This document shows positions 1 to 64,000 of a stretch of DNA of 64,000 nucleotides, in pieces. The notes beneath the pieces are model-generated. The model worked only from the letters and a program-made list of their open reading frames with translations. It ran no database searches and was not told the origin of the DNA. The DNA lies in contig NZ_CP039889.1 in the NCBI RefSeq assembly GCF_005221325.1, positions 992,001 to 1,056,000 of the forward strand, in the 5' to 3' direction. The stretch is from Agrobacterium tumefaciens. GTDB taxonomy: Bacteria > Pseudomonadota > Alphaproteobacteria > Rhizobiales > Rhizobiaceae. A program made the translations under genes and the position numbers. The stretch's first letter is position 1. Each line of letters begins with the position of its first letter.

Positions 1-165
1 CAACTGGACACCGGGCGTATTGAAGCTGGCGAACATCACTCCGGGGATATTTTGGGCAATCGCCTGACACTGGCTGACGGGAGGCCGGCTTGCCGTCTGT
101 GAAAAGGCGGCTCCCGCACAGGCAATCAGGCCTGTCATTGCAAGCATTAGCACGCGTAGCATCAT
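1..165 (-). CDS. Secreted protein of unknown function, N-terminal 55 residues only (truncated by window edge)
   Basis: The gene begins at an ATG pair at 165/162 and runs off the left edge, so only the first 55 codons are seen. The start MMLRVLMLAMTGLIACAGAA is a clear signal peptide with a cleavage-like AFS/Q site, so the product is probably exported to the periplasm. The mature start, SQCQAIAQNIPGVMFASF, resembles exported metallo-beta-lactamase-fold proteins of rhizobia as I remember them. That is only an impression, because no catalytic motif lies inside the window. It points the same way as the YmdB-like gene at 282-1106 and is separated from it by about 115 bases. Confidence 0.6.
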   Translation of the reverse strand, partial: MMLRVLMLAMTGLIACAGAAFSQTASRPPVSQCQAIAQNIPGVMFASFNTPGVQL

Positions 166-281
166 GCCCACTCCCATGAACTTGCGAAGGTTGAGAGGAT
201 GCGGCAGGTTTTGCGGTGCGTCCAGTTACAAGAACGCGAGAGGCTTAGACTCTCGTCATTGTGAACGCTTCCGGCAAACGT

Positions 282-1106
282 TCAGGCCCAGAAGGAGGGC
301 ACTGTTTCCGAAAGCCGCGGGCCGATGCGCAGCGGCGCGATCTTTTCGGCAAGCCCGGTGCGGTCGGAGATTTCAACGCCGACGCCACAGATCGTCGCCG
401 GCCCGCTTGCGGCCTCGAAACGGCCCTTCGGCATTTTGGAAATGAATCGGTTGATCGGCTCTTCCTTCTCCATGCCAAGCGAACTGTCATAATCGCCGCA
501 CATGCCGGCATCAGACATATAGGCCGTGCCGCCATTCAGTATTTGCGCGTCAGCCGTCGGAACATGGGTGTGGGTGCCGACGACGAAGCTCGCGCGGCCA
601 TCAACGAAATGGCCGAAACACTGCTTTTCGCTGGTCGCCTCGGCATGGAAATCGAAGATGATGGCGTCGGCCTGTTCCTTCAGCGGGCAGGCGGCAAGAA
701 TGGTTTCCGCCGACTTGAAAGGATCGTCCAGCTCCGGATGCATGAACACCCGGCCCATGATGTTGGCGACAAGGATACGTGCGCCGTTGCGGGCATAAAA
801 CATGCCCGAGCCCTTACCAGGCGTACCATCGGGATAATTGGCGGGCCGCAGGAACTGGTCGTGGCGCTCGCAGAAGGAAACCGCTTCTTTCTGATCCCAG
901 ACATGGTTGCCGGTGGTCACGACGTCGGCACCGGCATTGATTGTTTCAAGGTAGATATCCTCGGTAATGCCGAAACCGCCGGCGGCATTTTCACCGTTGA
1001 CGATGACGAAATCGAGCTTCAGATCGGAAATCAGCCCCGGCAATCGCTCCCAGACAGCCGTGCGTCCGGTCTTGCCAACCATATCTCCAAGAAAAAGAAG
1101 TCTCAT
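282..1106 (-). CDS. YmdB-like metallophosphoesterase (TIGR00282 family)
   Basis: The 274-residue product matches the size of the YmdB family of dinuclear-metal phosphodiesterases; Bacillus YmdB hydrolyses 2',3'-cyclic nucleotides. Visible metal-ligand motifs are GDMVGKTGR (residues 7-15), VNGENA (36-41), GNHVWD (66-71), the FHAEATSEK block from His154, and GTHTHVPTADA from 177. There is no signal peptide or membrane segment, so it should be cytosolic. It lies about 70 bases downstream of the 5-formyl-THF cyclo-ligase gene on the same strand and may be co-transcribed with it. The family call is secure; the physiological substrate in this organism is unknown. Confidence 0.9.
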   Translation of the reverse strand: MRLLFLGDMVGKTGRTAVWERLPGLISDLKLDFVIVNGENAAGGFGITEDIYLETINAGADVVTTGNHVWDQKEAVSFCERHDQFLRPANYPDGTPGKGSGMFYARNGARILVANIMGRVFMHPELDDPFKSAETILAACPLKEQADAIIFDFHAEATSEKQCFGHFVDGRASFVVGTHTHVPTADAQILNGGTAYMSDAGMCGDYDSSLGMEKEEPINRFISKMPKGRFEAASGPATICGVGVEISDRTGLAEKIAPLRIGPRLSETVPSFWA

Positions 1107-1177
1107 TCACCGCCTCGTTTTGCGTATGTTCTTTGGATTTGCGTCCCTCTAGCGGGTAATCCATCTTTTAAAAAGTG

Positions 1178-1795
1178 CTAAAGCGCCTTTTGTCCCGGAT
1201 CGGCCATCGATAGCGGGGTGGAAAACCAGTGCAGCCCGCTTTCCGTCAGAATGGCGTGGAGCGGCACATCATGCGCCTCCGCCGGTACGGATGGTACTTC
1301 CTGACAATCAAAGGCGATGCCGATGAGGATGGGCTGACGACCCTTGGCGTGCAATCTCGCAATGGCGCGGTCATAGTGCCCCGCACCATAACCGACACGC
1401 TGCCCCTGCCCATCGAAGACGGAAAGAGGCACAAGCAGAATGTCCGGATCAAGAACTTCCGCATCCTCGCCCGGGCCGCTCGTGCCGAAACCGGTCTTCA
1501 CCAGTGGCGTATCCGCCTCGAAGGCGCGAAAGACGATGGTTTCCCGGTCAAGCACCACGGGAAGGACGAGACGCCCGCCCCGTTCACGCAACGCCTCCAT
1601 CAGCGGCCGGGTATCGGCCTCGGAGCGAATGGGCATAAACCCGGAAATGACGGTGCCGGGCGCAAAGGGAATGCCGAAGGCACCATAGGCCGTTATTGAC
1701 AGGCTCTTCTGCTGCCGCTCGGCTGAAGGCAACGCATCGCGCGAGGCAAGCCTTTCGCCACGCAACCTTGCTTTTTCCGCTGCATCGCCCTGCAT
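1178..1795 (-). CDS. 5-formyltetrahydrofolate cyclo-ligase
   Basis: Enzyme of one-carbon metabolism that uses ATP to convert 5-formyl-THF to 5,10-methenyl-THF. At 205 residues it has family length. The basic N terminus (KARLRGERLASRD) and the signature GYGAGHYD at residues 135-142 match the MTHFS family, and SVFDGQGQRVGYG carries the nucleotide/folate-binding turn. The ATG overlaps the TGA of the upstream CNNM-like gene by one base (TGATG at 1793-1797), which suggests translational coupling. In gamma-proteobacteria the equivalent gene (ygfA) follows 6S RNA and zapA. That order is kept here apart from the membrane-protein gene in between. Confidence 0.93.
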   Translation of the reverse strand: MQGDAAEKARLRGERLASRDALPSAERQQKSLSITAYGAFGIPFAPGTVISGFMPIRSEADTRPLMEALRERGGRLVLPVVLDRETIVFRAFEADTPLVKTGFGTSGPGEDAEVLDPDILLVPLSVFDGQGQRVGYGAGHYDRAIARLHAKGRQPILIGIAFDCQEVPSVPAEAHDVPLHAILTESGLHWFSTPLSMADPGQKAL

Positions 1796-3072
1796 CAGGC
1801 GGCCCGGCTCACAAGGACCTTGTCGATACGGTGGCCGTCGAGGTCGATGACTTCGAAACGCCAGCCGTTGCGGGTGACATGTTCACCCAGTTCCGGCAGG
1901 CGGCGGAATTCATCAAGCACAAGACCGGCAACGGTCTCGAACTCGGCATCCTCATCGATCTGGAATCCCATGCGATAAGCGAACTCATCGGCCGGCATCC
2001 AGCCGGCGACGAGGAACGAGCCATCCTCGCGCTCGACCATGGCCGGTTCTTCGTCATTATCTTCCTGAAAGGCGCCGGTAATGGCCTCCAGAACGTCGCC
2101 GGAACTGACGATACCTTCGAAATGGCCGTATTCGTCATAGACTAGCACCATATGCACCGTGGAGCGACGCAGCGACTGGATGACATCCACCGCGCTCGTC
2201 AGGTCAGAGACAACGGGAACCTCGCGCAGAAGTTCGCGCACATCCAGCTCCTTGCCCGAGGCAAGCGCATCGAAGGCGTCCTTGGCGAAAAGTACGCCCA
2301 GAATTTCATCGGAAGCGCCGTTGCGCACCGGAAGGCGTGAACGCTGCGTCTGGCGAAGCTGCTCCCGGATTTCCTGTGCACTGTCTTCGATATCGACCAC
2401 TTCGACATCGCGGCGTGGCGTCATGAGGCCACGCGCATTACGGTCGGCAAGGCGCATGACGCTGGTGATCATCGCCGATTCCTCGGTCTCGATCACACCG
2501 GCACTATGGGCTTCGGCCAGAACCGTGCGAATTTCATCGTCCGTCACCGAAGCGTTGGACTCACCGCTATGGCCGAGAATTGCCAGAACGACCTTGCCGG
2601 ATTTATCCAGCAGCCACACCAGCGGCGCGCCGACGCGTGACAGCATCACCATGGTAGGCGCGACACGGGCGGCGATTTTTTCGGGATCGCGCAGAGCGAT
2701 CTGCTTCGGCACCAGCTCGCCGACGATCAGCGACAGATAGGTGATGGCAACGACAACCGAGCCTACACCGATAGCATCGGCGGCACGATCGGGAACGCCC
2801 TGCTCCAGAAGCCATCCGGTGAACCGGGCGCCAAGCGTGGCGCCGGAAAACGCACCGGACAGAACGCCGACCAACGTAATGCCGATCTGAACCGTGGAAA
2901 GGAACCGTCCGGGATTTTCAGAAAGGCCAAGCGCCATGGTGGCGCCCCTGCTGCCTTGCGCGGCAAGCACCTTGAGCCTCGCCGGTCTGGAGGAGACAAC
3001 GGCAAGCTCGGACATGGCAAGCACACCGTTCAATACGGTGAGCAGGACCACGATCATAATTTCAGTAAACAA
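1795..3072 (-). CDS. CNNM/CorC-HlyC family membrane protein (DUF21-CBS-CorC_HlyC)
   Basis: Predicted integral membrane protein with a DUF21 transmembrane domain (about residues 1-190), two CBS domains (about 205-330, from LMTPRRDVEVV to VSSGDVLEAI) and a C-terminal CorC_HlyC domain (about 345-425). This architecture is linked to divalent-cation (Mg/Co) export or its control. I place the start at the TTG at 3072 (product LFTEIMIVVLL...), preceded by AAAGAG 6 bases upstream, which gives 425 residues, the usual length. An open frame continues to 3288 but would add 72 residues without membrane or signal character and would run towards the 6S RNA. The stop codon overlaps the cyclo-ligase start. 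Confidence 0.88.
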   Translation of the reverse strand: MFTEIMIVVLLTVLNGVLAMSELAVVSSRPARLKVLAAQGSRGATMALGLSENPGRFLSTVQIGITLVGVLSGAFSGATLGARFTGWLLEQGVPDRAADAIGVGSVVVAITYLSLIVGELVPKQIALRDPEKIAARVAPTMVMLSRVGAPLVWLLDKSGKVVLAILGHSGESNASVTDDEIRTVLAEAHSAGVIETEESAMITSVMRLADRNARGLMTPRRDVEVVDIEDSAQEIREQLRQTQRSRLPVRNGASDEILGVLFAKDAFDALASGKELDVRELLREVPVVSDLTSAVDVIQSLRRSTVHMVLVYDEYGHFEGIVSSGDVLEAITGAFQEDNDEEPAMVEREDGSFLVAGWMPADEFAYRMGFQIDEDAEFETVAGLVLDEFRRLPELGEHVTRNGWRFEVIDLDGHRIDKVLVSRAA

Positions 3073-3287
3073 GTTTAGCTCTTTGGGCTGTTGAACGGCA
3101 GGTCGCGGTTTTGACCGCAGGACCCTTTGATATAAAAGGGCATAACAGACATACCAATCCGAATAATAGGCAATTGTTCCGCCATTGCAATGACAGCGAT
3201 ATAAAAAAGCCTTGCCCGGCAGTAATGAAAAATAACTGTCGACGATAAAATAATCAGGTGAAGAACGGGGGTTGACCCGAAACTTCA

Positions 3288-3446
3288 AGCGCGATCCACG
3301 GCGACCGATGGAGATTTACGATCCTGGGTGCCTACAAAAGTAGGTGGGTACCGTGTGTCCAGCCCCACGGGACTGGCCAGGGACAGCTCCCTTTGGATCG
3401 AGTATGGCCCCAGGGATTGTGGTTCCTGTCGGGAAGCGCAGAACGC
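3288..3446 (-). ncRNA. ssrS: 6S RNA
   Basis: Regulator of sigma70-RNA polymerase. On the minus strand, between zapA and the cyclo-ligase operon (the conserved ssrS position), the sequence carries alphaproteobacterial 6S hallmarks. AATCCCTGGG near 3410-3420 can pair with CACCCAGGATCG near 3320-3331. A 3'-side hairpin CCTAC-TTTT-GTAGG lies near 3330-3345. A GGGA-GCTG-TCCC apical hairpin lies near 3378-3392. GCGC...CGAC at the 5' end can pair with GTCG...GCGC at the 3' end as the closing stem. The ends are approximate, set from that stem. A 74-codon open frame across it (3285-3509) is not a protein gene. Confidence 0.82.
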
Positions 3447-3524
3447 ATCCAAGATATAGGACGGATTGAAGGAAACCGCCAGAGGGCCGATAACGAATTT
3501 TGCCGGCACGGAAAGTTCGCCCGA

Positions 3525-3902
3525 TTAATGGGCCGCGGGTTTTGGACGTTCGAGCAGTTTTTCGGTAATACCGTTCAGCCGGTCAGCCAGATCGCCAATG
3601 GCAACAGCCACTATTTCATCCGATTTCGCCTTGTGCTCGGCCATGCCGTCGCGGTTGCGGGAAAGGGATGCGACCTCCCCCTCCAGCCTCTCGATCTTGC
3701 GGTTGAGTTCGGAAAGTTCATCCATCACCATGATACCGGCCATCACAGTGAGCCTCAGATCGCCGATTTCGCCGAACTGGCTCTTGAGATGCCCGACATA
3801 CCGATCAAAACGGGTGGCGAGATCGGTCAGGTGGTCTTCCTGCCCCGCCTCGCAGGCCATGCGATAGGCCTTGCCATCGATCATAACAGTGACTTGCGCC
3901 AT
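3525..3902 (-). CDS. zapA: Cell division protein ZapA
   Basis: ZapA binds and cross-links FtsZ filaments at the division site. The 125-residue product begins MAQVTVMIDGKAYRM, the usual ZapA N-terminal beta-hairpin. A DLATRFDRYVGHLKS block follows, then a long coiled coil (LSELNRKIERLEGEVASLSRN). It has no signal peptide and is cytosolic. It lies 10 bases downstream of the coiled-coil DUF4164 gene and upstream of 6S RNA, so the three probably share a transcript. The C-terminal tail ending RPKPAAH is low-complexity and typical of the rhizobial form. Confidence 0.92.
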   Translation of the reverse strand: MAQVTVMIDGKAYRMACEAGQEDHLTDLATRFDRYVGHLKSQFGEIGDLRLTVMAGIMVMDELSELNRKIERLEGEVASLSRNRDGMAEHKAKSDEIVAVAIGDLADRLNGITEKLLERPKPAAH

Positions 3903-3912
3903 GAAACCGCTC

Positions 3913-4185
3913 CTATCGATCCAGCACCGCGCGGATCGTCTCCATGGCCGTTACCAGCCGACGGGAAACCTCGCGATTGACTTCTTCAAGACGGTTGGCG
4001 CGAAACTCGGCCTGATCAAGCTCGTGTGCAAGCCTGGCGCGGTCGACATGGACCCGCTTGACCTCATTATCGATCTCGCCCGTCTCCCTTTGCCGCTCGA
4101 TACGCATATCGATGGCATTTTCGAGATTTGTGATGGCAGCATTCAGCTCCGTCAGCGCAGATTGTACGGTCTTCTCAGCCGACAT
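3913..4185 (-). CDS. DUF4164 family coiled-coil protein
   Basis: A 90-residue protein, almost entirely a predicted alpha-helical coiled coil (VQSALTELNAAITNLENAI..., LAHELDQAEFRANRLEEVN). It has no signal peptide, membrane segment or catalytic motif. DUF4164 proteins commonly sit just upstream of zapA in Rhizobiales, and the 10-base gap here suggests a functional link to division, which is inference. I chose the ATG at 4185 because it is preceded by GGAAAA. An upstream in-frame GTG at 4209 would add only eight residues. Confidence 0.8.
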   Translation of the reverse strand: MSAEKTVQSALTELNAAITNLENAIDMRIERQRETGEIDNEVKRVHVDRARLAHELDQAEFRANRLEEVNREVSRRLVTAMETIRAVLDR

Positions 4186-4371
4186 CGTTTTTTCCAACTC
4201 GCACGCCACCGGCCGAATCGTCCGGTTTCAGGCCTTTTCCACAGTCACGAGGTTATTACCCGATTTACCATCCCGTCAATCAAACCAGTGCATTGAGGCG
4301 TTTTGCTCTGTGGATGAACGAAGAAGCGCCGGCCCCCATCGCACGATTTTTGTCGAGACAGCCGATTTTCT

Positions 4372-4379
4372 AAACGATT
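4372..4379. promoter_or_regulatory. LacI-family-like operator core upstream of tkt
   Basis: The palindromic core AAACGATT fits the AANCGNTT consensus of many LacI/GalR-family operators. It lies about 130 bases upstream of the tkt start in the divergent DUF4164/tkt spacer. Similar cores occur upstream of fba and of the DUF1036-pyk pair. Binding is inferred only. Confidence 0.35.
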
Positions 4380-4459
4380 TTTATCCTTGGGCGAACCGCA
4401 ATTGCCCGCGGATTTATTGACTTGCCTGCCTCACCTGCTATGGATCAACCCGCTTTTTG

Positions 4460-4479
4460 GATAGTTGCGTAAAACTATC
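4460..4479. promoter_or_regulatory. Inverted repeat in the tkt leader
   Basis: GATAGTT and AACTATC form perfect 7-base arms around a 6-base spacer, ending 29 bases before the tkt start codon. It could be an operator or a small hairpin in the 5' leader. No T-run follows, so it is not an intrinsic terminator. Confidence 0.35.
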
Positions 4480-4508
4480 TCCTTTCACCCGGAACAGACG
4501 GAAAAGCC

Positions 4509-6491
4509 ATGATTTCTCGCGACAAACACAACCGGATGGCAAATGCGATCCGCTTTCTTGCCATGGATGCAGTGGAGAAGGCCAATTCCGGCCATCCCGG
4601 ACTGCCGATGGGCGCAGCCGATGTCGCCACCGTTCTTTTCACCCGCTACCTGAAATTCGATCCCAAGGCACCGCTGTGGGCAGACCGTGATCGCTTCGTG
4701 CTGTCGGCAGGCCATGGCTCGATGCTTCTTTACTCGCTGCTCTATCTGACGGGCTACGAGGACATGACGATCGACGAGATCAAGCGCTTCCGTCAGTTCG
4801 GGTCCAAGACCGCCGGTCACCCGGAATATGGTCATGCCACCGGCATTGAAACGACCACCGGCCCGCTCGGCCAGGGCATCGCCAACGCCGTCGGCATGGC
4901 AATCGCCGAACGCAAGCTGGAAGAGGAATTCGGTTCCGACCTGCAGAGCCACTTCACCTATGTGTTGTGCGGCGATGGCTGCCTCATGGAAGGCATCAGC
5001 CACGAAGCCATCGCGCTTGCCGGCCACCTGAAGCTCAACAAGCTCGTTCTTTTCTGGGACGACAACAACATCACCATCGACGGTGAAGTGGGTCTTTCCG
5101 ACAGCACCGACCAGATCGCACGCTTCAACGCGGTCCACTGGAACACGATCCGTGTCGACGGCCATGATCCGGACGCGATTGCCGCCGCCATCGAAGCTGC
5201 GCAGAAATCCGACCGCCCGACCTTCATCGCCTGCAAGACCGTCATCGGTTTCGGCGCGCCCAACAAGCAGGGCACCCATAAGGTGCACGGCAATCCGCTC
5301 GGCGCCGAAGAAATCGCCGCTGCCCGCAAGAGCCTGAACTGGGAAGCAGAAGCCTTCGTCATTCCGGAAGACGTGCTCGATGCATGGCGCCTTGCCGGCC
5401 TGCGCTCCACCAAGACCCGCCAGGACTGGGAAGCCCGCCTCGAAGCCGCTGAGACGGCCAAGAAGGCCGAATTCAAGCGCCGCTTCTCCGGCGAACTGAC
5501 CGGCAACTTCGACAGCTCCATCGATGCCTTCAAGAAGAAGATCATCGAGAACAACCCGACCGTTGCCACCCGCAAGGCCTCGGAAGACTCGCTCGAAGTA
5601 ATCAACGGCATCCTGCCGGAAATGATCGGCGGTTCGGCCGACCTGACGCCGTCCAATAACACCAAGACCAGCCAGATGAAGTCCATCACGCCGACGGACT
5701 TCTCCGGCCGTTACCTGCATTACGGCATCCGCGAGCACGGCATGGCTGCGGCCATGAACGGCATCGCGCTGCATGGCGGTCTCATCCCCTATGCCGGCGG
5801 CTTCCTGATCTTCTCGGACTATTGCCGTCCGTCGATCCGCCTTGCCGCGCTGATGGGCATCCGCGTCGTCCACGTTCTGACCCATGATTCCATCGGTGTC
5901 GGCGAAGACGGCCCGACCCACCAGCCGGTCGAACAGATCGCAGCGCTGCGCGCCATTCCGAACCTGCTCGTCTTCCGCCCGGCGGATGAAACCGAGACGG
6001 CGGAATGCTGGCAGCTGGCACTGGAACAGAAGCACCGTCCCTCGGCGCTGGCGCTTACCCGCCAGAATCTGGCGCCTTCGCGCAAGGAATATGAAGAGAA
6101 GAACCTGTCCGCTTACGGCGCATACGAACTCGTATCCGCCAGCGACGCCAAGGTTTCGATCTTCGCTTCCGGTTCGGAAGTGGAAGTGGCGCTCAAGGCT
6201 GCCGCAACGCTGAAGGATAAGGGCGTTTCCGCCCGCGTCGTTTCCGTTCCCTGCTTCGAACTCTTCAAGGAACAGCCGGAAACCTATCGTAACGCCATCA
6301 TCGGCAAGGCTCCGGTCAAGATCGCGGTGGAAGCCGCCATCCGCCAGGGTTGGGATTACTTCATCGGTAATGACGGCGCTTTCGTCGGCATGCACTCCTT
6401 TGGAGCCTCTGCGCCGGCGAAGGATCTCTTCAAGCACTTCGGTATCACGGCGGAAGCCGTCGTCGCCGCAGTCGAGGCAAAACTTGCATGA
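4509..6491 (+). CDS. tkt: Transketolase
   Basis: ThDP-dependent enzyme that moves two-carbon units between ketose and aldose phosphates in the pentose phosphate pathway. The 660 residues match bacterial transketolases. Visible are SGHPG (27-31), GHGSMLLY from 69, TTGPLGQG (116-123) and the ThDP/Mg motif GDGCLMEG (155-162) with Asn186-Asn187. The second-half segment [16 protein letters not shown] contains the catalytic Glu that protonates ThDP. It is the first gene of the tkt-gap-pgk-fba block; gap follows after 62 bases with no clear terminator, so read-through is likely. The leader holds a LacI-like core and an inverted repeat. Confidence 0.97.
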
Positions 6492-6553
6492 GGGCTCCCA
6501 AGGCCCTCACATTCCGCATAGACCAAGCACATATCTTGTTCGGGAGACTGTAA

Positions 6554-7564
6554 ATGACTGTAAAAGTTGCCATTAACGGCTTCGGCCGCATCGGCCGCAA
6601 TGTTCTGCGCGCCATCGTCGAATCCGGCCGTGCCGATATCGAAGTCGTTGCCATCAACGACCTCGGTCCGGTTGAAACCAACGCCCACCTGCTGCGCTAC
6701 GATTCGATCCACGGCAAGTTCCCTGCCGAAGTAAAGGTCGAAGGCGACACGATCATCGTTGGCGGCGGCAAGCCGATTAAGGTCACGGCCGTTCGCGATC
6801 CGGCAACCCTGCCGCACAAGGAACTCGGCGTCGATATCGCTCTTGAGTGCACCGGCATCTTCACCGCCCGCGACAAGGCCGCCGCTCACCTGACAGCCGG
6901 CGCAAAGCGCGTCATCGTATCCGCTCCCGCTGACGGCGCTGACCTCACGGTCGTCTTCGGCGTCAACGACGACCAGCTGACGAAGGACCATCTGGTCATT
7001 TCCAACGCCTCCTGCACCACCAACTGCCTTGTACCGGTCGTGAAGGTTCTCGACGACGTCATTGGCATCGACCATGGCTTCATGACCACGATCCACTCCT
7101 ACACCGGCGACCAGCCGACGCTGGACACCATGCACAAGGATCTGTACCGCGCCCGCGCCGCAGCCCTGTCCATGATCCCGACGTCCACCGGTGCAGCCAA
7201 GGCCGTTGGCCTCGTTCTGCCGCATCTCAAGGGCAAGCTGGACGGCACGTCGATCCGCGTTCCGACCCCGAACGTTTCGGTCGTCGACTTCAAGTTCATC
7301 GCCAAGCGCGACACGACTGTTGAAGAAGTCAACGAAGCGATCAAGGCTGCTTCCAACGGCAAGCTGAAGGGCATCCTCGGCTACACCGAAGAGCCGCTGG
7401 TCTCCCGCGACTTCAACCACGACAGCCATTCCTCGATCTTCGCGATCGACCAGACCAAGGTCATGGAAGGCAAGTTCGTCCGCGTTCTGTCCTGGTACGA
7501 CAACGAGTGGGGCTTCTCCAACCGCATGTCGGACACGGCCGTCGCATTCGCGAAGACCATCTAA
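6554..7564 (+). CDS. gap: Glyceraldehyde-3-phosphate dehydrogenase, type I
   Basis: Oxidises glyceraldehyde-3-phosphate to 1,3-bisphosphoglycerate with NAD. The 336 residues carry the N-terminal Rossmann motif [10 protein letters not shown] (7-16), the catalytic SNASCTTNC with Cys154, and the activating His181 in HSYTGDQ. Asp36 in AINDLG favours NAD over NADP, by analogy with characterised enzymes. The C-terminal [12 protein letters not shown] is the family signature. It follows tkt by 62 bases and ends 24 bases before a strong terminator, so tkt-gap probably form one operon. Confidence 0.97.
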
Positions 7565-7571
7565 CGAAAAC

Positions 7572-7585
7572 GCATCGATCGATGC
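7572..7585. repeat. 14-base perfect palindrome after gap
   Basis: GCATCGATCGATGC lies between the gap stop codon and its terminator hairpin. No function is evident; it might extend the 3' structure of the tkt-gap transcript. Confidence 0.4.
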
Positions 7586-7588
7586 AGG

Positions 7589-7619
7589 TCCGGCGGGAGC
7601 AATCCCGCCGGATTTTTTA
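7589..7619 (+). terminator. Rho-independent terminator of gap
   Basis: TCCGGCGGGA and TCCCGCCGGA form a 10-base perfect stem around GCAA, followed by a T-run at 7613-7618. It ends the tkt-gap transcript. Confidence 0.9.
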
Positions 7620-7880
7620 TTCTCGATTTTCCTCCTCTATGCCGCCAAGTTTTCAATTTCCTGCCTTTGTCTGGTCCATTTTGAGACTGACAACAGCGAC
7701 AGGGATAACGGTCGTGCGCAATGCACTTCGGCCCTGCCGTATCTTTCGATACACCCCGCCTTGCGTCGCCTTTCAACGCCACCAAGCCAGCGCTGACAGA
7801 CCGCAACCCGTGGCGCATTGACTGCGAACGTGCAGAGCATTCATTGCGGCGGCCAATGCGGTGTGAAAGAGGCGGTGGAC

Positions 7881-9742
7881 GTGGAATCATTTTATCTTCT
7901 GTTGCTGGTCGCAACTGTTCTGGTTCTCGTCGCGGCCTTTTCCAGCCTCATCGCCTTCCGCTTCGGCGCGCCGCTGCTGTTGCTCTTCCTTGTCATCGGG
8001 CTTGCGGCGGGCGTGGATGGCCTCGGCATCGAATTCACCAACAATCCGCTCGCCTATATGCTCGGCTCGCTCATACTTGCCGTCATCCTCTTCGATTCCG
8101 GCTTCGGCACCTCCCTGCAATCCTTTCGGCTTTCTGCGGCACCCGCCGTCGCGCTCGCCACCGTCGGCGTCATCCTCACATCCGTGTTCTTCGCAGGCGC
8201 AGCCGCCCTGCTGCTCGGGCTTTCCTGGCTGGAGGGCCTGCTGCTCGGCGCCATCGTCGCCTCCACGGATGCGGCGGCCGTGTTCTTCCTGCTGCGCATC
8301 GGCGGCATCCATATCCGCGATCAGGTGCGCTCGACGCTGGAGGTGGAGTCCGGCACCAACGATCCGATGGCCATCTTTCTCACCGTTGCGCTGGTCGAGA
8401 TCATCGCCAAGGGTCAGGGTCTGGCCGGCATCGACAGCGGTTTCCTGCTGCTCTTCGTCGAGGAAATGGGGCTTGGCCTGATCTTCGGCCTGCTCGGCGG
8501 CGTCATGATCGCCACCGTCGTCAATCGCTTCGCCGCCGACCGCGGGCTGGCGCCGATCTTCGTGCTGGCACTGGCGCTGCTCGTTTTCTCCTTCACCGGC
8601 GCGATCGGCGGCAGCGGTTGGCGGTCTATGTAGCGGGTATCGTTGCCGGCAACCGCAGGATCTTCGCCAAGGAGACCATCCGCCGTTTCCACGAGGGGCT
8701 GACCTGGCTTGCCCAGATCATCATGTTCCTGATGCTCGGCCTGCTCGCCACACCGTCGCAATTTCCGGCGATCGCCATTCCGGCCGTGCTGCTGGCACTT
8801 TTCCTGATCTTCGTCGCCCGCCCGCTCGCAGTGTGGCTGAGCCTCATGCCGTTCAACTATACCCAGCAGGAAACCTCCTTCGTGGCATGGGTCGGCCTGC
8901 GCGGCGCGGTTTCCATCCTGCTCGCCATCATGCCCATCCTCGGCGGGCTGGACGATGCGCAGATCTATTTCAACGCCGCCTTCATCATCGTTCTTGTATC
9001 GCTCCTCGTTCAGGGTTGGACCATCAAGCCGGTGGCGACAAGGCTCGGGCTGATCGTGCCGCCGCGTATGGGCGAGGTCGACAAGCTGGAGGTCGATCTT
9101 CCCGGCACTGCCAATCACGAGTTGATTTCCTACCGGGTCGCCAAAGGCAGCGCCATCATGCAGGGCGAGCGCATTCCCCGCTGGGCGATGCCCTCGCTGG
9201 TGGTGCGCGACGGCAAGTCGATCCGTTATCAATATGCCGGACGCCTGCGTGAAAACGATCTCGTCTATCTGTTTATCGCACCCGGCTATATCAGGCTGCT
9301 CGACCGGCTGTTTGCAAGCGCGCTGCCGGTCGCGGATGACGACGCCGATTTCTTCGGCACCTTCGCGATCTCGCCCGCCCGTCCGGCAACGGAACTCGAT
9401 GCTGCCTACGGTCCCGGCATCATTTCGCCGGCTGAACACGCCATGAGCATCGCAGAACTCATCGAGGCACGCCTTTCGGGCAAGGCGGATTATGCCGATC
9501 GGGTGCGTCTCGGCTCCATCGTTCTGATCGTTCGGGCGCTGGACGAACATGAGGCAATCACAGGCGTCGGCATCTCGCTTGAGCCTGTCGAACCGGCCAT
9601 CGGCCTGCCGATATTCATCAGCTTTTCGGAAATTCTCCGCCGTGCGCGCACGCATCTGGCACAACGGCGTCAGTTGCGTTCCGCCGATGCCAGCGAGAGC
9701 GTTTCCGCACCTCCGAAGACGGTGACAGAAAATGAGGCCTGA
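7881..9742 (+). pseudogene. CPA1-type monovalent cation/proton antiporter (NhaP2/CvrA-like), frameshifted near 8616-8620
   Basis: The product would be an inner-membrane Na+ or K+/H+ exchanger. The first frame (GTG at 7881, RBS AAGAGG) codes about 250 residues of membrane helices, including the ion-site-like LGAIVASTDAAAVF and LEVESGTNDPMA, then meets TAG at 8631. The family continues in another frame from LAVYVAGIVAGN at 8618 through VGLRGAVSILLAI to a TrkA_C-like cytosolic tail (about 9080-9300) and the stop at 9742. Relatives read GGSG-x-LAVY where this reads GGSG-LAVY, so loss of 4 bases explains both the missing residue and the frame change. Both halves keep normal composition, so the lesion is recent or a sequence error. 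It ends 67 bases before pgk. Confidence 0.82.
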
Positions 9743-9809
9743 CCGGCTTGCGTCGTCAATCAGGCATAGTATGGTCCGTGCCGAACTCGCAACAAATCAG
9801 GATCGACCC

Positions 9810-11012
9810 ATGCCCGCTTTCAAGACCATCGACGACCTTAACGACATTGCCGGAAAGCGCGTTCTCATCCGCGTTGATCTCAACGTGCCGGTCGCGGATG
9901 GCAAGGTGACGGACGCAACCCGTATCGAACGCGTTGCGCCGACCATTTTGGAACTCTCCGCAAAAGGCGCAAAAGTCATTCTGCTCGCCCATTTCGGCCG
10001 CCCGAAAGGCGAACCTGTCGCTGACATGTCGCTCTCCCAGATCGTCCCCGCCGTCGAGGACGTGCTGGATCATGCCATATCCTTCGCAACCGACTGCATC
10101 GGTGCCCCAGCGGCGGATGCGGTCGCGAAAATGAACGACGGCGATATTCTGCTGCTGGAAAACACCCGCTTCCACAAGGGCGAAGAAAAGAACGATCCCG
10201 CCTTCGTCGAGGCACTGGCCGCGAATGGCGATATCTATGTGAACGACGCCTTCTCCGCCGCCCACCGCGCCCACGCCTCCACTGAAGGCCTGGCGCGGCA
10301 TCTGCCCGCCTATGCCGGCCGCACCATGCAGGCCGAGCTTGAGGCGCTGGAAAAGGGCCTCGGCCAGCCCGTTCGCCCGGTCGTCGCCATCGTTGGCGGC
10401 GCCAAGGTTTCGAGCAAGATCGATCTCTTGATGAACCTCGTCAAGAAGGTCGATGCCCTCGTCATCGGCGGCGGCATGGCCAACACCTTCCTCGCCGCCC
10501 GCGGCACCAATGTCGGCAAGTCGCTCTGCGAGCACGATCTGGCAGAAACCGCAAAGCAGATCATGATCGAGGCGGCGACATCCGGCTGCGCCATCGTCCT
10601 GCCGGAAGACGGCGTCGTCGCCCGCGAATTCAAGGCCGGTGCGGCCAATGAAATTGTCGATATCAACGCCATTCCCGCCGATGCCATGGTTCTCGATGTC
10701 GGCCCCAAATCGGTTGAAAGCATCAAGGCCTGGATTTCGCGGGCGGAAACACTGGTCTGGAACGGCCCGCTCGGCGCCTTTGAAATCGAACCCTTCGATG
10801 CGGCAACCGTGGCTGCGGCAAAACACGCCGCCGAATGCACCAAGGCCGGCAAGCTCATCTCCGTTGCCGGTGGCGGCGATACTGTCGCAGCACTGAACCA
10901 TGCCGGCGTTTCCGACGATTTCACCTATATCTCGACAGCGGGCGGCGCCTTCCTCGAATGGATGGAAGGCAAGGAATTGCCGGGCGTTGCCATCCTGACC
11001 GCTGCCAAGTAA
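9810..11012 (+). CDS. pgk: Phosphoglycerate kinase
   Basis: Transfers phosphate between 1,3-bisphosphoglycerate and ADP. I choose the ATG at 9810 because AGGA lies 7 bases upstream and it gives the family-typical 400-residue product [21 protein letters not shown]; the frame is open upstream to 9732. Visible are RVDLNVP (21-27) and HFGRPKGE (61-68) of the 3-PG site, GGAKVSSK of the hinge region, and the C-terminal GGGDTVAAL nucleotide loop. Its promoter probably lies within the 3' end of the antiporter pseudogene, since only 67 bases separate them. Confidence 0.96.
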
Positions 11013-11036
11013 ACTCATTTCACTTGCCTGACACGA

Positions 11037-11072
11037 GGCCGGACAAGCCCTGCTTGTCCGGCCTTGCTTTTT
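11037..11072 (+). terminator. Rho-independent terminator of pgk
   Basis: GGCCGGACAAG and CTTGTCCGGCC form an 11-base perfect stem with loop CCCTG, followed by TTGCTTTTT. It lies 24 bases past the pgk stop and separates pgk from fba. Confidence 0.9.
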
Positions 11073-11100
11073 GGTAAGTGGCACCGGGAGGAAAAGTTTC

Positions 11101-11127
11101 AAACGATTGAAATCATTTCAATCGTTT
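11101..11127. promoter_or_regulatory. 27-bp perfect palindrome with two LacI-like cores upstream of fba
   Basis: Two 13-base arms (AAACGATTGAAAT and its complement) flank a single central base, about 75 bases before the fba start. Each arm contains an AANCGNTT core (11101-11108 and 11120-11127), with centres 19 bases apart. It lacks a T-run and follows a complete pgk terminator, so it reads as an operator. A LacI/GalR-family carbon regulator is the natural candidate, by inference. Confidence 0.6.
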
Positions 11128-11203
11128 CAATGAGTTAGCGTGCCATTTCCCTGCCCTGGAACTTCTGTTATCGGGAATTTATTGTGCCTTGGGAGAATAG
11201 CAA

Positions 11204-12229
11204 ATGACCGAACGTCTCGAAGACATTGCCATCAAAATGGTTGCCGACGGCAAAGGCCTGCTCGCCGCCGACGAATCCACAGGAACGATCAAGAAGCGTT
11301 TCGACAGCATCAATCTGGAATCCACCGAGACTGCCCGCCGCGATTATCGCGAAATGCTGTTCCGCTCCGACGACGCCATGAAGAAGTACATCTCCGGCGT
11401 CATACTTTACGAAGAGACCCTGTTCCAGAAGGCTGCCGATGGCACGCCTTTCGTTGACATCATCAAGGCGGCCGGCAGCCTGCCGGGCATCAAGGTGGAT
11501 ATCGGCGCCAAGCCGATGGCCTTCCATCCGAGTGAATTCATCACCGAAGGCCTCGACGGCCTTTACGAGCGCCTTCGCAAGTACCATGAGGCCGGCGCCC
11601 GCTTTGCAAAGTGGCGCGGTGTCATCACCATCGGTGAGCAGCGTCCGAGCTGGGGCTCCATCAAGGCTAACTCCCAGTCGCTGGCCCGTTACGCAGCTCT
11701 CTGCCAGCAGGCGGATATCGTGCCGATCGTTGAGCCTGAGGTTCTGATGGACGGCGAGCCGGGCACGCATGACATCGACCGCTGTGCCGAAGTCACGCAA
11801 TGGGTTCTGCAGACCGTGTTCGCGGATCTGTTCGATGCCCGCGTGAACCTGGAAGGCATGATCCTCAAGCCGAACATGATCATCGACGGCAAGAACGCTC
11901 GCAAGGCGTCCGTTGAGGAAGTGGCGGAAAAGACCGTCAAGGTTCTGAAGGCGACCGTACCGACTGCCGTGCCGGGCATCGCCTTCCTTTCCGGCGGCCA
12001 GTCCTCCGAAGAGGCGACGGCGCATCTCTCCGCCATGAATGCCGGTTACGACCTGCCCTGGTCGCTGACCTATTCCTACGGTCGCGCCCTTCAGGATACC
12101 GCCCTCAAGACCTGGGGCGGCAAACCCGAGAATGTCGCCGCCGGCCAGCGCGCCTTCACGCACCGCGCCGCAATGAACAGCCTTGCGGCCAAGGGCAACT
12201 GGAAGCTGGAACTCGAAAAGGCCGCATAA
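11204..12229 (+). CDS. fba: Fructose-bisphosphate aldolase, class I
   Basis: Cleaves fructose-1,6-bisphosphate to two triose phosphates through a lysine Schiff base. The 341 residues carry the class I motifs LLAADESTGTIKKRF from 19, GAKPMAFHP (101-109), FAKWRGVITI (134-143), VEPEVL (176-181) and GMILKPNMI with the Schiff-base Lys222. Class I rather than class II (zinc) is therefore clear. The C terminus ends in an aliphatic/acidic tail without the usual Tyr. It has its own control region, since pgk is terminated upstream and a 27-bp palindrome lies in the spacer. Confidence 0.96.
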   Translation: MTERLEDIAIKMVADGKGLLAADESTGTIKKRFDSINLESTETARRDYREMLFRSDDAMKKYISGVILYEETLFQKAADGTPFVDIIKAAGSLPGIKVDIGAKPMAFHPSEFITEGLDGLYERLRKYHEAGARFAKWRGVITIGEQRPSWGSIKANSQSLARYAALCQQADIVPIVEPEVLMDGEPGTHDIDRCAEVTQWVLQTVFADLFDARVNLEGMILKPNMIIDGKNARKASVEEVAEKTVKVLKATVPTAVPGIAFLSGGQSSEEATAHLSAMNAGYDLPWSLTYSYGRALQDTALKTWGGKPENVAAGQRAFTHRAAMNSLAAKGNWKLELEKAA

Positions 12230-12258
12230 GGCCCTTCGACAGGCAGTCAAAACAATCA

Positions 12259-12288
12259 AAGCCGCCCCCGATGGGCGGCTTTTTCTTT
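12259..12288 (+). terminator. Rho-independent terminator of fba
   Basis: AAGCCGCCC and GGGCGGCTT pair around CCGAT and run into TTTTTCTTT. It abuts the stop codon of the convergent 51-aa membrane protein gene. Confidence 0.88.
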
Positions 12289-12442
12289 ACGGCCGCAGAA
12301 GCAGCGTCACCGACCAGATGACAAAGGCGGCAACCGCAATCTTCCAGCAATCGCCTCTTTTCTTGAGACCCGGCAGGCCCAAAGGCCGGATGATCTGGAT
12401 CACCATTGCCAGCAGTAAAAAAAGGCCGATCGCCTTCGTCAT
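12287..12442 (-). CDS. Small hydrophobic membrane protein, 51 residues
   Basis: An unrecognised short gene with clear coding character. It starts at ATG 12442 with AAAAGG about 8 bases upstream and ends at TAA 12287. The product MTKAIGLFLLLAMVIQIIRP has one hydrophobic helix (about residues 4-18), a basic polar loop (GLPGLKKRGDCWK, 22-34) and a second helix (IAVAAFVIWSVTLLL, 35-49). This is the layout of a two-pass inner-membrane microprotein with its lysine/arginine loop facing the cytosol. It is convergent with fba, and the fba terminator touches its 3' end. Function unknown. Confidence 0.7.
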   Translation of the reverse strand: MTKAIGLFLLLAMVIQIIRPLGLPGLKKRGDCWKIAVAAFVIWSVTLLLRP

Positions 12443-12578
12443 TTATTGAGCCTTTTCTTTATTTCTGCATCGTCACAGGCTGGACATTTTTACCGTTCAC
12501 CAGAAGAGTGCAACTCATTCGGGTAAACCCGTTCAATAGCCTGTCCGATCGTCCGTCCGAAAGCATGAGAGTGTCTTC

Positions 12579-13868
12579 ATGAGCAGAAATCTTCTACCTG
12601 TATTCGCTCTTTTATCCAGCACTCTGTTTCTTTTTCTCGGCAACGGCCTTCAGGGCCTCATCCTGCCGGTGCGCGGCTCCGCGGAAGGTTACTCCAACGA
12701 GATTCTGGGCTTCCTCGGCACCTCCTGGGCGGCAGGCTTTGTCATCGGCTGCTTCGTCGCCCCCGCCATCGTGCGCCGTGCGGGGCATGTGCGGGCATTT
12801 GGCTCGTTCGTAGCACTGATCTGCCTGACGGTGCTGATGACCGGCCTCGTCGTCGATGACGTCTGGTGGATCACGCTGCGCGCCCTCACCGGCTTCTGCA
12901 CGGCCGGCACCTCCATGATTATTGAAAGCTGGCTGAACGAACGCGCGACCAATGAGAGCCGCGGCATGATCTTTTCGCTTTACATCGCCATTACGCTGCT
13001 TGGCGTCGTGGCGGGGCAGATGATCGTGCCGATGGGCGATGTCAGCAATACGTCGCTGTTCATGATCTGCGGCATCATCTATTGCATCGCTATTCTGCCG
13101 GCGACGCTTTCCAAGGCTGCCAGCCCTCAACCGTTGCAGAAGGTCAGCCTGGATTTACCGGCGCTCTACCGCAACTCACCGGTCTCCTTCGTCGGCATCC
13201 TGATGATCGGCATCGCCAACGGTGCTTACGGCACGCTCGGCGCCGTCTTCGGCGCAAGGGCCGGGCTCGACCCGACCATGATCGCCATCATGGTTTCCGT
13301 CACGATCTTCGTTGGCGCACTCGCGCAATTTCCCGCAGGCCGCCTTTCGGACCGGATAGACCGCCGTTACGTGCTGGCCGGACTGGCGGGGCTTGGCGCG
13401 ATCGCCGGTCTCGCCGTCGCTGCCGTGCAGCCGCATAATGTCTACGTGCTCATTCCCATGATCGCGGTTTACGGCGCGGCGGCCAATGCGCTCTATCCCA
13501 TTGCCGTGGCCCATGCCAACGACTTCGCGGCATCGGAAGACTTCGTCAAGGTGTCGGGCGGGTTGTTGCTGCTTTACGGCATCGGCACCATCATCGGCCC
13601 GACTCTCGGCGGTGCTGTCATGACCTATTCCGGGCCTTACGCGTTATTCTTCGTGACGGCCGTGGCCCATGTGCTGATAACGGCCTATGCCATCATCAGA
13701 AGCCGTCAGCGCGCCGCCCTTTCGACCGACGAAAAGGACAATTTCTCGACGATGATGCCAACGACGCCCTCGCCGCTCGTCACGCCGGAAAGCATTGCGC
13801 TTGATCCGCGCGCGCCGCAATATCCAGGCGACGACGGCGACTATGTGGAAAAAGGAGCAGGCATATGA
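12579..13868 (+). CDS. MFS transporter (YcaD-like)
   Basis: A 429-residue major facilitator with twelve predicted helices. MFS loop signatures are seen between helices 2-3 (IVRRAGHVRAFG) and at the equivalent place in the second half (AGRLSDRIDRRYVLAG). The central ESWLNERATNESRGMIFSLY stretch is typical of the YcaD subgroup, whose substrate is unknown. The last ~40 residues (from STDEKDNFST) form a polar cytosolic tail rich in Pro and Asp. It overlaps the DUF1192 gene by four bases (ATGA), so the two are translationally coupled. Confidence 0.88.
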   Translation: MSRNLLPVFALLSSTLFLFLGNGLQGLILPVRGSAEGYSNEILGFLGTSWAAGFVIGCFVAPAIVRRAGHVRAFGSFVALICLTVLMTGLVVDDVWWITLRALTGFCTAGTSMIIESWLNERATNESRGMIFSLYIAITLLGVVAGQMIVPMGDVSNTSLFMICGIIYCIAILPATLSKAASPQPLQKVSLDLPALYRNSPVSFVGILMIGIANGAYGTLGAVFGARAGLDPTMIAIMVSVTIFVGALAQFPAGRLSDRIDRRYVLAGLAGLGAIAGLAVAAVQPHNVYVLIPMIAVYGAAANALYPIAVAHANDFAASEDFVKVSGGLLLLYGIGTIIGPTLGGAVMTYSGPYALFFVTAVAHVLITAYAIIRSRQRAALSTDEKDNFSTMMPTTPSPLVTPESIALDPRAPQYPGDDGDYVEKGAGI

Positions 13869-14056
13869 GCCTCTTTGATGATGATCGTCCGCAAAAACCC
13901 CTGGCACATGAGATCGGCAGTGATCTCAGCCTTCTTTCGGTGGACGAGTTGAGTAACCGCATCGAACTCCTGCAGGCGGAAATCACCCGGCTTGAAGAAG
14001 AGAAAAACAGGAAGTCCGCCGGCAGGCAGGCGGCGGAGAACCTGTTTCGCTCCTGA
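13865..14056 (+). CDS. DUF1192 domain protein
   Basis: A 63-residue cytosolic protein with an acidic N terminus (MSLFDDDRPQKPLAHEIG) and a short coiled coil (LSVDELSNRIELLQAEITRLEEEKNRK), the DUF1192 pattern. DUF1192 genes are often found near rcdA in Alphaproteobacteria. The start overlaps the MFS stop by four bases. The function is not established. Confidence 0.85.
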   Translation: MSLFDDDRPQKPLAHEIGSDLSLLSVDELSNRIELLQAEITRLEEEKNRKSAGRQAAENLFRS

Positions 14057-14155
14057 CGGGCAGGCTTTAAAAGCTATAGCAATACCCTCAAGCGACAGAT
14101 TGCGCGCACAAAAGCTAACCGGATTAAAGATTCTGGCGCAGTCTTTCGTTTACCA

Positions 14156-14170
14156 TTAACCAAAAATTAA
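14156..14170. promoter_or_regulatory. CtrA box (TTAA-N7-TTAA), distal, upstream of rcdA
   Basis: A perfect full CtrA site: TTAA, seven bases, TTAA. It sits where the -35 element of a promoter with TACTAT at 14185-14190 would lie, the usual position for CtrA activation. The consensus match is direct; binding is inferred. Confidence 0.65.
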
Positions 14171-14194
14171 GCTTTCTGAGAGATTACTATACAT

Positions 14195-14294
14195 GTCCAG
14201 TTCTTCTGGACCTCAGGCATCTTCTCCATACGGCGAATTGGTCTGATTTTTCTCCCTGTTTTACCTTGAGAGCCGCTTTCGCGGCTCTTTTTTT
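14195..14294 (+). ncRNA. Candidate small RNA, about 100 nt, between DUF1192 and rcdA
   Basis: The interval begins at a hairpin (GTCCAG-TTCTT-CTGGAC, 14195-14211) just after a TACTAT -10-like element. It ends in a strong terminator (GAGCCGC-TTTC-GCGGCTC plus seven T, 14270-14294). The terminator follows no protein gene closely: DUF1192 ends 214 bases before it. Two unpaired pyrimidine runs, CTTCTCC (14221-14227) and TCTCCCT (14251-14257), are anti-Shine-Dalgarno-like, as in several rhizobial regulatory RNAs. The CtrA box at 14156-14170 would control it. Alternatively, this is only the distal 3' end of the MFS-DUF1192 mRNA. Confidence 0.45.
14270..14294 (+). terminator. Rho-independent terminator in the DUF1192-rcdA spacer
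   Basis: GAGCCGC and GCGGCTC pair around TTTC and are followed by seven T. It ends the candidate small RNA or the MFS-DUF1192 transcript. Confidence 0.88.
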
Positions 14295-14326
14295 GCCGGT
14301 CGCCGGAATTCGTAAAACTGTGGGTA

Positions 14327-14341
14327 TTAACCCTTCTTTAA
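14327..14341. promoter_or_regulatory. CtrA box (TTAA-N7-TTAA), proximal to rcdA
   Basis: A second perfect full CtrA site, downstream of the terminator and 116 bases before the rcdA ATG. It is placed to control rcdA itself. In Caulobacter rcdA is reported as a CtrA-regulated gene, which supports the reading. Confidence 0.65.
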
Positions 14342-14457
14342 TAATTGCCTTGCGCATTTCAGGTAAAGATACCATCCTGAAAACACTAAAGGCCGGAACA
14401 AAATATCCGGGTCGTCGTTGCCTGACAGTGTGGTGCGTGAGCAGGGATTTAAAGAAA

Positions 14458-14973
14458 ATGTCGGAACAGGTTTTAAATACCATAAGCTTTGCGGGTCGCG
14501 CGGCTGCTTCCAACCAGTTCAAGTCCCTCTATACCGAAGGCATGACCTTGGTCGAGGAAACGGCGAGCTATCTCGATGGTGCCGGTCGTACGGCTTCCAA
14601 GGTTCTGCCGCGCATGGCCTCCGTGCTTTACGCAGCGGAATCGATGCGCCTCACCACCCGCCTGATGCAGATGGCATCCTGGCTGCTTTTGCAGCGCGCC
14701 GTCAACAATGGCGAAATGACCCGTGACCAGGTCCTCAGCGAAAAAAACAAGGTGCGGCTCGACAGCTTCAACGTTGACCGCAACGCGCCGGGCTGGAACG
14801 ATCTGCCGGAATCCTTCCGCGACCTCATCGAGCGGTCGCTGCGCCTCCAGAACCGCGTTGCCCTGCTCGACCGCGAAATCTATCGCCCGGCCGAAGCAGC
14901 CAAGGTGCCGGACAACGAAAACAGCGTACAAGCGCAGCTCAACCTGCTACGCACGGCTTTCTCGATCAACTGA
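14458..14973 (+). CDS. rcdA: Protease adaptor RcdA (DUF1465)
   Basis: In Caulobacter, RcdA is an adaptor that helps deliver CtrA and other substrates to ClpXP through CpdR and PopA. The 171-residue product starts MSEQVLNTISFAGRAAAS and contains TLVEETASYLDGAGR and ESMRLTTRLMQMASWLL, typical of the family's three-helix bundle, then a linker and a short C-terminal tail. I choose the ATG at 14458 because it gives family length; the open frame upstream to 14266 overlaps the terminator and a CtrA box. Expression probably depends on the CtrA box at 14327-14341. Confidence 0.9.
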   Translation: MSEQVLNTISFAGRAAASNQFKSLYTEGMTLVEETASYLDGAGRTASKVLPRMASVLYAAESMRLTTRLMQMASWLLLQRAVNNGEMTRDQVLSEKNKVRLDSFNVDRNAPGWNDLPESFRDLIERSLRLQNRVALLDREIYRPAEAAKVPDNENSVQAQLNLLRTAFSIN

Positions 14974-15005
14974 GAAAAGACGACTCTATCCGGACAATTT
15001 GAAAA

Positions 15006-15029
15006 GCAGGCTCACCGGCCTGCTTTTTT
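15006..15029 (+). terminator. Rho-independent terminator of rcdA
   Basis: GCAGGC and GCCTGC pair around a six-base loop and are followed by six T, about 35 bases past the rcdA stop. Confidence 0.8.
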
Positions 15030-15074
15030 GTTTTGGCCGTAAAGTGATGTGTACGGCCACGAAAACCAGGCAAC

Positions 15075-15103
15075 AAAAAAGCCCGGTAAAACCGGGCTTT
15101 TTT
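15075..15103. terminator. Bidirectional terminator between rcdA and rpmE
   Basis: GCCCGGT and ACCGGGC pair around AAA, with an A-run before and a T-run after. It therefore works on both strands and ends the convergent rpmE transcript. Confidence 0.85.
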
Positions 15104-15125
15104 AAACGATCCGTCCGCAAGTGGA

Positions 15126-15347
15126 TCAGAGGCCGAGGCCGCCGAAACGCTTGTTGAACTTGGAAACGCGACCACCGCGGTCCATAAGCTGCTGGTTGCC
15201 GCCCGTCCATGCCGGATGGGACTTGGGGTCGATTTCAAGGTTCATGACTGCGCCTTCCGAACCCCAGGTAGAGCGGGTTTCGTATTCGGTGCCATCGGTC
15301 ATGACGACCTTGATCGTGTGATAAGCGGGATGGATATCAGCCTTCAT
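15126..15347 (-). CDS. rpmE: 50S ribosomal protein L31
   Basis: The 73-residue protein [19 protein letters not shown] matches L31. It lacks the four zinc-binding cysteines of the E. coli-type protein and is the Cys-free form common in Alphaproteobacteria. The segment [27 protein letters not shown] is the family C terminus. It is transcribed alone, convergent with rcdA, and closed by the bidirectional hairpin at 15075-15103. Confidence 0.96.
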
Positions 15348-15607
15348 GACAATCTTCCTGGTTAAGTGACGTGCGGTCCATTTGCCGCAATTGCGTCAAC
15401 TGAGCCATTTCAATAAATGAAGCCATAGACCAGATGGGCTATGGCTTCCCAATTCGATGCGGAGCCTATACATGAAGGTCGCCCAGATAACAAGAGCCTG
15501 CTATCCCCTTGTGAAAGGAGATGGCCACAGGGGCAGGAATTTTACCGCGCGCCGGAAATTCACCCGCAAAAGGCCGAAAACGGCACTGAACGAGGAGTAT
15601 AGACGAC

Positions 15608-17407
15608 GTGGCAGACATTGACGAGCAGAAAGCTGCGAAACAGAGAAACCTGAAGCCGCTTCTTGGCCTGTTTCCCTATCTCAGGCGCTATCGCGGCCTG
15701 ATGGCGGCAGCCCTTTTTGCGCTTGTGCTTTCCTCCGCCACGACTCTCGCCCTGCCGCTTGCCGTTCGCCGCATCATCGATCACGGTTTTCAGACGCCGG
15801 ATGGCGGCATGATCAACAGCTATTTCGCCGTGCTTCTGGCGATTGCCGTCCTTCTCGCGCTCGCCAGCGCCATGCGCTATTATTACGTGATGACCATCGG
15901 TGAAAGGGTCGTTGCCGATCTGCGCCGTGATGTCTTTGCCCATCTCACCACCCTGTCGCAGCAGTTTTTCGATGCCAACCGTTCGGGCGAACTGACCTCG
16001 CGGCTGACCGCCGATACGGTGCAGATCCGTTCCGCCTTCGGCTCCTCTGCTTCCGTGGCGCTGCGCAACATCATCATGTGCTGCGGTGCTGTTGTGATGA
16101 TGATCTATACCAGCCCCGGCCTTTCCGGCCTTGCCCTGCTTGCCATTCCCTTCATCGTTTTTCCGCTGATCGCTTTCGGGCGGTCTGTTCGTGCCCGCTC
16201 CCGCAACACCCAGGACACATTGGCCAATTCCGCCGCCTATGCTTCGGAAACGATCGGGGCGAGCCGCACCGTGCAGTCCTTCAACGCCGAGGCACTGGCG
16301 AATGCCCGTTACGGCGCCTCCGTGGAGGCCGCCTATCAGGGTGCGCGTGCAGCGATAGGCGCTCGGTCCATTCTCACCGCCGTCGCCATCGCGCTCGTTT
16401 TCGGCAGCGTTGTCGGCATTCTCTGGTATGGCGCGCAGAGCGTTTTGTCCGGCGGCATGACGGCGGGTACGCTCGGGCAGTTCGTCCTTTATTCGGTCAT
16501 CGCAGCAAGCGGCCTCGGCCAGCTCTCGGAAGTCTGGGGTGAACTTGCACAGGCGGGCGGCGCGGCAGAACGGCTTTCCGAGCTGCTGAACGAGCGCTCG
16601 CCCGTCGCCGAACCGACGACACCCGTTTCGATGGTTCAACCGCCGCGCGGCGAGGCAGAATTCGAGAATGTCGGCTTCATTTATCCGCTCGCAACCGGTG
16701 GCCCGGTTATCTCCGGCCTCACCTTCAAGGTTAGTGCCGGCGAAACCGTTGCTATCGTCGGCCCTTCCGGTGCAGGCAAAAGTACGGTCTTTTCGCTGCT
16801 GATGCGGTTTTACGATCCGCAACAGGGCCGCATCACGGTCGATGGCACCGATATCCGCGGTGTCGGCCTTGCCGATCTGCGCGCGCGCCTGTCCATCGTT
16901 CCACAGGATGTGGCGATATTCGCCTCCTCCATCCACGATAACATCGCCTTTGGCCGGCCGGAGGCAACACGCGAGGAAGTCCGCGCTGCTGCCATCGCCG
17001 CACAGGCCGACAGCTTCATCGCCAGACTGAACGATGGGTATGACACGCAGGTGGGAGAACGCGGCGTCACGCTTTCCGGCGGCCAGCGCCAGCGTATTGC
17101 CATTGCCCGCGCCATCCTGCGCAACGCCCCGATCCTGCTTCTGGACGAGGCGACATCAGCGCTCGATGCCGAGAGCGAAACGCTGGTGCAAAAGGCGCTC
17201 GATGAGCTGATGAAAACCCGCACCACCATCGTCATCGCCCACCGCCTTGCCACCGTGCTGAAGGCCGATCGCATTCTGGTGATGGATGAAGGCCGTATCA
17301 TCGAGGAGGGCACGCATCAGAGCCTCATTCGCCAGAATGGCCTTTATGCAAGGCTCGCCCGACTACAATTTCAGACTGGACCGGACGAATTGCGCGCCCA
17401 CGCCTGA
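15608..17407 (+). CDS. ABC exporter, fused permease/ATPase (MsbA/multidrug-like)
   Basis: A 599-residue half-transporter that should act as a homodimer in the inner membrane. An N-terminal six-helix domain (about 30-320) precedes an ATPase domain with Walker A GPSGAGKST from Gly385, signature LSGGQ from Leu489, Walker B LLLDEA with Asp513-Glu514, and the H-loop IVIAHRLAT. The order resembles MsbA and lipid or drug exporters; the substrate cannot be told from sequence. The start is a GTG (MADIDEQKAAKQ). It converges on the flavoprotein gene with a single base between stop codons and no visible terminator. Confidence 0.9.
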   Translation: MADIDEQKAAKQRNLKPLLGLFPYLRRYRGLMAAALFALVLSSATTLALPLAVRRIIDHGFQTPDGGMINSYFAVLLAIAVLLALASAMRYYYVMTIGERVVADLRRDVFAHLTTLSQQFFDANRSGELTSRLTADTVQIRSAFGSSASVALRNIIMCCGAVVMMIYTSPGLSGLALLAIPFIVFPLIAFGRSVRARSRNTQDTLANSAAYASETIGASRTVQSFNAEALANARYGASVEAAYQGARAAIGARSILTAVAIALVFGSVVGILWYGAQSVLSGGMTAGTLGQFVLYSVIAASGLGQLSEVWGELAQAGGAAERLSELLNERSPVAEPTTPVSMVQPPRGEAEFENVGFIYPLATGGPVISGLTFKVSAGETVAIVGPSGAGKSTVFSLLMRFYDPQQGRITVDGTDIRGVGLADLRARLSIVPQDVAIFASSIHDNIAFGRPEATREEVRAAAIAAQADSFIARLNDGYDTQVGERGVTLSGGQRQRIAIARAILRNAPILLLDEATSALDAESETLVQKALDELMKTRTTIVIAHRLATVLKADRILVMDEGRIIEEGTHQSLIRQNGLYARLARLQFQTGPDELRAHA

Positions 17408-17408
17408 T

Positions 17409-19052
17409 CTACGCCAGCACCTTGCGTCCCGCAACGCGGCCCGAAAACAGGCAGCCGCCAAGGAAGGTGCCCTCCAGCGCATTATAACCATGCATGCCGC
17501 CGCCACCGAAACCGGCCACCTCACCGGCGGCATAAAGGCCCGGCACCGGCTGACCAGCCGCATCCAGCACCCGCGCCTCAAGGTCGGCATGCAGGCCGCC
17601 AAGCGTCTTGCGCGTCAGCACATGCAGGCGCACGGCAATCAACGGTCCCTTTGTCGGATCAAGCAGCCGGTGCGGTTTTGCCGTCCGCATCAGCCGGTCA
17701 CCGAGATAACGGCGCGCGCCATGGATTGCCGTTACCTGCGCATCCTTGCTGAAGCCGTTTTCGATTTCGCGGTCACGCGCTTCTATCTGCCGGCGTATGT
17801 GATTGATGTTGAGCCGATTGCCACTGACAGCATTCATTCCCGCCACCAGTTCCTCCAGCGTGTCGCGAACGACGAAATCCTCGCCCCGCTCCATGAAAGC
17901 CCGCACCGGCCCCGGCGGCTCCTTGCCCAGCCGCTTCAGCAGCAGCCGCACATCCTTGCCCGTCAGATCAGGATTTTGCTCAGAGCCTGAGAGCGCGAAT
18001 TCCTTCTTGATGATCGCCTTGGTCAGAATGAACCAGCTATGGCCGCTGCCGCGCTCGCCCAGCATCTTCAGCGTGCCGAGCGTATCGAAACCCGGCATCG
18101 CGGGCGCATCGAGCCGGTTGCCATCCGCATCGCACCAGAAGGATGAGGGACCGGGCAGAATACGGATACCGTGGTTCGGCCAGATCGGATCGTGGTTTTT
18201 CACGCCCTCGGTATAGTGCCACATGCGGTCGCGATTGATGACGGCTCCGCCTGCCGTCTCGGTAATGCCGATCATGCGGCCATCCACATGGGCAGGCACC
18301 CCGCAGACCATCTCTTCAGGAGGTTTACCCAATCGCTCCACTGGCCAGTTGCGCCGCACCAGTTCCTGATTGCCACCGATGCCGCCGGAACTGACGATGA
18401 CCGCGGAGGCGGAAAAATGGAAGTCGCCCTCAGCATTACGGCTGCTTTTTTGACCACGAAGAACCGGATCAGCGGCGAGCACGACGCCGGAAATGCCAGT
18501 GATCCGGCCGTCGGTCGTTTCCAGACGATCGACCTGATGGCGGAAGCGGAAGCTCAATCGACCGCTTGCCGCCATCTCCTGCGCTTTCCTGACGAACGGC
18601 GCCAGCACTCCAGGACCGGTGCCCCATGTGACATGAAAGCGCGGAACGGAATTGCCATGCCCATGGGCGAGACCACCGCCGCGCTCAGCCCAGCCGACTA
18701 CGGGAAACCAGCGCATGCCCATGCGGTGCAGCCATTCGCGTTTCTCGCCGGCGGCGAAATCGAGATAGGCCTCCGCCCAGCGGCGCGGCCAATGATCCTC
18801 GGGGCGATCGAAACCGGCCGACCCAAACCAGTCCTGCCTGGCAAGATCGAGACTATCGCGCACCCGCATCCGGCGCTGCTCGGGACTATCGACGAAAAAC
18901 AGCCCACCCAGCGACCAGAAGGCCTGGCCTCCGAGATTTTGCTCTCCCTCCTGATCCACAACACAGACGCTGAAACCACGCTCAGCCGCCTCGGTCGCCG
19001 CCACCAGCCCGGCAAGCCCCGCGCCGACGACAATCACATCATAGCCTTCCAT
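17409..19052 (-). CDS. FAD-binding dehydrogenase (fumarate reductase/ketosteroid dehydrogenase-like flavoprotein)
   Basis: A 547-residue soluble flavoprotein. The N-terminal dinucleotide fold is clear (DVIVVGAGLAGLVAATEAA with GxGxxG at residues 10-15), followed by a GGQAFWSLGGLFF flavin contact. The FAD-binding end VPGLYAAGEVAGFGGGGMHGYNALEG closes the chain. The intermediate cap domain places it in the FAD_binding_2 superfamily with fumarate reductase and 3-ketosteroid dehydrogenase. Substrate unknown. It has no Tat or Sec signal. It abuts the convergent ABC exporter, and no redox partner is adjacent. Confidence 0.85.
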   Translation of the reverse strand: MEGYDVIVVGAGLAGLVAATEAAERGFSVCVVDQEGEQNLGGQAFWSLGGLFFVDSPEQRRMRVRDSLDLARQDWFGSAGFDRPEDHWPRRWAEAYLDFAAGEKREWLHRMGMRWFPVVGWAERGGGLAHGHGNSVPRFHVTWGTGPGVLAPFVRKAQEMAASGRLSFRFRHQVDRLETTDGRITGISGVVLAADPVLRGQKSSRNAEGDFHFSASAVIVSSGGIGGNQELVRRNWPVERLGKPPEEMVCGVPAHVDGRMIGITETAGGAVINRDRMWHYTEGVKNHDPIWPNHGIRILPGPSSFWCDADGNRLDAPAMPGFDTLGTLKMLGERGSGHSWFILTKAIIKKEFALSGSEQNPDLTGKDVRLLLKRLGKEPPGPVRAFMERGEDFVVRDTLEELVAGMNAVSGNRLNINHIRRQIEARDREIENGFSKDAQVTAIHGARRYLGDRLMRTAKPHRLLDPTKGPLIAVRLHVLTRKTLGGLHADLEARVLDAAGQPVPGLYAAGEVAGFGGGGMHGYNALEGTFLGGCLFSGRVAGRKVLA

Positions 19053-19141
19053 CAGCCCCTCCCAGATATGACGGAATTACTTTTACGCGAACGTAAATTT
19101 ACTTTCGCCAGAAGGCAACGGCCCATGATGAGGGCCGCGAT

Positions 19142-20173
19142 TCAGCGCTCGGTGAGCTTGAGTTCGATGCGGCGGTTCTGCTGGCGCGCTTCCGGTGAGT
19201 CACCTTCGGCAATCGGTTGATATTCGCCGAAACCGGCAGCAACCAGCCGGTTTGCCGGTACGCCCTTGGAAATCAGGAATTTCACCACCGATGTCGCGCG
19301 GGCGGAGGAAAGCTCCCAATTGTCGCGGTAGCGGCCGGAACCGGTAAGCTGGACATTATCCGTATGGCCATCCACGCGCAGCACCCAGTTGATCTCCGCC
19401 GGAATTTCCTTGGCGAGATCGAGCAACGCGGTCGCCAGCTTCGCCATTTCCGCCTGCCCTTCCGGGTTGAGGTCGTTGCCGCCGGAGGGAAACAGCACCT
19501 CCGACTGGAAGACAAAACGGTCACCGACGATACGGATGTTTTCGCGGTCGGAGAGGATTTCACGCAGCCGCCCAAAGAAGTCCGAGCGATAACGGTTCAG
19601 CTCCTGCACGCGCTGCGCCAGCGCGACATTGAGGCGACGGCCTAGATCGGCGATCTTGACCTGGGACGAGGTATCCTTGGCCTCCGATGCCTGCAGGGCG
19701 GCTTCGACGGAAGCGATCTGCGCCCTCAGCGCCGCGATCTGCTGGTTCAGCAATTCGATCTGCGCGGAGGCGCGCGAATTGGCCTGCCGCTGCTCATCCA
19801 GTTCACCGGTCAGACTGCCGATCCGGGCATTGGCGCTGGCATTGTTGCCCGAACCCGCATCGAGAAGCGACTGCAGGCGCGAACGCTCGTTTTCCGATGC
19901 CGCAAGTGTGGATTGCAGGCTCGCCAGCGCGTCCTCGATATCCTGCTTGTTACCTTTTTCCAGGGCCAGAAGCTCGGTCAATTCGGCAATCTGGCTGTTG
20001 AGGCGGGTCAGCACCTCGTCCTTGCCGGTAATTTCCCGCGACAGCACGAATTGCGCCAGCACGAAAACCGTCAGCAGAAACATGATGGCCATGAGCAGCG
20101 TCGACAGCGCATCGACGAAACCCGGCCAATAATCCACACCCCTGTCGCGGCGGCGGTTGCGCGCAAGCGCCAT
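19142..20173 (-). CDS. OmpA/MotB-domain peptidoglycan-binding protein with one membrane anchor
   Basis: A 343-residue protein with a single N-terminal helix (about 20-44) that begins FVDALSTLLMAIMF. Asp21 sits where MotB/ExbD/TolR carry their proton-binding Asp. A long coiled coil (about 48-190) leads to an OmpA-like domain (about 215-343) with VDGHTDN and the LSSARATSVVKFLISKGV peptidoglycan-binding signature, ending in a QQNRRIELKL motif. It is 2 bases downstream of the MotA/TolQ-like gene, so the two should form a stator-like complex. The coiled coil makes it unlike flagellar MotB. Confidence 0.87.
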   Translation of the reverse strand: MALARNRRRDRGVDYWPGFVDALSTLLMAIMFLLTVFVLAQFVLSREITGKDEVLTRLNSQIAELTELLALEKGNKQDIEDALASLQSTLAASENERSRLQSLLDAGSGNNASANARIGSLTGELDEQRQANSRASAQIELLNQQIAALRAQIASVEAALQASEAKDTSSQVKIADLGRRLNVALAQRVQELNRYRSDFFGRLREILSDRENIRIVGDRFVFQSEVLFPSGGNDLNPEGQAEMAKLATALLDLAKEIPAEINWVLRVDGHTDNVQLTGSGRYRDNWELSSARATSVVKFLISKGVPANRLVAAGFGEYQPIAEGDSPEARQQNRRIELKLTER

Positions 20174-20175
20174 GG

Positions 20176-21198
20176 CTACTCGCTCCCGTTATCGTGCCGG
20201 GTGCGTCCGGGGGATTTTGTGTCCGCGTCGATCCGCATCGACAGCCGGTCAAGGGTGCGGCGGAGCGATTTCGATTCCTCCTGCTGCGCCTCAATCCAGT
20301 CACGCAGCATCTGCTGTTCGCTGCGCATGTTCTTGACGAGGCCCTGAATGCCTTCGGCAAGGCTGGTCATGGCCGCCAGCGAACGTTCGGTGCTGACCAT
20401 GGCGCCCGGCTCAGCGGCTTTGAACTCCCTCGGTCCCTCCACTGAAGTATCCGTTACCGAGGACAGCCAGTTTTCGAGCTGAGTATAAAAACGGTTCTGG
20501 GCGCGGCCGGCCTGAAGATCGAGGAAACCGAGAATCAGCGAACCCGAAAGACCGAGCAGGGACGAGGAAAACGCCGTTCCCATGCCCGCAAGCGGCGCGG
20601 TGAGACCGGCCTTGAGCGAACTCAGAATATCATTGCTGTCGCCTGCACTCGGATCGAGCGACTGGATGACATTGCTGATGGCGCCGATGGTGCCGATCAG
20701 ACCCCAGAATGTGCCGAGCAGGCCCAGAAACACCAGCAGGCCAACGAGATAGCGCGATGTGTCACGGGATTCATCAAGGCGTGTGGCGATGGAATCGAGG
20801 ATAGTCCGCTGCGTGACGGTGGACAGCCGGACTTCGCCGCTCTTGCCGATCAGCGTGCTCATCGGCGCCAGCAATTTTGGCGCGCGGCCGACCTTTTCGA
20901 CGCTGCCGGCGGCGCGGAAAGCATTGAACCAGCGGACTTCCGAACGCAGGCTCATGGTCTGCGTAAACACCAGAATGATGCCGATGGCGAGCACACCGAG
21001 AATGAAGCCGTTGAGCCCCGGATTGGTCATGAAGGCGGTGTGCGCCTGCCGATAGAGAATGGCCGCCAGAAAGCCGACGAGGATCAGAAACAGAACCATC
21101 GTCCAGAGAAAGGGTGTGGGGCTGGACAGCTTGTGGCTGTATTGCCGCGTGGTCACCGGTTTCTCAACACCAAGATCGAGCAGCTCCGAATCCGCCAT
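20176..21198 (-). CDS. MotA/TolQ/ExbB-family proton channel protein
   Basis: A 340-residue inner-membrane protein. Two helices near the N terminus (about 28-48 and 63-82) are followed by a cytosolic block. Then come the MotA/TolQ signature helices YLVGLLVFLGLLGTFWGLIG and GLTAPLAGMGTAFSSSLLGL, and a C-terminal helical tail. I use the ATG at 21198 (MADSELLDLGVEK); AGAGGG lies 12 bases before it. The frame is open to 21291, but that extension has no coding character. It probably forms, with the downstream OmpA/MotB protein, a proton-driven motor across the periplasm. There is no flagellar or Tol gene nearby, so the role is open. Confidence 0.85.
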   Translation of the reverse strand: MADSELLDLGVEKPVTTRQYSHKLSSPTPFLWTMVLFLILVGFLAAILYRQAHTAFMTNPGLNGFILGVLAIGIILVFTQTMSLRSEVRWFNAFRAAGSVEKVGRAPKLLAPMSTLIGKSGEVRLSTVTQRTILDSIATRLDESRDTSRYLVGLLVFLGLLGTFWGLIGTIGAISNVIQSLDPSAGDSNDILSSLKAGLTAPLAGMGTAFSSSLLGLSGSLILGFLDLQAGRAQNRFYTQLENWLSSVTDTSVEGPREFKAAEPGAMVSTERSLAAMTSLAEGIQGLVKNMRSEQQMLRDWIEAQQEESKSLRRTLDRLSMRIDADTKSPGRTRHDNGSE

Positions 21199-21399
21199 AA
21201 CGTTCGCATTCCCTCTGGTCACGTAACAAGCGGAAGCTATTTGAAAATTGCGACGATTTGAAGCGAAAAGCCGGTCTTTCGTCACAGGCATTTCAGGAAA
21301 CTGGATGAACAGCCGGCAACGGAAAACGAAAACGCCCGGCGAAAATTCGCCGGGCGTCTGAAACTTGCTGAAAATGGCAGGTTATCTGCCGAATACGCA

Positions 21400-22200
21400 T
21401 CAGCGACCCGGCACCGGGCGGTTGGCGACCTCAACAAGTGCCTTGTGGATATATTCGTTACCGGCAGCAACGCTGCCGGTGCCGAAGATATCCGCGCCGC
21501 CCTTGGCATCGGAAGCGAAGCCACCGGCTTCACGAATCAGCACCAGACCCGCCGCCATGTCCCAGGGCGAAAGGTCGGCTTCCCAGAAACCGTCGAGACG
21601 GCCCGCGGCAACATAAGCGAGGTCAAGCGCTGCCGCGCCCATGCGACGAATGCCTGCGGCCTCGCCCATGACGTGGCGAAGCTCGACCAGGAACTTCCCA
21701 TGATTGCCACGACCAAGATGCGGCACACCGCAGCCGATGACGCAATCGGTCAGCGCCTTGCGTGCGGCAACACGGATGCGGCGATCGTTGAGGAACGCGC
21801 CGCCGCCGCGCTCGGCGGTGTAGAGTTCGTCGGTGGCCGGGTTGAAGATCACGCCGGCAACAACTTCGCCGTTCCGCTCCAGCGCAATGGAAACCGCGAA
21901 ATGCGGAATACCGTGCAGGAAGTTGGTGGTGCCATCAAGCGGATCGACGATCCAGCGATGCGCGCCATCAGTGCCCTTTTCCTCGCCGCCTTCCTCGCCC
22001 AGGAAGTCGTAGGTCGGGCGGGCCTTCATCAGCTCCTCGCGCACGATCTTCTCGGCCTTGAGGTCTGCCTGAGAGACGAAGTCGCTCGGTCCCTTGACCG
22101 AAACCTGAAGGTTCTGCACTTCACCGAAGTCACGCGACAAAGACTTACCCGCCTTGATGGCGGCCTGAACCATGACATTGAGAAGGGCTGAACGGGCCAT
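21400..22200 (-). CDS. Inositol monophosphatase family protein (SuhB-like)
   Basis: A Mg-dependent phosphatase of the IMPase/FBPase superfamily, 266 residues. Metal-site motifs are GEEGG (68-72), WIVDPLDGTTNF (83-94, with Asp86 and Asp89) and a second aspartate in SPWDMAAG. FVSQADLKAE (41-50) is the usual first-domain signature. It may act on inositol phosphates, or have a SuhB-like RNA role, as in E. coli. The ATG at 22200 gives family length; an open frame reaches 22296 without homologous sequence. It is probably monocistronic. Confidence 0.9.
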   Translation of the reverse strand: MARSALLNVMVQAAIKAGKSLSRDFGEVQNLQVSVKGPSDFVSQADLKAEKIVREELMKARPTYDFLGEEGGEEKGTDGAHRWIVDPLDGTTNFLHGIPHFAVSIALERNGEVVAGVIFNPATDELYTAERGGGAFLNDRRIRVAARKALTDCVIGCGVPHLGRGNHGKFLVELRHVMGEAAGIRRMGAAALDLAYVAAGRLDGFWEADLSPWDMAAGLVLIREAGGFASDAKGGADIFGTGSVAAGNEYIHKALVEVANRPVPGR

Positions 22201-22364
22201 CGATGTTGTTTCCTGGAAAGCTTGCGAACCGCCCGAAGCGCAACGGGCAGGCACGTCATTATTTTCTTGAATTGAAAGTTTGCGGTTCAAGACCACAAAA
22301 CGCGCGGAAATTCAAGGCAAAAAGCCTGCATGAGAATGTCGGCGGCGAAGGAAAGGCGGTTGCA

Positions 22365-23459
22365 TCACGTCGGGCGGAAACGATTTGCCGCTTCGATCGC
22401 CTTTTTCTGCTGCTCGTCGGTGATGCCGAGATAGAAGTCCTCCAGCCTCGGATCCTTCAAACCGGCGCGGCGGGAAAGCACATACCATTTGGCCGCCTCC
22501 ACAGGATCCGGCCGGGTGCCGAGCGCCTGAACGTAAAGATGCGCCACCTTGTTCTGCGCCACAACATTGCCGCGCTGCGCCGCACCGTAAAGCCAGCGGA
22601 ACCCCTCATCCAGATTGCGCTCACCGCCGAAACCATTGACGAGCCAGACGCCGAGATCGACCTGCGCCGTATCATAACCCGCCTTTGCCGCCCGCATCAG
22701 CCAGTCCCGCGCCTTGGCCTTTTTCTCGGTCGGCACATCCTTGACCGACCAGTAGATCTGCGACACCGCATATTGCGCGTCGGCAATGCCCTGCTCGGCG
22801 GATTTTTCATAGAACGGCAGGGCCATCAAGAGCCCCTTGGCGCCGGGATTTTCTGAAACCAGAATCTGGCCCCAGTTGAACTGGGCAGAGGCATTGCCTG
22901 CTTCCGCCGCGCGCCGCATGAAATCGTCAGCCTTCGCTTTGTCGCGGGTGACGAATTTGCCTTCCATCAGGATCAGCGCGAATTTGAACATGGCGACGGG
23001 ATCGCCACCCTCAGCCGCCTGCTGATACCAGAAAGCGGCAGTCTTTTCGTCGCGGGCGATGCCGAGGCCACGCGACATCATTTCCGCCACCAGCGTCTGC
23101 GCGGATGCATCGCCGTTCTGCGCGCGGGTTAGCGCCTTGTCGAGCGCCTGCACATATTCGCCGCGCTGGAAATGGCCATAGGCTTCGTCCACCCGGCCCT
23201 TGAATTCCTTTTCCGGCGGCAGGGCCGGCAGATCCGCGCCCATGCGCTGATAGACGTTGACGCCGGAAGACGGCTCGAGATCCTTCTGTTCTTCCGATTG
23301 CACCCTGCCCTGACGGGTAGGCTGGGCCTCATTCTCCAACTGGCGGGACAGCGCATTGCTTTCGTTCTGCGGTCCCGATTGGGCAAAGGCGACACCCGCA
23401 GGCGCGCCAAAAGCGAGCGCCAGCAGCGAAACGGAAAAACAGAGAGGAACCGAGCGCAT
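22365..23459 (-). CDS. Exported Sel1-repeat (TPR-like) protein
   Basis: A 364-residue protein with a signal peptide (MRSVPLCFSVSLLALAFGAP..., cleavage near AFA/QSG) and a disordered polar segment to about residue 60. Five to six Sel1-like repeats follow, for example AAEGGDPVAMFKFALILMEG, AAEAGNASAQFNWGQILV and AAKAGYDTAQVDLGVWLVNG. Such repeats scaffold protein-protein contacts, here in the periplasm. I use the ATG at 23459, which has an AGG about 8 bases upstream; two in-frame ATGs precede it. It starts 15 bases beyond the stop of the ThiE-like gene and is likely co-transcribed with it. Confidence 0.85.
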   Translation of the reverse strand: MRSVPLCFSVSLLALAFGAPAGVAFAQSGPQNESNALSRQLENEAQPTRQGRVQSEEQKDLEPSSGVNVYQRMGADLPALPPEKEFKGRVDEAYGHFQRGEYVQALDKALTRAQNGDASAQTLVAEMMSRGLGIARDEKTAAFWYQQAAEGGDPVAMFKFALILMEGKFVTRDKAKADDFMRRAAEAGNASAQFNWGQILVSENPGAKGLLMALPFYEKSAEQGIADAQYAVSQIYWSVKDVPTEKKAKARDWLMRAAKAGYDTAQVDLGVWLVNGFGGERNLDEGFRWLYGAAQRGNVVAQNKVAHLYVQALGTRPDPVEAAKWYVLSRRAGLKDPRLEDFYLGITDEQQKKAIEAANRFRPT

Positions 23460-23473
23460 GAACATCGCCTGTA

Positions 23474-24127
23474 TCAACCGCCAAACCGTGGCGCTTTTTC
23501 GTCAAGCAAAGCGTTGATTTCGGAAACGGCCTGGGCAGCGCCGGACGCGTTGTCGAAAACACCGCTGCGCATCGCCACGAACTCCACGCCGGTTTCAGAA
23601 ACGGCAACCACCGACGACAAATCCGTGCCGCCCATGACGATGGCCGGGATTTCGATCATCGACGCCCACCACTCGCCAAGCGCCAGATTTTTGGGATGCG
23701 CCTCCGGCTTGATGTCGCCTTCCAGCTTTCCAAAAAAGACGTAGTCCGGATTGGACTCACCCATTTCCAGCGCCTTGTGGCGGTCATCGGCATTGCCGCC
23801 GCCGACAATCAGCTTCGGCGTGAAGTTTTCCACCGCCTCGGCAAGCGCCTCGGCATTGCCTCCCACATGCAGGCCATCCGCCTTCGCCCGGCTAGCCGTG
23901 CGGCTGTCGCCAGCGATGAGGGCGGCCGCACCCGCCGCCTGGACGATCGGGACAATCAATTCCGCCCATTTCTGGAAAGCGGCGTCATCCAGACCGTATT
24001 GCGGAATGATGACCGAAGCGACATCGCCGCCTCGCAATGCGTCTTCCACCTCTGTCACCTGCTTTTGCGCATCGTCCGCTTGCGGAACGATCAGGACAAG
24101 GCGGCAACGGTCTTCAACAATGCTCAT
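23474..24127 (-). CDS. Thiamine-phosphate synthase-like protein (ThiE/TenI fold)
   Basis: A 217-residue TIM-barrel protein of the ThiE/TenI family. The pattern ADGLHVGGNAEAL, PDYVFFGKLEGD and IPAIVMGGTDLSS matches the pyrophosphate- and thiazole-binding strands. The N-terminal ThiE residues are less well kept than in true ThiE, so it may be a TenI-like or diverged member. Start choice: the ATG at 24127 follows GGACGAA; ATGs at 24139 and 24190 lack an RBS. The divergent TauE-like gene starts about 100 bases away. No other thi gene is near. Confidence 0.72.
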   Translation of the reverse strand: MSIVEDRCRLVLIVPQADDAQKQVTEVEDALRGGDVASVIIPQYGLDDAAFQKWAELIVPIVQAAGAAALIAGDSRTASRAKADGLHVGGNAEALAEAVENFTPKLIVGGGNADDRHKALEMGESNPDYVFFGKLEGDIKPEAHPKNLALGEWWASMIEIPAIVMGGTDLSSVVAVSETGVEFVAMRSGVFDNASGAAQAVSEINALLDEKAPRFGG

Positions 24128-24231
24128 CGTTTCGTCCATTTCAGGCAGAGGACGCTTATCGCGCGATCTGCACTCGTTTTCATATGACAAATCCGATAAA
24201 CCGGACCGGCGAAAGGATCAACCATACATCC

Positions 24232-24996
24232 ATGCTGACCGATTTTCATTTTTATCTCGTCGCCATTCCCGCAGTCGTGCTTGTCGGCCTTTCCAAGGGG
24301 GGGCTTGGCGGCGCACTGGCGCTGATGGGCGTGCCGCTGATGGCGCTTGCCGTTTCGCCAGTGCAGGCGGCGGCGATCTTCCTGCCGATCCTGATCGTCA
24401 TGGATATCGTGGCGCTCTTCGCCTGGCGGGGGCACAATCACCGGGAAACGCTGCTCATCATGCTGCCCGGCGCAATCGCCGGCATCGCGCTCGGCTGGGC
24501 AACGTCCAGCCTCATTTCCGCAAACGCCATGCGCCTTGTCGTCGCCTCGGTCACAATCCTGTTCGTGCTGCGTTATTTCTACGAGAGCTTCAAAAGCCGG
24601 AGGGGTCAGGAGATTCCGGCCAAACCGCAAAGACCCGCGGCCGCAACGCTCTGGTCGAGCCTCTCGGGTTATGCAAGCTTCGTTGCCCATGCGGGCGGTC
24701 CGCCTTTCCAGATCTATGTTCTGCCGCTGAAGCTCGATCCAAAGACCTATACCGGCATGAGCGTGCGTTTCTTCGCCATCATGAACGCGATCAAGCTCAT
24801 CCCCTATTTCGCGCTGGGGGCTCTCGACGCCACCAACCTCAAGACCTCGGCCAGCCTGCTGCCGGTAGCAATGCTCGCGACGCTCGCCGGCGCAAGGGTA
24901 GTGAAATATCTGAAACCATCAGTGTTTTACCCGCTCATGTATTCCATGGCGTTGATTGCGGCGCTGAAGCTCCTGTGGGACGGGCTGCCGTTCTAG
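24232..24996 (+). CDS. TauE/SafE family sulfite/organosulfonate permease
   Basis: A 254-residue inner-membrane protein with about eight hydrophobic helices. Family features are GLSKGGLGGALALMGVPLM near the N terminus and the second-half repeat SGYASFVAHAGGPPFQIYVLP. TauE/SafE proteins export sulfite, sulfonates or related anions; the substrate here is unknown. The start is uncertain: ATG 24232 has AGGA 14 bases upstream, and ATG 24184 has no RBS. Confidence 0.83.
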   Translation: MLTDFHFYLVAIPAVVLVGLSKGGLGGALALMGVPLMALAVSPVQAAAIFLPILIVMDIVALFAWRGHNHRETLLIMLPGAIAGIALGWATSSLISANAMRLVVASVTILFVLRYFYESFKSRRGQEIPAKPQRPAAATLWSSLSGYASFVAHAGGPPFQIYVLPLKLDPKTYTGMSVRFFAIMNAIKLIPYFALGALDATNLKTSASLLPVAMLATLAGARVVKYLKPSVFYPLMYSMALIAALKLLWDGLPF

Positions 24997-25006
24997 ATCC
25001 GGCAAT

Positions 25007-25042
25007 AAAAAGCTCTGGCAGCAGGTTTTCACCGCCAGAGCT
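25007..25042 (-). terminator. Minus-strand terminator for the DUF465 gene
   Basis: AGCTCTGGC (25011-25019) and GCCAGAGCT (25034-25042) form a 9-base stem. On the minus strand they run into a T-run, so they end the leftward DUF465 transcript about 55 bases past its stop. Confidence 0.78.
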
Positions 25043-25096
25043 CAAAAGGCTCAGACCGCCGGCCCCTCAATTGTCGAGGGAGCGGTCTGGCATAAA

Positions 25097-25273
25097 TCAA
25101 TGTCTTGTCGAGGCCTTGAGCCTCTGCAGTTCATCCTTCAGGCGCAGTTTTCGACGTTTAAGGTCCGCGATCTCTCTATCGTCAGACGACGGGGAAGCAA
25201 GAATACTTTCGAGCTCCTCCTCCAGAGCACCGTGTTTCTTTTCGAGCGATGCAATATGAGCCTGAATGGTCAT
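25097..25273 (-). CDS. YdcH-like DUF465 protein, 58 residues
   Basis: A short gene read from ATG 25273 to TGA 25097. The product MTIQAHIASLEKKHGALEEE continues through DREIADLKRRKLRLKDELQRLKAS. This is the YdcH/DUF465 pattern of two short helices with the conserved LK-x-x-KL-x-LKDE block. It is cytosolic with no known activity. Its terminator is at 25007-25042. A second family member lies divergently at 25507-25710. Confidence 0.85.
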   Translation of the reverse strand: MTIQAHIASLEKKHGALEEELESILASPSSDDREIADLKRRKLRLKDELQRLKASTRH

Positions 25274-25506
25274 GCGGCACGTCCTTCCTTTTTGAACCTA
25301 CCTCCAGCTCTCCATCGCTGGAGTTTCAGGTTTGCGACGGCAATGTGACACGGATCGCGCCGCTTGTCGAAGGCGAAATGAAGGCAATAAGTGGGCAATT
25401 TGGTCGCAAGGGATAACTTCCCGTTACCGCGATTTGATGATAGAGGCTCGTGAACGATCACATACGCGCCGGAGCCGATCCGGCGGCATAAAATGGGGAT
25501 GACGAG

Positions 25507-25710
25507 ATGCCCGATCAGGACCAGGCGGACATCAGGCTCACGCTGGCGCGGCTGCGCCAGGAGCATGAGGATTATGACGCGGCGATCAACGCGATGATCC
25601 AGACCAGCTGCGATGCACTGAGAATACAGCGGATGAAAAAGAAGAAGCTGGCCGTCAAGGACAAGATGACCCAGCTGGAAGACCAGGTCATTCCCGATAT
25701 CATCGCCTGA
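25507..25710 (+). CDS. YdcH-like DUF465 protein, 67 residues
   Basis: A second small DUF465 protein: [20 protein letters not shown], then [11 protein letters not shown] and the basic [22 protein letters not shown] that corresponds to the family's KKKKL-x-LKD-x-M signature. The ATG follows GATGACGAG. It lies 14 bases before purE and is probably co-transcribed with purEK. The 233-base spacer to the divergent 58-residue paralogue must hold both promoters; I see no clear operator in it. Confidence 0.87.
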
Positions 25711-25724
25711 GCCGGAGAGATTAC

Positions 25725-26221
<497 letters not shown>

Positions 26222-26225
<4 letters not shown>

Positions 26226-27313
26226 CGAAAAAAGTGATGGCAAAGACGACCAACCTTACCATCGGCATCATCGGTGGCGGGCAGCTCGGGCGTATGCTGG
26301 CCATGGCCGCTGCCCGTCTCAACCACCGCACCATCGTGCTGGAGCCGCAGGCCGATTGTCCGGCTGCGCAGGTTTGCAACGACCAGATCGTCGCGGAATA
26401 TGACGACGAAAAGGCGCTTGCGGAACTCGCAAGCCGCTGCGATGTCGTCACCTACGAATTCGAAAACGTGCCTGTCGCAGCCGCGGAAAAACTCAGCGCC
26501 TCCGTGCCGGTCTATCCGCCGGCGCAGGCGCTCAGCGCATCGCAGGACCGGTTGACGGAAAAACGCTTCCTCAATGGTTGCGGCATTCCAACCGCCGATT
26601 TTCGCGCCGTGGACAGCCAGGGCGAGCTGGAAGCCGCCTTGACCGCCTTCGGTGGCAAGGGCGTGCTGAAAACCCGCCGCATGGGTTATGACGGCAAGGG
26701 CCAGCGCCTCTTCCGTGGTGGCGAAGACCTCGCGGGCGCTTTTGCGGCACTCGGCGGCGTGCCGCTGATCCTCGAAAGCTTCGTTGCCTTCGAGCGGGAA
26801 ATCTCGATCATCGCCGCCCGCTTCAAGGACGGCACCGTCAAGTGTTACGATCCGGCCGAGAACGTCCATCTGAACGGCATTCTGCACACATCGACGGTGC
26901 CGGCGGCACTTTCGGATGCCGCGAAGGCTGTCGCCGTGCGGTCAGCAGAAAAGCTTCTCGCCGCACTCGATTATGTCGGAGTCATCGGCATCGAATTCTT
27001 CGTCCTGCCGGATGGTTCGCTGGTTGCCAATGAAATGGCGCCGCGTGTCCACAATACCGGCCACTGGACGGAAGCAGCCTGCGTTATCTCGCAGTTCGAG
27101 CAGCATATCCGGGCCGTGTCGGGCCTTGCCCCCGGCAGTACGGATCGCCATTCCGATTGTGTCATGACCAACCTGATCGGCGACGACATCAACGACGTGC
27201 CGGCATGGCTGTCGAAAAAAGACTGTCTCGTGCATCTCTATGGCAAGACAGAAGCCCGGCCAAGCCGCAAGATGGGCCATGTGACCGAGCTTCTGCACAC
27301 AGGAAAAGCCTAG
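26222..27313 (+). CDS. purK: N5-carboxyaminoimidazole ribonucleotide synthase
   Basis: ATP-grasp enzyme making N5-CAIR from AIR, bicarbonate and ATP. The 363 residues begin with the Rossmann-like [35 protein letters not shown] is the nucleotide-binding loop, and [20 protein letters not shown] is the metal/product-binding signature. The GTG at 26222 overlaps the purE stop by four bases; an internal ATG at 26237 is an alternative. PurK and PurE act in sequence. Confidence 0.94.
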
Positions 27314-27386
27314 TCTTTTAAGGCAAAGGCACGGCCAAGTGTTGACAGGCAGGGCTCAAACGGGTATCTGCCTGCCAACCGAAAAG

Positions 27387-27409
27387 AGCGCGCCCCGTTG
27401 CGCGCTTTT
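27387..27409 (+). terminator. Probable terminator of purEK
   Basis: AGCGCG and CGCGCT pair around an eight-base loop, followed by TTTTG. It is short but placed about 70 bases past purK and before the L36 gene. Confidence 0.55.
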
Positions 27410-27459
27410 GATTGTTAGAATAGCACGGCAGAACCCGTGCAAAACTGCGGACCAGTAAA

Positions 27460-27585
27460 ATGAAGATCAAGAATTCGCTTAAAGCGCTTAAGGCCCGTCA
27501 TCGCGATAACCGCCTGGTTCGCCGCAAGGGCCGCGTCTACATCATCAACAAGCAGAACCCGCGTTTCAAGGCTCGTCAGGGCTGA
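27460..27585 (+). CDS. rpmJ: 50S ribosomal protein L36, Cys-free type
   Basis: The 41-residue basic protein starts [20 protein letters not shown] and ends [12 protein letters not shown]. The [22 protein letters not shown] tail is diagnostic of L36. The zinc-binding CxxC and distal Cys/His ligands of the classic protein are absent, so this is the zinc-independent (YkgO-like) form. It stands alone between purK and a TPR gene. Whether another L36 gene exists elsewhere in the genome cannot be seen. Confidence 0.93.
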
Positions 27586-27686
27586 TAGATTGCGACTGCG
27601 GTTCGCGATTGAACGCGCGGATCACTTTGTTGACAGTGCAGAAGTTTGCATTTGATATTGGGCGCAGTCGGGTTAAGCTTTAACCC

Positions 27687-28307
27687 ATGCGCCCAAATCG
27701 TTTTTGCACGGCTATCCTCCTCGCTCAGGGTTTCCTGTTTGCCGGCCTCCTGATTCCGGGAATGGCCGCCATTAGCCATGCGGCGGATGGACAGCAGCCT
27801 GCTGCGGCAGAAGCCGCGCCTTCCCCTGCCAAGACGATCGACACTCTTTTCGCATCGCTGAAAAAAGAGCGCAACACAGTCAAGGCGCGCAGCATCGCCA
27901 ACCAGATCGCCTCCGAATGGAACGATTCCGGCAGCGCGACGGTCAATCTCCTGATGCAATGGGCCGGCGAAGCCGCGGACGAAAAGCGGAACGCGGCGGC
28001 TTATGATTTTCTCGACCAGGTCATTTTGCTCGACCCGAACTATGTGCAGGCGCCTTATCGCCGCGCCATGGTGCATTTTGCCGATGGTGATACCCGCAAG
28101 GCAATGGCCGACATCAACCTGACCCTCGAAAAAGAGCCGCGTTATTTCCCGGCGCTGGCAAGCCTTGCCAACATCCTCGAAGCCTCCGGCCGCCACGAGC
28201 TGGCACTGAAGGCCTGGGAACAATATCTGGCAGTTTACCCCGCAGACAAGGACGCCCGCAAGGAAGCCGCCGATCTCTCGGAAAAGCTGGCGGGCACACG
28301 CGGCTGA
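27687..28307 (+). CDS. Exported TPR-repeat protein
   Basis: A 206-residue protein with a signal peptide (MRPNRFCTAILLAQGFLFAG..., cleavage near SHA/ADG) and an Ala/Pro-rich linker (35-48). Two to three TPR-like helix pairs follow, such as AAAYDFLDQVILLDPNYVQA, ADGDTRKAMADINLTLEKEP and HELALKAWEQYLAVYP. It is probably a periplasmic scaffold. The partner is unknown; the neighbours are L36 and the convergent gapR. Confidence 0.85.
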   Translation: MRPNRFCTAILLAQGFLFAGLLIPGMAAISHAADGQQPAAAEAAPSPAKTIDTLFASLKKERNTVKARSIANQIASEWNDSGSATVNLLMQWAGEAADEKRNAAAYDFLDQVILLDPNYVQAPYRRAMVHFADGDTRKAMADINLTLEKEPRYFPALASLANILEASGRHELALKAWEQYLAVYPADKDARKEAADLSEKLAGTRG

Positions 28308-28326
28308 ATTTGACAAAAGCACAAAC

Positions 28327-28354
28327 AAAAATCGCCGCAAAAGCGGCGATTTTT
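28327..28354. terminator. Bidirectional terminator between the TPR gene and gapR
   Basis: AAAAATCGCCGC and GCGGCGATTTTT form a 12-base perfect stem around AAAA. A/T runs on both sides make it work for both convergent genes. Confidence 0.92.
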
Positions 28355-28375
28355 CATTGAGGCTTTCTCAGCCGA

Positions 28376-28633
28376 TCATTCCATGCCGAGCGCGGCCATA
28401 TAGGTCTGGAGAATCGTTTCTTCCTCAATACGCTCGTTGGCATCCTTCTTGCGCAGACGAATGATGGTGCGAATCGCCTTGGTGTCGTAACCACGGCCCT
28501 TCGCCTCGCCCATGACATCCTTGATATCGCCCTGAATGGCGGCCTTTTCCTCTTCGAGGCGCTCGACGCGCTCGATGAACTGACGCAGTTCTGCGGCGGC
28601 GACGGTTTCGGTGGTGCTTGTTTCGTCCATCAT
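28376..28633 (-). CDS. gapR: GapR nucleoid-associated protein (DUF2312)
   Basis: GapR in Caulobacter binds AT-rich and overtwisted DNA and supports replication and cell-cycle control. The 85-residue product has the DUF2312 core: [20 protein letters not shown] (first helix), [35 protein letters not shown], then [14 protein letters not shown]. The [17 protein letters not shown] stretch provides the basic DNA clamp. The ATG pair at 28633/28630 follows AAAGGATGAT. TATAAT on the minus strand at 28672-28677 is a plausible -10 element. It is the third cell-cycle gene here with zapA and rcdA. Confidence 0.88.
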
Positions 28634-28781
28634 ATCATCCTTTATTGGCGGCCCGCATGTGAGCCTTGTTCATTATATCCGGGCGAAGTCGTCGCCGGTC
28701 GCTGCCAGCGGACAGCAAAATTCAGGCCTGTGAACTGCCCACTGAAAGGCGTTCCGTCAAGTTGATTCCGTCGATGAGGAC

Positions 28782-29087
28782 TTATTCCTTGGGCCGGTTC
28801 TGCTCGAAAGCGGCTTTCTGGTCGCCACTCGCTTCGCCCTGATATCTCTCTTTCCAATCCTCATACGGCATGCCGTAGACGATTTCCCGGGATTGATCCT
28901 TGCTGAGCGGAACACCAGCTTCCTCGGCCGCCTCCCGATACCAGTTGGAAAGGCAATTGCGGCAGAAGCCCGCGAGATTCATCAGGTCGATATTCTGCAC
29001 ATCGTGGCGTTCACGAAGGTGCTTGACGAGGCGGCGGAAGGCGGCGGCCTCGAACTCGATCTGCCTGTTGTCGTTCTCATTCGTCAT
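28782..29087 (-). CDS. DUF1244 domain protein
   Basis: A 101-residue cytosolic protein. The core FEAAAFRRLVKHLRERHDVQ NIDLMNLAGFCRNCLSNWYREAA, with a CxxC in FCRNCL, and the following YGMPYEDWKERY are the DUF1244 signature. The CxxC hints at metal binding or redox sensing, but no activity is known to me. It lies 15 bases downstream of the N-formylglutamate amidohydrolase gene on the same strand and is likely in one transcript. Confidence 0.87.
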   Translation of the reverse strand: MTNENDNRQIEFEAAAFRRLVKHLRERHDVQNIDLMNLAGFCRNCLSNWYREAAEEAGVPLSKDQSREIVYGMPYEDWKERYQGEASGDQKAAFEQNRPKE

Positions 29088-29102
29088 GGCAAAACTCCAG
29101 GC

Positions 29103-29891
29103 TCAATAGGGGCCGGTGCGAGAGGCGAACAGCTGATATTCATGCAGGACGGGATCGTCATTCATTGCGGCGAAAATGGGAGCGAGCCGATCCGACCATT
29201 CCGCGATCCCCTTCTCATCCGTGATCAGATCCTGCCGAACCTCCAGAAGCGCATGCGGTATGCCCTTCATCATGCAATGCCGATACATGGTGTCGCCCTT
29301 GAGCGCGCCGTCATAGGGCTCGTTGTCGCCAACGAGAATGTCGCCGGTGGCGCGCAGATGCGCCAGAAGCGGATCGACCGCACGGTGGTCCGTGTCCCAC
29401 AGAACCGCCGCATGCCATGGCCGCGGCGTTTCTTTCCAGAACGGCGTATAGGAATGCAGCGACAGGACGAGCGGCGCTTCTTCGGACGCCTCCGCAACGC
29501 CGGTCAGCACGCGGTCCACGGCATTGTGATAGGGCCGATGAAAAACCTCGATCCTCCTTTGCCATTCCTCATCCGCAATCGGATGATTACCGGGGATGAT
29601 CGCACCGTCCGAAATCTTCATGATGAGGGTCGGATCGTCCTCGCCGCGATTCGGATCGATCAGCAGCCGTGAGAACCGCCCGAGCACAGCCGGCACGCCA
29701 AGCCGCGCGGCAAGCGATCGTGTCAGCCCTTCTATGCCGATATCAAATGCGATGTGACGATGAAAAGCGGTTTGCGGAAGGCCAAGATTGCCGTAGTGTG
29801 CCGGCAGGAGGTTCATGGCATGGTCCGCCAGAAGAACCATGCCTTTGTCATAATCGCCTTCTATGATTTCATAGGGTATGAAGTCGTTCAT
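29103..29891 (-). CDS. N-formylglutamate amidohydrolase
   Basis: Enzyme of the HutG/FGase family that hydrolyses N-formyl-L-glutamate to glutamate and formate. The 262 residues contain VLLADHAMNLLP near the start, AFDIGIEGLTRSLAARLGVP, SRLLIDPNRGEDDPTLI with the conserved D-x-N-R, and VLSLHSYTPFW with a likely metal-binding His. I use the ATG at 29891 (MNDFIPYEIIEG); an open frame reaches 29936. No hut genes are adjacent, so the substrate could be another formyl-amino acid. Confidence 0.85.
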   Translation of the reverse strand: MNDFIPYEIIEGDYDKGMVLLADHAMNLLPAHYGNLGLPQTAFHRHIAFDIGIEGLTRSLAARLGVPAVLGRFSRLLIDPNRGEDDPTLIMKISDGAIIPGNHPIADEEWQRRIEVFHRPYHNAVDRVLTGVAEASEEAPLVLSLHSYTPFWKETPRPWHAAVLWDTDHRAVDPLLAHLRATGDILVGDNEPYDGALKGDTMYRHCMMKGIPHALLEVRQDLITDEKGIAEWSDRLAPIFAAMNDDPVLHEYQLFASRTGPY

Positions 29892-30011
29892 CGATGATTT
29901 TCTGGGGCAGGATTGAGGAGAGAAACTTGATGGCATGGCTTGAGGCCGGGCGCAAGTTCAGGCGGAAGAACAGCCATCTACCTTACCGCACTCACGATCC
30001 CACGAACAATA

Positions 30012-30021
30012 TAATCGATTA
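30012..30021. promoter_or_regulatory. LacI-family-like operator core upstream of DUF1036-pyk
   Basis: TAATCGATTA is a 10-base palindrome containing AATCGATT, which fits AANCGNTT. It lies 66 bases before the DUF1036 start. A second inverted repeat, TTGGCG-GCCA-CGCCAA, follows at 30040-30055. Function is inferred from the likeness to the fba and tkt sites. Confidence 0.4.
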
Positions 30022-30086
30022 AACTCGCGTTGACTTTCTTTGGCGGCCACGCCAAGAAGTGTGTTCATTATAACCATGGAATCCGG

Positions 30087-30569
30087 ATGGAAGCCGTGAC
30101 TCAGTCATCTCTCGCTCTTCCTCGCCACTTTCGGCATCTTGCCCGTCTTTTCTCCACAGCGGCATTGTTTCTGACCCCGTTTGTCTTCGTGGAGACCGCG
30201 CATGCGGATTTCCGCGTCTGCAACAGCACGCAAAACCTCGTTGGGGTCGCAATCGGCTACCGGGGGCAGGATGGCTGGGTCAGTGAAGGTTGGTGGCAGG
30301 TCCCCTCCTCCACCTGCGCAACGCTGATAGAGGGTGAGTTGCAGTCGCGTTATTATTATCTTTATGCCGAGGACGCCGCTCACGGCGGCCGCTGGACCGG
30401 TGACGTCAACATGTGCGTGGCGGAAAACGAGTTCAAGATCGCCGGCGTAGACGATTGTTATGCCCGCAGCTTCCAGAGAATGGGTTTCAAGGAATATGAC
30501 ACGGGCAGACAGGGCAGCTGGATGGTCCAGCTTTCCGATACGCCAGGCACACAGGGAAATCAAAACTGA
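30087..30569 (+). CDS. Exported DUF1036 protein
   Basis: A 160-residue protein with a signal peptide ending near AHA/DFR. The mature DUF1036 domain starts DFRVCNSTQNLVGVAIGYRG and continues through EGWWQVPSSTC, YYYLYAEDA and DDCYARSFQRMGFKEYDTG. Four cysteines could form two periplasmic disulfides. I choose the ATG at 30087 (GGA 8 bases upstream); an open frame starts at 30030. Its TGA overlaps the pyk ATG by one base, so an exported protein of unknown role is coupled to a glycolytic enzyme. Confidence 0.84.
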   Translation: MEAVTQSSLALPRHFRHLARLFSTAALFLTPFVFVETAHADFRVCNSTQNLVGVAIGYRGQDGWVSEGWWQVPSSTCATLIEGELQSRYYYLYAEDAAHGGRWTGDVNMCVAENEFKIAGVDDCYARSFQRMGFKEYDTGRQGSWMVQLSDTPGTQGNQN

Positions 30570-32008
30570 TGAAGCGTAACCGCAAAGTCAAAATTCTTGC
30601 AACTCTCGGCCCGGCCTCTTCCGACGAGGCCATGATCGAAAAGCTGCATCTTGCTGGCGCCGATCTTTTCCGGATCAACATGAGCCATGCGAGCCACGAC
30701 GTGATGCGGACGCTCATTCAGCGCATCCGCTCTGTCGAAAGCCGCAACGGCCGTCCCATCGGCATTCTGGCCGACCTGCAGGGTCCCAAGCTGCGCGTCG
30801 GAAAATTTGCCGAGACCAAGGTCGATCTGGTTCCGGGCCAAACCTTCACGCTTGATAACAACGATACCCCCGGCGACAACACCCGCGTTTTCCTGCCGCA
30901 TCCTGAAATTCTCGAGGCGGTCAAGCCCGGTCACCGCCTGCTGATCGATGACGGCAAGCTGCACCTGCGCGCTGAAAAAAGCGACGGCAAGAGCATCGTC
31001 ACCACGGTCGTTTCCGGCACTCGCATTTCCGACCGCAAGGGCATCAGCCTGCCCGACACCCTGCTTGGCGTCGGCGTTCTGACAGACAAGGACCGCGTCG
31101 ATCTCGAAGCCGTTCTCGAGACCAACGAAGTAGACTGGGTTGCTCTTTCCTTCGTTCAGCGCCCGGAAGACCTGGCGGAGGTGCGCAAGATTTCGCGCGG
31201 TCGCGTTGGCCTGATGTCCAAGATCGAAAAGCCGCAGGCTGTCGAACGCATCGAAGAAATCATCGAGCTTTCCGACGCATTGATGGTTGCGCGCGGCGAT
31301 CTTGGCGTGGAAATGCCGTTGGAAGCTGTTCCGGGCATTCAGAAGCAGCTGACCCGTGCCTGCCGGCGCGCCGGCAAGCCTGTCGTTGTTGCCACCCAGA
31401 TGCTGGAATCGATGATCACCGCCCCGGTTCCGACCCGCGCGGAAGTGTCGGACGTTGCAACTGCAGTGTTCGAAGGCGCCGACGCCATCATGCTTTCGGC
31501 TGAGTCCGCTTCCGGCGATTATCCGATCGAAGCCGTATCGACCATGGCGTCCATCGCCAGCACGGTGGAACAGGACCCCTATTATTCCAACATCATCTAC
31601 GCGCAGCGTCCGCAGCCGGAAGCAACCGGCGCCGACGCCATTTCGCTTGCCGCCCGCCAGATTGCCGAAACGCTGAACCTTGCGGCGATCGTCACCTACA
31701 CCTCATCGGGCACGACCGGCCTGCGCGCCGCGCGTGAGCGACCGCAGGTGCCGATCATTGCGCTGTCGCCGATCATCCAGACCGCGCGCCGCCTGTCGGT
31801 CGTCTGGGGCCTTCACTGCGTCGTCACCGGTGATGCCAGCGATCTGGACGACATGGTGAACCGCGCTTGTCGCATCGTCGTTTCCGAAGGTTTCGGCAAG
31901 CCAGGTGATCGCATCATCATCTCCGCCGGCGTTCCGCTCGGCACCCCCGGCGCAACCAACATGGTGCGCATCGCCTATATCGGCTCGGACGGCCAGAGCG
32001 GCGTCTGA
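30569..32008 (+). CDS. pyk: Pyruvate kinase
   Basis: Converts phosphoenolpyruvate and ADP to pyruvate and ATP. The 479 residues carry LATLGPASS (10-18), FRINMSH (34-40), DLQGPKLRVG (69-78), the catalytic SKIEKPQAV with Lys218 and the metal-binding Glu220, and ARGDLGVEMP (241-250) with Asp244. The C-terminal allosteric domain begins near residue 345. The start overlaps the DUF1036 stop (TGATG). A LacI-like palindrome upstream of DUF1036 may control the pair. Confidence 0.96.
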   Translation: MKRNRKVKILATLGPASSDEAMIEKLHLAGADLFRINMSHASHDVMRTLIQRIRSVESRNGRPIGILADLQGPKLRVGKFAETKVDLVPGQTFTLDNNDTPGDNTRVFLPHPEILEAVKPGHRLLIDDGKLHLRAEKSDGKSIVTTVVSGTRISDRKGISLPDTLLGVGVLTDKDRVDLEAVLETNEVDWVALSFVQRPEDLAEVRKISRGRVGLMSKIEKPQAVERIEEIIELSDALMVARGDLGVEMPLEAVPGIQKQLTRACRRAGKPVVVATQMLESMITAPVPTRAEVSDVATAVFEGADAIMLSAESASGDYPIEAVSTMASIASTVEQDPYYSNIIYAQRPQPEATGADAISLAARQIAETLNLAAIVTYTSSGTTGLRAARERPQVPIIALSPIIQTARRLSVVWGLHCVVTGDASDLDDMVNRACRIVVSEGFGKPGDRIIISAGVPLGTPGATNMVRIAYIGSDGQSGV

Positions 32009-32026
32009 TAGACAAATACCAAGCAA

Positions 32027-32058
32027 CAAAAAACCCGCCGGCGACGGCGGGTTTTTTG
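32027..32058. terminator. Bidirectional terminator after pyk
   Basis: ACCCGCCG and CGGCGGGT pair around GCGA, extended by A and T runs on both sides. It serves pyk and the convergent DUF882 gene. Confidence 0.92.
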
Positions 32059-32088
32059 TTGGCCTTTCGACCGTCTGATAAAACAGGC

Positions 32089-33996
32089 TCAGTGCATCTT
32101 CACCGGCGTGCTGAAGCGGCTGGATTCGATGGCCACGGCACCCGGCTTGAAGCTCGCCGAGGAGGCGGAGGCCGACATCTCTTTGCTGAGCATGCGGTTG
32201 GCGACAACGCGCGGCGCCTTTACCGAGCGTCCGGTCGTACCCTTGTTCTGGTTGAGCGCCCAATCCGAAATAAGATCCTGCGTCAGGCGTCCACCGCCCA
32301 CCATGGCCTGCTCGGAAACGGCTGCATCCTGCTTGCTCGGGCGCGAACCCTTGGTCGGAAGGCCGGCGCTGAGGCCACCACTGATGGCGGGCTTCAGATC
32401 GAAAGCATCACCAAAACCAGGCTGCGGAGCGGCCTTGGCCGTTTCAGCGGGCGCGACGGTAACCTTGTGGTTGACGGCGGCCGGGAACGGCGCAGCTGTC
32501 GGCATGGCGGCGGACTGGACCTGCGAACGGGCAGCCTGACCGCTCTGTTCAAGAGCCGCAACCACGGTCGGCGAAAGCGTATCCTGCTGTGCCTCGGCGA
32601 GATCATCTTCGCCTTCCGGATCAGCATTCGCCGCCGCCAGCAGGGCTTCCGCCACGGCCGGACGATTGGCCGGAACCGGAATAGAGGCGAGTTCGCCGGT
32701 CGCGGCCGGTGTCGCACCATCGGCAGAAGCCGTCAGGATCGACCCTTCCGCATCACCCTTCATGCCACGCGGGCCGAGAAGGGTGGGCACGGGCACGGAA
32801 ACCTCAGCCAGATCGGCAAATTGCTGGCGCTCGGCCGGCGCTGACGTCGGCGTCGGCGTGGTTGCCGCCTGCAGGGCATCCTGCGCGGCATTGCGGGCCG
32901 GAGAATAAAGCGCAGTCGCAAGGCCGGCATTGGCAGGCGGCTGGTTGCCGAATGCAGGACGAGCCGTCGGCAGCGGCGCATCGGTCACGCCGGGAAGGGC
33001 CCGTGCTGAAGCAACAGCAATGGTGGGTTCAGGCTCGGGAGCCGCCTGCTGCGGAGCCGCCGGGCGAGCGACCGCCGGGCGTTCTGCGGGCTCCGGCGCT
33101 GCGATGCTATCGGGATCTTCATCCTCGTCACCGCCGCCAAAGAGTGCCTGCAACAGGGTCTTGCGCTTGCCGCCGCCACCGGAGGAATCAGGGCCGGAAC
33201 CGGCGCTGGAAGCGACCTGAATGGAGGAGGAGCTGACGCGCTTCTTGTAATCGGCGATCGCCTGCTCATAACCGGGAAGCGGCTTGCCATCGGACGGAAG
33301 ATGCAGCGTATTGCCCTTCGGGAAAATGCGCACGAGTTCCTGACGGCTCATGCGCGGCCAGGCGCGAACGCCACCGACATCCATGTGCACGAAGGGAGAA
33401 CCGGAGGTAGGATAAAAGCCGACGCCGCCGATCTGCATCTGCATGCCGATTTCACGCAGCGTGGCAAGCTTCACGCCGGGAATGTAAAAGTCCATGGCCT
33501 TGCCGAGCATATGCTGGCTTTTTTCCGCAACGCCCTTGGTGCGCGTGCGCAACAGGCCATTGGTCTCGGGCGAACGGAAGGCCGAAACGACATTGATGTA
33601 ATCGGTCGCGCCACTGCGACGATAAACTTCCCAGACGAGATCGAAAAGGCGCGGATCCATGCGCGTCGGCTGATTGCGGCGCCAGTCACGCAAGAAACGG
33701 TTCAGCTCCTGCAGACCTTTCTGGTCGTATTTTCCATTGCGCTTGAAGGTGATGACCGCCTTCTCGCGTGTATGGATATAATACAGTTTGAGGCTGCGCG
33801 TCTCGGCGGCGGCTTCCGTCGCCGAAACACCTACGAAGGGCATTGCGGCGAGCATCAGGCAGGCAAAGGTGACAGCGCGCGCCGACAGCTTCGTGCATAT
33901 ATCCTTGATCAAGCCGCGCGCAATCTTGGTCGAAAGCGCGTTATTCCGATGCAGATATGGCAATTCGATCCCCGCCTGGAAGACAATTTCTGTCAC
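32089..33996 (-). CDS. DUF882/YcbK-type M15 peptidase with long disordered C-terminal tail
   Basis: A 635-residue envelope protein. A hydrophobic signal/anchor lies at about 40-62. The catalytic domain (about 65-225) has SAFRSPETN, SQHMLGKAMDF with His162 and Asp169, and PFVHMDVGG with His204 and Asp206. This is the zinc site of M15A/YcbK-like peptidoglycan peptidases. The remaining 400 residues are low-complexity, rich in Ala, Pro, Ser and Glu, far longer than the usual YcbK protein (~180 residues). The start is a GTG at 33996 with GAGG just upstream, 40 residues before the hydrophobic segment. A later start is possible. Confidence 0.82.
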   Translation of the reverse strand: MTEIVFQAGIELPYLHRNNALSTKIARGLIKDICTKLSARAVTFACLMLAAMPFVGVSATEAAAETRSLKLYYIHTREKAVITFKRNGKYDQKGLQELNRFLRDWRRNQPTRMDPRLFDLVWEVYRRSGATDYINVVSAFRSPETNGLLRTRTKGVAEKSQHMLGKAMDFYIPGVKLATLREIGMQMQIGGVGFYPTSGSPFVHMDVGGVRAWPRMSRQELVRIFPKGNTLHLPSDGKPLPGYEQAIADYKKRVSSSSIQVASSAGSGPDSSGGGGKRKTLLQALFGGGDEDEDPDSIAAPEPAERPAVARPAAPQQAAPEPEPTIAVASARALPGVTDAPLPTARPAFGNQPPANAGLATALYSPARNAAQDALQAATTPTPTSAPAERQQFADLAEVSVPVPTLLGPRGMKGDAEGSILTASADGATPAATGELASIPVPANRPAVAEALLAAANADPEGEDDLAEAQQDTLSPTVVAALEQSGQAARSQVQSAAMPTAAPFPAAVNHKVTVAPAETAKAAPQPGFGDAFDLKPAISGGLSAGLPTKGSRPSKQDAAVSEQAMVGGGRLTQDLISDWALNQNKGTTGRSVKAPRVVANRMLSKEMSASASSASFKPGAVAIESSRFSTPVKMH

Positions 33997-34172
33997 ATTG
34001 CCTCAAATGAACGTCAAATACGGTGACACGATGGCAAAATTGCCACACACATGCAACCTTCCTCTACATAGTGAATCAGTGACTAACAAGAGGTTTATAG
34101 ACGGTAAGCGGATATCCTTGCTCAGAAGTTAACGAATTTCACGATCTGCCTCGGAATAAGCGGTTTGGGCCC

Positions 34173-35714
34173 TCAGGCGGCATCTCGAAGCGGATCATCC
34201 GGATCGATCCCATAATCCTTCAGCTTACGATAAAGCGTCGAGCGGCCGATGCCGAGCTTTCTCGCGACCTGACTCATCTGACCGCGATAGAAACGAAGGG
34301 CGAAACGGATGAGTTCCTCTTCGATCTCGGCCAGTTTCCGAATATTACCCGAATCGTCCATGCTGGAGATCAGGTTTCCGCCCCGATAAATGGTGGTGGA
34401 AATATCCGAAGGCTCCTCGATGACGGCATGGCTTTCAGGAGCCGGCGGCGGCGAATAGGCCGCAAGCTTCAACGACGAGCCGGATGGCGAGCGGATGATA
34501 TCCTCCCCATCATCGCCATTCGAAAACTCCGGCAGCTGCAGCGCGATCTGCGGAAAATCGGAATCCGACAGCTCCTCACCCTGAGAGAGAACCACGGCGC
34601 GGAAAACGGCGTTTTCCAGCTGGCGGATATTGCCCGGCCAGTCGTAGGCCGTCAGCAGCGCCAGCGCACTGGCATCGAGACCGACGGGATTGGGCAGTTT
34701 CTGTTCCGCCGAAAAGCGTTCGGCGAAAACCCGCGCCAGATGGGGAATATCTTCCTTGCGGCGGCGCAGCGCCGGAATGGTGATCGGAAAGACGTTGAGG
34801 CGATAATAGAGGTCCTCGCGGAAGCGGCCTTCCTTCACCTCTTCGATGAGGTTCTTGTTGGTGGCGGAAATCAGCCGCACATTGACCTTCTGAACCCGCG
34901 CGGAGCCGACCGTTTCGATTTCGCCCTGCTGGACGGCGCGGAGCAGCTTCACCTGCACGTCGAGCGGCAGATCGCCGATTTCATCGAGGAACAGCGTGCC
35001 GCCATCCGCCTCCATGAACTTGCCGACGTGTTTTTCTGTCGCACCGGTGAAGGCGCCCTTCTCGTGGCCGAAAAGGATGCTTTCCACGAGATTATGGGGG
35101 ATGGCACCACAATTGACCGTTATGAACGGCTTGTTCGCGCGGTCGCCGGCCGACTGGATGGCGCGGGCGACCATTTCCTTGCCCACGCCGGATTCGCCTT
35201 CCAGCACCACGGGAATGCTGGACTGGGCAGCGCGCTGCGCAAGTTCGATGACCCTCAGCATTGCGGGGCTCGCGGAAACGATATCGGTAAAATTCACTGC
35301 ATTGCTCCGTCCGCGCCTGCCCGTGCGGGCCTTTGCCTCTCTCCTGTCGAGCTTGAGCGCATTGGAGATGGCGGCGCCGATCCTTTCCGGCGAAACCGGC
35401 TTCACGACGAAATCGAAGGCGCCGGCGCGCATGGCCTGCACGACGGTGTCGATGCCGCCCTGCCCGGTCTGGACGATGACGGGAACATCCGTGCCGAGTT
35501 CGCCAACGGCCTTCAGAAAGGCAAGCCCGTCCATTTCCGGCATCATCAGATCGAGGACAATGACGTTGATCTCGCCGCTATATTGCTTGAGCAGTTCCAG
35601 CCCCGCCCTGCCGTTTTCGGCAAGCAAGGCCAGATGCCCATAACGTTCCACCGCATTTTTGAGCAGGCGGCGCTGGACGGGATCATCGTCTATCACGAGA
35701 GCATGCGCGGTCAT
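34173..35714 (-). CDS. Sigma-54-dependent response regulator (NtrC family)
   Basis: A 513-residue activator. The receiver domain (1-120) has Asp9-11, the phospho-acceptor Asp55 and Lys105. The AAA+ domain (about 145-385) has Walker A GESGVGKE (173-180) and the sigma-54 contact GAFTGA (220-225), intact. A linker rich in Pro/Ser leads to a C-terminal Fis-type helix-turn-helix (about 465-500, QMSQVARKLGIGRSTLYRKL). No histidine kinase gene is adjacent, so it is an orphan here and its targets are unknown. Confidence 0.92.
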   Translation of the reverse strand: MTAHALVIDDDPVQRRLLKNAVERYGHLALLAENGRAGLELLKQYSGEINVIVLDLMMPEMDGLAFLKAVGELGTDVPVIVQTGQGGIDTVVQAMRAGAFDFVVKPVSPERIGAAISNALKLDRREAKARTGRRGRSNAVNFTDIVSASPAMLRVIELAQRAAQSSIPVVLEGESGVGKEMVARAIQSAGDRANKPFITVNCGAIPHNLVESILFGHEKGAFTGATEKHVGKFMEADGGTLFLDEIGDLPLDVQVKLLRAVQQGEIETVGSARVQKVNVRLISATNKNLIEEVKEGRFREDLYYRLNVFPITIPALRRRKEDIPHLARVFAERFSAEQKLPNPVGLDASALALLTAYDWPGNIRQLENAVFRAVVLSQGEELSDSDFPQIALQLPEFSNGDDGEDIIRSPSGSSLKLAAYSPPPAPESHAVIEEPSDISTTIYRGGNLISSMDDSGNIRKLAEIEEELIRFALRFYRGQMSQVARKLGIGRSTLYRKLKDYGIDPDDPLRDAA

Positions 35715-35883
35715 TTTTAGCTCCGGTTTCCGGTTTATGGACCTGCTTCATGCGGTCCCTTATGCCGCACTCTGCCACGGGAGACTTGAACATCCAGTTT
35801 TGAGAATTGCTTGCATTTTATCCATTGCCGCGGGAAACAGGGTCCCCATATGCTTTGACAGCATAACCAGAAGGATACGTCCG

Positions 35884-37734
35884 ATGACCCTCCACCACCC
35901 CGCTCCGCAACCCGTATTCTCGCTTGCCGAAACCTCCGGCCCGGCGCTCGGCGATCTGCCCGGCTGGAAGCTGTCGGATCTTTATCCGTCGGGGGATTCG
36001 CCGGAATATAAGGGCGATCTTGAGAAGGCGGCTTCGATGGCAGCGGCTTTCGAGACAAAATGGAAGGGCAAGCTCGAATCCGCCGCAAAGGCGACCGGCG
36101 CAAACGGCATCGGCGCGGCGCTGAAGGACTATGAAGCGCTGGACGATCTTATCGGCCGCATCGGCTCCTTTGCCGGCCTTACCTATTTTTCCGATACGTC
36201 GAATCCGGCAAACGGCAAGCTTTACGGCGATGCCCAGGCGAAACTGACGGATATTTCCGCGCATCTCCTGTTCTTCACGCTGGAACTCAACCGCATCGAC
36301 GATGTCGTGATGGATGCCTGCATGGCAAACGATGCCGCGGCCGGCCACTACCGTCCCTGGCTGGTGGATCTGCGCAAGGACAAGCCGCACCAGCTGGACG
36401 ATCAGCTGGAGCAGCTTTTCCTTGAAAAATCGATGACCAGCGCGGCAGCCTTCAACCGCCTGTTCGACGAAACGATGGCCGATCTGCGGTTCGACATTGA
36501 TGGCGCAAGCCTTTCGCTGGAAGTGACGCTCAACATGCTGCAGGAGCCGGAACCGGAAACCCGAAAGAAAGCGGCGGAGGCCTTGAGCGCCACCTTCAAG
36601 GACAATCTGCGGGTCTTCACCCTCATCACCAATACGCTTGCCAAGGACAAGGATATTTCCGACCGCTGGCGCAAGTTCGAGGATATTGCCGACAGCCGTC
36701 ATCTCGCCAACCGTGTCGAGCGGGAGGTGGTCGATGCCTTGGCTGCCGCCGTCAAAAAGGCTTATCCGCGCCTTTCGCACCGTTATTACGCCATGAAGGC
36801 GAAGTGGCTCGGCATGGAGCAGATGAATTATTGGGACCGCAATGCGCCGCTTCCCGATACGTCGAATACGATCATCCCCTGGGATGAGGCGAAGGATACC
36901 GTGCTTTCCGCCTATGGAAATTTCGCCCCTGAAATGGCCGATATCGCCCGCCGATTCTTCGATGAAGAGTGGATCGACGCCCCCGCCCGTCCCGGCAAGG
37001 CGCCCGGCGCATTCGCCCATCCAACCGTGCCCTCAGCCCATCCTTACGTGCTTGTCAATTATCTCGGCAAACCGCGCGACGTGATGACGCTCGCCCATGA
37101 GCTTGGCCATGGCGTGCACCAGGTGCTGGCCGGCCAGCAGGGCGCGCTGATGTGCGCAACGCCGCTGACGCTTGCAGAAACAGCGTCCGTCTTTGGCGAA
37201 ATGCTGACATTCCGCAAGCTGCTCGACGACACGAAAGATATCCGGGAACGCAAGGCCATGCTCGCCCGCAAGGTCGAGGACATGATCAATACGGTGGTGC
37301 GCCAGATCGCCTTTTACGAATTCGAGCGCAAGCTGCACACCGCCCGCAAAGAAGGCGAGCTGACCTCGGAACAGATCGGCGAATTGTGGCTGTCCGTTCA
37401 GGCCGAAAGTCTCGGCCCGGCCATCCGGATTTCCGAAGGTTACGAGACATGGTGGACCTACATCCCCCATTTCATCCACTCGCCCTTTTATGTTTACGCC
37501 TATGCCTTCGGCGATTGCCTGGTGAACTCGCTCTACGCGGTTTACCAGAAGGCCGAGGCGGGTTTTCAGGAGAAATATTTCGAGCTTCTGAAAGCCGGCG
37601 GCACCAAACACCATTCCGAGCTTCTGAAACCCTTCGGCCTCGATGCGACCGATCCTTCCTTCTGGGACAAGGGGCTTTCGATGATCGAAGGGCTGATCGA
37701 CGAGTTGGAAGAACTGGACGGGAAACAGGCTTAA
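35884..37734 (+). CDS. M3 family oligoendopeptidase (PepF-like)
   Basis: A cytosolic zinc peptidase of 616 residues. The HExxH motif is HELGH (405-409) in TLAHELGHGVHQVLAG, and the downstream Glu ligand lies in PLTLAETASVFGEML. The N-terminal part (ALGDLPGWKLSDLYPSGDSP) is typical of PepF/M3B enzymes, which cut short peptides. The ATG at 35884 has AAGGA 9 bases upstream; the frame is open to 35659, but that part overlaps the divergent regulator. Confidence 0.93.
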   Translation: MTLHHPAPQPVFSLAETSGPALGDLPGWKLSDLYPSGDSPEYKGDLEKAASMAAAFETKWKGKLESAAKATGANGIGAALKDYEALDDLIGRIGSFAGLTYFSDTSNPANGKLYGDAQAKLTDISAHLLFFTLELNRIDDVVMDACMANDAAAGHYRPWLVDLRKDKPHQLDDQLEQLFLEKSMTSAAAFNRLFDETMADLRFDIDGASLSLEVTLNMLQEPEPETRKKAAEALSATFKDNLRVFTLITNTLAKDKDISDRWRKFEDIADSRHLANRVEREVVDALAAAVKKAYPRLSHRYYAMKAKWLGMEQMNYWDRNAPLPDTSNTIIPWDEAKDTVLSAYGNFAPEMADIARRFFDEEWIDAPARPGKAPGAFAHPTVPSAHPYVLVNYLGKPRDVMTLAHELGHGVHQVLAGQQGALMCATPLTLAETASVFGEMLTFRKLLDDTKDIRERKAMLARKVEDMINTVVRQIAFYEFERKLHTARKEGELTSEQIGELWLSVQAESLGPAIRISEGYETWWTYIPHFIHSPFYVYAYAFGDCLVNSLYAVYQKAEAGFQEKYFELLKAGGTKHHSELLKPFGLDATDPSFWDKGLSMIEGLIDELEELDGKQA

Positions 37735-37830
37735 TCTTTTCCACCGGCAAAGCTATCTTTCGGACAAGCTTTGTCGGTAGATATTGCCGGCAGAGATACC
37801 GGCAAATCATCCAGGCGACGAGCACAGGCC

Positions 37831-38466
37831 ATGAAACGCAAACCCGCCGATCTGACCTTGAGGGAAACCCTGCGCTGGGAGCCGCAAACGGGCTTTCAGC
37901 GCATCGACCAGCATATGCGCCGGCTATTGCGCTCCGCCGATGCGCTGGGTTTTCGTGCGCCCGTCAATGCGGTTCAGGTGCTGGAAAAACAGGTGGGTGG
38001 CGAAAAGCCGCTCTGCGTCAGGCTGGTCATGAACTACAAGGGCGTGCTGGATGTCGAGACGGCCGAATTCCGTCCGTTGCAGGAAAATGCCGTCTGGCGC
38101 GTCCGCATTGCCAGACAGACCACACTCGATTCCGCCGATACCTTCTATCGTCACAAGTCCTCTCGCCGGGAGCCCTATGACGCCGCCCGCGCCGAATTTT
38201 CGGCCGAGGAGGCGGACGAGGTGCTGCTGCTCAACGAGCGCGGCGAATTGTGCGAGGGGTCATCGACCAGCATTTTCGTCGAAATGCCTGAAGGGCCGTT
38301 GCTGACGCCGCCGCTCGACAGCGGCATTCTTCCGGGTGTATTGCGCGCCGACCTTATCCGCGAACGCCGGGCACGCGGACAGACGCTGAAGCCGGAGGAT
38401 ATTGCCGGCCGAAAACTCTTCGTCGGCAATTCGCTGCATGGATTGATTGCAGCGGAACTGATTTAA
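37831..38466 (+). CDS. Class IV aminotransferase family protein (PabC-like)
   Basis: A 211-residue PLP-dependent enzyme of the branched-chain aminotransferase/4-amino-4-deoxychorismate lyase fold. The Schiff-base Lys is probably in FYRHKSSRREPYD, and LNERGELCEGSSTSIFVE and DSGILPGVLRADLIRE are fold-type IV signatures. It is short for the family (usual 270-290), mainly at the N terminus, as in several rhizobial PabC-like proteins. It could supply p-aminobenzoate for folate; this is not proven. On the minus strand its stop codon meets that of a GGDEF remnant. Confidence 0.8.
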   Translation: MKRKPADLTLRETLRWEPQTGFQRIDQHMRRLLRSADALGFRAPVNAVQVLEKQVGGEKPLCVRLVMNYKGVLDVETAEFRPLQENAVWRVRIARQTTLDSADTFYRHKSSRREPYDAARAEFSAEEADEVLLLNERGELCEGSSTSIFVEMPEGPLLTPPLDSGILPGVLRADLIRERRARGQTLKPEDIAGRKLFVGNSLHGLIAAELI

Positions 38467-38537
38467 ACCGTGACCGCCAGAAGCCGGTCGCGGCCTTTCT
38501 CCTTGGCCGCACAAAGAGCCTGATCGGCGCGCAAAAT
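38463..38537 (-). pseudogene. Remnant of a GGDEF (diguanylate cyclase) gene, C-terminal end
   Basis: A minus-strand reading frame ends ILRADQALCAAKEKGRDRLL and then AVTV-stop. This closely matches the last helix of GGDEF domains (LRRADQALYAAK-x-AGR-x-R). About 20 codons upstream the frame loses any GGDEF likeness and meets TGA near 38600. No GG(D/E)EF motif or start codon is present, so only the 3' tail survives. It overlaps the aminotransferase stop by a few bases. It implies a deletion here that removed most of a c-di-GMP signalling gene. Confidence 0.6.
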
Positions 38538-38678
38538 GGGCGGGCAGAATATGGCGAAAAGAATGCACAGGCCCACCGCGGCGCCACCGTCGTCATATCT
38601 CCGTCATCCACCTGCCCTTTATTGTGGCATGCTTTTATGATCTAGCTTACTTATTGGCTGAAAAAGGAAAATTGACGA

Positions 38679-40124
38679 ATGACGGACGCAAACTACCCGA
38701 TCTACGGTGATATTGACGGCCCCATCATCATGATCGGCTTTGGCTCCATCGGGCGCGGCACTCTTCCGTTGATCGAGCGTCATTTCAATTTCGACAGAAC
38801 CCGGCTCGTCGTCATCGATCCGCGCGAGGACATCGCAGCGTTTCTGGCGGAGAGAAATATCCGTCACGTCCAGACACATCTGACCAAGGCGAATTATAAG
38901 GACGTTCTCAAGCCGCTTCTCAAAGGCGTGCAGGGTCAGGGCTTCTGCGTCAATCTTTCGGTCGATGCCGCCTCGGTCGATCTGATGCGGATCTGCCGCA
39001 AACATGGCATGCTCTATATCGACACCGTCGTGGAACCATGGCCCGGCTTCTATTTCGACGCCGATGCCGACAATCGCGCCAGAACCAATTATTCGCTGCG
39101 CGAGACCATGCTGAAGGAAAGGGCGCGCAAGCCCGGTGGCACGACCGCGGTTTCCACCTGTGGCGCCAATCCCGGCATGGTGTCCTGGTTCGTGAAGCAG
39201 GCACTCGTCAATCTTGCCAAGGATACCGGCCTCGACATCGAGGAACCGCAGTCGCACGACCGGGAAGGCTGGGCAAAGCTGATGAAGCAGCTTGGCGTCA
39301 AGGGCGTGCATGTGGCCGAGCGCGACACCCAGCGGGCAAAGGAGCCGAAGCCTTTCGGCGCGTTCTGGAACACCTGGTCCGTGGAAGGTTTTATCGCTGA
39401 AGGTTTTCAGCCGGCCGAACTCGGCTGGGGTACGCATGAAAACTGGATGCCGAAAAACGCCAAAAAGCAGAAAAAGGGAAACAAGGCGGCGATCTATCTC
39501 GACCAGCCCGGCGCCAATACGCGGGTGCGCACCTGGTGCCCGGGGCTCGGAGCACAATATGGGTTTCTCGTCACCCACAATGAGGCTATCTCGATCTCGG
39601 ATTACTTCACCGTCCGCAATGATGATGGCGACGTGACCTATCGGCCCACCTGCCACTATGCCTACCACCCCTGCAACGACGCCATTCTGTCCCTGCACGA
39701 ACTTTTCGGCAATGGCGGCAACCCGCAGCCGATCCAGCATGTGCTAGGCGAAGACGAACTCGTTGACGGTGCGGACGAATTGGGCGTCCTTCTTTATGGC
39801 CACGACAGGAACGCCTATTGGTATGGTTCGCGGCTGAGCCTCAAGGAGGCACGTTCGCTTGCCCCCAACCAGAATGCCACTGGATTGCAGGTCAGTTCGG
39901 CGGTTCTGGCCGGCATGGCCTGGGCGATCGAAAACCCTGAGGCCGGCATCGTCGAGGCGGATGAGATGGATTATCGCCGTTGCCTTGAGGTGCAGCGCCC
40001 CTATCTCGGCCCTGTCGAGGGGCATTACACCGACTGGACGCCGCTTGACGGCCGGCCGGGCCTGTTCCCCGACAATATCGACATGTCCGATCCCTGGCAG
40101 TTCCGCAACATACTGGTGCGCTGA
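38679..40124 (+). CDS. hss: Homospermidine synthase
   Basis: NAD-dependent enzyme that makes sym-homospermidine from two putrescines (or from spermidine plus putrescine), a main polyamine of many rhizobia. The 481 residues begin with a Rossmann motif IIMIGFGSIGRGTLPLIE (Gly20-x-Gly22-xx-Gly25). The conserved CGANPGMVSWFVKQAL and the Trp-rich FWNTWSVEGF and NWMPKNAKK blocks match bacterial Hss. The start has GGA 9-11 bases upstream. It stands alone; the 212 bases before it hold the GGDEF remnant. Confidence 0.95.
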   Translation: MTDANYPIYGDIDGPIIMIGFGSIGRGTLPLIERHFNFDRTRLVVIDPREDIAAFLAERNIRHVQTHLTKANYKDVLKPLLKGVQGQGFCVNLSVDAASVDLMRICRKHGMLYIDTVVEPWPGFYFDADADNRARTNYSLRETMLKERARKPGGTTAVSTCGANPGMVSWFVKQALVNLAKDTGLDIEEPQSHDREGWAKLMKQLGVKGVHVAERDTQRAKEPKPFGAFWNTWSVEGFIAEGFQPAELGWGTHENWMPKNAKKQKKGNKAAIYLDQPGANTRVRTWCPGLGAQYGFLVTHNEAISISDYFTVRNDDGDVTYRPTCHYAYHPCNDAILSLHELFGNGGNPQPIQHVLGEDELVDGADELGVLLYGHDRNAYWYGSRLSLKEARSLAPNQNATGLQVSSAVLAGMAWAIENPEAGIVEADEMDYRRCLEVQRPYLGPVEGHYTDWTPLDGRPGLFPDNIDMSDPWQFRNILVR

Positions 40125-40274
40125 GGGATCGGCGTCTCATATTTGTCACGCCGGGGCTTTCCTTAAACGACGACAGGAACCGGGGAGAGCGAACAACGTT
40201 GCCTTGAAATAAGCAACGCTTCGCGGCATGGTCGAAGCATAGAAAGTTTCATCGAATCGCAGGAGAACAGGCTC

Positions 40275-40649
40275 ATGAACTTCAAGACAAGCGCTGCATT
40301 GCTTAGTGCCGCCATCGCGGTGTCTTCATGCGTCGCACCGGGACCCTCGCAGCAGACCTCGATGGCGCCTTCGCTTTCCCGCGGACCGGCCGTCGATGGT
40401 CGCTGGATCGACCGCAACGGCATCGTATCGACCTTCCAGAACGGCGCCTTCTCCACCCGTTCGACCGATACCAATACACTTCTGGCCTCCGGCACCTATG
40501 TCACGATTTCGCCGACGCTTTACGAAATCAACATGACCTCGCTGGTGCGCAACACGCAGTCGCGCGTCAACTGCGCGCTCGTCTCCCCGTCACAATTGAA
40601 CTGCACGACGGACACGAACAGCCAGTTCTCGCTGACGCGTCAAGGCTGA
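40275..40649 (+). CDS. omp10: Outer-membrane lipoprotein Omp10-like
   Basis: A 124-residue lipoprotein with a lipobox at VSSC (Cys19) after a short signal peptide. The mature part [47 protein letters not shown] and QFSLTR follows the Brucella Omp10 pattern closely. It has two cysteines besides the lipid-bearing one. It is exposed at, or anchored in, the outer membrane; Omp10 in Brucella affects fitness and virulence. RBS AGGAGA is 10 bases upstream. A small hairpin (CGTTGC/GCAACG, 40197-40218) lies in the leader. Confidence 0.87.
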
Positions 40650-40681
40650 TAACTTCGCCTTTTCAATGAGATATCCTTCTG

Positions 40682-40706
40682 AAACGCACGCCTTCGGCGT
40701 GCGTTT
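40682..40706 (+). terminator. Rho-independent terminator of omp10
   Basis: AAACGCACGCC and GGCGTGCGTTT form an 11-base stem around TTC, followed by a T-rich tail, 33 bases past the stop. Confidence 0.88.
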
Positions 40707-40864
40707 TGCTTTATTGCGCAACTGTCATATTTCGCTTGCGGCGACTGCCGCTAAATGGAAACATCCCATTTTGAAAGACTGACATGATTTTGGATTAGAG
40801 AATGAGCACGGTCGGCGGGTGATCAACCGGCCCGGGCTTCCGCTTTGAACAGGAGAGAGGGACC

Positions 40865-42784
40865 ATGAAGAAAATATTGGGACTGGGCATGCTGAGCGTT
40901 TCGGCGATAACGCTTTCGGCTGGTGCGGCTCTGGCCGATTACGAGCTCAACATTCTTCACATCAATGATTTTCACTCCCGTATCGAATCGATCAACAAAT
41001 TCGACTCGACCTGCTCGGCGGAAGAGGAAGGCAAAAACGAGTGCTTCGGCGGCGCCGCGCGCCTGCTGACAGCCATCAACCAGACGCGTGACGCGCTGAA
41101 GGCTGGCGGGAAAAATGTTCTCCTGCTCAATGCCGGCGACAATTTCCAGGGCTCGCTGTTCTACACTACCTACAAAGGTACGGTGGAAGCGGAAGTACTG
41201 AACGCCATGAAGTTCGACGCCATGACTGTCGGCAACCATGAGTTCGACGATAGCGAAGACGGCCTTGCCGGCTTCCTCGACAAGGTGCAGTTTCCCGTCG
41301 TGACCGCCAATGTGGTGGCCACCGCCGCCTCGAAAATCGGCGACCGCGTCAAACCCTCCATCGTGCTTGAAGTCGGCGGCCAGAAAATCGGCATCGTCGG
41401 CGCTGTCGCCAACGACACGGCGGAACTGGCAACACCGGGTCCCAATATCACCATCGCCGAAGATGTCGCCAAGATCAGCGAACAGGTGCAGAAGCTGAAG
41501 CAGGACGGCGTCAACAAGATCATCGCGCTGACCCATGTCGGTTATCCGCGAGACCTCGAATTCATCGCCAAAATCCCTGATGTCGACGTCGTTGTCGGCG
41601 GCCACAGCCATACGCTGCTGTCGAACACCGACCAGAAGGCCGAAGGTCCCTACCCGACCCTCGTCGACAACCCCGGCGGTTACAAGGTTCCAGTGGTTCA
41701 GGCCGGTCAGTACAGCAAATATCTCGGCGACCTCAACGTGGTCTTCGATGACAATGGCGTGGTCAAGGAAAGCAAGGGTGATCCCATCCTGATCGACTCC
41801 ACCTTCAAACCCGACGAAGCCACGCTGAAGCGCATCGATGAGCTGAAGGCGCCGATCGAGGCGATGAAATCCAAGGTCGTCGGCACCTCTGAAGGCCCGA
41901 TCGAGGGCGACCGCAAGGTTTGCCGCGTGAAGGAATGCTCTATGGGCAATCTGGTGGCCGATGCGACGCTGGCGCGCGTCAAGGATCAGGGCATCACCAT
42001 CGCTTTTGCAAACAGCGGCGGCCTGCGCTCCTCCATCGATGGCGGCGATGTCTCGATGGGTGAAGTGCTGACGGTACTGCCGTTCCAGAACACCGTTGCA
42101 ACCTTCCAGCTCAAGGGCGAGGATATTCGCGCCGCCCTCGAAAACGGCGTCAGCCAGATCGATGATGGTGCGGGCCGCTTCATGCAGGTTTCCGGCATGA
42201 AATATTCGTTCGACCGTTCCAAGCCGGCCGGCAGCCGTATCGTTTCTGTCGACGTCAAGGAAGGCGACGCCTTCGTGCCTCTTGATCCCGCCAAGACCTA
42301 TATCGTTGCGGCCAATAATTACGTGCGCACTGGAGGTGATGGCTTCAAGGTCTTTGCGACCAAGGCAATCAACGCCTATGACTTCGGTCCCAACCTCGAA
42401 GAGGCAGTCGCGGCCTATATCACCGCCAACAGCCCCTATAAGCCCTATACCGACGGCCGCATCAGCGAAGTGACGCCTGCCGGGTACGTCGCTCCGGCAA
42501 AGCCTGCGGCACCCGCCGCAGCTGCACCTGCCCCAGCGGCCGCCCCGGCCCCTGCGGCACCCGCTGCCACTGCACCCGCTACGACCACACCGGCATCGCC
42601 CGCACCTGCTGCGGCCGCTGCAGCCCTCAGCAAATATGTCGTCGAAAAGGGTGACTCGCTCTGGAAGATCGCTGCCGAGAAATATGGCGACGGCGCTCTC
42701 TGGCACAAAATTGCCAAGGCAAACACGCTGAAGCAGCCGAACCACATCGAGATCGGCGAAGAGCTGGAACTGCCGGCCCAATAA
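40865..42784 (+). CDS. Periplasmic 5'-nucleotidase with C-terminal LysM domain
   Basis: A 639-residue exported protein with signal peptide 1-24 (ALA/DYE). The metallophosphatase domain has LHINDFHSR, NAGDNFQGS, TVGNHEFDD, LTHVGY and GGHSH. The 5'-nucleotidase C-terminal domain has ANSGGLRSSI, LPFQNTV and NNYVRTGGDGF. An Ala/Pro linker of about 60 residues leads to a LysM domain (YVVEKGDSLWKIAAEKYGDG...). It should hydrolyse nucleotides or UDP-sugars in the periplasm while held on peptidoglycan. The LysM addition is not present in E. coli UshA. Confidence 0.93.
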   Translation: MKKILGLGMLSVSAITLSAGAALADYELNILHINDFHSRIESINKFDSTCSAEEEGKNECFGGAARLLTAINQTRDALKAGGKNVLLLNAGDNFQGSLFYTTYKGTVEAEVLNAMKFDAMTVGNHEFDDSEDGLAGFLDKVQFPVVTANVVATAASKIGDRVKPSIVLEVGGQKIGIVGAVANDTAELATPGPNITIAEDVAKISEQVQKLKQDGVNKIIALTHVGYPRDLEFIAKIPDVDVVVGGHSHTLLSNTDQKAEGPYPTLVDNPGGYKVPVVQAGQYSKYLGDLNVVFDDNGVVKESKGDPILIDSTFKPDEATLKRIDELKAPIEAMKSKVVGTSEGPIEGDRKVCRVKECSMGNLVADATLARVKDQGITIAFANSGGLRSSIDGGDVSMGEVLTVLPFQNTVATFQLKGEDIRAALENGVSQIDDGAGRFMQVSGMKYSFDRSKPAGSRIVSVDVKEGDAFVPLDPAKTYIVAANNYVRTGGDGFKVFATKAINAYDFGPNLEEAVAAYITANSPYKPYTDGRISEVTPAGYVAPAKPAAPAAAAPAPAAAPAPAAPAATAPATTTPASPAPAAAAAALSKYVVEKGDSLWKIAAEKYGDGALWHKIAKANTLKQPNHIEIGEELELPAQ

Positions 42785-42824
42785 GCCGGACGGGACGGAC
42801 AGGGCAATTTGCCGCACACACGAC

Positions 42825-42859
42825 GCCGGCTCCGGATAACGGGGCCGGCTTCTTATTTT
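42825..42859 (+). terminator. Probable terminator of the 5'-nucleotidase gene
   Basis: GCCGGCTCC and GGGGCCGGC pair (one G-T wobble) around GGATAAC, followed by the T-rich TTCTTATTTTCC. Confidence 0.7.
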
Positions 42860-43132
42860 CCTTTTGAAAACAAATCGTTACTGAGCCAATTTTGCCAAAA
42901 GACAGCCTGCGGCTCCGCCGGCCCCGGAAATAGCTTTCGCCGGTGGTTTAATCCTGAAAATTTTCGTCTAGAACACATGAACAAATTGACGGCCCGAGCG
43001 TATAGCTCGGGCATTTCCGGCCAAACCGCGTCACGGTCTGTGTTCGGGCGCTAAACAGAAGATGGAGTGTTCAGGCCTCTCCGAGGCGAAACCGCTCCTC
43101 ACATAACCAGTCCGAGTTTCAGGGTGTCATTC
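42860..43132 (+). other. hemH leader region with a strong hairpin
   Basis: The 5' region of hemH. It contains a perfect 8-base inverted repeat GCCCGAGC-GTATA-GCTCGGGC (42992-43012) without a T-run. A 25-codon open frame (ATG 42978 to TAA 43055) spans the hairpin but has no RBS, and I do not call it a gene. I see no clear Irr or RirA box, though TCTAGAAC at 42968-42975 is loosely Irr-like. Confidence 0.35.
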
Positions 43133-44167
43133 ATGGCGACAGAACTATCCCCACTCCCCGCAAACCATCCCCGTGTAAGTTTTGGCAAGGTCGGCGTCCT
43201 GCTCGTCAATCTCGGCACGCCTGACGGCACGGATTATTGGCCGATGCGCCGTTATCTGGCGGAGTTTCTGAGCGACAAGCGCGTGATCGAATGGTCTCGT
43301 CTCTACTGGTATCCTATCCTTTATGGCATCGTCCTCAACAAGCGCCCGCAGAAGGTCGGCAAAGCCTATGAGGAAATCTGGAACCATGAGCGCAACGAAA
43401 GCTATCTGCGCACCTATACCCGTAGCCAGGGTGAGTTGATGGCCCAGGCGCTGAAGGATTTGCCCAATGTCGTGGTCGACTGGGCGATGCGTTACGGGCA
43501 GCCTTCCATCGCATCCAAGATCGATGCGCTGAAGGAACAGGGTTGCGAAAAAATCCTGCTCTTCCCGCTTTACCCGCAATATGCCGCCTCGACCACGGCA
43601 ACCGTCAACGACAAGGCTTTCGAGCATCTGATGAAGCTGCGCTGGCAGCCCGCCATCCGCACCGTGCCGCCCTATCATGACGATCCGGCCTATATCGAGG
43701 GGCTCGCAGCTTCCGTCAGAAACCATCTGGCAACCCTGGACTGGGAGCCGGAGATGCTGATCACCTCATTCCACGGCATTCCGCAATCCTACTTTAAAAA
43801 GGGTGATCCCTATTATTGTCATTGCCAGAAAACCGCCCGCCTGCTGCGGGAGGCGCTGGGGCGGACAGAGAAGAATTTCATGATCACCTTCCAGTCGCGC
43901 TTCGGGCCGGAAGAATGGCTGCAGCCCTATACCGACAAGACCGTAGAGAAGCTGGCCTCGGAGGGCATCAAGCGTATTGCCGTCATGAACCCCGGCTTCG
44001 TATCGGATTGTCTTGAGACGCTGGAGGAAATCGCCGGTGAAGCCGGGGAGATTTTCCTGCATAATGGCGGAGAGAAATTCACCCATATTCCCTGTCTGAA
44101 CGATAGCACTGAGGGCATGACCGTTCTCGAAAAGGTTGTAAGACGGGAGTTGCAAGGCTGGGTGTAA
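43133..44167 (+). CDS. hemH: Ferrochelatase
   Basis: Inserts Fe2+ into protoporphyrin IX, the last step of heme synthesis. The 344 residues show VLLVNLGTPDG (22-32), PLYPQYAASTT, the catalytic His214 in TSFHGIPQSY, YYCHCQKTARLL and the C-terminal PGFVSDCLETLEEI with the conserved Glu. The Cys pair in YYCHCQ is common in alphaproteobacterial enzymes. The ATG at 43133 has AGGG 8 bases upstream; the frame is open to 43067. Confidence 0.95.
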   Translation: MATELSPLPANHPRVSFGKVGVLLVNLGTPDGTDYWPMRRYLAEFLSDKRVIEWSRLYWYPILYGIVLNKRPQKVGKAYEEIWNHERNESYLRTYTRSQGELMAQALKDLPNVVVDWAMRYGQPSIASKIDALKEQGCEKILLFPLYPQYAASTTATVNDKAFEHLMKLRWQPAIRTVPPYHDDPAYIEGLAASVRNHLATLDWEPEMLITSFHGIPQSYFKKGDPYYCHCQKTARLLREALGRTEKNFMITFQSRFGPEEWLQPYTDKTVEKLASEGIKRIAVMNPGFVSDCLETLEEIAGEAGEIFLHNGGEKFTHIPCLNDSTEGMTVLEKVVRRELQGWV

Positions 44168-44224
44168 TCTTGCCATAACGTTGTTGGGATAAATCCCGGA
44201 CGTTCTGATCCTAGGAGGAAAGTG

Positions 44225-45274
44225 ATGATTGCATTGGGCGGTTTCGACATCGTCGTCATAGCGGCGGTTGTTCTGGTTATTCTGGTGCTGTTTGCTGGCA
44301 TCAAGACCGTGCCGCAGGGGCATCGTTACACGGTCGAACGGTTCGGGCGCTACACCCGCACGCTGGAACCCGGCCTGAACCTCATCATACCGTTCTTCGA
44401 AAGCATCGGCTCGAAAATGAATGTGATGGAGCAGGTGCTCCACATCCCGACGCAGGAAGTCATTACCCGCGACAATGCCAGTGTCTCGGCCGATGCCGTC
44501 ACCTTCTATCAGGTATTGAACGCCGCACAGGCCGCTTACCAGATATCCAATCTGCAGATGGCGATCGAAAACCTCACCATGACCAACATTCGTTCGGTGA
44601 TGGGCTCGATGGACCTCGATGAGCTGCTGTCGAACCGCGATGCCATCAACGATCGCCTTCTGCGCGTGGTCGATGAAGCCGTGGGACCATGGGGCATCAA
44701 GGTCACCCGCATCGAGATCAAGGATATCGCGCCGCCGAAGGATCTCGTCGATTCCATGGCGCGGCAAATGAAGGCCGAGCGCGAAAAACGCGCGCAGGTG
44801 CTGGAGGCAGAGGGTGCCCGTAACGCGCAGATTCTGCGCGCGGAAGGTGCAAAACAATCCGCCATTCTGGAAGCGGAAGGCCAGCGCGAAGCAGCGTTCC
44901 GCGATGCCGAAGCACGCGAACGTCTGGCCGAGGCCGAAGCCAACGCCACCCGCATGGTCTCGGAAGCCATTGCTGCCGGTAACGTCCACGCCATCAACTA
45001 TTTCGTCGCCCAGAAATACACCGAAGCGCTTGCCGAAATCGGCACGGCCAAAAATTCCAAGATCGTGCTGATGCCTATGGAAGCCTCGGCACTGATCGGC
45101 TCCCTTGGCGGCATCGGCACGATTGCGAGGGAAGTGTTCGGCGATAAGGGCGATGCCCCCAGTGCGCCCGCCCCCTCTACCTCATCCCGCTCCGTGCCGC
45201 CGGCCCGGTCTTCCGGCCAGAGCATCAATGTTACCATCCCGGGTAATCCCTTCGGCTCTTCATCGGAGAAGTGA
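44225..45274 (+). CDS. SPFH/Band 7 (stomatin/paraslipin) protein
   Basis: A 349-residue inner-membrane protein. An N-terminal helix (about 4-25) precedes the SPFH domain ([29 protein letters not shown]). A long alanine/glutamate-rich coiled coil follows ([29 protein letters not shown]...), then a Pro/Ser tail. Proteins of this type form large membrane-domain oligomers and pair with NfeD, whose gene overlaps downstream. RBS AGGAGG is 6 bases before ATG 44225; the GTG one codon earlier is less well spaced. Confidence 0.92.
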
Positions 45275-45276
45275 CG

Positions 45277-45741
45277 ATGCTGCAACGGCTTGCCACTGAG
45301 CTGGGACCCTGGAGCTGGTGGATCGTCGGCTTCGTACTGCTCGCCGCCGAACTCCTCGCGCCCGGCGTCTTCCTGATCTGGATCGGCCTTGCCGCGCTGG
45401 TCATCGGTGCGTTTTCGCTGTTTTTCTGGGAAGCGGCATTCTGGGCGTGGCAATTGCAGTTGGTGCTGTTTGCAGCACTTTCCGTGGTGTTCGCCCTGCT
45501 CGGCCGGAGATATTTCGGCCGAAACCGCGCGGCAAGCGATGAGCCCTTCCTGAACCAGCGCGAAGCAAGCCTTGTCGGCCGCACCGCAACCCTGCAGGAA
45601 CCAATCGTCGAGGGACGCGGACGGATAAGGCTTGATGATACCTGGTGGCCCGTGAATGGCGAAGATTTGCCGGCCGGCACCCGTGTCAGGATTGCTTCGG
45701 CACGCGGGCGTACGCTGACAATCGAGCCGATAGACCGATAA
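45277..45741 (+). CDS. NfeD-family membrane protein (short form)
   Basis: A 154-residue membrane protein: three helices within residues 1-75 (SWWIVGFVLLAAELLAPGVFL, IGLAALVIGAFSLFFW, LQLVLFAALSVVFALLG) and a C-terminal OB-fold (about 95-154, GRTATLQEPIVEGRGRIRLDDTWW). This is the short NfeD (1b) lacking the ClpP-like protease domain, the usual partner of paraslipin. The start is 2 bases past the SPFH stop, or, if the GTG at 45271 is used, overlaps it. Confidence 0.9.
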   Translation: MLQRLATELGPWSWWIVGFVLLAAELLAPGVFLIWIGLAALVIGAFSLFFWEAAFWAWQLQLVLFAALSVVFALLGRRYFGRNRAASDEPFLNQREASLVGRTATLQEPIVEGRGRIRLDDTWWPVNGEDLPAGTRVRIASARGRTLTIEPIDR

Positions 45742-45815
45742 GTTCGGGGGCTGGTCGGCGGCATTGGAGCCGCATTGCCAGACAGAAGATCGACGTCCAT
45801 CTTCCGTGGAATGGC

Positions 45816-46811
45816 CTAAGCGACGCCGATCCTCAGGAGATCGTGGAAATGCACCAGCCCGATCGGCCGGTTATCGTCATCAACGACGATCAGCGCACCA
45901 ATGTGGAATTTCTCCAGCGTCGCCAGCGCACTGGTCGCCAGCACCGACTTTTTGACGGTTTTCGGGCTGCGGGTCATGATGTCATCGACCACCAGTTCGG
46001 CAAGGTTGCGCGACAGGTTGCGGGCCATGTCACCCTCGGTGATGATGCCGCACAGACGGCCATCCTCGTCCAGAATGCCGACGCAGCCGAAATGCTTGCG
46101 CGAGAGAACGCCCACCGCTTCGGGCATGGCTGTTGCCTTGTTGACCAGTGGCACACGATCGCCCGTATGCATGATATCGGCGACCAGCGTCAGGCTCGCC
46201 CCCAGCTTGCCGCCGGGATGGAACACCTTGAAGTCACCCGCAGTGAAATTGCGCGCCTCCAGAAGCGCGACCGCAAGGGCATCGCCCAGCGCCAGCTGCA
46301 TCAATGTGGAGGTGGTAGGGGCCAGGCCGAGCGGGCAGGCTTCCTGCTCATTGGGCACCAGAAGCACGATATCTGAGGCCTGCGCCAGCGATGACTTTTC
46401 CGAACAGGTGAGCGCGATCAGCGGAATGGAGAAACGGCGGGAATAATTGATGATGCTGCGCAATTCAGCACTTTCACCACCCTTGGAAATCGCCAGCACC
46501 ACGTCATCGCCGCCGATCATGCCCAGATCGCCGTGGTTTGCCTCCGCCGCATGCACAAAAAAGGCAGGCGTTCCGGTGGAGGCGAAGGTAGCGGCAAGCT
46601 TTGCGCCTATGTGGCCGCTTTTTCCAACCCCGGTAATAATGAGACGGCCATTCGACTGGCCGATGGTCTCGATCGCCTTGCAGAAGGGCCCGGAAAGGCC
46701 GTTTCTCAGGGCATCCTCAAGGGCGGCGAGGCCAGCCCGCTCCATCGAAATCGTCCGCACGGCGGATTCGATGGCATTGTCTTCGACCAGTTTGACGGCG
46801 CGCGTAATCAT
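45816..46811 (-). CDS. kdsD: Arabinose-5-phosphate isomerase, KpsF/GutQ/KdsD family
   Basis: Converts ribulose-5-phosphate to arabinose-5-phosphate, the first step toward Kdo of lipopolysaccharide. The 331 residues have an SIS domain (about 35-170: GVGKSGHIGAKLAATFASTG, AEANHGDLGMI, AISKGGESAELRSII) and two CBS domains (about 205-331: DIMHTGDRVPLV and DIMTRSPKTVKK). In this lineage it is likely the housekeeping KdsD, but GutQ/KpsF roles cannot be excluded. It is convergent with the NfeD gene and about 60 bases downstream of the lone PAS gene. Confidence 0.9.
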   Translation of the reverse strand: MITRAVKLVEDNAIESAVRTISMERAGLAALEDALRNGLSGPFCKAIETIGQSNGRLIITGVGKSGHIGAKLAATFASTGTPAFFVHAAEANHGDLGMIGGDDVVLAISKGGESAELRSIINYSRRFSIPLIALTCSEKSSLAQASDIVLLVPNEQEACPLGLAPTTSTLMQLALGDALAVALLEARNFTAGDFKVFHPGGKLGASLTLVADIMHTGDRVPLVNKATAMPEAVGVLSRKHFGCVGILDEDGRLCGIITEGDMARNLSRNLAELVVDDIMTRSPKTVKKSVLATSALATLEKFHIGALIVVDDDNRPIGLVHFHDLLRIGVA

Positions 46812-46871
46812 GGCCGACTGTTACTCTTTCAGCCGGAATAAGTCCACTCTCCCGCCGGTCAGCTCTGTTTT

Positions 46872-47237
46872 TTAGTGACGCAGATCGGGCGGGGAAATCT
46901 CTTCCATCGTTCCAAGCCGCTTGAAAGGTATGTTTTCCTCGTCGACGAGATATCGCCCGAGCGTCCTTACCCACAAGACGGAACCGTCGCTACGGCGCAC
47001 GGCATATTCCTGATCGTAAAAGCTCGCGGCCTTCAGGGTGAGCAGCGCCGTCTCGATCACCCGGTTTCGGTGATCCAGATCCACTTTTTCAAGCATCTGA
47101 AAAATGCTGATGCCCTGCATCGCCTGCTTCAGCGAAATCCCGAAGAGTTCGGCGCATATTTCATCGAGATAGAAGCGGTCATTGGTAATATCCCAACAAT
47201 AAAAACCGACTTGCCGGATGTTCAAAACGCGATTCAT
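46872..47237 (-). CDS. Stand-alone PAS-domain protein
   Basis: A 121-residue single PAS/PAC domain: LNIRQVGFYCWDITNDRFYL (strand-helix start), DEICAELFGIS, YAVRRSDGSVLWVRTLGRYL (the PAS_3/PAC strand pair) and a short C-terminal tail. There is no output domain. Such proteins sense ligands or redox state, or form heterodimers with PAS kinases. Neighbouring genes give no clue to a partner. The frame is complete, with normal codon use, so it is not an obvious kinase fragment. Confidence 0.8.
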   Translation of the reverse strand: MNRVLNIRQVGFYCWDITNDRFYLDEICAELFGISLKQAMQGISIFQMLEKVDLDHRNRVIETALLTLKAASFYDQEYAVRRSDGSVLWVRTLGRYLVDEENIPFKRLGTMEEISPPDLRH

Positions 47238-47654
47238 GAAACGATGCTGTCACATACAATAAAATTCAATAGGATTTGTTGAACGATTTACGATCGCCCT
47301 GTGTAAGCATAGGACAATTCCGTGCCAAATTGAAACGTTTTAATCTTCGTATATTAGAAATATTTCGCTATTGCGGCGGCTCCGCACGGCAAGCCGGATC
47401 GGCGCATTCGGGGTGCCGGTTCGCTCGGCAGGCGCCGCTGATTATTCATCCACGCCCGACGCCGAAATCCCTACCGATCTTTATCAACTGTTAACCATAA
47501 AAAACCTATTGTTAAAGCGATGTTAAAACTTGCGTCGCCTGTCTGGTCCCTGGTTTCTTCACGTCATTTCATAGGCCTGCCAATCATCGGGCCTGAAGAG
47601 ATGCCTTGGTGGGCTTTCGATCCGGCATCGGCCAAACTCGCCGGGTGAAAAGGA
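47238..47654 (+). other. 417-base intergenic region with one CtrA box
   Basis: Spacer between the divergent PAS and barrel genes. It holds an AAACGTTT palindrome at 47333-47340 and a full CtrA site at 47512-47526 (listed separately). Otherwise I see no RNA gene or terminator. Confidence 0.5.
47512..47526. promoter_or_regulatory. CtrA box (TTAA-N7-TTAA) upstream of the barrel gene
   Basis: A perfect TTAA-N7-TTAA site 129 bases before the start of the outer-membrane barrel gene. A further TTAA is at 47491-47494. The match is direct; regulation is inferred. Confidence 0.55.
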
Positions 47655-49154
47655 ATGAGCGTGAAGGGCACCGCCACACGTCTGCCGACGTCGCGGAAAG
47701 CAGCAACCCTGCTGCTTGCCTGCACGATTTTTTATCCGTCCGGAAACGCCTTCGCACAGACTGCAGCGACAGCCACACCAATGGTGCCGGGCGCCGCTTC
47801 CGCTGCTGACGGATCGCTTTCAACCGCCCCGGCGACGAACGGCACCACAGGCACAGGCACAGGCACAGCTCAGGCCACACCCGCGCCTGCTCCGCAACTC
47901 TGGCGTCCATCAAGCAATCCCGGCGACCCGATCTACGAACAGCCCGACGAAGCCAGCCAACCCTCTGCCGAGGCCGAAAACCCCTACGAGCCGACAATGG
48001 ACGGGGGGGAAAATCCGCGGGTAGCAACCGAACCCGGCCAGACGCCCGGCATCCGGCTCGGCACATTCGTGCTCAGGCCTTCGATCAGCCAGACGGTGAA
48101 TACGGAAAAACAGACGAATACGGGCGGCCCCTCCAGACGCAATTATTTGACGACGGGCATACGCGGCACGCTCACCAGCGACTGGTCCCGGCACGCGCTG
48201 ACGGTGACGGGCGATGGCGCCTGGGAAAGAAACTTCGGCGGCGACAAGGATGGCGAAGAACCGCGGGCAAATATCGAGGCCAATCTGCGCCTTGACCTCA
48301 GTGCGGAAACGACCGCCAATCTCAAGGCGGGTTACGAATTCAGCCGTGAAGACACCACGGACCCGAATGCTCTGACCGGCGCTGCCGTGCAGGGTGGCGA
48401 GCATCGCTTCACCGCCGGCGCATCGATAGAGCGGGATTTCGGCAAGCTGCGCGGGCTGGCAGCGCTCGATCTCTCACGCACCGTCTATACGGATGCAAAG
48501 GGGCTCGATGGCAGGCCGATCAGCCTCAGCGATCGCGACCAGAAGGGCGCGAACCTGCGCGGACGCATTGGCTATGAACTGTCGCCGGCTTTAATCCCCT
48601 TCCTCGAACTGAATGTGGGGGCGACCAAATATGACAGCCGCCTCGACAATTCGGGTTATGCCCGTTCCTCCAATGCCTATGGGGCGAAGGTCGGCGCGGA
48701 AGTCGATCTCGGCGAAAAGACGCGCGGCGAGGCCGCCATCGGCTATCTGCGCAAGGAATATGACGATGATCGTCTGGCTGCAATCGGCGCTCTGACGCTG
48801 GATGGCAAACTCAACTGGTCTCCCCAGCGCGGCACGAATGTCAATCTCGGATTGCGCACGACGATAGAGGACTTTGCCGGCGGTCCGCAGGGCGGCTGGA
48901 TTTCCTATCGGCTGGATGCCGGCCTGACCCATGAATTGCGCAACAACCTGGTCGCGCGTCTGACGGGGCAGATCGTGCATCGCACATTCCCCTCCTCCAA
49001 CACCGAGAATGCCGTGGAATATACGGCGGGTGCCGGCCTGACCTGGGGGCTGAACCGCTATCTCGACCTGACCGCAGACGTCAGCTACCAGTGGACCCCG
49101 GTTTACGACAGCAATGAATTTCGTGTCGGCGCGGGACTTGTCCTGAAACGATAA
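47655..49154 (+). CDS. Outer-membrane beta-barrel protein (BBP2-like porin fold)
   Basis: A 499-residue exported protein. A signal peptide (cleavage near AFA/QTA at about 35) is followed by a disordered Thr/Ala/Pro-rich segment (to about 135). A C-terminal domain of repeated amphipathic strands follows, such as HALTVTGDGAWERNFGG, TANLKAGYEFSREDT, LGLRTTIEDFAGG and LTADVSYQWTPVYD. It ends VGAGLVLKR, as outer-membrane barrels do. It resembles the 'putative beta-barrel porin 2' family. RBS AAAGGA is close to the ATG. A CtrA box lies upstream, and galU is convergent downstream, hinting at an envelope or polysaccharide role. Confidence 0.83.
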   Translation: MSVKGTATRLPTSRKAATLLLACTIFYPSGNAFAQTAATATPMVPGAASAADGSLSTAPATNGTTGTGTGTAQATPAPAPQLWRPSSNPGDPIYEQPDEASQPSAEAENPYEPTMDGGENPRVATEPGQTPGIRLGTFVLRPSISQTVNTEKQTNTGGPSRRNYLTTGIRGTLTSDWSRHALTVTGDGAWERNFGGDKDGEEPRANIEANLRLDLSAETTANLKAGYEFSREDTTDPNALTGAAVQGGEHRFTAGASIERDFGKLRGLAALDLSRTVYTDAKGLDGRPISLSDRDQKGANLRGRIGYELSPALIPFLELNVGATKYDSRLDNSGYARSSNAYGAKVGAEVDLGEKTRGEAAIGYLRKEYDDDRLAAIGALTLDGKLNWSPQRGTNVNLGLRTTIEDFAGGPQGGWISYRLDAGLTHELRNNLVARLTGQIVHRTFPSSNTENAVEYTAGAGLTWGLNRYLDLTADVSYQWTPVYDSNEFRVGAGLVLKR

Positions 49155-49167
49155 TGAGCCCCAAAAC

Positions 49168-49195
49168 AAAAATCCCGGCGCGAAGGCCGGGATTT
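49168..49195. terminator. Terminator between the barrel gene and galU
   Basis: AAATCCCGGC and GCCGGGATTT form a 10-base stem around GCGAAG. The T-run is better on the minus strand, so it chiefly ends galU, but it can serve both. Confidence 0.85.
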
Positions 49196-49214
49196 CCTTG
49201 TGTATTCCGGTCGA

Positions 49215-50102
49215 TTATTTCAGACCCTCGATCAGGGCCTTGATTGGCTCCTCGATCGCCGGACGGATATCGCCGCGTTCCAGTGCGAAAGCGACGTTTG
49301 CCAGGATGAAACCATCCTTGGCGCCGCAATCGAAGGTCTGGCCGCGGAAATGATAACCTGCAAACTCCTGCGACTTGGCAAGCGTCAGCATGCCGTCCGT
49401 CAACTGGATTTCATTGCCGGCGCCGCGTTCCTGATTTTCGAGAATATCGAAAATCTCGGGCTGGAGAATATAGCGACCGTTAATATAGAAATTCGACGGT
49501 GCCGTTCCCTTGGCCGGCTTCTCGACCATTTCAGTGATCTTGAAACCTTCGCCCACGGTCTCACCCACGCCGACAATGCCATATTTATGCGTCTGGTCGG
49601 GAGCGCATTCCTGCACCGCGATGACGTTGCCCTGGGTCTGGTCGTAAAGTTCGACCATGCCCTTCAGGCAGCTTTTCTGCGAATGCATGATCATGTCGGG
49701 CAAAAGCACGGCAAAAGGCTCGTCGCCGACGATATCACGCGCGCACCAGACCGCATGGCCGAGACCGAGCGGCACCTGCTGGCGCGTGAAGCTTGCGGTG
49801 CCCGCCTTGGGCAGAAGGCCGGCCAGCAATGTCAGCTCGGCATTCTTGTTGCGCTCGCGCAGCATCTGTTCAAGTTCAAATTGAATATCAAAATAATCTT
49901 CGATCACCGCCTTGCCGCGACCAGTTACAAATACAAAATGCTCGATGCCCGCTTCCGCCGCCTCATCGACGACGTATTGAATGACGGGCTTGTCGACGAC
50001 GGTGAGCATTTCTTTCGGAACTGCCTTGGTGGCGGGCAGGAAACGTGTACCGAGACCTGCGACCGGAAATACGGCCTTCCGAATTTTCTTCTGTTCTACC
50101 AC
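49215..50102 (-). CDS. galU: UTP-glucose-1-phosphate uridylyltransferase
   Basis: Makes UDP-glucose for polysaccharides, glucans and LPS. The 295 residues show the nucleotidyltransferase start [58 protein letters not shown] and [12 protein letters not shown], as in GalU/ExoN. The start is a GTG at 50102 preceded by GGAGGG. A 23-base inverted repeat lies just upstream of the gene (50148-50170) and may be its operator. Confidence 0.95.
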
Positions 50103-50147
50103 ATATCCCTCCTGAGAGATAAAACTTAATCACAATCCCCGCACACT

Positions 50148-50170
50148 GTTGTTATTTCAAAAATAACAAC
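50148..50170. promoter_or_regulatory. 23-base inverted repeat upstream of galU
   Basis: GTTGTTATTT and AAATAACAAC are perfect 10-base arms around CAA, 46 bases before the galU start in the galU/transglycosylase divergent spacer. The A/T-rich arms and lack of a T-run suggest an operator rather than a terminator. The regulator is unknown. Confidence 0.55.
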
Positions 50171-50297
50171 GTTTTGTAAAGGGTGACGCTACCATCTATT
50201 AATGGTAAAGAATTTGTTGACATTCTTTTGTTATCCATGACGACGCCCGATGCGTTTTCGCAATCGAAATGATATTCGAAAGAACGAAAGACTGACG

Positions 50298-51518
50298 ATG
50301 ACAAAGACCCTTTCAAATGTCCGCAAATTCGGTTGCATGATGGTTGCAGGCCTGGCGATCTCGCTGGCTCCCGTCTCGGCCCGGGCCGATCAGGGGTTCA
50401 AGCAGTGGATCAACCAGTTCTACGCAACAGCCGCCAAAGAAGGCATTAGCAAGGCGACCTACCAGAAGGCCTTTGCCGGTGTCAGCGAGCCGGATCCGGA
50501 CGCGCTGCGCAAGGCGACCTTCCAGCCGGAATTCACCACCCAGATCTGGGATTATGTCGATTCCCGCGTCAATCCGTATACGGTGCGGATCGGCCGCGAA
50601 ATGAAGATGAAACATGCGACGACGCTCAACTGGATCGAGCGTAACTTCAACGTCGATAAACACATCATTCTTGCCATCTGGTCGATGGAATCCAATTACG
50701 GCGCGGTTCTCGAAAAGCCGGAGCGGCTGCACAACATTCCGCAGGCGCTGGCGACGCTCGCCTATTCCGATCCCAAACGCGCCAAATTCGCGCGTACGCA
50801 GCTGATAGCCGCGCTTAAGATTCTGCAGTCCGGCGATGTCACCCCCAAACAGCTGACGGGCTCCTGGGCCGGCGCGATGGGCCACACCCAGTTCATTCCC
50901 ACGAGCTACCTGCTCTATGCGGTCGATGCTGATGGCAACGGCAAGCGCGACATCTGGCATTCCGTTCCGGACGCACTGGCGACAGCCGCCAATCTTCTGG
51001 CGAAGAACGGCTGGGAACCTGGTCGGACCTGGGGTTACGAAACCGCCATGCCGCGTGGCGGCGCGCGCTATGAAGGGCAGACGAAGTCCATTGCGGAATG
51101 GTCGAAGCTCGGCTTCACCCGCCCGAACGGCAAGACTTTCACGCGTGGTTCCGATCGCGCCATGCTGAAATTGCAGGGCGGCGCAAACGGCCCCGGTTTC
51201 CTGATGATGAAGAACTTCTTCACTATCAAGAAATACAACGCCTCCGACAGCTATGCGCTGGCCGTGGGCCTGCTCGCGGATGAAATCGCCGGGTATGGCG
51301 GCATGCAGCAGAAATGGCCGCGCCCGGACGGCACGCTGGACATCAGGGAAAAATTCGAACTCCAGACCCGCATGAAGGAACTCGGTTATTACGATGGCGA
51401 GATCGACGGTAATTTCGGCTCCGGTTCGAAAGCCGCGATCAGCGCCATCCAGTCCCGCATGGGCATGCAGAATGACGGCGAGCCGTCGCAGCGACTGCTG
51501 AGAGCCCTGCGCAATTGA
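50298..51518 (+). CDS. Lytic murein transglycosylase, MltB-like, with PG-binding domain
   Basis: A 406-residue periplasmic enzyme that cleaves the glycan strand of peptidoglycan. The signal peptide ends near ARA/DQG (residue 30). The SLT_2 domain (about 35-320) has the catalytic Glu131 in AIWSMESNYGAVLE, the GAMGHTQFIPTSYLLYAVDADG block and PDALATAANLLAKNGW. A C-terminal peptidoglycan-binding domain follows (LQTRMKELGYYDGEIDGNFG). The ATG at 50298 directly precedes the signal peptide; an open frame begins at 50250. The DUF459 gene follows 63 bases on. Confidence 0.93.
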   Translation: MTKTLSNVRKFGCMMVAGLAISLAPVSARADQGFKQWINQFYATAAKEGISKATYQKAFAGVSEPDPDALRKATFQPEFTTQIWDYVDSRVNPYTVRIGREMKMKHATTLNWIERNFNVDKHIILAIWSMESNYGAVLEKPERLHNIPQALATLAYSDPKRAKFARTQLIAALKILQSGDVTPKQLTGSWAGAMGHTQFIPTSYLLYAVDADGNGKRDIWHSVPDALATAANLLAKNGWEPGRTWGYETAMPRGGARYEGQTKSIAEWSKLGFTRPNGKTFTRGSDRAMLKLQGGANGPGFLMMKNFFTIKKYNASDSYALAVGLLADEIAGYGGMQQKWPRPDGTLDIREKFELQTRMKELGYYDGEIDGNFGSGSKAAISAIQSRMGMQNDGEPSQRLLRALRN

Positions 51519-51581
51519 TAATGTGCCGGCGCATTCGGTGACGTCATGGACGCCGCCGATGCATCCGGAAAGGTTGATGTC

Positions 51582-52817
51582 ATGAGTAGGAAACCTGCGG
51601 CGAGAAACGAAAAGACGGGTTGGCGTTTCTGCGCTATCATTCTTTCCGCTGTCCTCTGCGTGCCGCTCGTTCCTTCCGAGACCTTCGCACAGGAGCAGCG
51701 GCGCACCCTATTCGAAATGCTGTTCGGCAAGCCGGTGGGCCGCGATGGTGGCTCCGGACGCGAATATCAGCCCCGCAGCCGCCGGGATTTTCCGGCTGCT
51801 CCGCGTGAAAGATCGGTCACCCGCCCACAGCCAGCACGAAAAGCCCCCTCGGTGGTTCAGATGCGAACCGCAAAACCGGAACCTGCCGCCAAGCTTGAAA
51901 ACGCGAGACGCGTTCTGGTCATCGGCGATTTCCTGGCCGGCGGCATGGGGGAAGAGTTGGTCAATGCCTTTGCCAGCTCGCCGGCAATCGCCGTCGATGT
52001 GCGCGCCAACGGCTCTTCCGGCCTCGTCCGCAAGGATTATTACGACTGGTTCGCCAATCTGCCGCAATTCATAAGCGAGACCAATCCGGCTACCATCGTC
52101 ATCATGATGGGGTCGAACGATCGCCAGCAGATGCAGATCGGTGATGTCAGGGAAAAATTCGGCACGGATGTCTGGTTCAAGGAATATGAACGGCGGATCG
52201 ACGAGCTTTTGACCCTTGCCGGCCGCCCGAAGGTGCCGGTGCTTTGGGTTGGCGTGCCCGCCTTCCAGTCGCCCTCACTTTCGGCCGATCTCGTCGGCTT
52301 CAACCGGCTTTACCGCAACCATGTCGAAAAATATGGCGGTGAATTCGTGGATGTGTGGGACGGCTTCGTCGATGAGGCCGGAAAATTCGTCATCACCGGC
52401 TACGACATGAACGGCCAGCAGGCCCGTCTGCGTGAGGCCGATGGCATCGGCATGACGCAGGCCGGCAAACGCAAGCTCGCCTTTTATGTCGAGAAATTCG
52501 TGCGCAGACACCTCGATAGTGCGGGGCCGGATCTCGTGAAGCTGGACGGCAGCAATCTTCCGGCGCTCACCTCGCTGCCGGCGCTCGGCATTGATGCGGG
52601 TCAGGTTCGTACCCAGCCGATCAGCCTGACCGATCCCAATCTCGATGGCGGCGACAAGCTGCTGGGCGATGCTCCCCTTGCGGCCGGGCCGACACGCGTA
52701 TCCGTGGTGGAATCGCCCCGCGAGAGGCTGACCAAGCGGGGAGAAATGTCTGACGCGCCAGCAGGGCGTATCGATGACTATCGCCTGGTGCCGGATACCG
52801 CGCAGGCAAAACAATAG
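51582..52817 (+). CDS. Exported DUF459 (SGNH-hydrolase-fold) protein
   Basis: A 411-residue protein with a signal peptide (WRFCAIILSAVLCVPLVPSE, cleavage near TFA/QEQ), a basic disordered part to about 105, and an SGNH-like domain. RRVLVIGDFLAGGMGEEL replaces the usual GDS block, and ANGSSGLVRKDYYDW, IVIMMGSNDRQQM (the N-x-x block) and FVITGYDMNGQQARLREADGIGMT are DUF459 features. The nucleophile Ser of the usual GDSL is Phe here (GDF), so ordinary esterase activity is doubtful. The ATG at 51582 has GGAAAGG upstream. It may act with the preceding lytic transglycosylase on the envelope. Confidence 0.82.
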   Translation: MSRKPAARNEKTGWRFCAIILSAVLCVPLVPSETFAQEQRRTLFEMLFGKPVGRDGGSGREYQPRSRRDFPAAPRERSVTRPQPARKAPSVVQMRTAKPEPAAKLENARRVLVIGDFLAGGMGEELVNAFASSPAIAVDVRANGSSGLVRKDYYDWFANLPQFISETNPATIVIMMGSNDRQQMQIGDVREKFGTDVWFKEYERRIDELLTLAGRPKVPVLWVGVPAFQSPSLSADLVGFNRLYRNHVEKYGGEFVDVWDGFVDEAGKFVITGYDMNGQQARLREADGIGMTQAGKRKLAFYVEKFVRRHLDSAGPDLVKLDGSNLPALTSLPALGIDAGQVRTQPISLTDPNLDGGDKLLGDAPLAAGPTRVSVVESPRERLTKRGEMSDAPAGRIDDYRLVPDTAQAKQ

Positions 52818-52962
52818 GCGCTATCGCCGCATCTCAGGCGCCCCGCTGCGGGCGTAATGTTTATGCAATCCCGTCATGACAGGTTGAGGACCGCTTTGCA
52901 GGAATGCGAGGATGGCCCCATCAGCCATCTCCGATCCCTCGTCCGCAAGGCGACATTGATTT

Positions 52963-53011
52963 GACGGCGACGCGTCGCTGGCCTTGAGCGTCAACGGCGC
53001 CGTCTTTTTTT
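52963..53011 (+). terminator. Terminator ahead of the two-component operon
   Basis: GACGGCG (52963-52969) and CGCCGTC (52998-53004) close a large hairpin followed by seven T. It may end the DUF459 transcript 150 bases upstream, or act as an attenuator in the response-regulator leader. Confidence 0.6.
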
Positions 53012-53069
53012 GACTTCACGCGTGTCTTCCTCCCCGGGAGACGACGCCGGATTTTGCCGAGACAATTTC

Positions 53070-53744
53070 ATGCGCCTGCTGCTTGTTGAAGACGAACGCG
53101 AAATGGCAGCAGCCCTGTCCGCCGCGCTCCACCGGTTCGATATCATCGTGGATGCGGTCGGCACGCTCGATCTTGCCCGTCATGCCATCATGGACAGTGT
53201 TCACGACCTTGTTGTGCTTGACCGGCAATTACCCGATGGCGACGGCATCCAGCTTATCGAATATCTGCGTCTCCTGCCCGTCACCCCACCCGTCATCGTG
53301 CTGACGGCGCAGGGCGCTCTTGCGGACCGGATCAATGGCCTGAACCTCGGCGCGGATGATTATCTGGCCAAGCCCTTCGCCGTTGAGGAGCTGCTTGCCC
53401 GCATCCGCGCCCTGATGCGCCGACCGGCCGGCACCGTGACAATGACGGCGAAACTGGGCGGGCTGGAATTCTGCTTCGAAACCCGCGAAGTACGCATCAA
53501 GGGTGAATTTCTTCCGCTGACGAGACGGGAATTGCTGATCCTCGAGGCCCTGTTGCGGCGACAGGGCAGAACGGTGCTTCGTTCAATGCTCGAGGAAGCC
53601 GTCTATAATTTCGATGATGAAATCCAGTCCAATGCACTCGATTCCCATATCTCCCGTCTGCGCCGCAAACTGGCGGCCGCGGATGCGGGCGTGGAGGTCC
53701 ATGGCATTCGCGGTGTTGGTTACCTCATGAGGGCGACCGCATGA
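53070..53744 (+). CDS. OmpR/PhoB-family response regulator
   Basis: A 224-residue regulator: receiver (1-115) with Glu7/Asp8, phospho-acceptor Asp51, Thr79 and Lys101, and a winged-helix DNA-binding domain (about 125-222, LPLTRRELLILEALLRRQGRTV and SHISRLRRKLAAADAGVEVHGIRGVGYLMR). It resembles the QseB/PmrA/TctD group. ATG 53070 is the family start; the frame is open to 53010. It overlaps the histidine kinase by four bases (ATGA). Confidence 0.93.
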   Translation: MRLLLVEDEREMAAALSAALHRFDIIVDAVGTLDLARHAIMDSVHDLVVLDRQLPDGDGIQLIEYLRLLPVTPPVIVLTAQGALADRINGLNLGADDYLAKPFAVEELLARIRALMRRPAGTVTMTAKLGGLEFCFETREVRIKGEFLPLTRRELLILEALLRRQGRTVLRSMLEEAVYNFDDEIQSNALDSHISRLRRKLAAADAGVEVHGIRGVGYLMRATA

Positions 53745-55102
53745 AGCCGGCCAAAAGGAAATCGCTCAAGCGCCGCCTGACCATTCAACTGCTGCTATTC
53801 CAGATCGGCAGCCTTTTCATATTCAGCGCCGCCTTTGTCGCCTATCTATCGAGCGGCGGCGTAGGCAGCGCGCTCCTCAGCCCGCAGGCGGCCCAAATCA
53901 CCGCCAATGCGCTGGCGCGGGACAACAATGGCCGGCTGGTCCTGAGGGAAACGAATGAATTCGCGGAGTTGCGCAGAAATATGCCAGATTTCTGGTTCGT
54001 CGCCGTCGGCGAAACGGGGGAAATCGTGCAAGGCGGTCAGGTCCCCGAAGCCTTCAGCAACATGGATCAGCAGCTCAGTGACACCAACTTCAAACTCTCC
54101 GATATACGTGATGCGGCGTTGTCCTACTCCTATCTCGCCGTCATGCGCATCGCTATTGTTCGCCGCGTTTCGGGGCCGGAGGGTGAATTCGCCATGATCG
54201 GCCAAGGCGGGCCGTTCAGCATGACCTTCCCGGTCCTCCTGTTCTCCAACATCCTGATCATGCCGTTCCTTATTCTCATGTCTGCCGTGACGATCGTGAC
54301 CATCCCATGGATCATCCGCAAAGAGTTTTTCGCTCTGTCCGCCATTGCCCGAACGGCAGAGACCATCGATATCGACAAACGAGGATATCGATTGCCGGAT
54401 GGCAATATTCCAAGGGAGGTGCAGCCGCTCGTGCATGCGGTCAACGGCGCATTGCAACGGCTGGACGATGGCTATGAGAGGCACAAGCGTTTTATTCTCG
54501 ATGCCGCCCATGAATTGCGAACCCCTGTTGCCATTCTCCAAACCCGCGTTGAAACCTTACTGGAAGGCCCGGCCCGCAACAGGATATTGGCGGATGCCAG
54601 CCGCATTGCCGTACTGGCCGAACAATTGCTCGATCTGCAACGCCTTGACGGGCAGAAAGCACCGCTTGTTCCGCTTGATATCGTCGGCCTGTGCAGGTCC
54701 GTCGTCGCGGATATGGCGCCGCTTGCGATCTCACAAGGGTATAATCTGTCGTTCGAGCCGGAAGAAGAGCCGATCCTCGCCCTTGCCGATGACGCCTCGC
54801 TGCAGCGCGCGCTGATGAACATCGTGCAAAACGCCATCGAACATGGCGGCAATCGCGGAACCATCACCATAAGGGTGGCCTCAAACCGGGTGATCGAGAT
54901 AGCCGATGAAGGCAACGGCATTCCCGAGACGGAACGGGAACTCGTCTTCGATGCGTTTCACCGGCTGAGACCAAAGGATCGCGGCACCGGCCTTGGGCTC
55001 AATCTCGTGCAGGAGATTGTCCGTTGTCATGGCGGCGAGATCAGCATCAGCGATTCCTCCACCGGCGGTGCCTGCTTCCGCATCGCGCTTCCCTATTGTT
55101 GA
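53741..55102 (+). CDS. Sensor histidine kinase (two-pass)
   Basis: The 453-residue partner of the response regulator. Helices at about 15-36 and 163-190 flank a ~125-residue periplasmic sensor. A HAMP-like linker leads to the dimerisation helix with the phospho-acceptor His257 in DAAHELRTPVAIL, and an ATPase domain with the N-box NIVQNAIEHGG, IADEGNGIPETE and GTGLGLNLVQEIV. The signal is unknown. The start overlaps the regulator stop, so the pair is coupled. Confidence 0.93.
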   Translation: MKPAKRKSLKRRLTIQLLLFQIGSLFIFSAAFVAYLSSGGVGSALLSPQAAQITANALARDNNGRLVLRETNEFAELRRNMPDFWFVAVGETGEIVQGGQVPEAFSNMDQQLSDTNFKLSDIRDAALSYSYLAVMRIAIVRRVSGPEGEFAMIGQGGPFSMTFPVLLFSNILIMPFLILMSAVTIVTIPWIIRKEFFALSAIARTAETIDIDKRGYRLPDGNIPREVQPLVHAVNGALQRLDDGYERHKRFILDAAHELRTPVAILQTRVETLLEGPARNRILADASRIAVLAEQLLDLQRLDGQKAPLVPLDIVGLCRSVVADMAPLAISQGYNLSFEPEEEPILALADDASLQRALMNIVQNAIEHGGNRGTITIRVASNRVIEIADEGNGIPETERELVFDAFHRLRPKDRGTGLGLNLVQEIVRCHGGEISISDSSTGGACFRIALPYC

Positions 55103-55121
55103 GGAAACAACAGTCAAACAA

Positions 55122-55151
55122 AAAGGCCTGTCGCGTCTGCAACAGGCCTTT
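55122..55151. terminator. Bidirectional terminator between the kinase gene and gltD
   Basis: AAAGGCCTGT and ACAGGCCTTT form a 10-base stem. The minus-strand T-run is longer, so it ends gltD, and the plus strand may end the kinase operon. Confidence 0.82.
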
Positions 55152-55175
55152 CCACCTAGTATCGATTCCGCCCGT

Positions 55176-56630
55176 TTAGCGCGGAAGCACGGTCGTCCCC
55201 ATCAGCGCCTCATCGATCGCCCGTGCCGCCTGGCGGCCTTCGCGGATCGCCCAGACCACCAGCGACTGACCACGGCGAACGTCGCCCGCCGTCCACAGCT
55301 TGTCGACCGAGGTCCTGTAGTCGGTTTCGTTGGCGACAACATTGGTGGAGCCGCGGCGATCGGTGTTGAGCGTCAGCTTGCCTTCCATTTCCTTCAGCAC
55401 GCTATCGGTGAAGGGACCGGAAAAGCCGATGGCGATGAAGGCGAGATCGGCCTTGATGATGAATTCCGTGCCGGCGATCGGCTTGCGGCGATCATCCACC
55501 TGACAGCATTTCACACCCGTCAACACGCCGTCTTCGCCGACGAATTCAAGCGTCGCCACCTGAAACTCGCGAATGGCGCCTTCGGCCTGTGAGGACGAGG
55601 TGCGCATCTTGGTTGCCCAGAAGGGCCAGACCGCAAGCTTGTCTTCCTTTTCAGGCGGCATCGGACGGATGTCAAGCTGGGTGACCTTCACCGCACCCTG
55701 ACGGAACGCCGTGCCGACGCAGTCAGAGGCGGTATCGCCGCCGCCAACAACGACGACATGCTTGCCGCCCGCGAGGATCGGATCGGCCGGCCAGCCGACG
55801 CTGTCGATGTTCTCTCGACCGACGCGGCGGTTCTGCTGCACGAGGTAGGGCATGGCATCGTAAACGCCATTAAAATCGGCACCGCCGATACCGGCCGGGC
55901 GCGGCGTTTCCGAACCGCCGCAATAAAGAACGGCGTCGTGATCGGCCAGAAGCGCTTCGACCGTCACATCCACACCGACATTGACGCCGCAATGGAAGGT
56001 AACGCCTTCGCCCTTGATCTGCTCGACACGGCGATCGATGAAGTTCTTCTCCATCTTGAAGTCGGGGATACCGTAACGCAGCAGCCCGCCGGGCTTCGTT
56101 TCGCGCTCATAGACGTGAACCTCGTGGCCGGCGCGGCCAAGCTGCTGCGCCGCCGCCATGCCGGACGGACCGGAACCGATGATCGCAACCTTCTTGCCGG
56201 TATGGATCGTCGCCGGCTTCGGCACGATGAAGCCCAGTTCGTATGCCTTGTCGGCTATCGCCTGCTCGACGGTCTTGATGGCGACCGGCGCATCCTCGAG
56301 GTTCAGCGTGCACGCCTCCTCACAAGGCGCGGGACAGACGCGGCCGGTAAATTCCGGGAAGTTGTTGGTGGAATGGAGGTTGCGGATCGCCTCTTCCCAG
56401 TTGTTGTTATAAACCAGATCGTTCCAGTCGGGGATCTGGTTGTGCACGGGACAGCCCGTGTCCCCATGACAATAGGGAATGCCGCAATCCATGCAGCGCG
56501 CCGCCTGCTTCTGCACTTCGGCATCCGACATCGGAATGGTGAATTCGCGGAAATGGCGGATACGATCCGATGCGGGCTGATACTTGCCCACCTGCCGGTC
56601 GATCTCCAGAAAACCTGTAACCTTGCCCAC
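55176..56630 (-). CDS. gltD: Glutamate synthase (NADPH) small subunit
   Basis: Supplies electrons from NADPH through FAD and [4Fe-4S] centres to the large subunit, which makes glutamate from glutamine and 2-oxoglutarate. The 484 residues have N-terminal cysteine clusters CMDCGIPYC...C (Cys46, 49, 54, 60) and CPAPCEEAC (Cys99, 103, 107), an FAD motif IIGSGPSGMAAAQQLGRAG and an NADPH motif VVVGGGDTASDCVGTA. The GTG at 56630 follows GAGG at 9-12 bases. It is 180 bases downstream of gltB. Confidence 0.96.
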   Translation of the reverse strand: MGKVTGFLEIDRQVGKYQPASDRIRHFREFTIPMSDAEVQKQAARCMDCGIPYCHGDTGCPVHNQIPDWNDLVYNNNWEEAIRNLHSTNNFPEFTGRVCPAPCEEACTLNLEDAPVAIKTVEQAIADKAYELGFIVPKPATIHTGKKVAIIGSGPSGMAAAQQLGRAGHEVHVYERETKPGGLLRYGIPDFKMEKNFIDRRVEQIKGEGVTFHCGVNVGVDVTVEALLADHDAVLYCGGSETPRPAGIGGADFNGVYDAMPYLVQQNRRVGRENIDSVGWPADPILAGGKHVVVVGGGDTASDCVGTAFRQGAVKVTQLDIRPMPPEKEDKLAVWPFWATKMRTSSSQAEGAIREFQVATLEFVGEDGVLTGVKCCQVDDRRKPIAGTEFIIKADLAFIAIGFSGPFTDSVLKEMEGKLTLNTDRRGSTNVVANETDYRTSVDKLWTAGDVRRGQSLVVWAIREGRQAARAIDEALMGTTVLPR

Positions 56631-56645
56631 GTTTATGTCCTCACA

Positions 56646-56708
56646 TCAAAGCGGAGCGCCTGTCGGGCCCCAGTACCAGTAAGCGAAACCAAAAGCCGCC
56701 CCCAGCAC
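56646..56708 (-). CDS. Possible 20-residue microprotein between gltB and gltD
   Basis: On the gltBD strand a short frame ends APL-stop at 56646. From the GTG at 56708, which has GAG 6 bases upstream, it reads MLGAAFGFAYWYWGPTGAPL. The frame is open to about codon 36 with the similar hydrophobic start ETGFEFIVLGAAFG, but no better start codon is seen. The Gly/aromatic single helix looks like a membrane microprotein rather than random sequence. It could also be the tail of a decayed gene. Confidence 0.35.
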   Translation of the reverse strand: MLGAAFGFAYWYWGPTGAPL

Positions 56709-56810
56709 GATGAACTCAAATCCGGTCTCGCCGCTTGTCCAATAGACCGCCGTGGGAACGGCGGCCGATCATCAGCGAGACCAGTTGGTGTAGTGTCCTC
56801 ACGCGGCGGA

Positions 56811-61556
<4,746 letters not shown>

Positions 61557-61927
61557 TTTTGTCCCTCCTGCAAAACTACTTGCACGGTTTCATGCGAAGA
61601 TCTGGCTCGATACCGATTTCTGCTTCCCGCAAAATCCGCATTCAGGCCGGCTGGATCAAATTTAGGACAGCAAGACTGTCTCAATTCTTGCCAATTTTGG
61701 CAGAAACGGCTGAATTTAGCAAGGGTCCGAATCCAATTAGTGAATACCCCAGTTTGCAGCGAAGTTTCGATACTGACCTATTGTGCGAAACTTTCTTGTC
61801 GAAAGAGACGCTGAGCCATTGCTTTCATTGCCCGATTTGCCAATCGCAATCTTAGGTCCTAGAACTTTGTCCATCATAGCTTCATGCAGCCCAACACAGA
61901 CCCTCAGCTATCGGAAAGCCTTCAGAG
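61557..61927. promoter_or_regulatory. Divergent promoter region of gltB and the threonine aldolase gene
   Basis: A 371-base, relatively A/T-rich spacer. It holds a perfect TGCCAA-TT-TTGGCA palindrome (61689-61702) and a GACAG-CAAGA-CTGTC inverted repeat (61666-61680), both about 110-145 bases upstream of gltB. These are candidate operators for nitrogen or amino-acid control, for example by an Lrp- or LysR-type regulator, but no match is certain. Confidence 0.45.
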
Positions 61928-62980
61928 ATGTTTTTTGCTTCAGACAATTGGGCTGGCGCCCATCCGGCCGTCAATGAACGGCTGTCGCGGGAATCCACGC
62001 GCTTTGCCGCCGCCTACGGCACCAGCGAACTCGATCTCTCCATCGAAAAACGCTTCAACGAAATCTTCGAACGCGAGGTCGCGGTATTTTTCGTCGCCAC
62101 CGGCACGGCGGCCAATTCGCTTTCGCTGGCCAGCATCGCCCGCCCCGGCGGCCTGACCTTCTGTCATTCCGAGGCGCATGTGATTGAAGACGAATGCGGC
62201 GCACCGGATTTCTTTTCCGGCATGCGCATGGTCGCCGTCGAGGGGCCTGATGGTAAGATGCTACCGGAAAACCTGATCGAACGCATTGCGCGTTATCCCC
62301 AGGATGCCGTGCACCATGGGCGCGCCGCGGCCATCACCATGACGCAGGCGACTGAAGCCGGCACCGTCTACACGCTCGACGAAATCGACGCGATATCGAA
62401 GATCGCCAAGGAAAACGGCCTGCCGCTGCATATGGATGGCGCGCGATTTGCCAATGCGCTTGCCGCACTCGGCACCACGCCGGCTGAAATGACATGGAAA
62501 CGCGGCGTTGACGTTCTGTCTTTCGGCGGCACGAAAAACGGCTGCTGGTGCGCGGAAGCGATCGTGTTTTTCGATCCTTCGCTCGCCCGGGACTTCTCTT
62601 TCCTGCGCAAGCGCACCGCCCAGCTTTTTTCGAAATCGCGTTTCATCGCCGCACAATTCGAAGCCTATCTGCAGGACGATCTGTGGCTCGGTCTCGCAGG
62701 CCACGCCAATGCCATGGCCAACCGGCTGCGCGCCGGTTTCGGCTCACTGAACAGCGCCCGCCTGGCATGGCCGACACAAGCCAACGAGGTTTTCGCCATT
62801 CTGCCGAAGGCGGCCGCCGAAGCGGCGACGGAAAAAGGCGCGAAGTTCTATGACTGGCTGGAACCGCGCGACATGCCGGAAAATGTCGGCAAGGACGAAG
62901 TGCTGATCCGCATGGTCACCAGCTTTGCGACGACCGAGGCCGATGTGGACGAATTCCTGTCGATCTGCGCTGCCGTCTGA
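61928..62980 (+). CDS. Low-specificity L-threonine aldolase
   Basis: PLP enzyme that cleaves L-threonine and allo-threonine to glycine and acetaldehyde. The 350 residues follow the beta-eliminating lyase/threonine aldolase fold. FFASDNWAGAHPAV is the N-terminal signature, LPLHMDGARFANALAALG carries the PLP-contacting Asp, and SFGGTKNGCWCAEA has the Schiff-base Lys203. Ala replaces the usual Gly at a few loop positions. It is divergent from gltB and convergent with kdpE, and appears monocistronic. Confidence 0.92.
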   Translation: MFFASDNWAGAHPAVNERLSRESTRFAAAYGTSELDLSIEKRFNEIFEREVAVFFVATGTAANSLSLASIARPGGLTFCHSEAHVIEDECGAPDFFSGMRMVAVEGPDGKMLPENLIERIARYPQDAVHHGRAAAITMTQATEAGTVYTLDEIDAISKIAKENGLPLHMDGARFANALAALGTTPAEMTWKRGVDVLSFGGTKNGCWCAEAIVFFDPSLARDFSFLRKRTAQLFSKSRFIAAQFEAYLQDDLWLGLAGHANAMANRLRAGFGSLNSARLAWPTQANEVFAILPKAAAEAATEKGAKFYDWLEPRDMPENVGKDEVLIRMVTSFATTEADVDEFLSICAAV

Positions 62981-63012
62981 CAATGATCGGAGGGCGTCGC
63001 CTTGCGACGCCC

Positions 63013-63702
63013 TCAAAACTCCTGCAACCGGTAACCGACCCCGGTTTCCGTCAGGATATAACGCGGCTGATCCGGGATTTTTTCGATCTTCTGGCGCAGC
63101 TGGCGCACATAGACCCGCAGATATTGCACATCGGTCAGTTCGTCCCAGACATGTTCCAGCAGGAAACGGTGCGTCAGCACCTTGCCGGCATGCTGCACCA
63201 GAACCCGCAGAATATCATATTCCTTGGGCGAGAGCTTCACCTCGCGATCCTCTACCCTGACGATGCGCCGGACAAGATCGACCGAGAGGTCACCGGTCTG
63301 GAAGACCGGCCTTTCGCCCTGGCTCTGCAGGCGATGGCGGAGCGCCACACGGATGCGGGCGACAAGCTCGTTCATGCCGAAGGGCTTGCTGATGTAATCA
63401 TCCGCCCCCAGTTCCAGCGCCCTGACAATGCCTGCCTCATCCGTGCGGCTGGAGAGGATGATGACCGGGAGCGCCAGACCTTCGCTGCGCCACCTCTCCA
63501 GAAGATCATGGCCCGACAAATCCGGCAGCCCGAGATCGAGGACGACGAGATCCGGCTTGTCTTCCCGAACCAATTCCATCGCCACCTTCGCATTCATCGC
63601 CTCGCTCACCGCATATCCCTGGGTCGACAGACCCACACGCAGCAGCTTGCGGATCGGCGGCTCGTCATCGACGATCAGAATACGAACGGCGGAATTGGTC
63701 AT
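63013..63702 (-). CDS. kdpE: Response regulator KdpE
   Basis: OmpR-family activator of the high-affinity K+ pump operon kdpFABC. The 229 residues have the receiver (Asp12, Asp13, phospho-acceptor Asp56, Lys106) and a winged helix (ILRVLVQHAGKVLTHRFLLEHVW and YVRQLRQKIEKIPDQPRYILTETGVGYRL). The SEGLALPVIILSSRTDEAGIVRALELGADDY stretch is KdpE-like. It lies about 60 bases downstream of kdpD on the same strand and is the last gene of that run. Confidence 0.93.
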   Translation of the reverse strand: MTNSAVRILIVDDEPPIRKLLRVGLSTQGYAVSEAMNAKVAMELVREDKPDLVVLDLGLPDLSGHDLLERWRSEGLALPVIILSSRTDEAGIVRALELGADDYISKPFGMNELVARIRVALRHRLQSQGERPVFQTGDLSVDLVRRIVRVEDREVKLSPKEYDILRVLVQHAGKVLTHRFLLEHVWDELTDVQYLRVYVRQLRQKIEKIPDQPRYILTETGVGYRLQEF

Positions 63703-63762
63703 TCCCGATCTCCCTCAGCGGCATGGCGCGATGCGTAACCCTCTCTCGCTGGCAATAGCGCC

Positions 63763-64000
63763 TTAATCATGATCCAGCACCGGCGTATCGACCGCGACGG
63801 GCAGGCCTATGGTAAATTGCGCTCCGCCGCGATCCGATCTGTTTTCCGCCCGGATCGAGCCGCCCATCGCCTCGATGAACCCCTTGCAGATGGAGAGACC
63901 CAGCCCCGTTCCCGCCTGCACATGGTCAACCTTGCGCACCCGGTAAAAACTGTCGAAAACCCGCTCGAGATCATCGGGCGGAATGCCCGGCCCCTCATCG
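63763..64000 (-). CDS. kdpD: Sensor kinase KdpD, C-terminal end only (truncated by window edge)
   Basis: The last 78 residues or so of a histidine kinase: DEGPGIPPDDLERVFDSFYR (G1 box), AGTGLGLSICKGFIEAMGGS (G2 box) and RGGAQFTIGLPV, ending at TAA 63763. The position directly upstream of kdpE and the FYRVRKVDHVQAGTGLGLSI wording identify KdpD, the K+/turgor sensor. The sensor, USP and membrane parts lie outside the window. Confidence 0.87.
   Translation of the reverse strand, partial: DEGPGIPPDDLERVFDSFYRVRKVDHVQAGTGLGLSICKGFIEAMGGSIRAENRSDRGGAQFTIGLPVAVDTPVLDHD

Follow-up and report, generated by a model that had tools for sequence, protein, structure and literature searches.

A predicted small RNA of the BjrC1505 family upstream of rcdA is very likely under CtrA control in Agrobacterium tumefaciens

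The cell cycle of Agrobacterium tumefaciens and related bacteria is governed by the master regulator CtrA. Upstream of rcdA, the A. tumefaciens genome carries two perfect copies of the CtrA-type motif TTAA-N7-TTAA, and between them lies what looks like the gene of a small RNA (sRNA) about 100 nt long. What is this RNA, which of the two boxes belongs to it, and does it act on the neighboring rcdA? We examined these questions in a window of 64,000 nucleotides (contig NZ_CP039889.1, positions 992,001 to 1,056,000), by which we mean the whole stretch of DNA that was analysed, and in genomes of the same genus, family (Rhizobiaceae), order (Rhizobiales) and class. A first-pass annotation, made from the window's letters, had proposed two exact boxes, a TACTAT promoter element, a strong terminator closing the putative transcript and rcdA as the downstream gene. 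All of these held up: both boxes lie where they had been placed and far exceed shuffle expectation, TACTAT is read directly from the sequence, an independent scan recovered the terminator, and the gene was identified by its Pfam match. The features of the locus are as follows (window coordinates).

14156 to 14170, plus strand: CtrA-type box 1, TTAACCAAAAATTAA, an exact TTAA-N7-TTAA at the -35 position of the putative sRNA promoter
14185 to 14190, plus strand: putative -10 element TACTAT
14195 to 14294, plus strand: sRNA gene, predicted divergent form of the BjrC1505 (RF02356) family, about 100 nt, putative 5' end
14195 to 14211, plus strand: stem-loop 1, from the predicted fold, with compensatory changes
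14213 to 14246, plus strand: stem-loop 2, from the predicted fold, whose outer stem does not vary among 19 genus rows and which has compensatory changes in a sister clade
14247 to 14267, plus strand: conserved linker and candidate seed, with the core CUCCCUGUU at 14252 to 14260
14268 to 14294, plus strand: intrinsic terminator from the terminator scan, a 9-pair stem (14268 to 14289) followed by T to 14294
14327 to 14341, plus strand: CtrA-type box 2, proximal to rcdA, TTAACCCTTCTTTAA, an exact match
14440 to 14447, plus strand: candidate linker-pairing site before the rcdA start, AGCAGGGA, 8 pairs with one G-U, by eye
14458 to 14973, plus strand: rcdA (DUF1465; Pfam PF07323, E 1.5e-60)

The motif TTAA-N7-TTAA occurs three times in the 64-kb window, compared to a mean of 0.06 in shuffled windows, and none of 100 shuffles reached three. 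Box 1 starts 39 nt upstream of stem-loop 1, and the letters TATAC in the -10 region are invariant across 19 aligned sequences (rows) from the genus. A generic sigma-70 scan of the window called no promoter at the sRNA locus. The third perfect box (47512 to 47526) lies about 130 nt before a 499-amino-acid open reading frame (47655 to 49154) that, read by eye, resembles an outer-membrane beta-barrel protein.

The interval between the boxes has the properties of a structured RNA. Three stem-loops are predicted for the RNA at 14194 to 14294, with a folding z score of -5.0, and none of 200 shuffled sequences was equally stable. Among the 19 genus rows, which were picked regardless of stem and omit one sequence containing an N (L072), two of the six pairs of stem-loop 1 show compensatory changes; 99.2% of cells pair in this stem, falling to 35 to 46% when the partners are slid. 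A larger set of 45 rows raised the count to three of six pairs, in a sample (45 of 124 distinct sequences) whose stem pairing is favoured because its rows were selected for a first stem-loop of 17 nt. No terminator pair varies across the genus rows, and all nine are invariant in the 45-row set. In the sister clade (12 rows), eight of the 18 predicted pairs carry compensatory changes, seven of them in stem-loop 2 and one in the terminator. Covariation is thus not limited to the terminator; confinement to the terminator would have spoken against the first-pass proposal. A 40-row alignment, also picked regardless of stem, yielded no compensated pair and a predicted structure lacking stem-loop 1; we put this absence down to a misalignment artefact.

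The linker is better conserved than stem-loop 1 or stem-loop 2. Its CUCCCUGUU core never changes in the 40 alignment rows, and 87 of 109 order members from beyond the family carry it. Only 74 of 124 single-sequence folds leave at least 80% of the linker unpaired. Comparison of relatives therefore supports a structured sRNA with a stretch of C and U resembling an anti-Shine-Dalgarno sequence, as had been proposed.

Is this RNA new? The first-pass annotation knew of no described RNA arranged in exactly this way, and the view that the RNA itself is undescribed did not survive. At the Rfam gathering threshold, the only hit in the whole window was 6S RNA (RF00013, 77.4 bits; 3289 to 3447, minus strand), which had suggested a new family at our locus. 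A relaxed search overturned that suggestion, aligning the window RNA to the full length of RF02356, BjrC1505 (model positions 1 to 140; window 14149 to 14294), at 36.5 bits and E 1.1e-5. This is below the RF02356 gathering score of 50 bits, and the assignment is carried by relatives and by genomic position. The best RF02356 match in the A. tumefaciens genome is the sRNA locus before rcdA. When nine relatives were scored against RF02356, eight reached 51 to 106 bits, above the cut-off, and the Sinorhizobium meliloti copy (L151) reached 27.8 bits, below it. We also built a covariance model, R1, from 45 sequences of our own family, including the window sequence and leaving the box outside the model; its E-values are rough, from a short calibration. 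R1 finds four order members (L226, L228, L233 and L236) that RF02356 itself scores at 82 to 106 bits, and the order relatives that it finds adjoin rcdA on its upstream side in 97 of the 99 cases with a listed place. Judged by these comparisons, the sRNA is a divergent branch of the known family BjrC1505. It shares with the model a full-length match in order and model, the terminator and the CUCCCUGU core; it differs in a changed stem-loop 2 and linker and in its score below gathering, the last also true of the S. meliloti copy. The RF02356 cut-off thus misses at least two Rhizobiaceae copies, the window RNA and L151.

Because the first positions of RF02356 align with the CtrA-type box and promoter of the window locus, the family model seems to include promoter DNA. 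A class-wide RF02356 search at E 0.001 found matches in 13 of 142 genomes, ours included, six of them above the cut-off; the boxes in these matches are not independent evidence, since the model includes the box region. A second candidate family, suhB/mmgR (RF00519), was rejected at 22.1 bits (E 0.012; 14216 to 14302), below its gathering score of 41. The stretch that holds one BjrC1505 member also gave a subthreshold match to the ar9 sRNA (RF02343; L236:525-652, 35.4 bits versus 45). BjrC1505 was described by Madhugiri in 2012, and the RNA reportedly falls in nodules.

The distribution of the RNA was assessed at three depths. A 381-base query against 61 genomes matched all 37 genus members (our own included) and gave short matches in two of the 24 others. 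At E 0.01, R1 matched 135 of the 151 family genomes and 115 of the 199 order genomes, and every match listed in either set covers model positions 1 to 99. Eight of the 16 family genomes lacking a match are at most 2.0 Mb in size. Within our own genome there was one strong, full-length match (E 2.6e-17); the runner-up (E 0.017; L199, G000:C2:613505-613569), whose locus lacks a CTCCCT stretch, is probably a chance match. Position relative to rcdA was not a criterion of the R1 search. Even so, 130 of the 135 family matches end 150 to 550 nt before the first PF07323-matched position of rcdA on the same strand, as do the same 97 of 99 order matches (91 of 93 when our own family is removed; for the other 16 of the 115 order matches no rcdA place is listed). 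Among named genomes, a pattern scan recovered at least 80 loci, including S. meliloti 4H41; of the loci listed, 71 of 80 are followed by rcdA on the same strand, and the sequence slices of the other nine end soon after the RNA. The RNA occurred in none of 20 order genomes without a detected rcdA versus 115 of 179 with one, and R1 found no match in the remaining 64 rcdA-bearing genomes; this co-occurrence is confounded, and the genome counts are not independent, because the genomes share ancestry. The comparison shows conservation well outside the genus for the predicted RNA and for its structure, box and place.

Such constancy of place could mean that the RNA is a cis-acting leader of rcdA, in which transcription from box 1 reads toward the gene and the terminator serves as an attenuator. 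The same-strand position shortly before rcdA fits this reading, as does the report that agrobacterial rcdA has more than one transcription start in all three lineages (PMC10469942). However, five of the 135 family members place the RNA away from rcdA, and three loci outside the order (L346, L347 and L352) showed no rcdA by tblastn on stretches of about 3 kb, from which a diverged rcdA could escape. The invariance of the terminator stem in the 45 rows and the presence of box 2 as a separate candidate promoter for the family's rcdA also count against a leader. Because some members sit away from rcdA, we have mostly set the leader reading aside and regard it as quite unlikely. The five family exceptions may represent only about two events, since four of them (L221, L222, L223 and L225) follow what by eye is apparently the same kind of gene, one resembling an AMP ligase. 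In L225 the RNA lies 4.7 kb before rcdA.

To which transcript does each box belong? We compiled 77 rcdA-upstream regions from the family, 37 from the genus and 40 from other members chosen, nonrandomly, as the highest entries in the PF07323 list. All 77 have a perfect rcdA-proximal box no more than 240 nt from the rcdA start, and 65 have two perfect boxes; in 36 of the 37 genus genomes the two are 160 to 180 bases apart. The 65 upstream boxes contain 37 different N7 sequences between unchanged TTAA halves, and the halves are therefore the conserved part. Outside the family, 95 of 108 order loci carry TTAA-N7-TTAA (7 or 8 of 8 letters) at -42 to -34 relative to where the R1 match begins, 45 of them perfect (a 109th locus was too short). 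Perfect upstream boxes in the 109 loci numbered 52 with a spacer of 7, compared to 4, 0, 4 and 2 with spacers of 5, 6, 8 and 9, respectively. Only five of the 109 had another perfect box in the 500 nt downstream. Of the five family loci away from rcdA, four have a box at -38 that is perfect, and the remaining one matches at 7 of 8 letters; L224 has a further perfect box, 146 nt downstream of the RNA. A perfect box is also present at L346, L347 and L352, loci found with RF02356, whose model includes the box region.

The upstream box stays with the RNA away from rcdA, while a second box is rare outside the family; for this reason box 1 most likely belongs to the RNA as its promoter, and the rcdA-proximal box is most likely a family feature in the main. 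The link between the upstream box and an sRNA promoter, first proposed from the window, is thereby supported by order-wide spacing and by the loci away from rcdA. These results also bear on the idea that the two boxes act for rcdA alone, with box 1 as a distal site of the rcdA promoter and the RNA as a by-product without function. Published surveys do predict CtrA sites upstream of rcdA (PMC3616915, PMC2877005, PMC10469942). Against this idea stand the covariation of stem-loop 1, the linker's conservation beyond that of stem-loops 1 and 2, the near-fixed spacing from box to RNA across order loci and the retention of the box where the RNA lies away from rcdA, and we consider it very improbable.

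If box 1 is the promoter of the RNA, does CtrA act there? It could instead be that a real BjrC1505-family RNA has a box used by another regulator, or used mainly for repression, with no activation by CtrA. The support for CtrA at this locus comes from sequence, and in S. meliloti rcdA mRNA was unchanged on CtrA depletion (PMC4433202), both of which leave room for that possibility. However, the site agrees with the core of TAA-N7-TTAAC, the consensus by which CtrA sites are sought in S. meliloti; the motif stands at -35, where the box is found in most CtrA-activated promoters of Caulobacter (PMC11264516); and a CtrA ChIP-seq peak lies at the S. meliloti rcdA promoter region (PMC4433202). On balance we think this alternative unlikely. 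The further proposal that CtrA drives rcdA itself is half supported: the proximal box in 77 of 77 family loci and the ChIP-seq peak speak for it, and the unaffected mRNA speaks against it. The authors of PMC4433202 suggested missed effects, or compensation by other control, as the cause of the unchanged mRNA. A CtrA-driven RNA directly upstream would offer another answer to why CtrA sits at S. meliloti rcdA without a measured mRNA effect, and we infer that it would fit both this mismatch and the multiple rcdA starts.

Taken together, the comparisons make a conserved sRNA of a known family under CtrA very likely. Our main reading, to which we assign a probability of about 0.75, is that the locus encodes a free-standing, trans-acting BjrC1505-family sRNA of about 100 nt, activated by CtrA through box 1 and terminating before rcdA. 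Phosphorylated CtrA would bind box 1 over the -35 region and activate the sRNA, which would be made while CtrA is active and stop at the terminator ahead of rcdA; the CUCCCUGUU linker would be the seed, acting on mRNAs at their ribosome-binding sites. If so, a named RNA family gains a specific circuit in a large order of plant symbionts and pathogens. Among the literature matches listed, none links a BjrC1505-type RNA with CtrA or rcdA, in a search that left most subscription papers outside, and the name atu3742 is not mentioned in the main texts of two Agrobacterium sRNA papers, PMC3738593 and PMC4201532. What we did not find described is the putative control of the RNA by CtrA, and the overall arrangement.

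Besides BjrC1505, the nearest parallels come from four other sRNAs. The Caulobacter RNA CcnA likewise has a predicted CtrA site in its promoter and a level that is lower when CtrA fails, and its CCCC loop reaches GGGG in the ctrA and gcrA leaders; compared by description, it is unlike the window RNA in sitting at the origin of replication and acting on ctrA and gcrA (PMC8959179). GspR and EcpR1 of S. meliloti are alike in being sRNAs that act on cell-cycle mRNAs (PMC5928217, PMC4414408). EcpR1, unlike the window RNA, lies downstream of divK-pleD and is stress induced (PMC4414408); GspR is 143 to 144 nt long, is reported from Sinorhizobium/Ensifer only and has no known promoter signature (PMC5928217). 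PmaR (C10) of A. tumefaciens also binds target mRNAs through a C-rich loop, but it is encoded on the circular chromosome between two hypothetical open reading frames and has a long-stem, single-loop structure (PMC6234868). As these sources describe them, identity of the window RNA with EcpR1 or PmaR is ruled out by locus, and identity with GspR by range (135 of 151 family genomes versus Sinorhizobium/Ensifer only).

The adjoining gene was assessed as a candidate target by pairing the linker with rcdA windows (-30 to -1) of the family, 45 after de-duplication of 86, with 16 sister-clade loci omitted. None of 300 shuffled linkers paired as well with these windows as the real linker does (z -4.1). 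The 6-mer CAGGGA occurs in 26 of the 45, compared to one of 59 DUF1192, none of 10 rpmE and none of 20 ABC windows (MFS and fba windows were outside this tally), and AGGAG occurs in none of the 45. Pairing did not beat all 300 shuffles in the DUF1192, rpmE, ABC or MFS windows. However, the control gene fba also beat all 300 (z -2.7), and in 70 rcdA leaders from outside the family pairing was nonsignificant (z -1.07; 20 of 150 shuffles as strong). The pairing is also weaker in part of the genus (AGCAGGAT), and the target assignment is therefore weak. We conclude that in the family the ribosome-binding site of rcdA may be a pairing partner of the CUCCCUGUU stretch, and that rcdA is a candidate target there only.

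These observations suggest a tentative extension of the main reading. Across most of the order, the CtrA site that has been ascribed to rcdA would be the promoter of an ancient CtrA-driven sRNA, which in the Rhizobiaceae would have been rewired onto rcdA as an incoherent loop; we hold this extension to be possible and, on present evidence, doubtful. In such a family-level local loop, CtrA would raise rcdA transcription through the second box, and the sRNA would hold back RcdA translation by pairing with the CAGGGA ribosome-binding site, the least certain step of the scheme and one that we would sooner doubt than accept. Were it true, CtrA would make both the rcdA mRNA and an RNA blocking its ribosome-binding site, delaying CtrA's own destruction, and the loop could explain how CtrA occupies the rcdA promoter without a change in rcdA mRNA.

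A pattern search of our own genome for the seed complement before ATG gave seven sites, compared to one for the reversed pattern. By eye, the seven include no obvious cell-cycle gene and no convincing target; the frames that follow them include a DUF1059-like protein and an ABC-type binding protein. A minimal upstream open reading frame considered just ahead of rcdA was dropped, as its frame or stop, checked by eye, was not kept among relatives. The element in which it had been sought, (A/G/T)TGCGT, is itself conserved in much of the family, where it directly precedes the ribosome-binding site of rcdA (window 14420 to 14457; L021 to L077).
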